Origin: Rhodothermia bacterium
Lineage (GTDB): Bacteria > Bacteroidota > Rhodothermia > Rhodothermales > UBA2364
NCBI GenBank assembly: GCA_017303715.1
Contig: JAFLBZ010000039.1
Coordinates: 1 to 39,286 of the forward strand
DNA length: 39,286 nt
Direction: 5' to 3'
The position numbers were made by a program, and so were the translations under genes. Positions 1-39,286 of the stretch are shown piece by piece. Positions within the stretch are counted from its first letter, which is position 1, and each line of letters starts with the position of its first letter. Under the pieces are notes generated by a model, which did not search any database, had not been told where the DNA came from, and saw only the letters and a list, made by a program, of their open reading frames with translations.

Positions 1-480
1 CGAACAGCCCAGCCCCGTAGGGGTGGCATCTTCGTAGAAACCCGTTCCTAACGCACAGCCCAGCCCCGTAGGGGTGGCATCTTCGTAGAAAATCGTTCCC
101 AACGAACAGCCCAGCCCCGTAGGGGTGGCATCTTCGTAGAAACCCGTTCCTAACGCACAGCCCAGCCCCGTAGGGGTGGCATCTTCGTAGAAAATCGTTC
201 CCAACGAACAGCCCAGCCCCGTAGGGGTGGCATCTTCGTAGAAACCCGTTCCTAACGCACAGCCCAGCCCCGTAGGGGTGGCATCTTCGTAGAAAATCGT
301 TCCCAACGAACAGCCCAGCCCCGTAGGGGTGACATCTTCGTAGAAAATCGTTTCCGACGCACAGCAAAGCCCCGTAGGGGTGGCATCTTCGTAGAAATTC
401 GTCATGAAACGCACAGCAAAGCCCCGTAGGGGTGGCCTCTTCGTAGAAAATCGTTCCCGACGCACGGCATTCGCCTTTAT
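1..480. repeat. 51-bp tandem hairpin array (9 copies, left edge open)
   Basis: Nine head-to-tail copies of a 51-bp unit begin near positions 10, 61, 112, 163, 214, 265, 316, 367 and 419; only the last step is 52. Each unit contains the hairpin CCCC-GTA-GGGG followed by TTC-GTA-GAA, two stems with the same GTA loop. In the first seven copies the linker alternates between two forms, giving a 102-bp higher-order period. Copies eight and nine have AGCAAAGCCCC in place of AGCCCAGCCCC and match the isolated copies seen at 664 and in the array near 24,000. The array runs off the left edge, so its full length is unknown. No convincing gene lies in it. Confidence 0.95.
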
Positions 481-1110
481 CCATCTTTCAGGGCTAAAGC
501 CCTATGATTGGGGCCACTCTTCTCACCGCCTTGAAGGGCGGAGTTAGTGTTTTGGCTTTCCTCTCCGCGCTCTTGCGTGACGTTGCGAGACGCCTTATAA
601 CCCCATGCTTTAGCGTGGGGTTTTGTGCAGGTGGCCAATCTTCGGCTTTAGCCGTGACTAATCAAAGCCCCGTAGGGGTGGCATCTTCGTAGAAACCCGT
701 TTCCGACGCACGGCATTCGCCTTTATCCATCTTTCAGGGCTGAAGCCCTATGATTGGAGCCACTCTTCTCACCGCCCTAAAGGACGGCGTTAGTGTTCAG
801 GGCTGAAGCCCTCTGGTGTTCGCATGCCGTTCTCACCGCCCTGAAGGACGGCGTTAGTGTTCAGGGCTGAAGCCCTCTGGTGTTCGCGTGCCGTTCTCAC
901 CGCCCTGAAGGACGGCGTTAGTGTTCAGGGCTGAAGCCCTCTGGTGTTCGCATGCCGTTCTCACCGCCCTAAAGGACGGCGTTAGTGTTTTTTGTGCCGT
1001 TCTCTCTGCGCTCTTGCGTGACGTTGCGAGACGCCTTATAACCCCATGCTTCAGCGTGGGGTTTTGTGCAGGTGGCCGGTCTTCGGCTTTAGCCGTGACT
1101 TGGGAATTTC
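481..1110. repeat. Composite repeat of several hairpin types in fixed order
   Basis: Two consecutive copies of a composite cassette, starting at about 525 and 771. In order, each has: CGCC-CT-GAA-GG-AC-GGCG or a variant; AGGGC-TGAA-GCCCT (in the second copy these two alternate as a 64-bp unit); a GC-rich linker with TCTTGC/GCGAGA complementarity; CCCCATGCTTCAGCGTGGGG; and CGGCTTTAGCCG. The first copy continues with one 51-bp-type unit at 664-705 and a spacer with a further AGGGCTGAAGCCCT at 736-749. Short apparent reading frames here (504-692 and 921-1205) translate the repeat and match each other only because the DNA repeats, so they are not called as genes. Confidence 0.9.
771..1000. repeat. 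64-bp tandem repeat, about 3.5 copies
   Basis: The segment beginning ACCGCCCT recurs at 771, 835, 899 and 963, an exact 64-bp period. Each full copy carries two hairpins, one with a CGCC/GGCG stem and one with AGGGC/GCCCT, plus a GGTGTTCGC linker. Copies differ by single bases, such as CCCTAAAGG versus CCCTGAAGG, and both versions keep the stem and change only the loop. The fourth copy switches after its first hairpin into the GC-rich linker of the composite cassette. Confidence 0.93.
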
Positions 1111-1123
1111 TGATTTGGAATTT

Positions 1124-1136
1124 GCCCCATTGGGGC
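1124..1136. terminator. Short perfect hairpin 3' of the TonB receptor gene
   Basis: GCCCC-ATT-GGGGC is a perfect 5-bp stem with a 3-nt loop, about 26 bases beyond the stop of the leftward TonB receptor gene. There is no T-run on the minus-strand side, so it is either a weak terminator or another member of the adjacent hairpin family. Confidence 0.3.
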
Positions 1137-1161
1137 GGGATAATGAAGATAGACAGGGCTT

Positions 1162-3594
1162 TTATTCGATGGTGTAGCGCAATTGAGCAAAAACATTGCG
1201 GGTAGCCAAAGGGAAAAAAGTGCGGGATTCGTTGCCATGCAGTAGAATTTTATCGTTCAGTAAATTGTTGAGGTCAATGGATAGTTGTAGGTTTTTGGCG
1301 CGTATTTGGCTTGGTTGGAATTGCAGAGTGGCATTGATCACGGTAAAGGCATCGTTGGTATCGTTAGGATCGGCAGTGCTGCAACCGCCATTGTCAACAC
1401 AAAAAGCGCCCGTATGTTGTGCGGATAGGGCCATAAAAATGGCCTTATGGCGGAAGGAAAGCCTTAGATTTGCCGTCAAATTTGGGAAGAGTGAGATTGG
1501 GTTCCCGTCACGCAGTAATGGAGTTCCAGACTGGTCATACTCGGTAAATTGGACAAAAATGTGTTTGCCCCACGAGATATTTCCTGACGTTTCAAGTCCT
1601 TTGATCAGGCCAATTGCTCCTTCGGCCTCAATGCCTATATGTTGGGTTTGAGCGGCATTCCCATAACGGGGCACACCAAATTGATCGAGGCCACCGCTGG
1701 GTACAATTTCGTTCCGAAATCCCATAAAATATCCATTGACGCTTAAGCGGGTGATGTCGTTTCGGAAGGCAAAGCCGAGTTCTGTGTTGATGAGTTGTTC
1801 TGGTTTTACCAGAGGACGGGAGAAATCTGTTATTCCATGATTTACCTCAAATTTTGGTGTACTTCCTGCTCCGGCTTCTTCGGCATCGTAAAGTTCCTTT
1901 AGCCGAGGCTCACGGTTTGCAAGGGCAAAACTCCCATATAACGAAGCCGATTTGTTAAGGTTAATGGTAAGGCCAAGTCTCGGATTTATAAATAGATAAG
2001 GAACTGTAAACTTGTTGTTGAAATAGGCTTCCTCAAAGAAACGATAGGCCAATCTGACGGCCTGTACATCGCCTTGGAGTTGTGTGCTACGCCCTATTTT
2101 CTGCAAGTGTGAGGCGTATAAAGCGGTTAATATTTTGCCACCGCGATATTGATAAATGCGGGCATCAGCGTCGCCAATAAGGTTTTCGGGAACGTCGGCA
2201 CTGGCACGTTGGATTCGGCCCCAATGCACGGAGCTATGCCAACGCACCTCGCCACCGATAGTGGTTTGGGCTTGGTTACTTTTATACGACCAAGAGGGTA
2301 ACCAGCCAATATCGGCATTGTTCACCCGCGCGCGTTGGGTGATGGAGGTATTGGGAGAAACCGTATAGAAGTCTTGGTCTCGTTCCGCCGCACCGAGGTT
2401 ATTCCAATTTTCGGGCAAGCGGAAAAAATTTGGAGTTCTCCAAGTAGCATCAAAATCAAAGTAACCACGTCCGATGAAGGCATACAATTTTTGGCTCAAC
2501 GTTTGGTATTTGGCAATGGATTTGTCATACAAAACCTCGAAATGTGGTTGATGAAACCATTCTTGCTCATCAAAATTAGCCGAATAATTTGCACGGCGTT
2601 TTATGACATCTCCGTTGTCCGCTTTGTCTATGCCATAATAAGCCAAACCATCTTTTTGTGGCCCACCCCATGCTTGTATGGTAAGAGAAGCATCTTTTTT
2701 AAGGTGTTTGATACCAGCAAAATATCGCCAGAAATCCGTCCAACTACCCATACGGTAGCCGTCTGATCGTACACGGGAAAGCCGGAAAAAAGACGTGGTT
2801 CCTTTTTTACCCACACCCGAATTAAGCGCAAGGCTAAAGCGTTGTGTATTAAAAGCGCCATAACCGAGTGTGAATTGGGCGTTTCGCTGTGCTTTGTATG
2901 GGTCAGCCACAATATTTATGGCGCCACCAATGCCGGTAGCACCATAAAAAGCGGATCCCGCACCGCGCTGTACCTGAATGTCCGTAATGGCTCCTTGCTG
3001 ATCAAAGAAATTGATCCAATACACGTTGTGGTCTTCGGCGTCATTTTGAGGAATACCGTTCACCGAAACGGCAATACGGCGTTGATCAAAACCGCGCATA
3101 CGCAAGTACGCATAGCCAATGTTATTGCCATTTTCCGAATAATAGGTGACGGAGGGTAATTCTGCAAGGAGCGCTGGCAAGTCGCGGGTTTGTGGACGAG
3201 TTTGGAGGTCACTTGCCGAGAGGTTGGAGAACGTGATGGGGTTGACGTGTAGCTCGGCACGATGTGCCGTTATGGTAACGGCATCGGATTGGAGGCGCTG
3301 TGGCGTCAAGAAAATTTCGATGTTGTCTTGTGTGGTTAATCTTTGGCTGAAGTCCGCATAACCGATAAAAGAAACCCTTAGAACACACACGCAATCTGGA
3401 GCAATAGACATGGCAAACCGTCCGTTAAAATCGGAGGTGGCTCCTTTGACCAAGCGATTTCCATCTATCGTATGAATTTGTATGGTTGCACCCGGAAGGG
3501 GGGTTTGGTTTTGGGCATCCATGACTTTTCCAGAAATGGATTGCGCATGTACGGATTGGCAAAACAATAGAAAAAGCAGTACCGTATATCTCAT
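1162..3594 (-). CDS. TonB-dependent outer-membrane receptor, predicted thiamin uptake
   Basis: 810 residues. A signal peptide (about 1-17, cleavage after VHA) is followed by a carboxypeptidase-regulatory-like beta domain (about 19-105, GKVMDAQNQTPLPGATIQI), a plug domain (about 125-230, with the YLRMRGFDQRRIAVSVNG region) and a long beta barrel to the C terminus. This is the FecA-like layout common in Bacteroidota. Such receptors bring scarce ligands across the outer membrane using TonB/ExbBD energy. Sequence alone would not give the ligand, but the leader at 3673-3748 folds as a TPP riboswitch. TPP-controlled TonB receptors in Bacteroidota are known thiamin transporters, so thiamin or a precursor is the inferred cargo. 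No pnuT or thiamin kinase gene is adjacent. The family assignment is strong; the substrate is inferred from the riboswitch. Confidence 0.92.
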   Translation of the reverse strand: MRYTVLLFLLFCQSVHAQSISGKVMDAQNQTPLPGATIQIHTIDGNRLVKGATSDFNGRFAMSIAPDCVCVLRVSFIGYADFSQRLTTQDNIEIFLTPQRLQSDAVTITAHRAELHVNPITFSNLSASDLQTRPQTRDLPALLAELPSVTYYSENGNNIGYAYLRMRGFDQRRIAVSVNGIPQNDAEDHNVYWINFFDQQGAITDIQVQRGAGSAFYGATGIGGAINIVADPYKAQRNAQFTLGYGAFNTQRFSLALNSGVGKKGTTSFFRLSRVRSDGYRMGSWTDFWRYFAGIKHLKKDASLTIQAWGGPQKDGLAYYGIDKADNGDVIKRRANYSANFDEQEWFHQPHFEVLYDKSIAKYQTLSQKLYAFIGRGYFDFDATWRTPNFFRLPENWNNLGAAERDQDFYTVSPNTSITQRARVNNADIGWLPSWSYKSNQAQTTIGGEVRWHSSVHWGRIQRASADVPENLIGDADARIYQYRGGKILTALYASHLQKIGRSTQLQGDVQAVRLAYRFFEEAYFNNKFTVPYLFINPRLGLTINLNKSASLYGSFALANREPRLKELYDAEEAGAGSTPKFEVNHGITDFSRPLVKPEQLINTELGFAFRNDITRLSVNGYFMGFRNEIVPSGGLDQFGVPRYGNAAQTQHIGIEAEGAIGLIKGLETSGNISWGKHIFVQFTEYDQSGTPLLRDGNPISLFPNLTANLRLSFRHKAIFMALSAQHTGAFCVDNGGCSTADPNDTNDAFTVINATLQFQPSQIRAKNLQLSIDLNNLLNDKILLHGNESRTFFPLATRNVFAQLRYTIE

Positions 3595-3617
3595 GGTCTT
3601 CGTCGGTTGATGGAAAC

Positions 3618-3651
3618 AAAAAAAGCAACCAACAAATGAGGATGCCTTGCT
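3618..3651 (-). terminator. Possible expression platform of the TPP riboswitch
   Basis: On the minus strand AGCAA (3647-3651) can pair with TTGCT (3624-3628), followed at once by a run of T residues. It sits between the TPP aptamer and the receptor start codon, where an attenuator would be expected. The stem is only 5 bp with an 18-nt loop. An alternative GGTTG/CAACC pairing nearer the start codon would suit translational control instead. Confidence 0.3.
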
Positions 3652-3672
3652 CGAAACGAAACCATGTTCGCA

Positions 3673-3748
3673 CGATTTTCCTACGCCGGCATGATCCGGT
3701 TCAGGTGCAAAGGGTATGATCTCAGCCCAAAACGGGCACCCCCAATCG
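3673..3748 (-). promoter_or_regulatory. TPP riboswitch (THI element) in the TonB receptor leader
   Basis: Read on the minus strand, the conserved thi-box parts occur in order: P1 CGATT (3744-3748) pairing with AATCG (3673-3677), the GGGGGTGCCC segment, a P3-like stem GCCC-GTTTT-GGGC, CTGAGA (3720-3725), ACCC, ACCTGAAC (3699-3706), the stem CCGGATCATGCCGG, and CGTAGGA (3679-3685). All the hallmark motifs of the aptamer are present and the closing stem pairs. The element ends 78 nt before the receptor start codon. High TPP is expected to turn the receptor gene off. Confidence 0.95.
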
Positions 3749-3780
3749 TTGTTTGTTGCCGCAAACCCCTAAAAGTGCTT

Positions 3781-3799
3781 TCTGGTTTCCCAAACCAGA
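3781..3799 (-). terminator. Strong hairpin after the flippase gene
   Basis: TCTGGTTT-CCC-AAACCAGA (plus strand) is a perfect 8-bp stem with a 3-nt loop, 5 bases beyond the flippase stop codon and upstream of the TPP riboswitch. On the minus strand the nearest T-tract is only four T and starts six bases after the stem. It probably separates flippase-operon transcription from the riboswitch-controlled receptor transcript. Confidence 0.5.
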
Positions 3800-3804
3800 G
3801 GGCT

Positions 3805-5265
3805 TCATGGAAAATTGGATTTTTCTTTGTTTTTGTAAAAGAGATAATACATGCCGCCAAATGCAAACCAACCTAACAAAAATCCCCAAAAAACATTACC
3901 CCATATGGGTAAATTCTTGCTGAAATGCAGGAGTAAAAGCCCTGGCATTGCAGAATAAAAAATGGGAAAAAAGTTGGAAAAAATAAGATTTTTTGGGGTA
4001 CTTGAGATGGTAAAAAGGATAAAGAGTTGTGTAAATCTGGAAACAATTCCAGCAATACTTAATGCCATAATCGTCCAGAATGGGTTACCCAGAAGGCCAA
4101 AAATCCACAGAACCAACAACTGAAAAAGAAAGGACGTAAGGCTAAAAATAAGGTCTATACGTTGTTTTTGGAGCAAATCATAAATGGGAGAAAGTACAGA
4201 AGAGATGGTGATAAAAAACAACCAAGGGGCAATCCACTGTGCATAAGTCCCACTTGTTGCCCAATTCGGATTTTGCAAAATAAAAGCATATAATTCTGGA
4301 CCAGCCAACATAACCGACAACACTGGAAAAGTCATCATCCAGAGCATACGCTGATATGTCAAGGCTGCAACATGACTTAAGCCCTTTTGGTGGAGTGCTT
4401 CGGCGGCCTGTGATAAAAACACACTGCTAATGGCGCTTCCCATTAATCCGGCTGGAATCACCAAATAGCGATACCCACGATCATAAACACCCACCACCGA
4501 TTCGCCAAAAAAGTACCCCAAGCCCAAAATAATCATTTGTGTTGGAAGGGTATTGAGTAGGGCAGCAGGCATGGCATAGGCCGCAAAACGGTAATATCGT
4601 TTTATGGCATGGACCAAATACTTGGGATGGAAGGCACGTTTTAGCAGCGTTCGGTTCGGGAAATATGCTGTTATAAACAAATTAACCAACGAAAAAGTCC
4701 GTCCTAAAATAGCGCCACCAATAAGCCCAAAGGAACCCAGTCGGAGTATTCCGGCACCTAATTGCCCAAAGGAAGTTCCAATATTCCAGACGATGCGCGA
4801 GAGAGATATTTGCCGAAATGCGCGTATTCGAGTTAAATACAATTCAATTACACGCACTGCATTCGATAAAAAAGTAGCGAAGGGAACCGCCCACAACCAG
4901 TTTTTAAGGGTTGGCTTTTGGAAAGTTTGGGCAAAGAATTCCGCTGTAAAGGCAAATAAAACTTGGAGCAAAGCACAGAAGACCAAACTCGTCAAAAGCG
5001 ATAACACAAGGACGTTGGTTGCGCCTTGAAAACTCCGTGGGAGTGCCATGGCGTCTTCTATCCGAAAACTTGCAATGACAGAGAAAACCATCACCAAAGC
5101 CTGAAACGTTGCCAGAATTCCAAAATCGGCCTCGGTGTAAAAATGAATCATTAAGAGCTGCGCAAAAAAACCTATGGCCATTCCAAGGGTGGAGCCAGAA
5201 ATTAAGGTGGTCACCGATTTGCCAAAAGAGAGGGTTTCTTGCGAGTGTTTCACAGTTTTGGCCAT
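3805..5265 (-). CDS. Oligosaccharide flippase, Wzx/MOP family
   Basis: 486 residues, almost entirely hydrophobic, with roughly 12-14 membrane segments. The N terminus (TLISGSTLGMAIGFFAQLL followed by YTEADFGILATFQALVMV) is the typical opening of the polysaccharide-biosynthesis/Wzx branch of the MOP exporter superfamily, which flips undecaprenyl-linked glycans or related lipid-linked sugars across the inner membrane. Length is normal for the family. The start codon lies inside the 3' end of the upstream membrane-protein gene (16-base overlap), so the two are probably translationally coupled. Together with the FemAB-like gene this suggests a small envelope glycan or glycolipid operon. The exact substrate cannot be read from sequence. 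Confidence 0.88.
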   Translation of the reverse strand: MAKTVKHSQETLSFGKSVTTLISGSTLGMAIGFFAQLLMIHFYTEADFGILATFQALVMVFSVIASFRIEDAMALPRSFQGATNVLVLSLLTSLVFCALLQVLFAFTAEFFAQTFQKPTLKNWLWAVPFATFLSNAVRVIELYLTRIRAFRQISLSRIVWNIGTSFGQLGAGILRLGSFGLIGGAILGRTFSLVNLFITAYFPNRTLLKRAFHPKYLVHAIKRYYRFAAYAMPAALLNTLPTQMIILGLGYFFGESVVGVYDRGYRYLVIPAGLMGSAISSVFLSQAAEALHQKGLSHVAALTYQRMLWMMTFPVLSVMLAGPELYAFILQNPNWATSGTYAQWIAPWLFFITISSVLSPIYDLLQKQRIDLIFSLTSFLFQLLVLWIFGLLGNPFWTIMALSIAGIVSRFTQLFILFTISSTPKNLIFSNFFPIFYSAMPGLLLLHFSKNLPIWGNVFWGFLLGWFAFGGMYYLFYKNKEKSNFP

Positions 5266-6899
5266 TTATATAAAACCCATTCTTGGTTTTGATGGGCGAT
5301 CGCGAGCCGATAAGCGCGTTTTTCGAGGTTTTTGTTCCGCAAAATATAGTCAGGTTTTTGAGGTATAACTTTGGCCCACCGCCATTCTGGTTGCAGATTG
5401 TTGGGTTGGGCGTGTTCGTGAAATGCCGCGTCTAATGTTGCTCCTACTTGCCGCATGGGTATCGGTTGTTTAACCAAAGGTGCGACTTGTTGAAGCTGGT
5501 GGCGCCAAAAAACCATTTCGGGATCGCGAAATGGAAAAGAAAGCCAATTTACAATTATACTGCGTTTTGCATTGCTTCGGAAGGTGGTATTAGAGGGTGG
5601 AATGGCAAAAAGTGCATTTTGGGGAGTGTTTTTGTAAATCCATTGTTCCATCTCGGATAGGGAAGAGGCGGCATAACAGAACGGGCCTGCTTTTTCAAAT
5701 AGGCGGTCATTCTTTTGCCAAACCCCAACTGCAAACCCTAAGAAAAGCAAAACCATGAAGGTTTGCCACCAAAGAGGCTTGTGAAAGGCATATGTATTTA
5801 TTTTATATATAATAGACGATAGACGATATTTCAAGAACCTTATTGTTGCACCTGAAATAAGCACGACGGCAAAGAGTTTAAGCCAAACAGCCAGTTTATA
5901 GAACTGAAACTTGGCCACAGCCAAGCTCTGAAAGACTTCTACGCCAAAAAAAGCGAGGCCCATAAGTAGGCCACTGACGAAAGAGAACCGTTTTAGGAAG
6001 GTTTGGTGTCGTAAAACGCCGCCTTTTTGAAGAAAATAAAAGGCCGCCGCACCCAATATTACAAGGGCAAGCCAGCCTAACGTTCTTGTGAGGTTGTACC
6101 CAAATAAATGGTGGAGTGGTAAACGAAAGAATACCAAAATCTCGAAAGGTGATCCGGTTCCAAAGAGATTGGCCAAAGTGATGGCAGGTTTTGACGTAAG
6201 TTGTTGGAAAGCAATCGGCCCAACGATAGGAAGGGAGGAAAGGGCATAAAAGCCCAAAAAAAGGAAGCCAGATCGCCGTGAAAGGGCTTGTTCCCGAACC
6301 TGCCAAACCGTTAAAATTGCCAAAACGATACCAGTTGTCATGCCTGTGATGAGGTGGAAACAAGTACCAATACCCAGTAACAATGCTGCATTTTGCATTT
6401 TTTTATTCCAAAAGGCCAAGACTGCCGGAAGGACAAATGTCCATGAGACCAATTCTGGAACCAAAAGGTTATACACCACATCATTTGCGCCAAGCGTCGT
6501 TTTATGGAACCCTACAATTGTGAGGAAAGTAGCCATAAGTGCTGCAAGTGGTTCTCTGATAATGCTCAACGCAATTCGATAAACCGCTTGTATGATCACC
6601 GTCCAGCACACAAGGTATGCAATGGCCACCACCAAAGGAATGGGTAAAACAAGCGAAGGCAAATAAAGCGAATACACAAAATAGGTGCGTACATTGAAAC
6701 TTTCCGTCAGGCTACGCACAAACCAATCCGAGCCAAAAAGGTTAGGATCCAGTAACCTATACAAATAAGGCAACATCTCGTCTTGGTCTGATGTGGCAAA
6801 ATCATAGCCAAAACGGAGAAAGTAGAGCAGCCAAAATATGCCAATCCAAGCAAATGGGATGTTCTTTGGCAAAGGCTTTATGGTTTTCGACGTATCCAT
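5250..6899 (-). CDS. Polytopic membrane protein, GT-C-like (DUF6798-like tail)
   Basis: 549 residues. About ten or more membrane segments (residues about 15-400) precede a soluble C-terminal part of about 140 residues. The early loop has FATSDQDEMLPYLYRLLDP, acidic residues placed like those in the first periplasmic loop of GT-C glycosyltransferases. The C-terminal part reads NALFAIPPSNTTFRSNAKRS then VNWLSFPFRDPEM, which resembles the tail of DUF6798-type membrane proteins from memory. It could therefore be a lipid-linked-sugar transferase, but this is inference from layout. It overlaps the flippase gene by 16 bases and the FemAB-like gene by 22 bases, so all three are one transcription unit. 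Confidence 0.75.
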   Translation of the reverse strand: MDTSKTIKPLPKNIPFAWIGIFWLLYFLRFGYDFATSDQDEMLPYLYRLLDPNLFGSDWFVRSLTESFNVRTYFVYSLYLPSLVLPIPLVVAIAYLVCWTVIIQAVYRIALSIIREPLAALMATFLTIVGFHKTTLGANDVVYNLLVPELVSWTFVLPAVLAFWNKKMQNAALLLGIGTCFHLITGMTTGIVLAILTVWQVREQALSRRSGFLFLGFYALSSLPIVGPIAFQQLTSKPAITLANLFGTGSPFEILVFFRLPLHHLFGYNLTRTLGWLALVILGAAAFYFLQKGGVLRHQTFLKRFSFVSGLLMGLAFFGVEVFQSLAVAKFQFYKLAVWLKLFAVVLISGATIRFLKYRLSSIIYKINTYAFHKPLWWQTFMVLLFLGFAVGVWQKNDRLFEKAGPFCYAASSLSEMEQWIYKNTPQNALFAIPPSNTTFRSNAKRSIIVNWLSFPFRDPEMVFWRHQLQQVAPLVKQPIPMRQVGATLDAAFHEHAQPNNLQPEWRWAKVIPQKPDYILRNKNLEKRAYRLAIAHQNQEWVLYKWPKL

Positions 6900-7882
6900 T
6901 CTGCCATCCGAAGGAAGGGGTTTGAGGTTTGTTGGACATAGACATATGGGATCTCGGCGTCTGCAAATTTGCGCTTAAAAGCTGCGATAGACGGATGGTT
7001 TGCACCCACGAAGTCTAATTTTTCCATGCCTTTATGATGCAAGAAAGTGAAAGCAGAAATCAGCAAAAAGCCCATAAGTTCTAATTTCGGGACAAGGGTT
7101 GCACCAGCGAGCCACTCATAAGCCGTTTTTTTTGCTGAAAGGAAGACCACCACAGCCAAAGGTTCTTCGGGTAAATGTTTGAACGCAATGCTGCAAACTG
7201 TGGCTTCTTGGTGCGTTTTCAGCGTATTTACCAAGTGCAGAAGATTTGTGACCGGAATAGGCAATTTGCGTTGATGACGGGCATAGGATTGTGCAATCAA
7301 TGCGGCATGTTTTTCGGTAAAACAGGCATCAGGCTGGAAGATTAACAATTTTGACGCCCGCCGAAACGCATGTCTTCGTTTTTGGGAAAGGGCTTGCAAG
7401 GTTACGTCTTCATTGCCGAGCAAGGTTTTCAACAATGTGTTTCGTTGATTGAGGTGCCATGGAACGGGTAAAGAGAAAGAGCGGAGGTCTATGGTGGGCA
7501 AAAACTCCATACTGGTGCTGGCGTAAGTCTCTAAAAAATAATCCAATACAGGTTCAATAATTTCTATAGTAGTGTGGCTTGGTAGCCAAAAAGGAGAGCC
7601 GTATGGAACCAAGGGAGGATTGACTGCTCGGCGAAAAGGTCCCCAATTCCGTTCAAAAACAGGGAAGCCGCCCACGAGTTTCTCCTGCTCAAAAATGCCC
7701 ATTGTGATCGTCCGAATCTGTGGCACGGCGGTTTGGTAGGCCATTAGGAAGGCCGAGGAAAGAAAAGGGTGAACACCAACCGACTGCCCCATGACGAGGC
7801 TCCAATCTGCTAATTCTTCTGGAAACAAAGGGCGGAGGTATTTTGGAGACGTCAATGATTCCTTAACTTCTGTGATGGCCAA
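6878..7882 (-). CDS. FemAB/GNAT-type acyltransferase
   Basis: About 334 residues from the chosen TTG start. The sequence shows the FemAB-like GNAT pattern: an N-terminal substrate half (HPFLSSAFLMAYQ, then GGFPVFERNWGPFRRAVNPPL), a central RRHAFRRASK basic segment, and a C-terminal half with AVVVFLSAKKTAYEWLAGA and GMEKLDFVGANHPSIAAFKRKF, the conserved end of this family. Members transfer amino-acyl or other acyl groups in peptidoglycan bridge or exopolysaccharide synthesis. The reading frame is open to a GTG at 7939, but that start would overlap the divergent rsmE gene. TTG at 7882 is the first start that leaves a 35-base gap; a still later start is possible. It leads the operon with the GT-C-like protein and flippase. 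Confidence 0.8.
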   Translation of the reverse strand: MAITEVKESLTSPKYLRPLFPEELADWSLVMGQSVGVHPFLSSAFLMAYQTAVPQIRTITMGIFEQEKLVGGFPVFERNWGPFRRAVNPPLVPYGSPFWLPSHTTIEIIEPVLDYFLETYASTSMEFLPTIDLRSFSLPVPWHLNQRNTLLKTLLGNEDVTLQALSQKRRHAFRRASKLLIFQPDACFTEKHAALIAQSYARHQRKLPIPVTNLLHLVNTLKTHQEATVCSIAFKHLPEEPLAVVVFLSAKKTAYEWLAGATLVPKLELMGFLLISAFTFLHHKGMEKLDFVGANHPSIAAFKRKFADAEIPYVYVQQTSNPFLRMAEWIRRKP

Positions 7883-7917
7883 TATGCTGGAAATTAAGGT
7901 TTTTTTTGAACAATCCC

Positions 7918-8625
7918 ATGACCACACAATATTTTGCACCGCTTGATTGCTTTGAGGGCAATTATGTTACATTGCCCTCCGAAGAAGCACGGCATGTGGT
8001 ACAAGTCTTACGACGCGGCATTGGTGACGAATTGGTGGTAGTGGATGGTGAAGGTGGCTGGTATAGGGTGAGGATTCAATACGCCAAAAAAGATAAACTA
8101 ATTGCAGAAGTCCTTGAAAAACAAAGGGATGTTGGGGAGCCAGAAGTACGGTTGACAATCGGGCTGGCACTCTTAAAGAGTACGGATCGGTATGAGTGGT
8201 TTCTTGAAAAAGCCGTCGAGTTGGGGGTAACGGCGATTGTGCCTTTGCTGACCCAGCATACCGAGATGCGGCGTTTTAGGCCCGATCGTGCGCAAAAAGT
8301 GATGATTGCGGCCCTTAAGCAAAGTGGTCGTTCTCGTTTACCGTGCTTACATCAACCCACAAATTTTCAAGACCAACTCACCTTACAAGCCGATTTCCGC
8401 GCGGTACTTCATGAGAAAACAATGGAACCAAGCTTGTTTTCTCGGACACGTGGGGAGAAAATCGCCCACACCATGATTTTGGTCGGTCCGGAAGGAGGAT
8501 TTTCCGAGGAAGAGATTCAGCAAGCGGAAGCCCATGGTTGGTTGATGGCCTCATTGGGTGAACGGCGGCTTCGTGCGGAAACGGCTGCTGTGGTTGCGGC
8601 TGGCTTAGGGTTGGTTTCTGTTTGA
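7918..8625 (+). CDS. rsmE: 16S rRNA (uracil-1498-N3)-methyltransferase RsmE
   Basis: 235 residues from ATG 7918; an in-frame TTG at 7906 is possible but would lie closer to the divergent gene. RsmE methylates N3 of U1498 in 16S rRNA using S-adenosylmethionine. The N-terminal PUA-like domain contains EEARHVVQVLRRGIGDEL. The SPOUT methyltransferase domain shows KSTDRYEWFLEKAVELGV, KQSGRSRLP, ILVGPEGGFSEEEI and the knot segment LGERRLRAETAA. Length and motifs are normal. It converges on rnhA with only two bases between the stop codons. Confidence 0.96.
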   Translation: MTTQYFAPLDCFEGNYVTLPSEEARHVVQVLRRGIGDELVVVDGEGGWYRVRIQYAKKDKLIAEVLEKQRDVGEPEVRLTIGLALLKSTDRYEWFLEKAVELGVTAIVPLLTQHTEMRRFRPDRAQKVMIAALKQSGRSRLPCLHQPTNFQDQLTLQADFRAVLHEKTMEPSLFSRTRGEKIAHTMILVGPEGGFSEEEIQQAEAHGWLMASLGERRLRAETAAVVAAGLGLVSV

Positions 8626-8627
8626 GG

Positions 8628-9062
8628 TTATGTTTTTTGCACGGCCTCGACAGCCAGACGATCAACGCGGTTGTTTAGTTCATCATTGGCATGGCCTTTC
8701 ACCTTAATAAACAAGACACGGTGTTTTTGGGTTAATAAAATCAGTTCTTCCCATTGGTCGCGGTTTTCGACAGGCTTATTGTCGGCCTTTCGCCAATTTT
8801 TGTGTACCCATTTTTGCAACCATCCGGCATTGAACGCATTTGCCAAATAGCTACTATCGGTATGGAGGTGGACTTCGCAGGGTTCCTTCAGGGCTTTTAA
8901 TACCTCGATTGCGGCTTGAAGCTCCATCCGGTTATTGGTCGTTTGTGCTTCTCCACCTTGTAAAACCCGTTCCTGCTGGTTATACAACAAGATGGCGGCC
9001 CAGCCTCCTGGCCCCGGATTTCCACTGCAAGCGCCATCCGTATAAGCGGTTATGCGCTTCAA
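8628..9062 (-). CDS. rnhA: Ribonuclease HI
   Basis: 144 residues. It degrades the RNA strand of RNA-DNA hybrids in the cytoplasm. The metal-binding carboxylates are visible: D9 in YTDGACSGNPGPGGW, E47 in TNNRMELQA, D69 in HTDSSY and D134 in NNRVDRLA, with the mobile H124 in KGHAN. The basic segment WVHKNWRKADNKPVENRDQW is also present. The start codon is TTG, and TTGA forms the overlap with the stop of the upstream zinc-ribbon gene. D9 is so close to the start that no other start is possible. Expression is therefore probably coupled to the upstream gene. Confidence 0.97.
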   Translation of the reverse strand: MKRITAYTDGACSGNPGPGGWAAILLYNQQERVLQGGEAQTTNNRMELQAAIEVLKALKEPCEVHLHTDSSYLANAFNAGWLQKWVHKNWRKADNKPVENRDQWEELILLTQKHRVLFIKVKGHANDELNNRVDRLAVEAVQKT

Positions 9063-10177
9063 GGTGTGCCTCCGGTGTTTAGCTGCTGGAGTGCTGCCTC
9101 GGCACGTTGGAATGCTGCATCACCGGGTTTTGAAAGGGTTTTCACTTTTTCGAATTGGGCTTTTGCGGCATCGCTACGGCCAATGGTCATCAACATGACT
9201 CCTTTATTAAAGTTTGCCTGAACATGATTTGGATTTTGTGCCAGAACCTGATTGGTGTTTTCGATGGCTTTCATTGGGTTTACGGCCTTGTCTTTTCGTG
9301 GAGCCTCGGTGATGGCATAGGTTAGGTAAGCAGCACCTAAATCGGTACGGACGTCGGGATTGTCTTTGAGTGTCAAGGATTTTTCATACGCATCAATGGC
9401 TTTTCCGGCGGCATCAATTCGGGTTTGAGGATCGGGTTGTTTATCCATCCAATCATACCAAAGGTGTCCGGCTTTCGACCAGACATCCGGCGTATTAATT
9501 CGTTTAGCGACTTCCGTCATCACATTTCCCGCCAAGTCTTCTCGTTGATTCTGTTGGTAAAGTAAGGCCAATTCTTCAGAAAGCCCTTGTTTTTTATTCT
9601 TGTCAGTTTCCTTTTCGATTTTGGCCATCAAGGCATCCGCTTTGTCTTGAACATCCTTTGGGATAGGGGCAGATTTTGCAACAGGAGGGGCGTTAGAGGG
9701 GGATGTTTGTGAAGTGGTGGTTGCACCCGGTGCACGGGTAAGTGGGGCATGGTCGTAGTTGGCTTTGCTCCACATGGTCATGCCGAAAAGTGCGGCCACT
9801 AAAAGTAAACTTCCACCAATCCAAAGATTCCGCGCCTTGGCTGAAAAGGATTTTGGATCGGGACTGGGAAAAATCGGACGTGGCTGGGTAGGTGCTATTG
9901 CCTCGAAAAGGCCATTTTCAGTTAGAAGTTCGGGTATTGGAGTGCCACAGGCGTAACAAAAACGGGCTTCAGAACGGTTCTCTGCACCACATTGGTCACA
10001 AAAGCGCTTTGAAAAAGGAGGCTGATTGACGGGAATTGCCGCCGTAGGTGTTTCGTTCTCGGCGATTTCTTCGTAAGTAACATGCTGGGAAAGAGACGTG
10101 CCGCATAGGTCACATTGTTCAGTTGTACTCGAAACACTCGCCCCACAAGCAGGACAAATCTGTAGGTTTTTGTTCAT
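9059..10177 (-). CDS. Zinc-ribbon, single-membrane-pass, TPR-like protein
   Basis: 372 residues. Two zinc ribbons lie at the N terminus: C8-x2-C11 with C22-x2-C25, and C60-x2-C63 with C74-x2-C77. One membrane helix follows at about 118-136 (LWIGGSLLLVAALFGMTMW), then a low-complexity T/S/P linker, then helical repeats at about 165-370 resembling tetratricopeptide repeats (NPNHVQANFNKGVMLMTIGR is one). The layout puts the ribbons in the cytoplasm and the repeats outside the inner membrane. Its function is unknown; the repeats suggest a protein-binding or assembly role. It overlaps the rnhA start by four bases. Confidence 0.85.
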   Translation of the reverse strand: MNKNLQICPACGASVSSTTEQCDLCGTSLSQHVTYEEIAENETPTAAIPVNQPPFSKRFCDQCGAENRSEARFCYACGTPIPELLTENGLFEAIAPTQPRPIFPSPDPKSFSAKARNLWIGGSLLLVAALFGMTMWSKANYDHAPLTRAPGATTTSQTSPSNAPPVAKSAPIPKDVQDKADALMAKIEKETDKNKKQGLSEELALLYQQNQREDLAGNVMTEVAKRINTPDVWSKAGHLWYDWMDKQPDPQTRIDAAGKAIDAYEKSLTLKDNPDVRTDLGAAYLTYAITEAPRKDKAVNPMKAIENTNQVLAQNPNHVQANFNKGVMLMTIGRSDAAKAQFEKVKTLSKPGDAAFQRAEAALQQLNTGGTP

Positions 10178-10363
10178 GGTGCCAATTTTAATTTGTATGT
10201 TTAGCCCTTGCTAATGCCTTAAATTGGGAAATGGTTCCGATTTCATCAAGACCCAAAATAGAAAATGAGTGTCTCCATCCTAAATCCACATGATTCCAAT
10301 GTGTTTTTAAGACAATATGTGGGAGGTCGGTCACTAAAGTTAAACATTTATAAACGTAAAGAA

Positions 10364-13327
10364 ATGCGTAAAACCTTATGGCTCTGGCTCTTATGGCCCT
10401 TATTCCTGAATGCCCAGACGGGAGAATGGCAACAAAAAGTAGCTTATGAAATGGATATTCAGGTGTATCCTGAAAAACATCAACTTAAAGGATTTCAACG
10501 ACTTACCTATACAAACAACAGTCCTGATACCTTACAAGTGGTGTATTATCATTTATATTTTAATGCCTTTCAGCCAAATTCCATGATGGCCGAGCGGAAC
10601 CGTCAGTTACCTGACCCAGATGGTAGGGTGGTTCCTCGTATTTTTAACCTCAAGGAAAATGAAATAGGCTGGCATAGGGTAGATAAACTCCGTCAGGATG
10701 GGGTAACGGTCGCCTTTGAGGTATATGATACCGTTATGAAGGTGAAGCTGGCAAAGCCTATTCCTCCCGGTGCGAATACAGTTTTCGAAATGAATTTTTG
10801 GTCGCAGGTTCCGTTACAAACACGGCGGAATGGGCGAGACTCTAATGAGGGCGTGGACTTCTCCATGAGCCAATGGTATCCCAAAATGGCGAACTACGAT
10901 CAACGAGGTTGGTATGCCCGACCATATATTGGGCGTGAGTTTTATGCGCCTTTTGGTTCGTTTGATGTGAAGATCAACATGCCCAAGGCATTTGTCCTTG
11001 GTGGAACTGGCGTTGTACAAAATCCAGATGAGGTGGGGCATGGTTATGGCACAAAACAAGCCGTAGGCGATACCTTAGAGTGGCATTTTAAGGCGGAAAA
11101 TGTACACGACTTTGCTTGGGTGGCCGATACAGACTATGCGCATGACATTGCAACCACGGCAAAAGGTACAAAAATACACATCTTATACCTGAAGCAGAAC
11201 GTGCAGACATGGGGAGGGATGAAAGACATTGCCCCTAAAATTCTGGATAAATTAAGCGAGCTTTTTGGTGAATATGCCTATCCCCAATTTACCATTTCCC
11301 AAGCGGGCGATGGAGGAATGGAATACCCGATGATTATTTTCATCACGGGGAGTAGGGGTTCACTACAATCGTTGTTGGGTGTCACCATCCACGAGGGGGC
11401 ACATGAGTGGTTTTATGGCATGATGGGGTCTAATGAGATGGATTATGCTTGGATGGATGAAGGCTTCACCAGCTATGCAACAACCGAGGTTTCCGGAAAA
11501 TTACTGCGGAATCAGACCGATCCAAGTCATGCCGGAGCTTATAGTGCTATTGTTGCTGCACGTAAATATGGGTTTTATGAACCGTTAAGTACCCCTTCAG
11601 ATTGGTTCGAGACCAATGGTGGTTACAGCACTGCCGCATATTCCGGCGGTCAGATGATGGCGGAAATGCTGGGCTATGTGATCTCGCCAGAACTACGGGA
11701 TAAGTGGTTTTTGGAATACTACAAAAAATTCCGCTTTCGCCACCCAGAACCGCACGATTTGGAACTTCTTGCCGAAAAAATAAGTGGTCTTCAACTGGAT
11801 TGGTTCTTCGATCAATGGACGTTGCGGAATTGGAAAAATGATTATGCCCTTGGCAAACTGACCTATAAAAAAACTGAAAAAGGCTACGAAACACTCGTAA
11901 ACCTAAAAAGATTGGGTCGGGCGGTGATGCCCATAGACCTGCAAGTAGTGATGGAAGATGGCAGTACGCAATGGGTGAACATACCGGTATCCGAGATGCT
12001 GGGGCACAAGCCCGTTCCCAAGGGCTGGAAGGTTTTGCCTGCTTGGGGATGGACTTCACCAACCTACGATGTTTTGTTGTCGTTGCCCCAAAAACCTCTT
12101 TATGCAGAAATTGATCCACTTGGCTTGATGTTAGACGAAAATCGTCTCAACAACATTAACAAAGGAAAACACGCCAATGTTACGGCCTTCATGAAACCCC
12201 CTCAGCTTTACGGAAATCGGTACAGCCGTGCGTGGGCTGTTTTTCCTGCATACAATAGCACGATGGGTGTAGGCGTAGGTGCGCAAGTGCGTGGAATTGC
12301 ACCTTTCAATAACGATCTTTTGAATACCCAAGTGAGCCTTTACACGGGGCTTGGTAGCAAAGACTATCAAGTGGAAACTCTTTCCGATGCTCTTGCCCTC
12401 ATCAATTATGACTTCTTATACGAAAAAGAGTTGGGGCGACATCTTGGGGATTGGCGCGCAAAACTCTCTTTTGACAGTGATCAAGGAATCGTGGAAGACC
12501 GGTTGGTTGTTTCCCACAACTTAACGCCATTTTTGGACAGAAAAAGCTTCAAACGTACCCTCACGTTGGGCTTCACACACAACGATCGCATTATTGAGGG
12601 AGCTTATCCAAACGAAGGCTATATTTGGAGCGATAAAAATGTTTTGAGTGGCATGGTGGCTTATCGTTCGCAAAAAGCCGATCGTTTTGTGGAAGCAATG
12701 CTTGAATTTGGTGGGGCTTCATTAGATAAGCCCGTTGCGTTAGATGATTATAATAGTGCAAACAGAATGCAAATCAAAGCCCAACGTCGTTTGGGGCTTG
12801 GAAGGTCAAAAAATGGTCTTGCGCGTTTACATATAGGCATTGGTCCGAAGAATTTGGCGCCACAAAAACGCTTTATTGCGGGCAGTCCAGATTTGGAAAA
12901 CCAATGGCGCTCGGATGCTTTCCGCACATTGTCTTCGCTCTCTACCGTTACCAACGTTAAGGCATTCTCCGGCGTTGGTCCTATCAGCTATTCCTTTGGC
13001 CGGGATGAAGGCTTTTTTATGATTGCTGGGAGTTTGTTGTGGGAGGTGAATCCCAAACTTAAATCGCCAGTGCTTGCACCCCTGACGGCCAATGTGTTCT
13101 TGGGGCTTGCAACAATGGGAGGCAGCCTCCTTAACGATGGCGGGTTTGCCGTCAATTATAACTTGGCGTCCCTTGGTTCGCTCTCAAAATGGGTTAAACA
13201 ATCTGACGTGTTATCTGGCATGAACCTAAGTCTTAAATTCCCGCTTTTTGTGGGTACACCGCATTTGGTGGATGGTAAAAATAAATTTGCTTTCCGCTAT
13301 AAGTTTGGGGTTGAACATGCCTTTTAA
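10364..13327 (+). CDS. Exported M1 metallopeptidase with C-terminal outer-membrane barrel-like domain
   Basis: 987 residues from ATG 10364, chosen because a signal peptide (MRKTLWLWLLWPLFLNAQ) starts there; the frame is open 33 codons further upstream. The N-terminal part is an M1 gluzincin: exopeptidase-type motif GGMEYP (E320), then H343-E-G-A-H347 with 18 residues to E366 (WMDEGF), the classic HExxH-x18-E zinc site. From about residue 600 the sequence changes to alternating hydrophobic strands with glycine and aromatic residues and ends FRYKFGVEHAF, as outer-membrane barrels do. Ordinary M1 enzymes end with a helical domain instead. This suggests a peptidase anchored by its own barrel. The peptidase call is firm; the barrel call is from pattern only. 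Confidence 0.88.
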   Translation: MRKTLWLWLLWPLFLNAQTGEWQQKVAYEMDIQVYPEKHQLKGFQRLTYTNNSPDTLQVVYYHLYFNAFQPNSMMAERNRQLPDPDGRVVPRIFNLKENEIGWHRVDKLRQDGVTVAFEVYDTVMKVKLAKPIPPGANTVFEMNFWSQVPLQTRRNGRDSNEGVDFSMSQWYPKMANYDQRGWYARPYIGREFYAPFGSFDVKINMPKAFVLGGTGVVQNPDEVGHGYGTKQAVGDTLEWHFKAENVHDFAWVADTDYAHDIATTAKGTKIHILYLKQNVQTWGGMKDIAPKILDKLSELFGEYAYPQFTISQAGDGGMEYPMIIFITGSRGSLQSLLGVTIHEGAHEWFYGMMGSNEMDYAWMDEGFTSYATTEVSGKLLRNQTDPSHAGAYSAIVAARKYGFYEPLSTPSDWFETNGGYSTAAYSGGQMMAEMLGYVISPELRDKWFLEYYKKFRFRHPEPHDLELLAEKISGLQLDWFFDQWTLRNWKNDYALGKLTYKKTEKGYETLVNLKRLGRAVMPIDLQVVMEDGSTQWVNIPVSEMLGHKPVPKGWKVLPAWGWTSPTYDVLLSLPQKPLYAEIDPLGLMLDENRLNNINKGKHANVTAFMKPPQLYGNRYSRAWAVFPAYNSTMGVGVGAQVRGIAPFNNDLLNTQVSLYTGLGSKDYQVETLSDALALINYDFLYEKELGRHLGDWRAKLSFDSDQGIVEDRLVVSHNLTPFLDRKSFKRTLTLGFTHNDRIIEGAYPNEGYIWSDKNVLSGMVAYRSQKADRFVEAMLEFGGASLDKPVALDDYNSANRMQIKAQRRLGLGRSKNGLARLHIGIGPKNLAPQKRFIAGSPDLENQWRSDAFRTLSSLSTVTNVKAFSGVGPISYSFGRDEGFFMIAGSLLWEVNPKLKSPVLAPLTANVFLGLATMGGSLLNDGGFAVNYNLASLGSLSKWVKQSDVLSGMNLSLKFPLFVGTPHLVDGKNKFAFRYKFGVEHAF

Positions 13328-13353
13328 TTCCATTATCATTTACACTGTTTTTA

Positions 13354-15567
13354 ATGGCTCATAATATGTTTAAATTTTTTAAGTATTTGTTATTATTGGG
13401 TTTATTCCATAAAGATATTTTAGTGACAGCGCAGTATTTGCCACAATTGCCTCAAAAGAAATTGGTGGTGATGAATTTGGCCGCACATCCAGACGACGAG
13501 GATGGGCAAACATTGGCCTATTATCGTTATGGCAAAGATGCCGTCGCATACAGCATTATCTACACCAGAGGTGAAGGGGGGCAGAATGAGATTGGGCCGG
13601 AATTGTACGAATCATTGGGCGCACTTCGTACCCAAGAGACCGAGCGAGCAGCGCGTATCTTAGGTACAAAGGTTTATTTTTTGAATTACCCTGATTTTGG
13701 GTTCTCTAAGTTTGCGAAAGAAGCCTTTGAAAAATGGGGAGGCAGGGAAGCCGTTATTGCAAAGATTGTTTATATGGTGCGTAAGTTAAAACCGGATGTA
13801 ATGTTCACCAACCACGATACGGTGACTGTTGGGCCAACGCGCCAGCACGGACAACATCAGGCCGTAGGCATTTCTGCACTTGCTGCTTTCCGATTGGCAG
13901 CGGATCCCACCTATCATCCCGAACAACTGCGTGAACAGGGTGTGAGCCTTTGGCAGCCAAAGCGTTTTTTCTGGCGGAATTGGATGGCGACTTCCGGAGA
14001 AGTGCAAATCGCGGTTTCTGATCCATACAAGGATGGACTGACGTATCAGCAAGTGGCCTTAAATGCCCTCAAGGAACATGCCTCGCAGGGGATGGATTTC
14101 TTTGCGGGTAGGCGGTCTTTTCCGCGTTATACGTATTTCCGGTTGATTGGTAAGGCTACTCATGCAGCTCTACACCCAACCGACTTGGCGGGAAATTTAG
14201 AAACCGTCCTTCGCAAAGCCGATTTGCCGTACTACTTAGATGCAGGTGGGTATTTTACTGCGGGAAAAGTATCGGTTGTAAATCGGCCTTTTGGCAAAGT
14301 GACTGCGGGAGAAAAGGTGGTACTGAATGTGCCTCAAGCCGATTTGACGACGCTCAAAGTCTGGTTGGATGGGGCTCCGATGGTATTGAAAAAAGAGGAA
14401 AAACAACTGTTTAGCTTTGCAGTACCCACTGCCGCTGTTGCCTCATTTCCCAAAATACCGAACCAATACATGCGGTTTTCAAATGCGCCTGTTTTTAGTT
14501 ATGCCATTATTCGTAAAAACAAAATTGTGCAAGCTGGATACCTACCCCTCGAAATCGCTCCTGTGGTTTATTTAGCGCCACTTCCGCCGGTTGTTCGCTT
14601 ATCGCAAGGGGAAAATACCTTTACATTTACCGGACAAATATTTGATGCTACCGCAAATCGTTTGGAGGCAACGTTGCAATTCCAAGACGAACGACTGAAA
14701 AATATCCCCGTTTCTATCTCGGTTACGTCCAAATCGGAAGGAAAAATTGAGCTACTGTGCAGCGTCCAAGTTGACGGCGATTTGCCGGAAGGAAATTACC
14801 CTTATACCCTTTCGTTACGTTCCGCCGGAAGGCGAACAGCAGAGGCAAAGCAAGTAGGTGTGATGCGGGTACTGAAAACCGAGGTCGCCAAAGGATTGCG
14901 TGTTGGCATAATCAAAAGCTATGACGATACACTACCAATGGCGTTAAAAGAATTGAATGTTTCGTATAAAATGTTGGATTCATTGGACTTGGCGGAGAAG
15001 AAGTTTGACCATTTGCACACCATTATCGTGGACATTCGGGCGTATTTTGTACGAAAGGATTTGCGCATGCACAACGGTAATTTATTGGAATGGGTAAAGA
15101 ATGGTGGGAATTTGATTGTACAGTATCAAAAAACCTTTGAATGGAATGCCGGAGAAACAGATCCACTTGATCCGTCCAAGAAAAATCCAGAAACCACTTT
15201 TGCCCCATACCCAATTCGTTTAGGCGGACGGGATCGCGTCACGTATGAAAATGCTCCGGTTATGCTCTTACAACCGCAACATGTGCTGTTCCAGCAACCA
15301 AATACCATTACTGGACAAGATTGGGAGGGCTGGATCCAAGAACGCGGCCTGTATTTCCCTAATCAATACGATCAATCCTATACCGAACTGTTTGCAATGG
15401 CAGATCCGGGGGAAAAAGCATATAGGGGAAGCACACTTTTGGCGACCTATGGCAAAGGGACGTACCTTTTTACGGCGCTTAGCTGGTATCGTCAATTACA
15501 AGTGCTACATTCGGGTGCTTTTAGGATGTTTGCCAACTTGATTTCCTTGCCCCTTACCAAGCAATAA
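13354..15567 (+). CDS. Exported PIG-L family deacetylase with C-terminal amidotransferase-like domain
   Basis: 737 residues; an ATG four codons later (13366) gives a cleaner signal peptide (MFKFFKYLLLLGLF). The PIG-L/LmbE deacetylase domain shows AHPDDE (H45, D47, D48, E49) near the N terminus and the second metal-binding cluster at GPTRQHGQHQAVG. Such enzymes remove acetyl groups from N-acetylglucosamine-type sugars with a zinc ion. A middle part of about 250 residues is beta-rich. From about residue 515, GLRVGIIKSYDDTLPMAL through LEWVKNGGNLIVQYQ resembles the class-I-amidotransferase-like fold, without an obvious catalytic Cys. It lies 26 bases after the M1 gene on the same strand, so co-transcription is likely. 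The substrate is unknown. Confidence 0.88.
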   Translation: MAHNMFKFFKYLLLLGLFHKDILVTAQYLPQLPQKKLVVMNLAAHPDDEDGQTLAYYRYGKDAVAYSIIYTRGEGGQNEIGPELYESLGALRTQETERAARILGTKVYFLNYPDFGFSKFAKEAFEKWGGREAVIAKIVYMVRKLKPDVMFTNHDTVTVGPTRQHGQHQAVGISALAAFRLAADPTYHPEQLREQGVSLWQPKRFFWRNWMATSGEVQIAVSDPYKDGLTYQQVALNALKEHASQGMDFFAGRRSFPRYTYFRLIGKATHAALHPTDLAGNLETVLRKADLPYYLDAGGYFTAGKVSVVNRPFGKVTAGEKVVLNVPQADLTTLKVWLDGAPMVLKKEEKQLFSFAVPTAAVASFPKIPNQYMRFSNAPVFSYAIIRKNKIVQAGYLPLEIAPVVYLAPLPPVVRLSQGENTFTFTGQIFDATANRLEATLQFQDERLKNIPVSISVTSKSEGKIELLCSVQVDGDLPEGNYPYTLSLRSAGRRTAEAKQVGVMRVLKTEVAKGLRVGIIKSYDDTLPMALKELNVSYKMLDSLDLAEKKFDHLHTIIVDIRAYFVRKDLRMHNGNLLEWVKNGGNLIVQYQKTFEWNAGETDPLDPSKKNPETTFAPYPIRLGGRDRVTYENAPVMLLQPQHVLFQQPNTITGQDWEGWIQERGLYFPNQYDQSYTELFAMADPGEKAYRGSTLLATYGKGTYLFTALSWYRQLQVLHSGAFRMFANLISLPLTKQ

Positions 15568-15744
15568 TGTTGGTTGCCGTTTGGTAAAGATTTAGAGGGT
15601 GTATATGATCAATTAATTGTAATGGCACATTCTGTTTAGAATAAGTTATTGTAACTTAATTGTTTAATGAATGCAAGGTGCATCGCCGTTTTATACCAAA
15701 TATTGTATTCTACGTTTTCCAATTATTTTAATCCCATTTTGAAC

Positions 15745-18700
15745 ATGAGAAAATTGATCTGGTATGGATTGTTGTTGTTGATGGCAATTGGGGTTGTGCC
15801 TGCCCAAAAAAGGAATCGCCCGCAACCAACTCCAACGACAACAAAAGCTTCGGTCGTGGCTTTGGACACCAGTTACCTGAGCACAAAGCGGTTTCGGAAT
15901 ATCGGGCCATTCCGTGGTGGACGATCAGCCGCCGTCACGGGTATTCCAGGGAAGCCCTTTGCCTTTCTTTTTGGGAGTGTTGGCGGCGGCGTTTGGCAAA
16001 CGAAAGATGCCGGACAAACTTGGCGGAACCTGTCGGATGGATTTTTTGGCGGCTCTATCGGAGCCGTTGCCGTGAGTGAATGGGACAATAATGTGGTTTA
16101 TGTAGGTGGTGGCGAAAAAACGGTTCGTGGAAATGTCTCGTATGGCTTGGGCATGTGGAAATCATTTGATGCGGGTAAAACTTGGCAACCCCTTGGCTTA
16201 GATGACACCCGCCATATCACGCGCATCCGAATTCATCCCAAAAATCCAGATGTGGTTTATGCTGCTGCGTTAGGCCATTTGTTCGGCCCTAATGAGCAAC
16301 GCGGCGTATTCCGTAGTAAGGATGGGGGGAAATCTTGGGAAAAAGTCCTGTATGCTGGGCCAGATGCCGGCGCGGTTGATCTGGTGATGGATCCTACCAA
16401 TCCAAGGGTATTGTATGCAACAACTTGGCAAGTAAAACGCACCCCATACAGCTTAGAAAGTGGCGGCAGTGGTTCGGGTTTGTGGAAGTCCACCGATGGC
16501 GGCGATACTTGGAAAAATATTTCGCGTGCCAATGGACTTCCGAAAGGGCTTCTTGGCATCATTGGCGTTACCGTCTCTCCGGCAAATCCAGATCGGCTCT
16601 GGGCCATTGTTGAGGCAGAAGATGGTGGTGTATTCCGCTCCGACGACGGGGGCGCAATCTGGCGGAAACTTAATTCAGACCGCAATCTCAGGCAGCGGGC
16701 GTGGTATTATACCCGCATTTATGCTGACCCGCAAAATGTGGATCAGGTATATGTCCTTAATGTGGATTTTTGGCGATCAAAAGATGGCGGAAGAACCTTC
16801 TCCAATATCAATACGCCACATGGTGACCATCACGACCTATGGATTGATCCACAAGACCCGCTCAGAATGGTCATTGGAGACGATGGCGGGGCACAAGTCA
16901 CTGTAGATGGCGGCGAAAATTGGAGTACCTATCACAATCAACCCACAGCCCAATTTTATCGTGTGGTGACCGATGACCACTTTCCATATCGGATTTATGG
17001 CGCTCAGCAGGACAATTCAACTGTTCGGATCCTTCACCGTAGCGATGGATTTGGTATTACAGAACGGGATTGGGAGGAAACAGCTGGCGGCGAAAGTGGG
17101 CATATTGCCATTGATCCAAGAGATAACGACATCGTTTATGGTGGTTCTTATGGTGGATTCCTCACCCGAAAAAACCATCGAACAGGCGAGGAGCGGGACA
17201 TTAACCCTTGGCCTGATAATCCTATGGGGCATGGCGCCGGAGATTTGAAGTACCGATTCCAGTGGAATTTCCCCATTTTGTATTCCCGACATTCGTCAAA
17301 TACCCTCTATGCGGCTGCGCAAGTCCTCTTTAAAACCGAAAATGAAGGGCAAACTTGGGAGCCGATCAGTGGAGATCTGACCCGCAACGATCCCCAAACA
17401 TTGGGTTCTTCCGGTGGTCCTATTACCAAGGACAATACCAGTGTGGAATATTATGGAACCATCTTTGCCGTTGCCGAGGGATTGGAAAAAGGCGTTATTT
17501 GGACTGGGTCTGACGATGGGTTAATTCACCTCACGCGCGATGGTGGGAAAACGTGGAAAGCCGTAACACCACCCACAAATTTGTTACCAGAATGGGCACA
17601 AATCAATAGTATTGAGCCACACCCCACCAATCCGGGTGGCTTATATGTGGCCGCTACCCGCTATAAATCAGATGACAGTAAGCCTTATTTGTTAAAGACG
17701 ACCGACTATGGCGCTTCATGGTCGTTAATTACAAAGGGAATTGATGCTGGGCATTTTACACGTGTTATTCGAGCAGATGCTGGGCGTCCGGGATTGTTGT
17801 TTGCTGGTACGGAGTTTGGCCTATATGCCTCGATTGACGATGGGCAAAATTGGTTCTCGTTTCAAAAAAACCTTCCGATCGTCCCAATTACAGACCTTAC
17901 CATAAAAAACAATGACTTAATTATTGCGACACAGGGACGCTCTTTTTGGATCATGGATGATCTGACACTTCTTCATCAACTGACGCCCGAAGTGTATGCC
18001 AAGCCATACGTACTCCTGAAGCCCAGGCCAACCTACCGCATGGGCGGCGGTGGCGGTCGTGGATCGCTGACCGTAGGAGAAAACCCGCTAAGTGGCGTAC
18101 AACTTTCCTATTACTTTAAGCAATTACCCGATAGTGCTTCTGTGAAGCTAAAACTGCTTGGACGTGACGGAAAAGCCATTCGCACGTTCTCGCCGAAAGG
18201 CAGACCGGAAACTAGAATGTCCCTGAAAAAAGGCATGAACACCTTTTCTTGGAACATGCGATATCCAGAGGCCGAACGGTTTGATGGTCTTATTTTGTGG
18301 GCTGGGGGAACGCAAGGCCCAAAAGCTACACCCGGTCTATACGAAGCACGGCTTTTTGTGGGGAATGACTCGCTCTCAGTCCCCTTTGAAATCCTAAAAG
18401 ACCCACGTGTACAGGCAACACAAGCCGATCTGGAAGCCCAGTTTGACTTCCTTGTGCAAGTGAGAGACGACCTTTCTGAAATCCACCGAAGCATCAAGCA
18501 AATCCGTTCCACACGCGAGGCCATTAAGCGGGTGGCGTCTGGAGATAAGGCCGTTAAAGCGGCTGGCGATGCGCTTCTGCAAACAATGACGGCCATCGAA
18601 GAAGCCTTATACCAAACGAAGAACCAAAGTGGACAAGACCCACTGAATTATCCAATCAAGTTAAACAACCGATTAAGTGCTTTGGCTTCCTCTGTTGGTT

Positions 18701-18864
18701 CGGCGGAAGCTCGCCCAACGGATCAAGCGTTTGCGGTATATGCACTGCTAAAACCACTTATTGCCGAGGAATTGGGGCGCTGGAAAGTGCTGAAGGAAAA
18801 AGAAATACCGGCGTTTAACGATTTGGTGGCATCAAAAAATATCCCTGCCATTAAATTGGATTGA
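15745..18864 (+). CDS. Exported sortilin/VPS10-like Asp-box propeller protein (paralogue 1)
   Basis: 1,039 residues from ATG 15745, where a signal peptide begins (MRKLIWYGLLLLMAIGVVPA); the frame is open 26 codons upstream. Eleven Asp-box (BNR) motifs of the type WKSTDGGDTW, FRSKDGGKSW and HLTRDGGKTW are spread over residues about 60-700, predicting one or two beta propellers like VPS10/sortilin or xyloglucanase-type proteins. A FlgD/FnIII-like strand module (GENPLSGVQLSYYF) and a helical tail follow. The opening FRNIGPFRGGRSAAV matches the RSIGPAGMSGRVTAI start of the gene at 20370-23537. Activity is unknown; such proteins are often labelled glycosyl hydrolases on Asp-boxes alone, which is weak evidence. 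Confidence 0.87.
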   Translation: MRKLIWYGLLLLMAIGVVPAQKRNRPQPTPTTTKASVVALDTSYLSTKRFRNIGPFRGGRSAAVTGIPGKPFAFLFGSVGGGVWQTKDAGQTWRNLSDGFFGGSIGAVAVSEWDNNVVYVGGGEKTVRGNVSYGLGMWKSFDAGKTWQPLGLDDTRHITRIRIHPKNPDVVYAAALGHLFGPNEQRGVFRSKDGGKSWEKVLYAGPDAGAVDLVMDPTNPRVLYATTWQVKRTPYSLESGGSGSGLWKSTDGGDTWKNISRANGLPKGLLGIIGVTVSPANPDRLWAIVEAEDGGVFRSDDGGAIWRKLNSDRNLRQRAWYYTRIYADPQNVDQVYVLNVDFWRSKDGGRTFSNINTPHGDHHDLWIDPQDPLRMVIGDDGGAQVTVDGGENWSTYHNQPTAQFYRVVTDDHFPYRIYGAQQDNSTVRILHRSDGFGITERDWEETAGGESGHIAIDPRDNDIVYGGSYGGFLTRKNHRTGEERDINPWPDNPMGHGAGDLKYRFQWNFPILYSRHSSNTLYAAAQVLFKTENEGQTWEPISGDLTRNDPQTLGSSGGPITKDNTSVEYYGTIFAVAEGLEKGVIWTGSDDGLIHLTRDGGKTWKAVTPPTNLLPEWAQINSIEPHPTNPGGLYVAATRYKSDDSKPYLLKTTDYGASWSLITKGIDAGHFTRVIRADAGRPGLLFAGTEFGLYASIDDGQNWFSFQKNLPIVPITDLTIKNNDLIIATQGRSFWIMDDLTLLHQLTPEVYAKPYVLLKPRPTYRMGGGGGRGSLTVGENPLSGVQLSYYFKQLPDSASVKLKLLGRDGKAIRTFSPKGRPETRMSLKKGMNTFSWNMRYPEAERFDGLILWAGGTQGPKATPGLYEARLFVGNDSLSVPFEILKDPRVQATQADLEAQFDFLVQVRDDLSEIHRSIKQIRSTREAIKRVASGDKAVKAAGDALLQTMTAIEEALYQTKNQSGQDPLNYPIKLNNRLSALASSVGSAEARPTDQAFAVYALLKPLIAEELGRWKVLKEKEIPAFNDLVASKNIPAIKLD

Positions 18865-18882
18865 ACACAATGAACACAATAG

Positions 18883-18914
18883 AAAGGGCTGCTTTGTTAA
18901 GAAGTAGCCCTTTT
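18883..18914 (+). terminator. Rho-independent terminator after the propeller gene
   Basis: AAAGGGCT and AGCCCTTT form a perfect 8-bp stem around a 15-nt loop and end in TTTT, 19 bases after the stop codon. It closes the rightward transcript of the three exported-protein genes. Confidence 0.7.
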
Positions 18915-18924
18915 GGGTTTCAGA

Positions 18925-19160
18925 CGACGCAGAAACCCCACGCCGAAGCATGGGGTTAATTTAATCCGGAGAAGGTGTAGCTTGGTCGCTCATCAGGTTT
19001 GAGACAGAAAGCGAGTAAAAACAATGCTTAACCTACCCTTGATAGCGGAGATGCGAGCAAGCAAAAACAAGGGTTAATGTGTCACCTTAAACATTAAACT
19101 CTGCCCTTTAGAGCGGAGAGGTAAGTCCGTAAAAACGAAGGGCTTTAGCCCAGAACGATC
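18925..19160. repeat. Decayed hairpin repeats, inverted relative to the two main arrays
   Basis: The segment contains AACCCCACGCCGAAGCATGGGG, split here as ACCCCACGCC then GAAGCATGGGG, the reverse complement of the CCCCATGCTTCAGCGTGGGG hairpin with one change. It also has CTCTGCCCTTTAGAGCGGAG and AAGGGCTTTAGCCC. Looser repeats built on GAGCGGAG/TAGCGGAG followed by AAAAAC recur at spacings of 46 and 68 bases. No gene is visible between the terminator and the epimerase stop at 19174. It appears to be an old, diverged copy of the composite array in the opposite orientation. Confidence 0.6.
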
Positions 19161-19173
19161 CCCCGGCGTGTTG

Positions 19174-20349
19174 CTATGCGTTCGCTTGCAACTCACCAAG
19201 TTTTTTCCAGCACAGCCAAAGCGCCCGTGGCACATGGAAGCAGCCTTTATACGGCCCACCTTTGAAGCGATGGGTCACATTGCCAAAACGGTCTAAATAC
19301 CCAAACCATTCCCCAAATTTAGGGTCGGGGAAGTGCTTGAACGTGTAATCAGTGGTTTCCTCGAAGCGTCTTAGGTCTTCTACATCGCCCGTGATGCTAT
19401 AGTTCAATAAGTGGGCATACATGGCTTCGCAATGGGGCCACCAGAGTTTCATGTTCCATTCTAAGGCCGTTGGGGTATATCCTTCTGCATCCAAGAAATA
19501 ATACAAACCGCCATATTCCTTATCCCAACCAGCATCATGTGACCAGCGCACCATCTGAATGGCCAAGTTTTGCAATGCTGGACGGTTCAGGCGTTGCGCC
19601 CAATGCTGCAAGAACCATCCAGCTTCAATGGCATGTCCCGGATTAAGCAAACGCCCATCTGGACTATTTATGCGGCCACCATCTGGAGCTACATTTTCAA
19701 AAACGGTTTTGGCGTCTTCGTGGATGTGAAGGCACATTTGTTGGATACACGCTTCAATTTTGGGCATAAACGGCTCAATATCGTTGCCCGCCACTTCCTC
19801 GATCAGATTAAGCAAGATCATAGGAACGGCCAACATGCGCATAGGGGTTGCACCTTCATATGCAGGACGACCAACTTTCGTCCAATCGAAAGCCCAATCC
19901 CAGACTTTTTCCAATTCTTCGCGGGCTTCGGTTAGGATTTCAGGACGGTTGGTGGCGCGGCTATATTCGGCGAGCGCCATAATGTAGAAGCACTCCGAAA
20001 ATATTTTGCGTTGCAAATAAATGGGTTTACCGTCTGCGGTCATAGAAAAATAGACCCGTCCATCAGGCTGGATCGCCTTTTCACGGAGGAATTTCGCGCC
20101 CAAATCAGCCATATGTAGCCATTCTGGTTTTGGAGCTACTGCATTATAGAGTTTGCTGAACATCCACGTTTCGCGCCCTTGTAACCAGATGTGTTTACGG
20201 GTATCGTAAACGGTTCCGTCACGGTCTAAACAATTAAAAAAACCGCCATTTTCTTCATCTGGCGAGTGCTTTAGCCAAAAGGGAATCACTCGATCAAATA
20301 ACTCGGTTTCAAATTTTTTGTGGTAGTGGGTAATGGTTTCTAAGGTCAT
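19174..20349 (-). CDS. N-acylglucosamine 2-epimerase (AGE) family protein
   Basis: 391 residues, normal for the AGE/cellobiose-epimerase (alpha/alpha)6-barrel family. The catalytic-pair histidines are visible in their usual contexts: H239 in LLNPGHAIEAGWF and H372 in CFHVPRAL. Other conserved segments are HIWLQGRETWMFSKLYN (residues 53-69), EWNMKLWWPHCEA and DKEYGGLYYFLD. There is no signal peptide, so it acts in the cytoplasm. Family members interconvert GlcNAc and ManNAc, or epimerise or isomerise other sugars; which reaction applies here cannot be told. It lies 20 bases downstream of the propeller gene on the same strand, suggesting use of sugars released outside the cell. Confidence 0.9.
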   Translation of the reverse strand: MTLETITHYHKKFETELFDRVIPFWLKHSPDEENGGFFNCLDRDGTVYDTRKHIWLQGRETWMFSKLYNAVAPKPEWLHMADLGAKFLREKAIQPDGRVYFSMTADGKPIYLQRKIFSECFYIMALAEYSRATNRPEILTEAREELEKVWDWAFDWTKVGRPAYEGATPMRMLAVPMILLNLIEEVAGNDIEPFMPKIEACIQQMCLHIHEDAKTVFENVAPDGGRINSPDGRLLNPGHAIEAGWFLQHWAQRLNRPALQNLAIQMVRWSHDAGWDKEYGGLYYFLDAEGYTPTALEWNMKLWWPHCEAMYAHLLNYSITGDVEDLRRFEETTDYTFKHFPDPKFGEWFGYLDRFGNVTHRFKGGPYKGCFHVPRALWLCWKKLGELQANA

Positions 20350-20369
20350 AAATCGTCTTAATATCTAAC

Positions 20370-23300
20370 TTAGTATTGTATAGTTTCGGTTGGTTTAAAG
20401 AATTCGATTTGTGCTGCTTGAACAGCATCTTTATACAAAGGCCATACCCGACTAAAAAAGTCGTTTACGGCAGAAACAGCAGTTCGGACAGAGGTTTCCG
20501 CGTGTTCGACAGCCCATTGTTCGGTAAGTCCGGCTGCACTAAAGGAGGAGCCAAGATAGCTCCGTGCATTGCCTAATTTGGCGGAAACGGTATTAGGATT
20601 GCGAGCAATACCTTGCCCTGCTTCCTTGCCCACCATGTTTTCGGCAAGTCCTCGAAGTGTTTCTCCCGCTTCTTTGCCTTTATCTTTTACGGTTTTTGCG
20701 GCTTCATCGGTACGGTCTTTAACCTGTTCTTCGATGAGGCGTAAGACCCGTTGAGCCTCCCGAATTTGATCCATTGCGGCCGTTGCGGCTTCGGTGGCAC
20801 GTTCTACTCGTTGTATTAAAAGTTCGTTTGATCCCATCGCCTCTACGGTGGCGGTCTCGTTTGGATCTTTAGTAACGTTTACGTTTTGCTCTGAACGAAA
20901 TTGCCCATAAACGAGGATAACCTTATACGTTCCGGGTAGAACCGAGGCGCCACCGGGTTCGGGAGCTTCTGGATCGGTGGGTTTGGGCTGGTTGGGGCCA
21001 CGTACTCCTTTTCGGTTTAACCCCCAATAAAACCGCTGAACGCCGTCTTCTGCCTTTCGTCGCAAGGTTCGGATTTTTTCACCGCCTTGGTTGTAAATCT
21101 CAATGACAAGGTCATTGGGCAGTTTAGCCTCTTTTCCGGCCCCTTCTTTGGCTTTTGCCATGTTCAAAGCATAGGTAATCATAGCACCACGTGGACGATT
21201 TTCGCCTGCAAAAATCCCTGCGCCTACAAAACGTGTGCCCGGCGCCTCCGCCCAATTAGAAAGCGTAGCATCCGGTATCTGGAAAAGGGTTAATGGATTT
21301 TGTAGCTGGTTTTGGTTTTGTGCGATGGTTCTTAGGGGGCGGATGTCATCCAAAACATAAATGCCACGCCCAAAAGTGCCAATCACCAAATCGGCTTCGC
21401 GTGCCTGAAGGGCCAAGTCCATTGTTGGAACGGTTGGGAAGCCTGCTTTCCATTTTGCCCAGTTTTTTCCAAAGTCAATGCTTACATAAAGCCCCGTTTC
21501 CGTACCCAAGAAAAGCAAATTGGGCTGTTCTGTGTCTTGGAGAACCGTATGTGCATAACCGAAAACCTGTTGTGGTTGCACAATACGTGTCCATGTTTTT
21601 CCGAAATCCTTGGTATGGAAAACATAAGGCGCCCAGTCATTCATCCGGTGATTGTCCATCACGACGAATGCCTCTGCCGGATTATACGTCGAGGCACGAA
21701 TTTGCGGAATCCAGATGTTCGCCGGAAGTCCTTTTATGGTGGGGGTGACATTGGCCCAAGTTTGCCCGCCGTCTTGTGTAATTTGCACCAAACCATCATC
21801 CGATCCCACCCAGATAAGCCCTTGTTGTAAAGCGCTTGGCGAAATGGCCACGATAGTGGTGTGGTTTTCCGCACCAGTTTGGTCTATAGTTAAACCGCCA
21901 GACTCCGCTTGTTTTTGTTTTTCTGGATTGTTGGTCGTGAGATCTGGCGAGATGATGCTCCAAGAGTCACCTCGGTCGGTGGATTTGTGGAGGAATTGGC
22001 TCCCGTAATAGATTGTGGTTGGGCTAAAGGGGTCAGTGGCGAATCCCGCATTCCAGTTGAAGCGCAAAGGTTTGTCTTCAGGATGCTTGGGCTTGATGAA
22101 TTTCTGTTCCCCACCAACCAAATCGGTGCGAACCAAGCCACCCTGTTGTGACATTGCATAGACAAAACGGCTATTTGATGGATCGGGTGCAACATCAAAT
22201 CCGTCACCAAAGCAGACTTCCTCCCACATGCTGTTTCGTATCCCACCGGCACGCCACACATAAGCGGGGCCACGCCAAGACCCGTTGTCTTGAAGACCGC
22301 CATATACATTATAAGGCAAGGCATTGTCCACATTAACATGGTAAAACTGTGCCAAAGGTAGGTTCTCAACAAAGCGCCATGTTTTTCCGCGATCCTGTGA
22401 AATGGCAAGGCCGCCATCATTCCCCACCATCATATGGTCTGGATTGTTGGGATGGATCCACATCGCATGATAATCGGGATGAATGTCGTTGTAAGGAATT
22501 AAGTTTTGAAAAGTCTTGCCACCGTCTTCAGACTGATCTACCACCACATGAAGGTTGTAAATTCGGTTTTCATTGCCCGGATCTACGTAAATTTCCCAGA
22601 AGTAAAACGGACGGCTGCCAATGTTTTTATCCGTTACAATAGTCCAAGAATAACCACCATCGGACGATTTATACAAAGCATTCTTCTTAGATTCGATCAG
22701 TGCATACACAAGATTGGGACGGGAAGGTGCAATCGCAATTCCCGTGCGGCCAAGATCACCTTCGGGCAATCCGTCTTCCTTACCAAGGCGCTTCCACGTA
22801 TTGCCCGCATCGGTGGTGACAAACAGACCGGATCCAGAACCGCCAGACTTGAAAAACCAAGGCCAACGGCGGTGTTCCCACATGCCTACAATCAACTTCT
22901 TTGGGTTTTGGGGATCCATAACCATATCGCTGACACCAGAACGGACATCGGTGAACAAAATACGCTGCCATGTCTTGCCGCCATCGGTGGTCTTAAACAC
23001 GCCCCTCGACTCGGTCTCGCCCCAAGTTGGGCCTTTTGCACCGATATACGCCACTTCGGGGTTGGTGGGGTCAAGGAGGATACGGTGGATGTTCCTTGTG
23101 TTTTCCAATCCCAAGTGAATCCAAGTGCGTCCTCCATCTAAGGATTTATATACTCCATTGCCGCCATTTTCCGAGTTTCTGGGATTGCCCTCCCCAGTTC
23201 CCACCCAAACAATGTCGGGGTTCTGCTGATTTACGGCAAGTGCGCCAATTCCCGCTACGGCCTGCTCGTCAAAAATAGGCGTCCACGCCACCCCGCCATC

Positions 23301-23537
23301 AGTGGACTTCCAGACCCCGCCCGATGCCGCGCCTACATAGGCCACGGTTGGATTGTTATGAACGACGGCTATAGCTGTTACCCGCCCACTCATTCCAGCG
23401 GGGCCAATACTGCGGGCCTTCATGCCGGAGAACTTAGAGGTTTCTAAGGGTTGGGCAACCACAAAAGGAAAGGTGGAAAAGCAAAATAACAGGACAAATC
23501 CAAGATTTATCCACAAAGAAACGGCTTTGAAACGCAT
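20370..23537 (-). CDS. Exported sortilin/VPS10-like Asp-box propeller protein (paralogue 2)
   Basis: 1,055 residues. The signal peptide runs to about residue 28 (FVVAQPLE). Eleven Asp-box motifs are visible, among them WKSTDGGVAW, YKSLDGGRTW, FKTTDGGKTW, HKSTDRGDSW and QITQDGGQTW, so the propeller count matches the paralogue at 15745-18864. A strand module (FAGENRPRGAMITYAL, then LPGTYKVILVYG) and a helical C-terminal segment of about 150 residues follow. The two genes face each other, separated by the epimerase gene and the decayed repeat. No type IX secretion C-terminal signal is obvious. The biochemical role is unknown; surface polysaccharide or peptide binding is an inference. Confidence 0.87.
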   Translation of the reverse strand: MRFKAVSLWINLGFVLLFCFSTFPFVVAQPLETSKFSGMKARSIGPAGMSGRVTAIAVVHNNPTVAYVGAASGGVWKSTDGGVAWTPIFDEQAVAGIGALAVNQQNPDIVWVGTGEGNPRNSENGGNGVYKSLDGGRTWIHLGLENTRNIHRILLDPTNPEVAYIGAKGPTWGETESRGVFKTTDGGKTWQRILFTDVRSGVSDMVMDPQNPKKLIVGMWEHRRWPWFFKSGGSGSGLFVTTDAGNTWKRLGKEDGLPEGDLGRTGIAIAPSRPNLVYALIESKKNALYKSSDGGYSWTIVTDKNIGSRPFYFWEIYVDPGNENRIYNLHVVVDQSEDGGKTFQNLIPYNDIHPDYHAMWIHPNNPDHMMVGNDGGLAISQDRGKTWRFVENLPLAQFYHVNVDNALPYNVYGGLQDNGSWRGPAYVWRAGGIRNSMWEEVCFGDGFDVAPDPSNSRFVYAMSQQGGLVRTDLVGGEQKFIKPKHPEDKPLRFNWNAGFATDPFSPTTIYYGSQFLHKSTDRGDSWSIISPDLTTNNPEKQKQAESGGLTIDQTGAENHTTIVAISPSALQQGLIWVGSDDGLVQITQDGGQTWANVTPTIKGLPANIWIPQIRASTYNPAEAFVVMDNHRMNDWAPYVFHTKDFGKTWTRIVQPQQVFGYAHTVLQDTEQPNLLFLGTETGLYVSIDFGKNWAKWKAGFPTVPTMDLALQAREADLVIGTFGRGIYVLDDIRPLRTIAQNQNQLQNPLTLFQIPDATLSNWAEAPGTRFVGAGIFAGENRPRGAMITYALNMAKAKEGAGKEAKLPNDLVIEIYNQGGEKIRTLRRKAEDGVQRFYWGLNRKGVRGPNQPKPTDPEAPEPGGASVLPGTYKVILVYGQFRSEQNVNVTKDPNETATVEAMGSNELLIQRVERATEAATAAMDQIREAQRVLRLIEEQVKDRTDEAAKTVKDKGKEAGETLRGLAENMVGKEAGQGIARNPNTVSAKLGNARSYLGSSFSAAGLTEQWAVEHAETSVRTAVSAVNDFFSRVWPLYKDAVQAAQIEFFKPTETIQY

Positions 23538-23790
23538 GAAAAAGGGTGTTTGGTCTTTGGGTGATAAACGTCACAAGATAAGTATAAAACAATGGAAGCG
23601 TTCACAAGACGGTAAGGATATTTTTGGTGAGATCAAGAATCTGTATCTCCCATGGGGTGATTGAGAAAGAGGGGAAGAGGTGGCTTTTAAAGAAAGGATT
23701 CGTAATTTTAATTTAGGGATTGGGGAGCAAAATTGCTTCTTTCACTTTGTAGGTCAAGGGTTGTTTGGTGGTAAACATTAGTGTTTTTTG
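23538..23790. other. Gene-free leader region
   Basis: This stretch lies upstream of the leftward propeller gene and runs up to the hairpin array. It is A/T-rich, has no convincing reading frame and shows no clear Bacteroidota -7/-33 promoter pair. It presumably carries the promoter of the propeller gene. Confidence 0.5.
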
Positions 23791-24384
23791 TGCCGATCTG
23801 ACCGCCCTGAAGGACGGCGTTACTGTTCAGGGCTGAAGCCCTCTGGTGCTTGCGTGCCGATCTCACCGCCCTAAAGGACAGCGTTAGTGTTCTTTGTGCC
23901 GTTCTCTCCGCGCTCTTGCGTGACGTTGCGAGACGCCTTTTAACCCCATGCTTCAGCGTGGGGTTTCGAGCAAGACCCGATCTTCGGCTTTAGCCGTGAC
24001 TAATCAAAGCCCCGTAGGGGTGGCATCTTCGTAGAAACCCGGTTCCAACGCGCGGCATTCGCCTTTATCCATCTTTCAGGGCTAAAGCCCTATGATTGGG
24101 GCCACTCTTCTCACCGCCCTGAAGGACGGCGTTAGTGTTCAGGGCTGAAGCCCTCTGGTGCTTGCGTGCCGATCTGACCGCCCTAAAGGACGGCGTTAGT
24201 GTTCTTTGTGCCGTTCTCTCCGCGCTCTTGGGTGACGTTGCGAGACGCCTTTTAACCCCATGCTTCAGCGTGGGGTTTCGAGCAAGACCCGATCTTCGGC
24301 TTTAGCCGTGACTAATCAAAGCCCCGTAGGGGTGGCATCTTCGTAGAAACCCGTCATGAAACGCGCGGCCCAGCCCCGTAGGGG
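23791..24384. repeat. Second composite hairpin array, 312-bp macro-repeat
   Basis: Two copies of the composite cassette seen at 481-1110 lie in the same orientation, beginning at 23801 and 24113, exactly 312 bases apart. Each starts with two 64-bp steps (23801/23865 and 24113/24177), followed by the GC-rich linker, CCCCATGCTTCAGCGTGGGG, CGGCTTTAGCCG and one copy of the 51-bp unit. The first copy continues through the AGGGCTAAAGCCCT spacer into the second. The second breaks off inside an additional partial 51-bp unit at about 24384. The array lies between the divergent propeller and cellulase genes. Confidence 0.93.
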
Positions 24385-24608
24385 AGACAGTTCAGGCTAT
24401 AACCATGATGGACTGTGTAAGTAAGCCATGAATAGGGAAATGCAGACAACAACCAGCGCAAAGCAATTTGCCCTTAGCCTTCACAGCATTTGGCCGTTCA
24501 TTACTTTGTTGGAAATCAAGTTCCACTTATCAAAAAAGATGGTTCGATTTGTATTTTGAAAGTGCATCATTCTTAACCTCCTTTTTTCCTAAATTGATCT
24601 TTGCAAAT
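24385..24608. other. Leader region of the GH9 gene
   Basis: Unique sequence between the hairpin array and the cellulase start. ACAGT (24388-24392) can pair with ACTGT (24412-24416). A TACTTTG at 24502-24508 vaguely resembles the Bacteroidota -7 element but lacks a properly spaced -33 partner. No gene is seen. Confidence 0.4.
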
Positions 24609-26384
24609 ATGTTACGTATTTCTCTCTTCGTCCTATTGGGCGTTCTCTATTCGGTACAAGCACAAGAGGCTCACCTTCGCGTGAACCAATTGGGATATTT
24701 GCCAAACGATTCCAAAATTGCCATTGTGTTTGCCAAGAATCCGCTACGAGGCAACTTCCAAGTCCGTCATGCCGAAAGCCAAGCAGTGGTGGCACAAGGT
24801 TCATTGAAACCTGCAAGTGGCACGGCATGGAATACGTTTCCTTATGCTTACAACCTTGATTTTAGTCAAGTGCGGCAGACAGGCCACTATTTTGTCCAAG
24901 TCGGAAACGCCGTGTCGCGTCCGTTTCGTATTGGCATAGATGCGTTTGGGACGCATCAAGAGGACTTGCTTGCATTCATGCGGCAACAGCGTTGTGGCTA
25001 CAACCCTTATTTCAACGTGGTTTGCCATAAACGCGACGGAAAAGTGTTTTATGCGCCTATTCGAGATTCTCTTTTTGTTGATGTGAGTGGTGGTTGGCAT
25101 GATGCTGGCGATCAACTTAAATATCTCATTACGGGTTCGAATGCAACGGCGCGAATGTTACTTGCTTATGAACTGCAACCCAATAAATTTGCCGATAACT
25201 TTGATGAATACGGACACCCATACGCAAACGGCCTTCCAGATGTATTGGACGAAGCAAAATGGGGCTTAGATTGGATTCATAAACTTCACCCAAAACCCGA
25301 TTGGTTGTTTCATCAAGTTGCCGATGACCGCGATCATCGCGGCTTCAAGATTCCCGATCAAGACCCTGCAGATTATGGCTGGGGCGCTAATTCGTATCGA
25401 ACAGCCTACTTTGCGGATGGAAAACCGCAAGGGTTGGGTAGATGGAAGAGCGAATCCACAGGAATAGCCAATATCGCGGGTCGTTCGGCGGCAGCGATGG
25501 CAATAGCGGCACGTATTTGGAATGAGCGTGGTATTGACTCGATCTTTGCCGAGAAATGTAAACGTGCTGCGATAGCACTTTACGAATTGGGCAAAGCGAA
25601 AGAAGGTTTCCAGCAAGGCAATTCTTACGGTGCGCCGTATCGCTACAACGAGGATACGTGGGCGGACGATATGGAATGGGGCGCAGCAGAATTATATCGC
25701 TTGACGGGAAACCTCGATTATTACGAAGAGGCAAAACACTACGCTGATATGATCCGCGACGATGGTGCTTTGGCACGCGACTCTATGGCGCACTATCAAA
25801 AGTATCCGTTTATGAACATGGGACATTTCGCGCTTTATCAAGTTGCGGATGCTGGCACCAAGGCCAAACTTGCTGGTTGGTACAAAAGTAACCTCGAATT
25901 TATTGCGCAGCGGTCTAAGAAAAATGCGTTCCAAATCGGTACACCGTTTATTTGGTGTTCCAATAACCTCATGGTCAATTTTATTACCCAAGCCTTGTTG
26001 TATGAACAAATGACGGGCGATACTCAATTTCGTGAACTCATGTTCCTGCACCGAGATTGGCTTTTTGGGCGAAATCCATGGGGAACAACCCAATTTACGG
26101 GCATCCCACAACATGGCGAGTTCCCTGAAGACGTCCACCTCCCTAGTAATCCAACATTACATAAAGTGGAGGTCGGTGGCTTAAACGATGGGCCGATTTA
26201 TGCCTCGATCTATAACAAACTCATTGGCTTAACCTTACACCAACCGGATGAATTTGCCGAATTTCAAAATGAATATGTGGTTTATCATGACGACATCGGC
26301 GATTATTCCACCAACGAACCCACCATGGACGGAACGGCGGATGCCCTCCTGATGATGGCGATTTTTGGGCTTCGGGCGAAGTGA
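24609..26384 (+). CDS. Secreted glycoside hydrolase family 9 (endoglucanase-type)
   Basis: 591 residues from ATG 24609, chosen because a signal peptide starts there (MLRISLFVLLGVLYSVQA); the frame is open 47 codons upstream, over sequence that does not look coding. A CelD_N-type Ig-like domain (HLRVNQLGYLPNDSKIAIVF, about 22-110) precedes the (alpha/alpha)6 GH9 catalytic domain. The nucleophile-side signature GGWHDAGD carries D165 and D168. The C-terminal signature DYSTNEPTMDGTADALL carries the likely acid E570, and FGRNPWG is also present. GH9 enzymes cleave beta-1,4-glucans with inversion. No dockerin, carbohydrate-binding module or sorting domain was seen. It is a single gene with the hairpin array on its 5' side. 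Confidence 0.93.
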   Translation: MLRISLFVLLGVLYSVQAQEAHLRVNQLGYLPNDSKIAIVFAKNPLRGNFQVRHAESQAVVAQGSLKPASGTAWNTFPYAYNLDFSQVRQTGHYFVQVGNAVSRPFRIGIDAFGTHQEDLLAFMRQQRCGYNPYFNVVCHKRDGKVFYAPIRDSLFVDVSGGWHDAGDQLKYLITGSNATARMLLAYELQPNKFADNFDEYGHPYANGLPDVLDEAKWGLDWIHKLHPKPDWLFHQVADDRDHRGFKIPDQDPADYGWGANSYRTAYFADGKPQGLGRWKSESTGIANIAGRSAAAMAIAARIWNERGIDSIFAEKCKRAAIALYELGKAKEGFQQGNSYGAPYRYNEDTWADDMEWGAAELYRLTGNLDYYEEAKHYADMIRDDGALARDSMAHYQKYPFMNMGHFALYQVADAGTKAKLAGWYKSNLEFIAQRSKKNAFQIGTPFIWCSNNLMVNFITQALLYEQMTGDTQFRELMFLHRDWLFGRNPWGTTQFTGIPQHGEFPEDVHLPSNPTLHKVEVGGLNDGPIYASIYNKLIGLTLHQPDEFAEFQNEYVVYHDDIGDYSTNEPTMDGTADALLMMAIFGLRAK

Positions 26385-26495
26385 GGCGTAGGTGAGGGGG
26401 ACTGACGCTTTTCTCTCAACCAATCTCTTTCATGCCTAAGTTTCTTGGGACACACCTTTTTTGCGTATGTTTTTTCTGGCCTTAGGGCAAATGGC

Positions 26496-27221
26496 TTATG
26501 GACAATAGACCGATAAAAACCGTTGTATGAGACTGGCCGCTTGTGGGGTATCCTCGAAGGAATCTAAGATTGCGGCCAAGTGGTGTGCAATTTCGGGATA
26601 GTGCTGTTGGTAGCGAATTACCCGCTCGGAAATGGTGGTGCGGTCTAATTCACTGTGGAATTGCGTGCCATAAATGGGCTTTCCGGCAATTCTAAACACC
26701 TGAAAAGGCGCTATTTGGTTGTTGGCTAATTCAATACCATCAGGCGGAAGAACAGAAACGCGGTCGTGGTGGCCTTGATTTACCCGAAGAAACGGAAAAA
26801 AGTCCGAGAAAACAGGATCGGATTGTGCTGCTGGGAGGAGGTTGACCTCGGTTGCGCCCATTTCTGCACGGAGTGGGTCGTGAACCACTGTGCCACCGAG
26901 GGCACGCGCCAAAAACTGGTGTCCCCAACAAGAACCAAAAACAGGCACATGATCCTCTTTGCACTGTTGGATAAACCCGATGAGTGCAGGAACCCAAGGG
27001 TAATCTTCATAGGCTGCATAACCGCTGGAGCCACCGATGATTACGGCCTCTACTCCAACCGTTGTTTTGGGCAACGAATGTCCGGCGGCCAAATTGGCAA
27101 CGCCTAAGGTCTCTGTGGGTTGGTTGCAACACTTCGCAAAAGACCGCTGTTCTTCTTTTTGTGTGAGAGCATCTTCACGAACTTGGATAAGTAGGATATT
27201 TCTTATGCGTCCAATTGCCAT
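26496..27221 (-). CDS. Class I glutamine amidotransferase-like protein
   Basis: 241 residues. The GATase-1 triad is complete: C98 in FGSCWGHQFLA, H189 and E191 in GTQFHSELD. Stand-alone proteins of this GMP-synthase-like type release ammonia from glutamine or act as gamma-glutamyl peptidases; the partner or substrate is unknown. The start overlaps the last 19 bases of the maf gene upstream, so the two are likely coupled. No signal peptide. Confidence 0.88.
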   Translation of the reverse strand: MAIGRIRNILLIQVREDALTQKEEQRSFAKCCNQPTETLGVANLAAGHSLPKTTVGVEAVIIGGSSGYAAYEDYPWVPALIGFIQQCKEDHVPVFGSCWGHQFLARALGGTVVHDPLRAEMGATEVNLLPAAQSDPVFSDFFPFLRVNQGHHDRVSVLPPDGIELANNQIAPFQVFRIAGKPIYGTQFHSELDRTTISERVIRYQQHYPEIAHHLAAILDSFEDTPQAASLIQRFLSVYCP

Positions 27222-27805
27222 AAATCTGCAAAGCTTTGGGTGAGTGTTTTGTACAGAAGGTGTAAGGGAAGCCCCATCACATTATAATAGTCGCCTTCAA
27301 TCCGTTCTATAAACAAAGCCCCCCAATCGTCTTGTATGCCATAGGCCCCTGCTTTGTCTAAAGGAGCGCCAGAAGCCACATACCGCCTGATTTCTTGCTC
27401 GCTCATGGGGTAAAAAAATACGTCAGAGCGTTCTACTTGGGTGACGATGCGTCCTGAAGTATGGTTCGCCAAACAAATACCGGTATAAACGGTATTAGAA
27501 CGGCCAGAAAGTGTGTTCAGCATCTCAATCGCATGATTATCGTCACGAGGTTTGCCTAAGATCACATCATCTAACACCACAACCGTATCGGCTGCTAGTA
27601 CCAAGGCTTCTGGCTGTTTTTGGGCAACAAACAGGGCTTTTTGGGTTGCAAGGGCCATTACCACTTGTGCAGGGGATACATTGGGTGGGATCACTTCCTC
27701 CTCCTCGCAAGGGCAAACGGAAAAAGTCCAGCCGAGCATTGATAAAAGATGCTTTCTTCGTGGCGATTGTGAGGCCAAAACCAATGGCACGTGAAAATGA
27801 ATCAT
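27203..27805 (-). CDS. maf: Maf family nucleoside-triphosphate pyrophosphatase
   Basis: 200 residues. Maf proteins hydrolyse non-canonical or bulk nucleoside triphosphates such as dTTP or UTP to monophosphates. Family motifs are clear: LASQSPRRKHLLSMLG near the start, LVLAADTVVVLDDVILGKP in the middle, DKAGAYGIQD, and IEGDYYNVMGLPL near the end. Length is normal. Whether it prefers dTTP/UTP or modified nucleotides cannot be decided. The gene overlaps the GATase gene by 19 bases. Confidence 0.94.
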   Translation of the reverse strand: MIHFHVPLVLASQSPRRKHLLSMLGWTFSVCPCEEEEVIPPNVSPAQVVMALATQKALFVAQKQPEALVLAADTVVVLDDVILGKPRDDNHAIEMLNTLSGRSNTVYTGICLANHTSGRIVTQVERSDVFFYPMSEQEIRRYVASGAPLDKAGAYGIQDDWGALFIERIEGDYYNVMGLPLHLLYKTLTQSFADLWQLDA

Positions 27806-27994
27806 TTTTTTTTCGGAAAATACTACCGAAGAAACGATTTGCGCACGATCTTTGAAACATCTTTTAGTAGGATGTTGATAAAAAAAATTGGTTAAGCTGG
27901 ATTGATTGGGCTATTTTGTTAAATTCTCCCACCTGAAATGTCGAATCAATCCACAGAAAGAAGTGCCGATACCCTCGGCCAGATAAACATTTGT

Positions 27995-28759
27995 ATGCCT
28001 ATTATTACGCTATGCAACCACAAGGGCGGTACTGGAAAAACCACAACCACCATCAACCTTGCAACGGCACTGGGGATGTCTGGCTTTAAGACCTTGGTGG
28101 TGGATTTGGATCCGCAGAGTTTCTTGTCCGAGATGTTGCGGCTGCCAGTGGTTAAGGAGGAAAACACGACCCTTGCTTTTTTTGGCCTTCACGAATCTCT
28201 AAACGATATTCCGGTGGTTAAGGGTCGTTTTTTTGATGTCGTTCCTTCAACGCCCAGCCTCACCAAACTGCTCCGTCATTTAACGAAACCGACCGACGTT
28301 TTTTGGATGAAGGAAAATATTGAAAATGGGCACGATTATACCTTTGTCCTCATAGATACAGCGGCGTCATTGTCCGCATTAACCTTTAATGCCTTGGTTG
28401 CGAGTGATATGGTCATAATCCCCGTCATTCCCGAATTTCAATCGGTCGTAGGAGCAGAACAAACGTGGCAAACCTGCCAGATGGTGCGTAAGTCTTTAAA
28501 TCCAAGCCTTGCAGAACCCTTCTTCCTACTCACTAAAGTGGATGCTCGGCGCAGGATGCACCTCCGGTTTCAACAATACTTACGAGAGAAATACGACCAT
28601 GCTGTTTTAAAACATTACATTCGGACGGATACACTTCTTACGGAACGGGGTTTAGCTGGTGCGTCAGTTTTCGAGATAGATTTACATTCTCGCGGGGCAA
28701 AGGACTACGCAAACATGGCTGAAGAGATAATTCATCAATTTAATATTTTGCCTTCCTGA
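27995..28759 (+). CDS. ParA/Soj-like ATPase (first of a tandem pair)
   Basis: 254 residues from ATG 27995, where the ParA core begins (MPIITLCNHKGGTGKTTTTI); an ATG at 27938 would add 19 residues. The deviant Walker A box KGGTGKTTT has signature K10 and catalytic K15. Walker A-prime is VVDLDPQ and the Walker B-like segment is VLIDTAAS. Chromosomal ParA/Soj or MipZ-like proteins of this size position DNA or protein cargo on the nucleoid or membrane. There is no N-terminal helix-turn-helix and no parB or parS nearby. The second copy follows 73 bases downstream. Cargo is unknown. Confidence 0.9.
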   Translation: MPIITLCNHKGGTGKTTTTINLATALGMSGFKTLVVDLDPQSFLSEMLRLPVVKEENTTLAFFGLHESLNDIPVVKGRFFDVVPSTPSLTKLLRHLTKPTDVFWMKENIENGHDYTFVLIDTAASLSALTFNALVASDMVIIPVIPEFQSVVGAEQTWQTCQMVRKSLNPSLAEPFFLLTKVDARRRMHLRFQQYLREKYDHAVLKHYIRTDTLLTERGLAGASVFEIDLHSRGAKDYANMAEEIIHQFNILPS

Positions 28760-28832
28760 TTTGGCTTACATCTAAAGATCCAAGATTTTAGAAGTGAGGC
28801 TTTACTGCTGAATAAACTAACCTTACCATGAA

Positions 28833-29654
28833 ATGAAAATAATTTCGGTTTGTAATCATAAAGGAGGTTCTGGCAAAACCACATGTTCCATCCACCTTGC
28901 TGCATCTTTGTCGTTGGCAGGGCATAAAACCTTGGCCATAGATTTGGATCCGCAAGGGTTTATGTCTCGCATGGTTGGTTTTTCCGAGCCTAACGAAAAG
29001 CAATCTGCCCTAACCTTATTTGGTCATCAGGCGGATTGGGAGAGCCAGTTCGTGGCGGAGTTAGCAGAATTTGACTTTATCCCTTCCTCAAACGCCCTGA
29101 CCACCGCCCTTAAAAAGTTGACCAAGCCAACTGATGTCCTCTGGCTCAAAGAAATCCTAACAGCAAATACCAAATATGAATACATTGTTTTGGACACCTC
29201 CAGCTCGGTGACGGTCTATACCTTAAATGCCTTGGTCGCCTCCCACCATGTCATTATCCCCGTCATTCCCGAATATTTGCCAGTCATTGGGTCTGAACAA
29301 ACGTACCAAACCTGCACCCTCGTCAAGGCAAAGCTAAATCCTGAATTGGCGAATCCTTACTTCTTACTCACCCAAGTGGATGGCCGGAAAAATATCCATC
29401 AGCGGTATAAGCAATATCTGCGAGATGTTTATCAACACCAAGTCTTAGACCATTTTATTCGCACCAATGCCAGTTTGTCGGAAGAAACGCTGAAAGGCAA
29501 AACCTTGTTTAGTACGGAACCCAACTCAAAAGGAGCGATTGATTTCGCGAATGTTACCGATGAATTGCTGGGCTTAATCCACTCCGAGGAAAAACCAGCC
29601 CCAAAAATTGAACATACGTTGGACGGAACATGGAAACGTTTGGTAGAGCTATAA
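28833..29654 (+). CDS. ParA/Soj-like ATPase (second of a tandem pair)
   Basis: 273 residues. The deviant Walker A KGGSGKTTC is in the same register as in the first copy (K10, K15), Walker A-prime is AIDLDPQGF, and the B-like segment is VLDTSSSVTVYTL. Shared segments such as LTKPTDV.W.KE, TFNALVAS/TLNALVAS and HVIIPVIPEY..V.G.EQT.QTC show that the pair arose by duplication. This copy has a C-terminal extension of about 18 residues (KPAPKIEHTLDGTWKRLVEL). A strong terminator follows, so both probably form one transcript. The divergence suggests the two have specialised, perhaps as a heterodimer. Confidence 0.9.
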   Translation: MKIISVCNHKGGSGKTTCSIHLAASLSLAGHKTLAIDLDPQGFMSRMVGFSEPNEKQSALTLFGHQADWESQFVAELAEFDFIPSSNALTTALKKLTKPTDVLWLKEILTANTKYEYIVLDTSSSVTVYTLNALVASHHVIIPVIPEYLPVIGSEQTYQTCTLVKAKLNPELANPYFLLTQVDGRKNIHQRYKQYLRDVYQHQVLDHFIRTNASLSEETLKGKTLFSTEPNSKGAIDFANVTDELLGLIHSEEKPAPKIEHTLDGTWKRLVEL

Positions 29655-29694
29655 CCTCGCCTACTGACGGATTACTTTCAAATGCTGTTTTGTG

Positions 29695-29726
29695 GCCCGC
29701 GAACGTTTTTTTGCGGGCTTTTTTTT
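29695..29726 (+). terminator. Rho-independent terminator after the ParA pair
   Basis: GCCCGC (29695-29700) pairs perfectly with GCGGGC (29713-29718) around a 12-nt loop, followed by eight T. It ends the ParA transcript 41 bases after the stop. Confidence 0.92.
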
Positions 29727-29773
29727 GTACCTTCGTTTCTTTATGATTTCCTTGAAGATAAGCGCTGCTAAAA

Positions 29774-32269
29774 ATGATGTTAAATTGGGTGAAAATAGGT
29801 GTTTCTGCCTTACTCCTTATGGCCGTTATGGTTTTAGGGATGAATGGATTTGGTACGAAAGTTCCGGCATTGGGTCGCTTATTGGATCCGCTTGATGGAA
29901 CCTATCGTCTTGCAAGGATGGCAGATGCGCAAGAAGTGGATTTGAACGGTGCAAAAGGCTTAATTGACGCCGTTACGATTGAGCGAGACGAACGAGGCGT
30001 CCCACATGTCTTTGCCAAACAAGAGATGGATGCCGCTTGGGCTGTAGGGTTCCTCATGGCCAAAGATCGGCTGTTTCAAATGGATTTTTTGCCCCGTGTC
30101 TCCGAAGGAAGGCTTTCGGAAATTTTGGGTGAGACTTTTCTAAACCGAGACAAGTTCCTGCGCTCGACTGGAATGCGCTGGGGAGCCGAACAAAACCTTG
30201 CATGGCTCAAACAACATCATCCCGCAGCTATCCAACAAATGGAAGCCTTTTGTGCAGGGGTTAACCATTATTTAGACCAGATGCCACTTGAAGATTTGCC
30301 CTTAGAGTTTCGCTTATTGGACTACAAGCCCGAAAAATACACCCCGCTGCGCACGTTGTTGGTTCTTCAATACATGAATTTCGACTTAACGTGGCGCTCG
30401 GACGATCTTGCTTATGCCTATTTGCGCAAAGAACTGGGGGAGGATGCCTTCAACCGTCTTTTTCCCCAACTTTCTGACCAATTTAGCCCGATTAGCCCAG
30501 AAGCAAATGGGTTTATTTCTCCCATTGCCCCCAAACAGCCCGCACCTATTGCAGCAGCAGACGCCTTGGTCGAGGTTGCTAAACTTTATCAAGACTTGGC
30601 AATGGTTCTGCCTGACTTTGGGCATCCGGAAACGGGGTCGAATAACTTTGCCGTTTCGGGGAGTAGAAGTACAACCGGTAAACCTATTTTGGCCGGAGAC
30701 CCGCACCTCGCCCTTACCTTGCCCGCCATTTGGTACGAACTTCACGTCAAAACGCCGCAGCTAAACTCGCATGGTGTGGCGGTTCCGGGTACGCCTTTGC
30801 CCATCATTGGTTTTAATGACCATATCGCTTGGACGCCAACCAATACCGATATTGATCAAATTGATTTTTATAAACTTACCTTGTCTCCTGATGGAAAAAA
30901 ATACCGATATCTGAAGGAATGGCGTTCGATTATTGAAAAGGAAACAACCATTAACGTAAAAGGCGGTACGTCTAAAAAACAAGTTTTGCGATACACCCAT
31001 TGGGGGCCTATCCTCTTTAACCAAGATTATGCTTCGGAAGCGATAGCGGTGCAATGGACGGCGCATAAGCCTTCAAGAACGCCCATAGCCGTTTGGGAAG
31101 TGAACCGGGCGAAAAACTTAGAAACCTTTGAGGCGGCCATGCAGAATTTTGATACGCCCATGCAAAATTGGCTTTATGCAGACCGCGAAGGCAATATCTC
31201 CATTCGTTCTACCGGATACATGCCTATCCGCAGGGTTGCTTATGCAGGCGGCCTTTTAGACGGGGCTACCGATGATGGTGAATGGGTTGGACGTGTACCC
31301 TATGCCGAGTTACCAAGCGGGCGGAACCCAGAACGTGGTTGGTTGATGTCTGCAAACCAACAACCAGCATCGGGAAATTATAAGTATTTCCAACGTATAA
31401 CTTGGCGGGATGCCTTCCGTTCTTTGCGAATAGATACCTTGCTCTCGGCCAAAGAAAAACACTCGGTGGCCGATTTTAAAACCTATCAATCGGATGTTAA
31501 AAGCCTCCAACACCACTATTTATTGCCCTTTTTGAGACAACCCTATCAAGGCAAGGCCAAAGAATTGCGGGATAAGTTATTGGCGTGGGACGGTGTTACA
31601 CGCACCAATCAATCCGAGCCGCTGATCTTAGATGTGCTTCTTGCAAGTTTGAAAAAATTGACTTGGGACGAGTTTGACGTACTCGATGCAAAGTTTAAAG
31701 CCGCCAGTGGAAATGAGGAAACCCGAAAATCCAAGGAGGAATTCCTAAAACGCCCCGAACTACTTCCGTTGTTGGGACTTTTAGAGAAAGAAGCCAATTC
31801 GCAATGGTTCGACTTGAAGTCCACACAAACTCGCGAGGATGGCCCGATGATTTTCCGCATGGCCCTAGAAGCCACCGCCGATTCCTTGGAAAAGAAATAC
31901 CAGAAATCGAACGGAAGCATTCCGGCTTGGGGGGAAGTACACCAAGTGGTCATGCCGCATATTTTGGCAACAATAAAGCCATTAGGCCGAGGGCCATTTC
32001 CGTTTTCCGGCTTCGACAACACGGTATCCCCTGCACGAGGACGTTTGGTGAAAAACTCTGCGAGTTGGCGAATGGTGGTGGATTTTTCCGGTGACAAACC
32101 AATGGGCTTTGGTGTTTTCCCCGGCGGGCCAAGCGGAAATCCGTTTAGCCAATTCTATGACCTACAAATTGGGAATTACCTGAACTTTTCGTATTACCCC
32201 TTGCATCGTCCTCGAAAAACCGGAGAACTTCAGAACGTGAAAAGCCGGATTAGGATATGGCCAGCATAA
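29774..32269 (+). CDS. Penicillin acylase family Ntn hydrolase
   Basis: 831 residues. An N-terminal hydrophobic segment (VGVSALLLMAVMVLGMNG-like, about residues 8-24) serves as signal or anchor. The precursor layout is alpha chain, spacer, then beta chain. The beta chain begins at S289 in PETGSNNFAVSG, the autocatalytic N-terminal nucleophile of this family, followed by GDPHLALTLPAIWYE. The C-terminal FPGGPSGNPFSQFY is the usual ending. Members hydrolyse amides such as penicillins, acyl-homoserine lactones or N-acyl amino acids in the periplasm; the substrate here is unknown. ATG 29774 is used; a second ATG follows immediately. Confidence 0.93.
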   Translation: MMLNWVKIGVSALLLMAVMVLGMNGFGTKVPALGRLLDPLDGTYRLARMADAQEVDLNGAKGLIDAVTIERDERGVPHVFAKQEMDAAWAVGFLMAKDRLFQMDFLPRVSEGRLSEILGETFLNRDKFLRSTGMRWGAEQNLAWLKQHHPAAIQQMEAFCAGVNHYLDQMPLEDLPLEFRLLDYKPEKYTPLRTLLVLQYMNFDLTWRSDDLAYAYLRKELGEDAFNRLFPQLSDQFSPISPEANGFISPIAPKQPAPIAAADALVEVAKLYQDLAMVLPDFGHPETGSNNFAVSGSRSTTGKPILAGDPHLALTLPAIWYELHVKTPQLNSHGVAVPGTPLPIIGFNDHIAWTPTNTDIDQIDFYKLTLSPDGKKYRYLKEWRSIIEKETTINVKGGTSKKQVLRYTHWGPILFNQDYASEAIAVQWTAHKPSRTPIAVWEVNRAKNLETFEAAMQNFDTPMQNWLYADREGNISIRSTGYMPIRRVAYAGGLLDGATDDGEWVGRVPYAELPSGRNPERGWLMSANQQPASGNYKYFQRITWRDAFRSLRIDTLLSAKEKHSVADFKTYQSDVKSLQHHYLLPFLRQPYQGKAKELRDKLLAWDGVTRTNQSEPLILDVLLASLKKLTWDEFDVLDAKFKAASGNEETRKSKEEFLKRPELLPLLGLLEKEANSQWFDLKSTQTREDGPMIFRMALEATADSLEKKYQKSNGSIPAWGEVHQVVMPHILATIKPLGRGPFPFSGFDNTVSPARGRLVKNSASWRMVVDFSGDKPMGFGVFPGGPSGNPFSQFYDLQIGNYLNFSYYPLHRPRKTGELQNVKSRIRIWPA

Positions 32270-32308
32270 GCCGTTTTATCCGTTTAAAGCAATTCTTCAA
32301 CGTTCCGA

Positions 32309-32331
32309 AACCTGCAAACTTTTTGTAGGTT
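32309..32331. repeat. 10-bp hairpin between the acylase and moaA genes
   Basis: AACCTGCAAA pairs with TTTGTAGGTT (one G-T pair) around the 3-nt loop CTT. It is very stable for its size but no T-run follows. It may work as a terminator-like stem, protect the acylase mRNA end, or control moaA from its leader. Confidence 0.5.
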
Positions 32332-32359
32332 GGAGCGTCATCTTGGCTTTTAATCCCTT

Positions 32360-33340
32360 ATGATGCTTCTTGATTCTTTTGGCCGTTTCCACTCGTATTT
32401 ACGAATCTCCGTCACCGAGCGGTGCAATTTGCGGTGCGTGTATTGTATGCCTCCAGAAGGGGTGGCCCTTTCTCCAAAGTCACATTTACTCACCTTCGAG
32501 GAAATCGAAAGGCTTGCAAGACTTTTTGTTCGGCAAGGCGTTCGGAAAATCAGGCTTACAGGCGGTGAACCTTTGGTACGCAAGAATGTCGTGGAATTGG
32601 TTGAAAAATTGGCCGCTATCGAGGGCGTAGATACATTGGCCATGACAACGAATGGCATTTTGTTGTCGCGGTTTCTGCCTGCACTCAAGAAGGCGGGAAT
32701 AAACCATCTGAATATTTCTTTGGACACCCTTAACCGCGAAAAATTTCACAAAATTGCTCTTCGAGACGACTTCGACCAGACCATAAAAGGAATTTATGCC
32801 GCCATCGAAGCCGGTCTTTCTCCTGTAAAAGTGAATTGTGTGGTGATGAAAGAGGTAAATGAGGACGAATTGAACGATTTTGTGGCTTGGACAGAGCATT
32901 TACCCATTGAGGTGCGCTTTATCGAATACATGCCATTTTCGGGAAATCAGTGGAATAAAGGTGGTTTCGTCTCGTTTCAAGCGCAATTAACCCAGATCCA
33001 AAAAAAGTTCCCTTTAATTCAGGCCGCAAATGAGGCAAACGAAACTGCCCGTTTGTTCCAAGTGCCCGGATTTAAAGGACAAGTCGGGTTTATTACTTCG
33101 ATGTCTGAAGCCTTTTGTAGCACCTGTAACCGATTACGCATTACCGCTGACGGCAACTTAAAAGTGTGTTTGTTTGGTCATCATGAAGTAAATCTGCGCG
33201 ACCTTATGCGGAGTGGTGGGAGTGATGAAGACCTTGAAATGGCCATCTCTGAGGCCGTTCTTAGAAAAAAAGCTGCCCATGCGGGTATGCTAAACTTGGT
33301 GGACTTGGAAAATAGACCGATGATTTTAATTGGCGGTTGA
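32360..33340 (+). CDS. moaA: GTP 3',8-cyclase MoaA
   Basis: 326 residues. A radical-SAM enzyme that performs the first step of molybdenum cofactor synthesis, converting GTP to 3',8-cyclo-GTP. The N-terminal cluster motif is C22-x3-C26-x2-C29 ([10 protein letters not shown]). The second iron-sulfur cluster is bound by C253-x2-C256-x13-C270 ([19 protein letters not shown]). The GGEPLVR motif and the C-terminal Gly-Gly needed for activity (MILIGG) are present. moaC follows 116 bases later. No other Moco genes (moaB/mogA, moaD, moaE, moeA) are in the window. Confidence 0.97.
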
Positions 33341-33379
33341 TAGATGCCATATCTTTACCACAAAAAAGAATACATCCAC

Positions 33380-33418
33380 TTGCAAAAAATTGTAAATTGA
33401 ATGTTTGCCATTTTGCAA
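33380..33418. promoter_or_regulatory. Inverted repeat upstream of moaC
   Basis: TTGCAAAA (33380-33387) and TTTTGCAA (33411-33418) are a perfect 8-bp inverted repeat with a 23-base spacer, ending 38 bases before the moaC start. It could be a regulator site or a weak stem. The surrounding A/T-rich sequence makes chance possible. Confidence 0.3.
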
Positions 33419-33456
33419 ATTAACGCATAAACCAACTTAAACATAAACCTTAAGAC

Positions 33457-33957
33457 ATGATCGAAACGGAAATACCGAGCCTCTCGCATGTAAATGCCGA
33501 AGGACAGATTAAAATGGTGGATGTTGGCGAAAAAGGGGCGAATTGCCGTACAGCATTGGCTTCTGGAAGGGTGACACTGGGGAAGGAGGCTTTCCTAAAA
33601 GTAAAAGAAAACCAGATTAAGAAAGGGGATGTTCTAACGATAGCCAAAATTGCGGGAATCCAAGGTGCAAAGCAAACTTCCATGTTAATTCCACTTTGTC
33701 ATAATATCTACTTGCAAAACGTAACAGTTGAAACCGTCCTAAATGAGGAAAACCTATCGGTGGATATTCTTGCCTTCGTGAAAACACACGGCCAGACGGG
33801 GGTTGAGATGGAGGCACTTTCCGCGGTTTCAGCAGCGGCACTTACGGTCTATGACATGTGCAAGTCTGTTTCAAAAGACATTTCCATAACAAACATCTGC
33901 CTTCAAGCCAAAACTGGTGGATTGAGTGGAGATTATCGCCGGATCCTCGACAATTGA
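33457..33957 (+). CDS. moaC: Cyclic pyranopterin monophosphate synthase MoaC
   Basis: 166 residues, normal length. MoaC turns 3',8-cyclo-GTP into cyclic pyranopterin monophosphate, the step after MoaA. Conserved segments include MVDVGEKGANCRTALASGRV, KKGDVLTIAKIAGIQGAKQT, LIPLCHNI, GQTGVEMEALSAVSAAALTVYDM-type sequence and VSKDISI, carrying the catalytic Lys residues. The gene is on the same strand as moaA and likely co-expressed, although an inverted repeat lies between them. Confidence 0.97.
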   Translation: MIETEIPSLSHVNAEGQIKMVDVGEKGANCRTALASGRVTLGKEAFLKVKENQIKKGDVLTIAKIAGIQGAKQTSMLIPLCHNIYLQNVTVETVLNEENLSVDILAFVKTHGQTGVEMEALSAVSAAALTVYDMCKSVSKDISITNICLQAKTGGLSGDYRRILDN

Positions 33958-34168
33958 AACAAAACCAATAAAATGGTGGCGGACGTTAAACTTCTGGTCT
34001 ATAGCCATAAGATTTAGGACAAAAGACCATAAAATAAAGCCGCAATTTTTTCGGGCCGTATTCGTTAATCACCGAAAATCCGCTTTATATTATCCCATAG
34101 CGATTCTTTTGGACATTGGTCGTGCAAAACTGCAATACCATTGTCATTCATTAAAAAAAGTATAAAAA

Positions 34169-35167
34169 ATGGATGTCGAAAATTTCCTTTCAATGTTTGG
34201 CGTTTTTGGGGTCATCGCTCTCGTACTGATGGTGCTCTTGTTCTTTCGCTACATTCCAGTCGGCCTTTGGATTACGGCCTTCTTTTCGGGCGTCCGTCTG
34301 AAACTCATCCGAGATTTGGTGGGAATGCGCCTGCGAAAAGTACCGCCTCACCCCATTGTTCGTGGGCTAATTACCGCACATAAAGCCGGAGTAGAAGTCA
34401 GTCCAGAGAAATTAGAAGCACACTTCTTGGCCGGTGGCAACATTAATTCGGTGGTAAATGCCTTGGTCTCAGCAGATAAAGCCCGGATTGATTTGTCGTT
34501 TGAGCGTGCAACTGCTATTGACTTGGCGGGTCGTGATGTTTTCCAAGCCATTCAAGTTTCGGTTACACCAAAAGTGATCGAAACACCAGCCATTGCAGCA
34601 GTTGCCAAAGATGGAATCCAGTTGCGGGCAATTGCGCGCGTAACGGTTCGTGCAAATATGGAACGTTTTGTGGGTGGCGCTGGCGAAGAAACCATCATTG
34701 CCCGTGTAGGGGAAGGTATTGTTTCTACGATTGGTTCCTCAAATTCGCACAAAGAGGTACTGGAAAATCCAGACAAAATCTCGCAAGTGGTATTGGCAAA
34801 AGGCTTAGACGCCGGAACGGCCTTTGAAATCCTATCCATTGACATTGCAGATGTGGACATCGGGGAGAACATCGGTGCAAAATTGCAAACCGATCAGGCC
34901 GAGGCCGATTTGAAGATTGGGCGTGCACGTGCCGAAGAGCGCAGAGCGGCTGCCGTGGCCCTTGAGCAAGAAATGCGGGCGCAAGTCGCCGAACAACAAG
35001 CAAAATTGGTTGCCGCCGAAGCCGAGGTTCCAAGAGCCATTGCCGCCGCACTCCAATCTGGTAAGTTAGGGTTTATGGACTATTATAACCTGAAAAACCT
35101 ACAAGCGGACACCAAGATGCGGGACGCGATTGGAAGTGGGAGCGACGCAAGCCTCCAAAACGACTAA
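34169..35167 (+). CDS. floA: Flotillin-like protein FloA
   Basis: 332 residues. A single membrane-associated N-terminal segment (about 8-27) is followed by a hairpin-like stretch ([17 protein letters not shown]), the SPFH/PHB core (about 50-240; [40 protein letters not shown]) and a coiled-coil flotillin region rich in Ala, Glu and Arg (about 240-310). This is the FloA/YqfA layout that organises membrane microdomains. The frequent partner nfeD is not adjacent. A strong terminator follows. Confidence 0.95.
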
Positions 35168-35176
35168 GTGGTCAAG

Positions 35177-35203
35177 GGGCTTTCGGATTCGAAAGCCCTT
35201 TTT
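35177..35203 (+). terminator. Rho-independent terminator after floA
   Basis: GGGCTTTC (35177-35184) pairs perfectly with GAAAGCCC (35191-35198) around a 6-nt loop, followed by five T. It lies 9 bases after the floA stop. Confidence 0.93.
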
Positions 35204-35247
35204 AATGAAGATATTAACAACGAAGTATATAAAACAGCATACAGCAG

Positions 35248-35832
35248 ATGATTAAAATCCTTTTGGCCACACGCAACCAAGACAAAGTGAATGAGTTTCG
35301 GGAAGCGCTCAAAGGTCTTCCATATGAGGTCGTAACGGCATTAGACTTCCCCAGCCTTCCAGAAGTGGTCGAGGATCGTTCGACATTAGAAGGCAATGCA
35401 GAGAAAAAAGCAGTTGAATTGTATCAGGCAACAGGGGTTTTCTCAATGGCGGATGACACAGGGCTTGAGGTGGAGGCATTACAGGGCGCACCCGGTGTTT
35501 TTTCCGCTCGCTATGCAGGTGAACATGCAACCTATGCCGAAAATCGAAGGAAAATGCTACTCGAAATGAAAGGGATTCAACACCGCAGAGCACAGTTTAG
35601 AACCGTTATTGCATATAAAAAACAGGCGCTTTATCTCTTTGAAGGGGTGTGTACTGGGCAAATTATAGACGTAGAACGCGGAGAGGGTGGTTTTGGGTAT
35701 GACCCCATTTTCGTACCAGATGGATACGACCGCACATTTGCAGAAATGACCTTAGAAGAAAAAAACAAGATCAGCCATCGAGGACGCGCATTCCAAAAAT
35801 TTTTGGCTTTTTTAGCAAGTAACCATGCTTAA
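35248..35832 (+). CDS. rdgB: XTP/dITP diphosphatase (HAM1/RdgB family)
   Basis: 194 residues. It removes deaminated purine nucleotides (XTP, dITP, ITP) from the pool by cutting them to monophosphates. The substrate-binding start LLATRNQDKVNEF, the ADDTGLEVEALQGAPGVFSA stretch with its catalytic Asp, and the ends GFGYDPIFVPDGYDRTFAEM and KISHRGRAF are all conserved. Length is normal. dtd follows 34 bases later, so both probably form a clean-up operon. Confidence 0.96.
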   Translation: MIKILLATRNQDKVNEFREALKGLPYEVVTALDFPSLPEVVEDRSTLEGNAEKKAVELYQATGVFSMADDTGLEVEALQGAPGVFSARYAGEHATYAENRRKMLLEMKGIQHRRAQFRTVIAYKKQALYLFEGVCTGQIIDVERGEGGFGYDPIFVPDGYDRTFAEMTLEEKNKISHRGRAFQKFLAFLASNHA

Positions 35833-35866
35833 GCGCAATAAATTAAACACCTTAGGATAAAGAAAA

Positions 35867-36319
35867 ATGATTGCAATGGTTCAACGGGTAAGCGAGGCAT
35901 CTGTAAAAATTGACGGACAGATTGTGGGAGAAATTGGACAGGGTGTCTTGGTACTTTTGGGTATTCATATAAATGATACACAAAAAGAATTGGAATGGCT
36001 CGTACAAAAAGTGGTGCAATTACGCATCTTTAACGACGAAGACGGCAAGATGAACCGCTCCTTGCTTGAGGTGGGTGGGCAGGCTTTGGTGGTTTCACAA
36101 TTCACCCTTTATGGCGATGCGAAAAAGGGAAATCGGCCTTCTTACATTACTGCTGCCCGCCCCGAAACCGCTATTCCGCTCTACGAATCGTTTGTTGAAA
36201 AACTTTCGCTTGCCATAAGAAAAACGGTTCCAACGGGTGTTTTTGGAGCGGATATGAAGGTCTCGTTGGTAAACGATGGCCCTGTAACCCTATGGTTGGA
36301 AAAACAACCCAATGGTTGA
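35867..36319 (+). CDS. dtd: D-aminoacyl-tRNA deacylase
   Basis: 150 residues. It hydrolyses D-amino acids and glycine mischarged on tRNA. The two cross-subunit motifs are present: SQFTLYGDAKKGNRPSY in the middle and NDGPVTLWLE near the C terminus, with the Gly-Pro pair that screens chirality. The start MIAMVQRVSEASVKIDG is typical. It is co-oriented with rdgB. Confidence 0.97.
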   Translation: MIAMVQRVSEASVKIDGQIVGEIGQGVLVLLGIHINDTQKELEWLVQKVVQLRIFNDEDGKMNRSLLEVGGQALVVSQFTLYGDAKKGNRPSYITAARPETAIPLYESFVEKLSLAIRKTVPTGVFGADMKVSLVNDGPVTLWLEKQPNG

Positions 36320-36330
36320 GCCTTACCGGT

Positions 36331-36361
36331 AAACGCATTGGGAAAAAAGCCTAAAGCGTTT
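36331..36361. terminator. Imperfect hairpin between convergent genes
   Basis: AAACGC (36331-36336) pairs with GCGTTT (36356-36361), with further TT/AA and GG/CC pairs inside separated by mismatches. It sits between the convergent dtd and membrane-protein genes and slightly overlaps the end of the latter. It may act as a terminator for dtd. Confidence 0.35.
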
Positions 36362-36884
36362 CGTTTTGTTTCTTCAAGGGCGCAACATGTTCTTGGTACA
36401 ATGCGACAAGCGAATAGACATCCGGCAATTCTTGAATAACCATCCAGATAAAAATGATGCCGGAAAGCAAGTTGAGCCAATAAATGGGGTTTTGATGTAG
36501 GGTTCCGTCTAAGACGGCAAAGAGGCAAATCACCCCGCCCAACATTGCAGGGGCCTCTGCAAGTGCGGCTCGAGAAATCAATGCGGTACGGATCGGTGTC
36601 AATGCGGATTCTGGTGGAACAGTAGCCGCTTGTGTCATAAGTCTTGCAAAAATAATGGGCCGCAGAAACCATATGGCGGCAAATAGGAAAATGTGTGCTA
36701 CCGATAAAACGTTGATCAAGGAGAGATCTCCTTTGGTGGAAGGCGGTGGCGTGGAGGCATATAAAAAGCCAATAACACCATAAAAAATACCAATACCTGC
36801 TGCAAAGGCGATGAAAATGATTTTTAAAGGTTGTATGTCGGCCTCTCTAAGCTGGTTTTGGAAACGCTCACTATCTCGGTTCAT
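36351..36884 (-). CDS. Small polytopic membrane protein, unknown function
   Basis: 177 residues with about four predicted membrane segments: about 21-43 (IIFIAFAAGIGIFYGVIGFL), 60-82, 112-130 (APAMLGGVICLFAVLDG) and 134-152. Both ends are polar and probably cytoplasmic. I do not recognise a named family. It is a single gene, divergent from the HExxH/VWA gene and convergent with dtd. The even hydrophobic spacing and good frame length support a real gene. Confidence 0.7.
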   Translation of the reverse strand: MNRDSERFQNQLREADIQPLKIIFIAFAAGIGIFYGVIGFLYASTPPPSTKGDLSLINVLSVAHIFLFAAIWFLRPIIFARLMTQAATVPPESALTPIRTALISRAALAEAPAMLGGVICLFAVLDGTLHQNPIYWLNLLSGIIFIWMVIQELPDVYSLVALYQEHVAPLKKQNETL

Positions 36885-36922
36885 AGAACTTGGTATTGTA
36901 TTTTGTAAAATATAAGGATGGA

Positions 36923-36954
36923 ACTCGAACCTCTAAAGCTGGTACTCGAACCTC
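36923..36954. promoter_or_regulatory. Direct repeat upstream of the HExxH/VWA gene
   Basis: ACTCGAACCTC occurs twice (36923-36933 and 36944-36954) with starts 21 bases apart, two helical turns. It lies 52 bases before the chosen start of the HExxH/VWA gene and could be an operator for a regulator binding one DNA face. A simple local duplication is the alternative. Confidence 0.35.
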
Positions 36955-37006
36955 GAAAAAATATACAAGGGGGCAACAACACCCAAAATACCGAAAGGAA
37001 AATACC

Positions 37007-38782
37007 ATGACATTGGACATTTCCCAAATAAAATCCATTTGGTTGGCACAATGGGAGGCTGCGCTGGCACAGTGGAGTCGCTTTACGCGATTGCGTGAAC
37101 CTGTTTTTTGTGAAAATAAGGATGAAGAAGCGGCAGAAGGCTTAACAAGTTCCTTTGCCATGATTCGGCTTGTGGATAAACAAGTGGTGATAGGCTTGCC
37201 ACAGATAAAAAAAATGAATTTAGCGCCCTTTGGGTTGGAGATTCTGGCGCATGAAATCGGACACCACGTTTTTTGTCCGGGCGACCTAACGGATCATGGT
37301 AAAATGCTGGCCAGAATGAAGTATGCGCTGCCTCTCATGGAGGACTTAGCACCAATGGTGGCGAATATGTATGCAGACCTGCTCATAAACGATCGCCTCC
37401 AACGTCAAAATGGCCTGAATATGGCGGCTGTATTCGAGACGATTAACACTCTGCCCGATAATCCAATTTGGACGTTTTATATGCGTACCTATGAAATCCT
37501 TTGGCAATTAGAAACTGGAACATTGGGCTTAAAGGAGGTTCCTGCACGGATTGAAGGCGATGCGCGATTGGCTACACGTTTGATTCGGGTGTATGGAAAA
37601 TATTGGTTAGACGGTTCGGGCAGGTTTGCGGCCTTGTGTTTACCGTATTTGATGGAAGAGAAAGATAAAAACAAGAACGACGGTAGTGGAGGCATTCGGC
37701 AACTACTTCGTGGATGGGTGGACTTGGCGCAAGCCGGTCAAAATGGATGGCCAGAAGGATTAACGGAGGAAGAAGAAAATATTTCTCATCAAGCCATACA
37801 TCCATTGTACGACCCCTTGATTAACGACACACTTCCGCAGCATGGTGCGGGTAGTCCGACGACAATCGCCCCCCAAGACATTGTGGGTGGTAGAAAAAAA
37901 ATTGATCGTTATCGCGGCCCTATGGACTATGGAAAACTGCTTAAAGATTTAGGCTCCACAGCCTCTGATGTAGAGGTGGCAATGCGGTATTATAAAGAGC
38001 GGGCACAGCCTTATTTAATCCCTATCCCGACGATTCAACAAAAAAAAGTTGCTGAAAAACTTCCAGAGGGCTTCCAACGCTGGGACATTGGGTCGCCTTT
38101 AGAAAAAATAGATTGGTTCAAAAGCATGATCCGTAGTCCTCTCGTTGTCCCCGGACTCACAACCGTCGAACGTTTTTATGGCGAAGTGCCCGGAAAAGAA
38201 CCTGAAAAAAAGCCCATTGACCTTTATATTGGAATTGATTGCTCTGGCTCTATGCCTAATCCAGCCTATCAAATCTCTTACCCGACACTTGCGGCCACCA
38301 TCATGGCGCGTTCAGGTATTCGTGCCCGTGCCAACATCATGGCTTGTTTATCGGGTGAACCCGGTAGGTCTATTCAAACCGAAGGATTTATACAAAATGA
38401 AGCCGATATTCTTAAATTGCTTACGGGCTATTTGGGAACAGGGTATGCGTTTGGCATTTTTCGCTTACAGGAAGTCTTTGCCCAACGTAAACCAACCGAC
38501 ACGCCTTGCCATATTCTAATTATCACGGATCAAGACGTTTTTTCTATGCTGGATGAAAAAAGAAACAATGCTCTGGACGGCTGGAGTGTTGCAGAAATGG
38601 CTGCAAAAAATGCGGGTGCGGGTGCTACCTTTGTCTTGCATATGCCATTTGGATGGCGTGATAAAGATGTGGAACGAATGAAAAAAATTGGTTGGGATGT
38701 CTTTAGGTTATACGACTGGTCTGAACTTATCACTTTTGCCCGTGATTTTAGCCATAAACGCTTTGCAAAGATAAATTCATGA
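37007..38782 (+). CDS. Metallopeptidase-like (HExxH) plus VWA domain protein
   Basis: 591 residues from ATG 37007; the frame is open 39 codons upstream over the direct repeat, which looks non-coding. The N-terminal half contains LAHEIGHHVFCPGD with H82-E83-x2-H86, the zinc-peptidase motif. The C-terminal third is a VWA-like domain with an intact MIDAS, D411-C-S413-G-S415 (GIDCSGSMPNP), and a later TDQD. This matches the putative metallopeptidase plus VWA-like proteins related to DUF2201, which often work with a MoxR-type AAA+ ATPase. No such ATPase lies in the window. No signal peptide, so it is cytoplasmic. Protein remodelling or cofactor insertion is only an inference. Confidence 0.82.
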   Translation: MTLDISQIKSIWLAQWEAALAQWSRFTRLREPVFCENKDEEAAEGLTSSFAMIRLVDKQVVIGLPQIKKMNLAPFGLEILAHEIGHHVFCPGDLTDHGKMLARMKYALPLMEDLAPMVANMYADLLINDRLQRQNGLNMAAVFETINTLPDNPIWTFYMRTYEILWQLETGTLGLKEVPARIEGDARLATRLIRVYGKYWLDGSGRFAALCLPYLMEEKDKNKNDGSGGIRQLLRGWVDLAQAGQNGWPEGLTEEEENISHQAIHPLYDPLINDTLPQHGAGSPTTIAPQDIVGGRKKIDRYRGPMDYGKLLKDLGSTASDVEVAMRYYKERAQPYLIPIPTIQQKKVAEKLPEGFQRWDIGSPLEKIDWFKSMIRSPLVVPGLTTVERFYGEVPGKEPEKKPIDLYIGIDCSGSMPNPAYQISYPTLAATIMARSGIRARANIMACLSGEPGRSIQTEGFIQNEADILKLLTGYLGTGYAFGIFRLQEVFAQRKPTDTPCHILIITDQDVFSMLDEKRNNALDGWSVAEMAAKNAGAGATFVLHMPFGWRDKDVERMKKIGWDVFRLYDWSELITFARDFSHKRFAKINS

Positions 38783-38831
38783 AATTGGAATTATTCTGTG
38801 TTTATGGATCACTTATTACCTCTAAAAATAA

Positions 38832-39089
38832 ATGAAAAGAAGAACATTCCTGAAAAATGCCATTAAAGGTATGGCAACTGTTGCAATAACCTCGGCTTTT
38901 TTGACTGCGTATGGTGCCTGTTCATTTACTGCCATTGATACAAAAATGAGCCACTTCGAGGAAATAGCAGAATCGGTGAAAAATAAATTGTTTTTCGCCG
39001 GAGAGCATACCAATGTGGATTATTTCTCTACGGCACATGGGGCTTATTTAGGCGGAATCCGAGAAGCCAATAAAATGATGAACCTTTAA
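38832..39089 (+). pseudogene. Internally deleted FAD amine oxidase remnant
   Basis: 85 codons in an intact frame. Residues 1-24 are a Tat-type signal (KRRTFLKNAIKGMA then a hydrophobic run). From about residue 26, YGACSFTAID, then KLFFAGEHTNVDYFSTAHGAYLGGIREA, matches the last 60 or so residues of flavin monoamine oxidases, including the GEHT FAD-contact region. A full enzyme has about 450 residues, so the FAD-binding N-terminal Rossmann region and the substrate domain are missing. The join is in frame. It is best read as an internal deletion of a Tat-exported amine oxidase; an assembly collapse is the alternative. It cannot be active alone. Confidence 0.75.
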
Positions 39090-39102
39090 CCTACACCCAC
39101 TT

Positions 39103-39189
39103 ATGGAAGATAAACTCCAAGCATTTCGCCAACCTTTGGTAACCGCTACAGGTATTATACTCTATATCTTAGCCATATTTAGAGGTTAA
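39103..39189 (+). pseudogene. 28-codon ORF, possible truncated membrane-protein gene
   Basis: The frame reads MEDKLQAFRQPLVTATGIIL then YILAIFRG and stops. The opening looks like the start of small Bacteroidota membrane proteins with an RQPLVTATGI-type first helix, but it ends after one hydrophobic segment. It begins 13 bases after the amine-oxidase remnant, and its stop overlaps the end of the opposite-strand PIN-like gene. It is either a real tiny membrane peptide or the stump of a deleted gene. Confidence 0.35.
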
Positions 39190-39286
39190 TCGCCTCAAAT
39201 TTGGCAATATCTCTCAATGTATTGGGATTAAAAATGTTTGCATCGGTTTTGGAAGTTGCAGAAATAATGATTTTCGCCATTTTAAC
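39179..39286 (-). CDS. C-terminal end of a probable PIN-domain (VapC-like) protein, partial
   Basis: The last 35 codons of a leftward gene that enters from the right edge. They read VKMAKIIISATSKTDANIFN followed by PNTLRDIAKFEAINL and a stop. The pattern (basic-hydrophobic opening, II.SAT, then a strand and NT.D...FE..NL) matches the end of VapC-type PIN ribonucleases, where DAIIAATA and a final D-containing strand complete the active site. The Asp of DAII is Lys here. The upstream part and any antitoxin are outside the window. Confidence 0.5.
   Translation of the reverse strand, partial: VKMAKIIISATSKTDANIFNPNTLRDIAKFEAINL

Follow-up and report, generated by a model that had tools for sequence, protein, structure and literature searches.

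The left end of the window (the whole stretch of DNA analysed, 39,286 nucleotides, which is contig C39 of a Bacteroidota genome of 4.35 Mb in 62 contigs) carries a series of short hairpins that differ in their stems, repeat one apex and follow each other in a constant order. The question raised by this locus is to which class of repeated element such hairpins belong, and which enzyme would read them.

Hairpin content, order and genomic setting of the arrays

Positions 1-1110 of the window form one array, whose left side continues past the contig end. The leftward 51-nt G repeat (CCCC-GTA-GGGG, 1-470), omitted by a preliminary description of this DNA, belongs to it, and in each G unit a GCCCC-GTA-GGGGT hairpin precedes GRCATCTTCGTAGAAA or a near variant. 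The four hairpins which that description had named, H1 (AGGGCTRAAGCCCT), H2 (CCGCCYTRAAGGRCGG), H3 (CCCCATGCTTYAGCGTGGGG) and H5 (CGGCTTTAGCCG), were all present, and their copies are listed in Table 1. Their general forms are AGGGC-TRAA-GCCCT for H1, CCGCCC-TGAA-GGACGG for H2, CCCCATGC-TTYA-GCGTGGGG for H3 and CGGC-TTTA-GCCG for H5. In the first H2 copy of the window a single T.G lies beside the loop and all else is paired.

Table 1. Features of the two arrays of the window and of the gene next to the first (H, hairpin; G, G repeat).
Feature	Position	Strand	Remark
G repeats, 9 tandem copies of a 51-nt unit	4..465	+	tandem-repeat detection
H1, cassette 1, AGGGC-TAAA-GCCCT	490..503	+	
H2, cassette 1, CCGCCT-TGAA-GGGCGG	526..541	+	
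H3, cassette 1, CCCCATGC-TTTA-GCGTGGGG	601..620	+	TTCA sister copy folded
H5, cassette 1, CGGC-TTTA-GCCG	643..654	+	sister copy folded
Lone G repeat separating cassettes 1 and 2	667..695	+	
H1, cassette 2	736..749	+	
64-nt unit with H2 and H1, 3.5 tandem copies	766..989	+	H2 starting at 772, 836, 900 and 964; H1 at 799-812, 863-876 and 927-940
Conserved segment GCGCTCTTGCGTGACGTTGCGAGACGCC, possible fifth stem of the preliminary description	1008..1035	+	shuffle test
H3, cassette 2, TTCA loop	1042..1061	+	
H5, cassette 2, array terminus	1084..1095	+	
TonB-dependent receptor gene, neighbour	1162..3594	-	array 3' of gene
Second array, H2-H1-H2-H3-H5-G-H1-H2-H1-H2-H3-H5-G-G	23791..24390	+	

Hairpins were counted across the genome by pattern and BLAST searches and in stretches fetched around the matches. 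The exact sequence GGGCTRAAGCCC, whose count against a backwards-read control served as the genome-wide test of chance, occurred in 65 copies in the 4.35 Mb, with none in the control, and the core pattern of the G unit gave 57 matches, again with none when read backwards. A census of loops was then made in 212 kb of fetched array loci, with strands merged, for C-NNNN-G hairpins with at least five of six pairs. Loops TGAA (96) and TAAA (57) accounted for 153 of the 383 hairpins, a share that measures dominance within arrays because the loci had been selected for holding repeats; CGTA, the loop of the G repeat, accounted for 41 of the 383, and every other loop for at most 6. A census limited to perfect 5-bp stems undercounted the TRAA family owing to a conserved mismatch. 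As C-TRAA-G is C-TTYA-G on the opposite strand and both orientations were found within arrays, the proposal of one apex in two orientations was borne out.

The order of the elements, followed in about 30 arrays, was G(CCCC-GTA-GGGG)n, H1, H2, H3, H5, G, with H1 and H2 oriented one way and H3, H5 and G the opposite way. Step counts over 32 arrays were 57 for G to G, 28 for G to H1, 48 for H1 to H2, 26 for H2 to H3, 31 for H3 to H5, 31 for H5 to G, 19 for H2 to H2 and 12 for H2 to H1, all remaining steps occurring at most 4 times each. These counts exclude a random order, named in the preliminary description as an outcome against its reading, and they sustain its claim of a constant order. Its claim of at least five stems was not borne out for the segment at 1008-1035, taken to be the unnamed fifth stem, which folded no better than shuffled sequences (z of -0.62 on the plus strand and -0.31 on the minus strand). 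The frequency of the apex and the regularity of the order both greatly exceed chance. Since the spacers of the cassette are homologous across loci, at about 73-92% identity, whole cassettes are what is copied, and the fixed order may result from inheritance without being a requirement. The multi-hairpin order, described earlier as unusual, has a precedent in BIMEs and may be explained by copying of whole cassettes.

Cassettes were found at dozens of loci on many contigs. Among 25 large arrays, the flanking genes were convergent in 9, tandem in 8 and divergent in 1, with a contig edge in 7, and none of the 25 was covered by an ORF of at least 120 aa. Therefore a protein-coding repeat was ruled out. 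The arrays are intergenic and avoid divergent gene pairs; between tandem genes they lie in either direction relative to the genes. A CRISPR or an integron was rejected by inspection, the tandem units having neither unique spacers nor cassette ORFs. The arrays at contig ends lie at window position 1 and at the ends of C45, C46, C50, C25, C51 and C37; with 7 of the 25 large arrays so placed, the repeats interrupt the assembly, and the counts given here are probably below the real copy numbers. The same genome also holds a second type of array, made of 52-54-nt tandem GATGGCAGGGCTGACGCCCCTG hairpins (L230-L235; on C13, C24, C20, C6 and C9), which at several loci continues with inverted GGAGC-GTA-GCTCT hairpins.

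Elsewhere in the phylum the cassette was absent from the 393 other genomes sampled, both congeners included (present in 1 of 394), the sole other match being one G-like match in one genome. A scan of genome contigs with a neighbouring gene yielded one relative, used for synteny only; the closest relative found that bears a name is Bacteroidetes bacterium UBA2364. In relative L062, the gene after the TonB-dependent receptor gene is groES, and the array is missing between the two; in both congeners, the sequence conserved upstream of the gene at 20370-23537 leads to a different neighbour, again with no array. The comparison with L062 and the two congeners gave no clean case of an empty insertion site, because the second array has a different right neighbour and the first one leaves the contig. 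Synteny with both congeners breaks at this second array (window 23588-24468): the sortilin/BNR gene at 20370-23537 keeps its upstream sequence, and its neighbour here is a glycosyl hydrolase family 9 gene. A TPP riboswitch (RF00059, 74.6 bits) was also detected in the window, at 3661-3753 on the minus strand, upstream of the TonB-dependent receptor gene.

Pairing and folding of the stems

In both H2 and H3, one stem position is a C.A mismatch when the TRAA strand is read and a G.T pair on the TTYA strand (68 of 71 copies of H2 and 44 of 45 of H3), and full folding is limited to the TTYA strand, which is the minus strand for H2 and the plus strand for H3. The stems had been described as staying paired; for H2 and H3 this pairing is incomplete on the TRAA strand. 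When read in the TTYA orientation, H2 and H3 both carry TAAC at the 5' foot. H1 and the reverse complement of H5 have a common foot and core (TCAGGGCTAAAGCC / TCACGGCTAAAGCC); H1 and H5 are thus another pair of inverted relatives, and the layout of the cassette is A, B ... B', A'.

Covariation of the TRAA stems was sought within the genome and almost none was found: the stems of H1 and H3 are near-invariant, and the variants of H2 include mismatches as well as pairs. The claim that the stems differ and yet stay paired did not stand in this sense, and the lack of stem covariation, which the preliminary description had set as a ground for refutation, was largely what was observed for the TRAA stems of this genome.

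As the strand of full folding differs between H2 and H3, no single transcript folds all of the elements fully, which speaks for their being read as single-stranded DNA; the C.A/G.T asymmetry likewise favours recognition of a single strand. RNA folding of the cassette beat shuffled sequences. A long-range fold in which H1 pairs with H5 and encloses the rest was predicted by minimum free energy and rejected, as the complementarity of the arms beside H1 and H5 had a mean of 13.64, compared to 13.43 for letter-shuffled arms and 13.46 for swapped partners. A search of the array with Rfam gave nothing at gathering score, and the best match, to anti-hemB, was discarded as chance (18.6 bits vs a cut-off of 49.5). 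Thus neither a curated-model match nor one strand folding all elements was found to identify the arrays as a structured RNA.

Y1 transposases of the genome and hairpins beside subclass 1.2 genes

Two Y1 transposases are encoded in the genome, on contigs C61 and C7. The C61 protein (C61:417-881) is intact, 154 aa long and the one gene found with PF01797 in the genome; it is nearest to TnpA structures of the IS200 type, passes NF033573 and fails NF047646. It carries the motifs DHTH, WQ and Y---Q--HH, and with the DH.H, WQ and Y---Q--HH signature and about 150 residues that define subclass 1.2, it is assigned by sequence to this subclass of Y1/HUH enzymes. Motifs, a host in the Bacteroidota and low copy number also agree with the subclass 1.2 of Quentin et al. 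(2018; PMC6006769), a survey in which these proteins had been described without REPs and without IS properties.

The C61 gene does not lie within an H1-H5 array. Upstream of it are GGAGC-GTA-GCTCT hairpins in a tandem of about 53 nt, plus CAGGGCTACCGCCCC, and a related array on C41 reads GGGGC-GGTA-GCCCC-GACATCTTCGTAGAAA. The hairpins at both places carry GACATC(A/T)TCGTAGA, which is the flank of the array G repeat (GRCATCTTCGTAGAAA) attached to other stems. In addition, CAGGGCTACCGCCC at C61:174 resembles H1 (CAGGGCTRAAGCCC). A related gene of congener G002 has AGGGGC-GTA-GCCCT-GACATC upstream and CAGGGCTARCGCCCC downstream, and H1 is similar to such downstream hairpins. What stands beside the C61 gene is thus the flank of the G type, joined to other stems, and a hairpin resembling H1; H2, H3 and H5 are absent there, and close counterparts of H2 or H3 were found beside none of the transposases examined. 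The presence of two Y1 transposases, one of them flanked by hairpins with the G flank, upholds the parallel with REP sequences and RAYT proteins that had been drawn earlier. An IS200/IS605 insertion sequence would be present as several transposase copies, nearly identical and bounded by LE and RE; with one such gene in the genome and gene-free arrays, the repeats do not have this make-up. In contig C22 of G002, a fragment of a Y1 transposase with YIHQNP, subclass 2.6-like, was seen right after a CAGGGCTACCGCCCC hairpin (L238:433-606).

Relatives of the C61 protein were found in 93 of 296 phylum genomes sampled, and the Y---Q--HH signature was present in 30 of 30 related genes. Flanks of 200 nt on each side were surveyed for hairpins of at least 5 bp at 28 loci that were best matches, the source genome and G002 being left out and the flanks of L167 and L168 being near-identical. 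Hairpins were present upstream in 22 of the 28, downstream in 26 and on both sides in 20, compared to 2.1 upstream and 2.4 downstream in dinucleotide shuffles, 1 of 28 in a 200-nt stretch inside the gene and, for the genes of the window, 1 of 23 upstream and 2 of 23 downstream; intrinsic terminators could add some of the downstream hairpins. As upstream loops were mostly GTA/GAA and downstream loops TAC/TTC, the two flanks are inverted, and inverted hairpins with a spacing of about 50 nt are seen around subclass 1.2 genes (L161:1-420 and relatives L166-L193). The absence of flanking REP or IS200-type hairpins in the 2018 survey, which is a remark of that survey and does not define the protein, is therefore contradicted here, for the C61 gene and most of the 28 relatives.

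When sites were chosen by the flank motif alone, regardless of pairing, 9 of 42 were fully paired, with nine different stems, against an expectation of 0.5 from shuffled partners. Covariation is thus clear for the GTA-type hairpins only, between genomes and around transposase genes. A C-TTTA-G apex was also found beside subclass 1.2 genes at L176, L182 and L187, with AATATTGGTAGA or CATATTGGTAGA as its flank in L176 and L182.

The C7 protein (C7:49572-50186, L249:1573-2187; 204 aa) was found by NF047646. By its motifs MPNHVHG, WQ and YIWNNP it is classed as a subclass 2.4-like RAYT, and it is another candidate enzyme for the arrays. Its gene contains an in-frame palindrome, GTAGAGACGTTGC...GCAACGTCTCTAC, unlike the array hairpins; palindromes within the gene are a known habit of subclass 2.4.

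The complete genome G021, from the same order, has 42 copies of GGGCTRAAGCCC in GTAG-tagged inverted doublets. The hairpins of these doublets (L115-L128) have TTCA and TTTA loops (GTAGCCGCACCCTTCACGGGTGCG ... CCCGGGCTAAAGCCCGCGGCTAC). A first reading that G021 has the repeats and no Y1 transposase, based on the lack of a PF01797 match, was overturned by NF047646, which finds a subclass 2.4-like gene, the only Y1 gene of that genome. As copies of the apex occur with only this gene, the apex does not go with subclass 1.2 alone, and TRAA/TTYA may be a favoured loop of single-stranded DNA that different Y1 enzymes accept.

Relation to REP systems and origin of the arrays

The GTAG or GTGG tag at the foot is the hallmark of class 2 REPs, and the REP systems characterised so far are mostly proteobacterial and based on the GTAG foot. 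The arrays consist of many short, mostly intergenic palindromes and place inverted elements in tandem mosaics, as REP/BIME elements do. On neither strand does the foot of H1, H2, H3, H5 or G carry GTAG or GTGG, and for lack of the GTAG foot they are not REPs by the strict definition and represent a variant. The REPs and BIMEs of Escherichia coli (y, z1, z2; TnpAREP subclass 2.2) are likewise inverted tandem mosaics of intergenic hairpins with a conserved stem mismatch, but they have a GTAG foot and an AA-GC bulge, both missing here. Moreover, the loop sequence of the E. coli REP is not read by its enzyme (PMC8266576), whereas in the present arrays it is the apex that is shared, and the order of five elements is kept. 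The group 3 TnpAREP system REPtron Mb, from Marinomonas sp. MWYL1, likewise has a short hairpin with a TTTA loop, for which the rule is T, T, any base, A (PMC8266576); the array loops TTTA and TTCA differ only at the third position, which is free under this rule. It differs in the TnpA subclass, in a GTAG two bases from the foot and in having no five-element cassette. The REPINs of Pseudomonas and their RAYTs share the dispersed inverted REP doublets tied to a Y1 transposase, but these are GTAG-tagged doublets, whereas the present arrays have at least five hairpin types and a 51-nt tandem repeat without a GTAG foot.

On this comparison, the arrays are very probably REP/BIME-type DNA elements of some sort, and the more specific reading, in which the C61 subclass 1.2 TnpA is the predicted enzyme, is favoured with less assurance. 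Judged by the common flank, the link between this protein and the G repeat is good; for H1 and H5 a link is plausible, and for H2 and H3 it is hypothetical. In the favoured reading, a Y1 (HUH) transposase would recognise the hairpins in single-stranded DNA, most likely at replication, cut beside them and rejoin the ends, by which composite units would spread and multiply. The 154-residue C61 TnpA would bind and cut the array hairpins in trans, and we infer that its recognition set, which would include G, extends to H1 and H5, and to H2 and H3 as well. The common C-TTYA-G apex would be a recognised or structurally favoured loop, the fixed order would go back to one founder composite copied as a unit, and the 51-nt and 64-nt tandem expansions would have arisen by slippage or unequal recombination.

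A cassette of two origins, in which G, H1 and H5 would belong to the subclass 1.2 TnpA and H2 and H3 to another or lost Y1 enzyme, the fusion being spread passively or by either enzyme, is considered unlikely. The kinship between H1 and the reverse complement of H5 fits such a mosaic, as do the TAAC and the wobble stem that H3 shares with the reverse complement of H2 in a different design, and the genome does have a second, subclass 2.4-like RAYT on C7; however, the C-TTYA-G apex is common to all, and the C7 palindrome resembles neither H2 nor H3. Somewhat less probable still is that the arrays are relics independent of any enzyme, old composites derived from REPs, maintained and enlarged by replication slippage and recombination. 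Descent can explain the order, whole spacers are copied and tandem expansions of 51 and 64 nt are present, but dozens of loci, together with the absence from the congeners, need a process of dispersal, and the strand with the mismatch was kept in 112 of 116 copies, for which a recent common origin could account as well.

A role for the hairpins in transcripts, as a structured RNA or an element of mRNA 3' ends serving as terminator or stabiliser, appears very improbable. The arrays do lie at gene 3' ends, the cassette RNA folds better than shuffles and REPs elsewhere can act at the RNA level (PMC3733652). Against this, full folding is confined to the minus strand for H2 and to the plus strand for H3, the orientation to genes is inconsistent in tandem contexts, the long-range arms of H1 and H5 are not kept paired and the array has no Rfam match at gathering score.

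Returning to the reading with the C61 TnpA, a broader proposal, which we hold only tentatively, is that the subclass 1.2 TnpA proteins of Bacteroidota and the inverted tandem arrays of hairpins, spaced by about 50 nt, around their genes may constitute an unrecognised class of REP system. In place of a GTAG foot, the cognate hairpins would be marked by an apex of GTA/GAA or TTYA and, downstream, by a flank of the type GRCATnnTnGTAGA, and in this species they would have given rise to a composite of five elements spreading as one unit. If this is true, Bacteroidota would have a system with another recognition code, made of apex and 3' flank, for a transposase subclass described without REPs or IS properties, and it would show how single-strand transposases get domesticated and how their recognition elements diversify. 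It would also provide a testable substrate for a widespread orphan subclass, and would explain the intergenic repeats that break the assemblies of such genomes.
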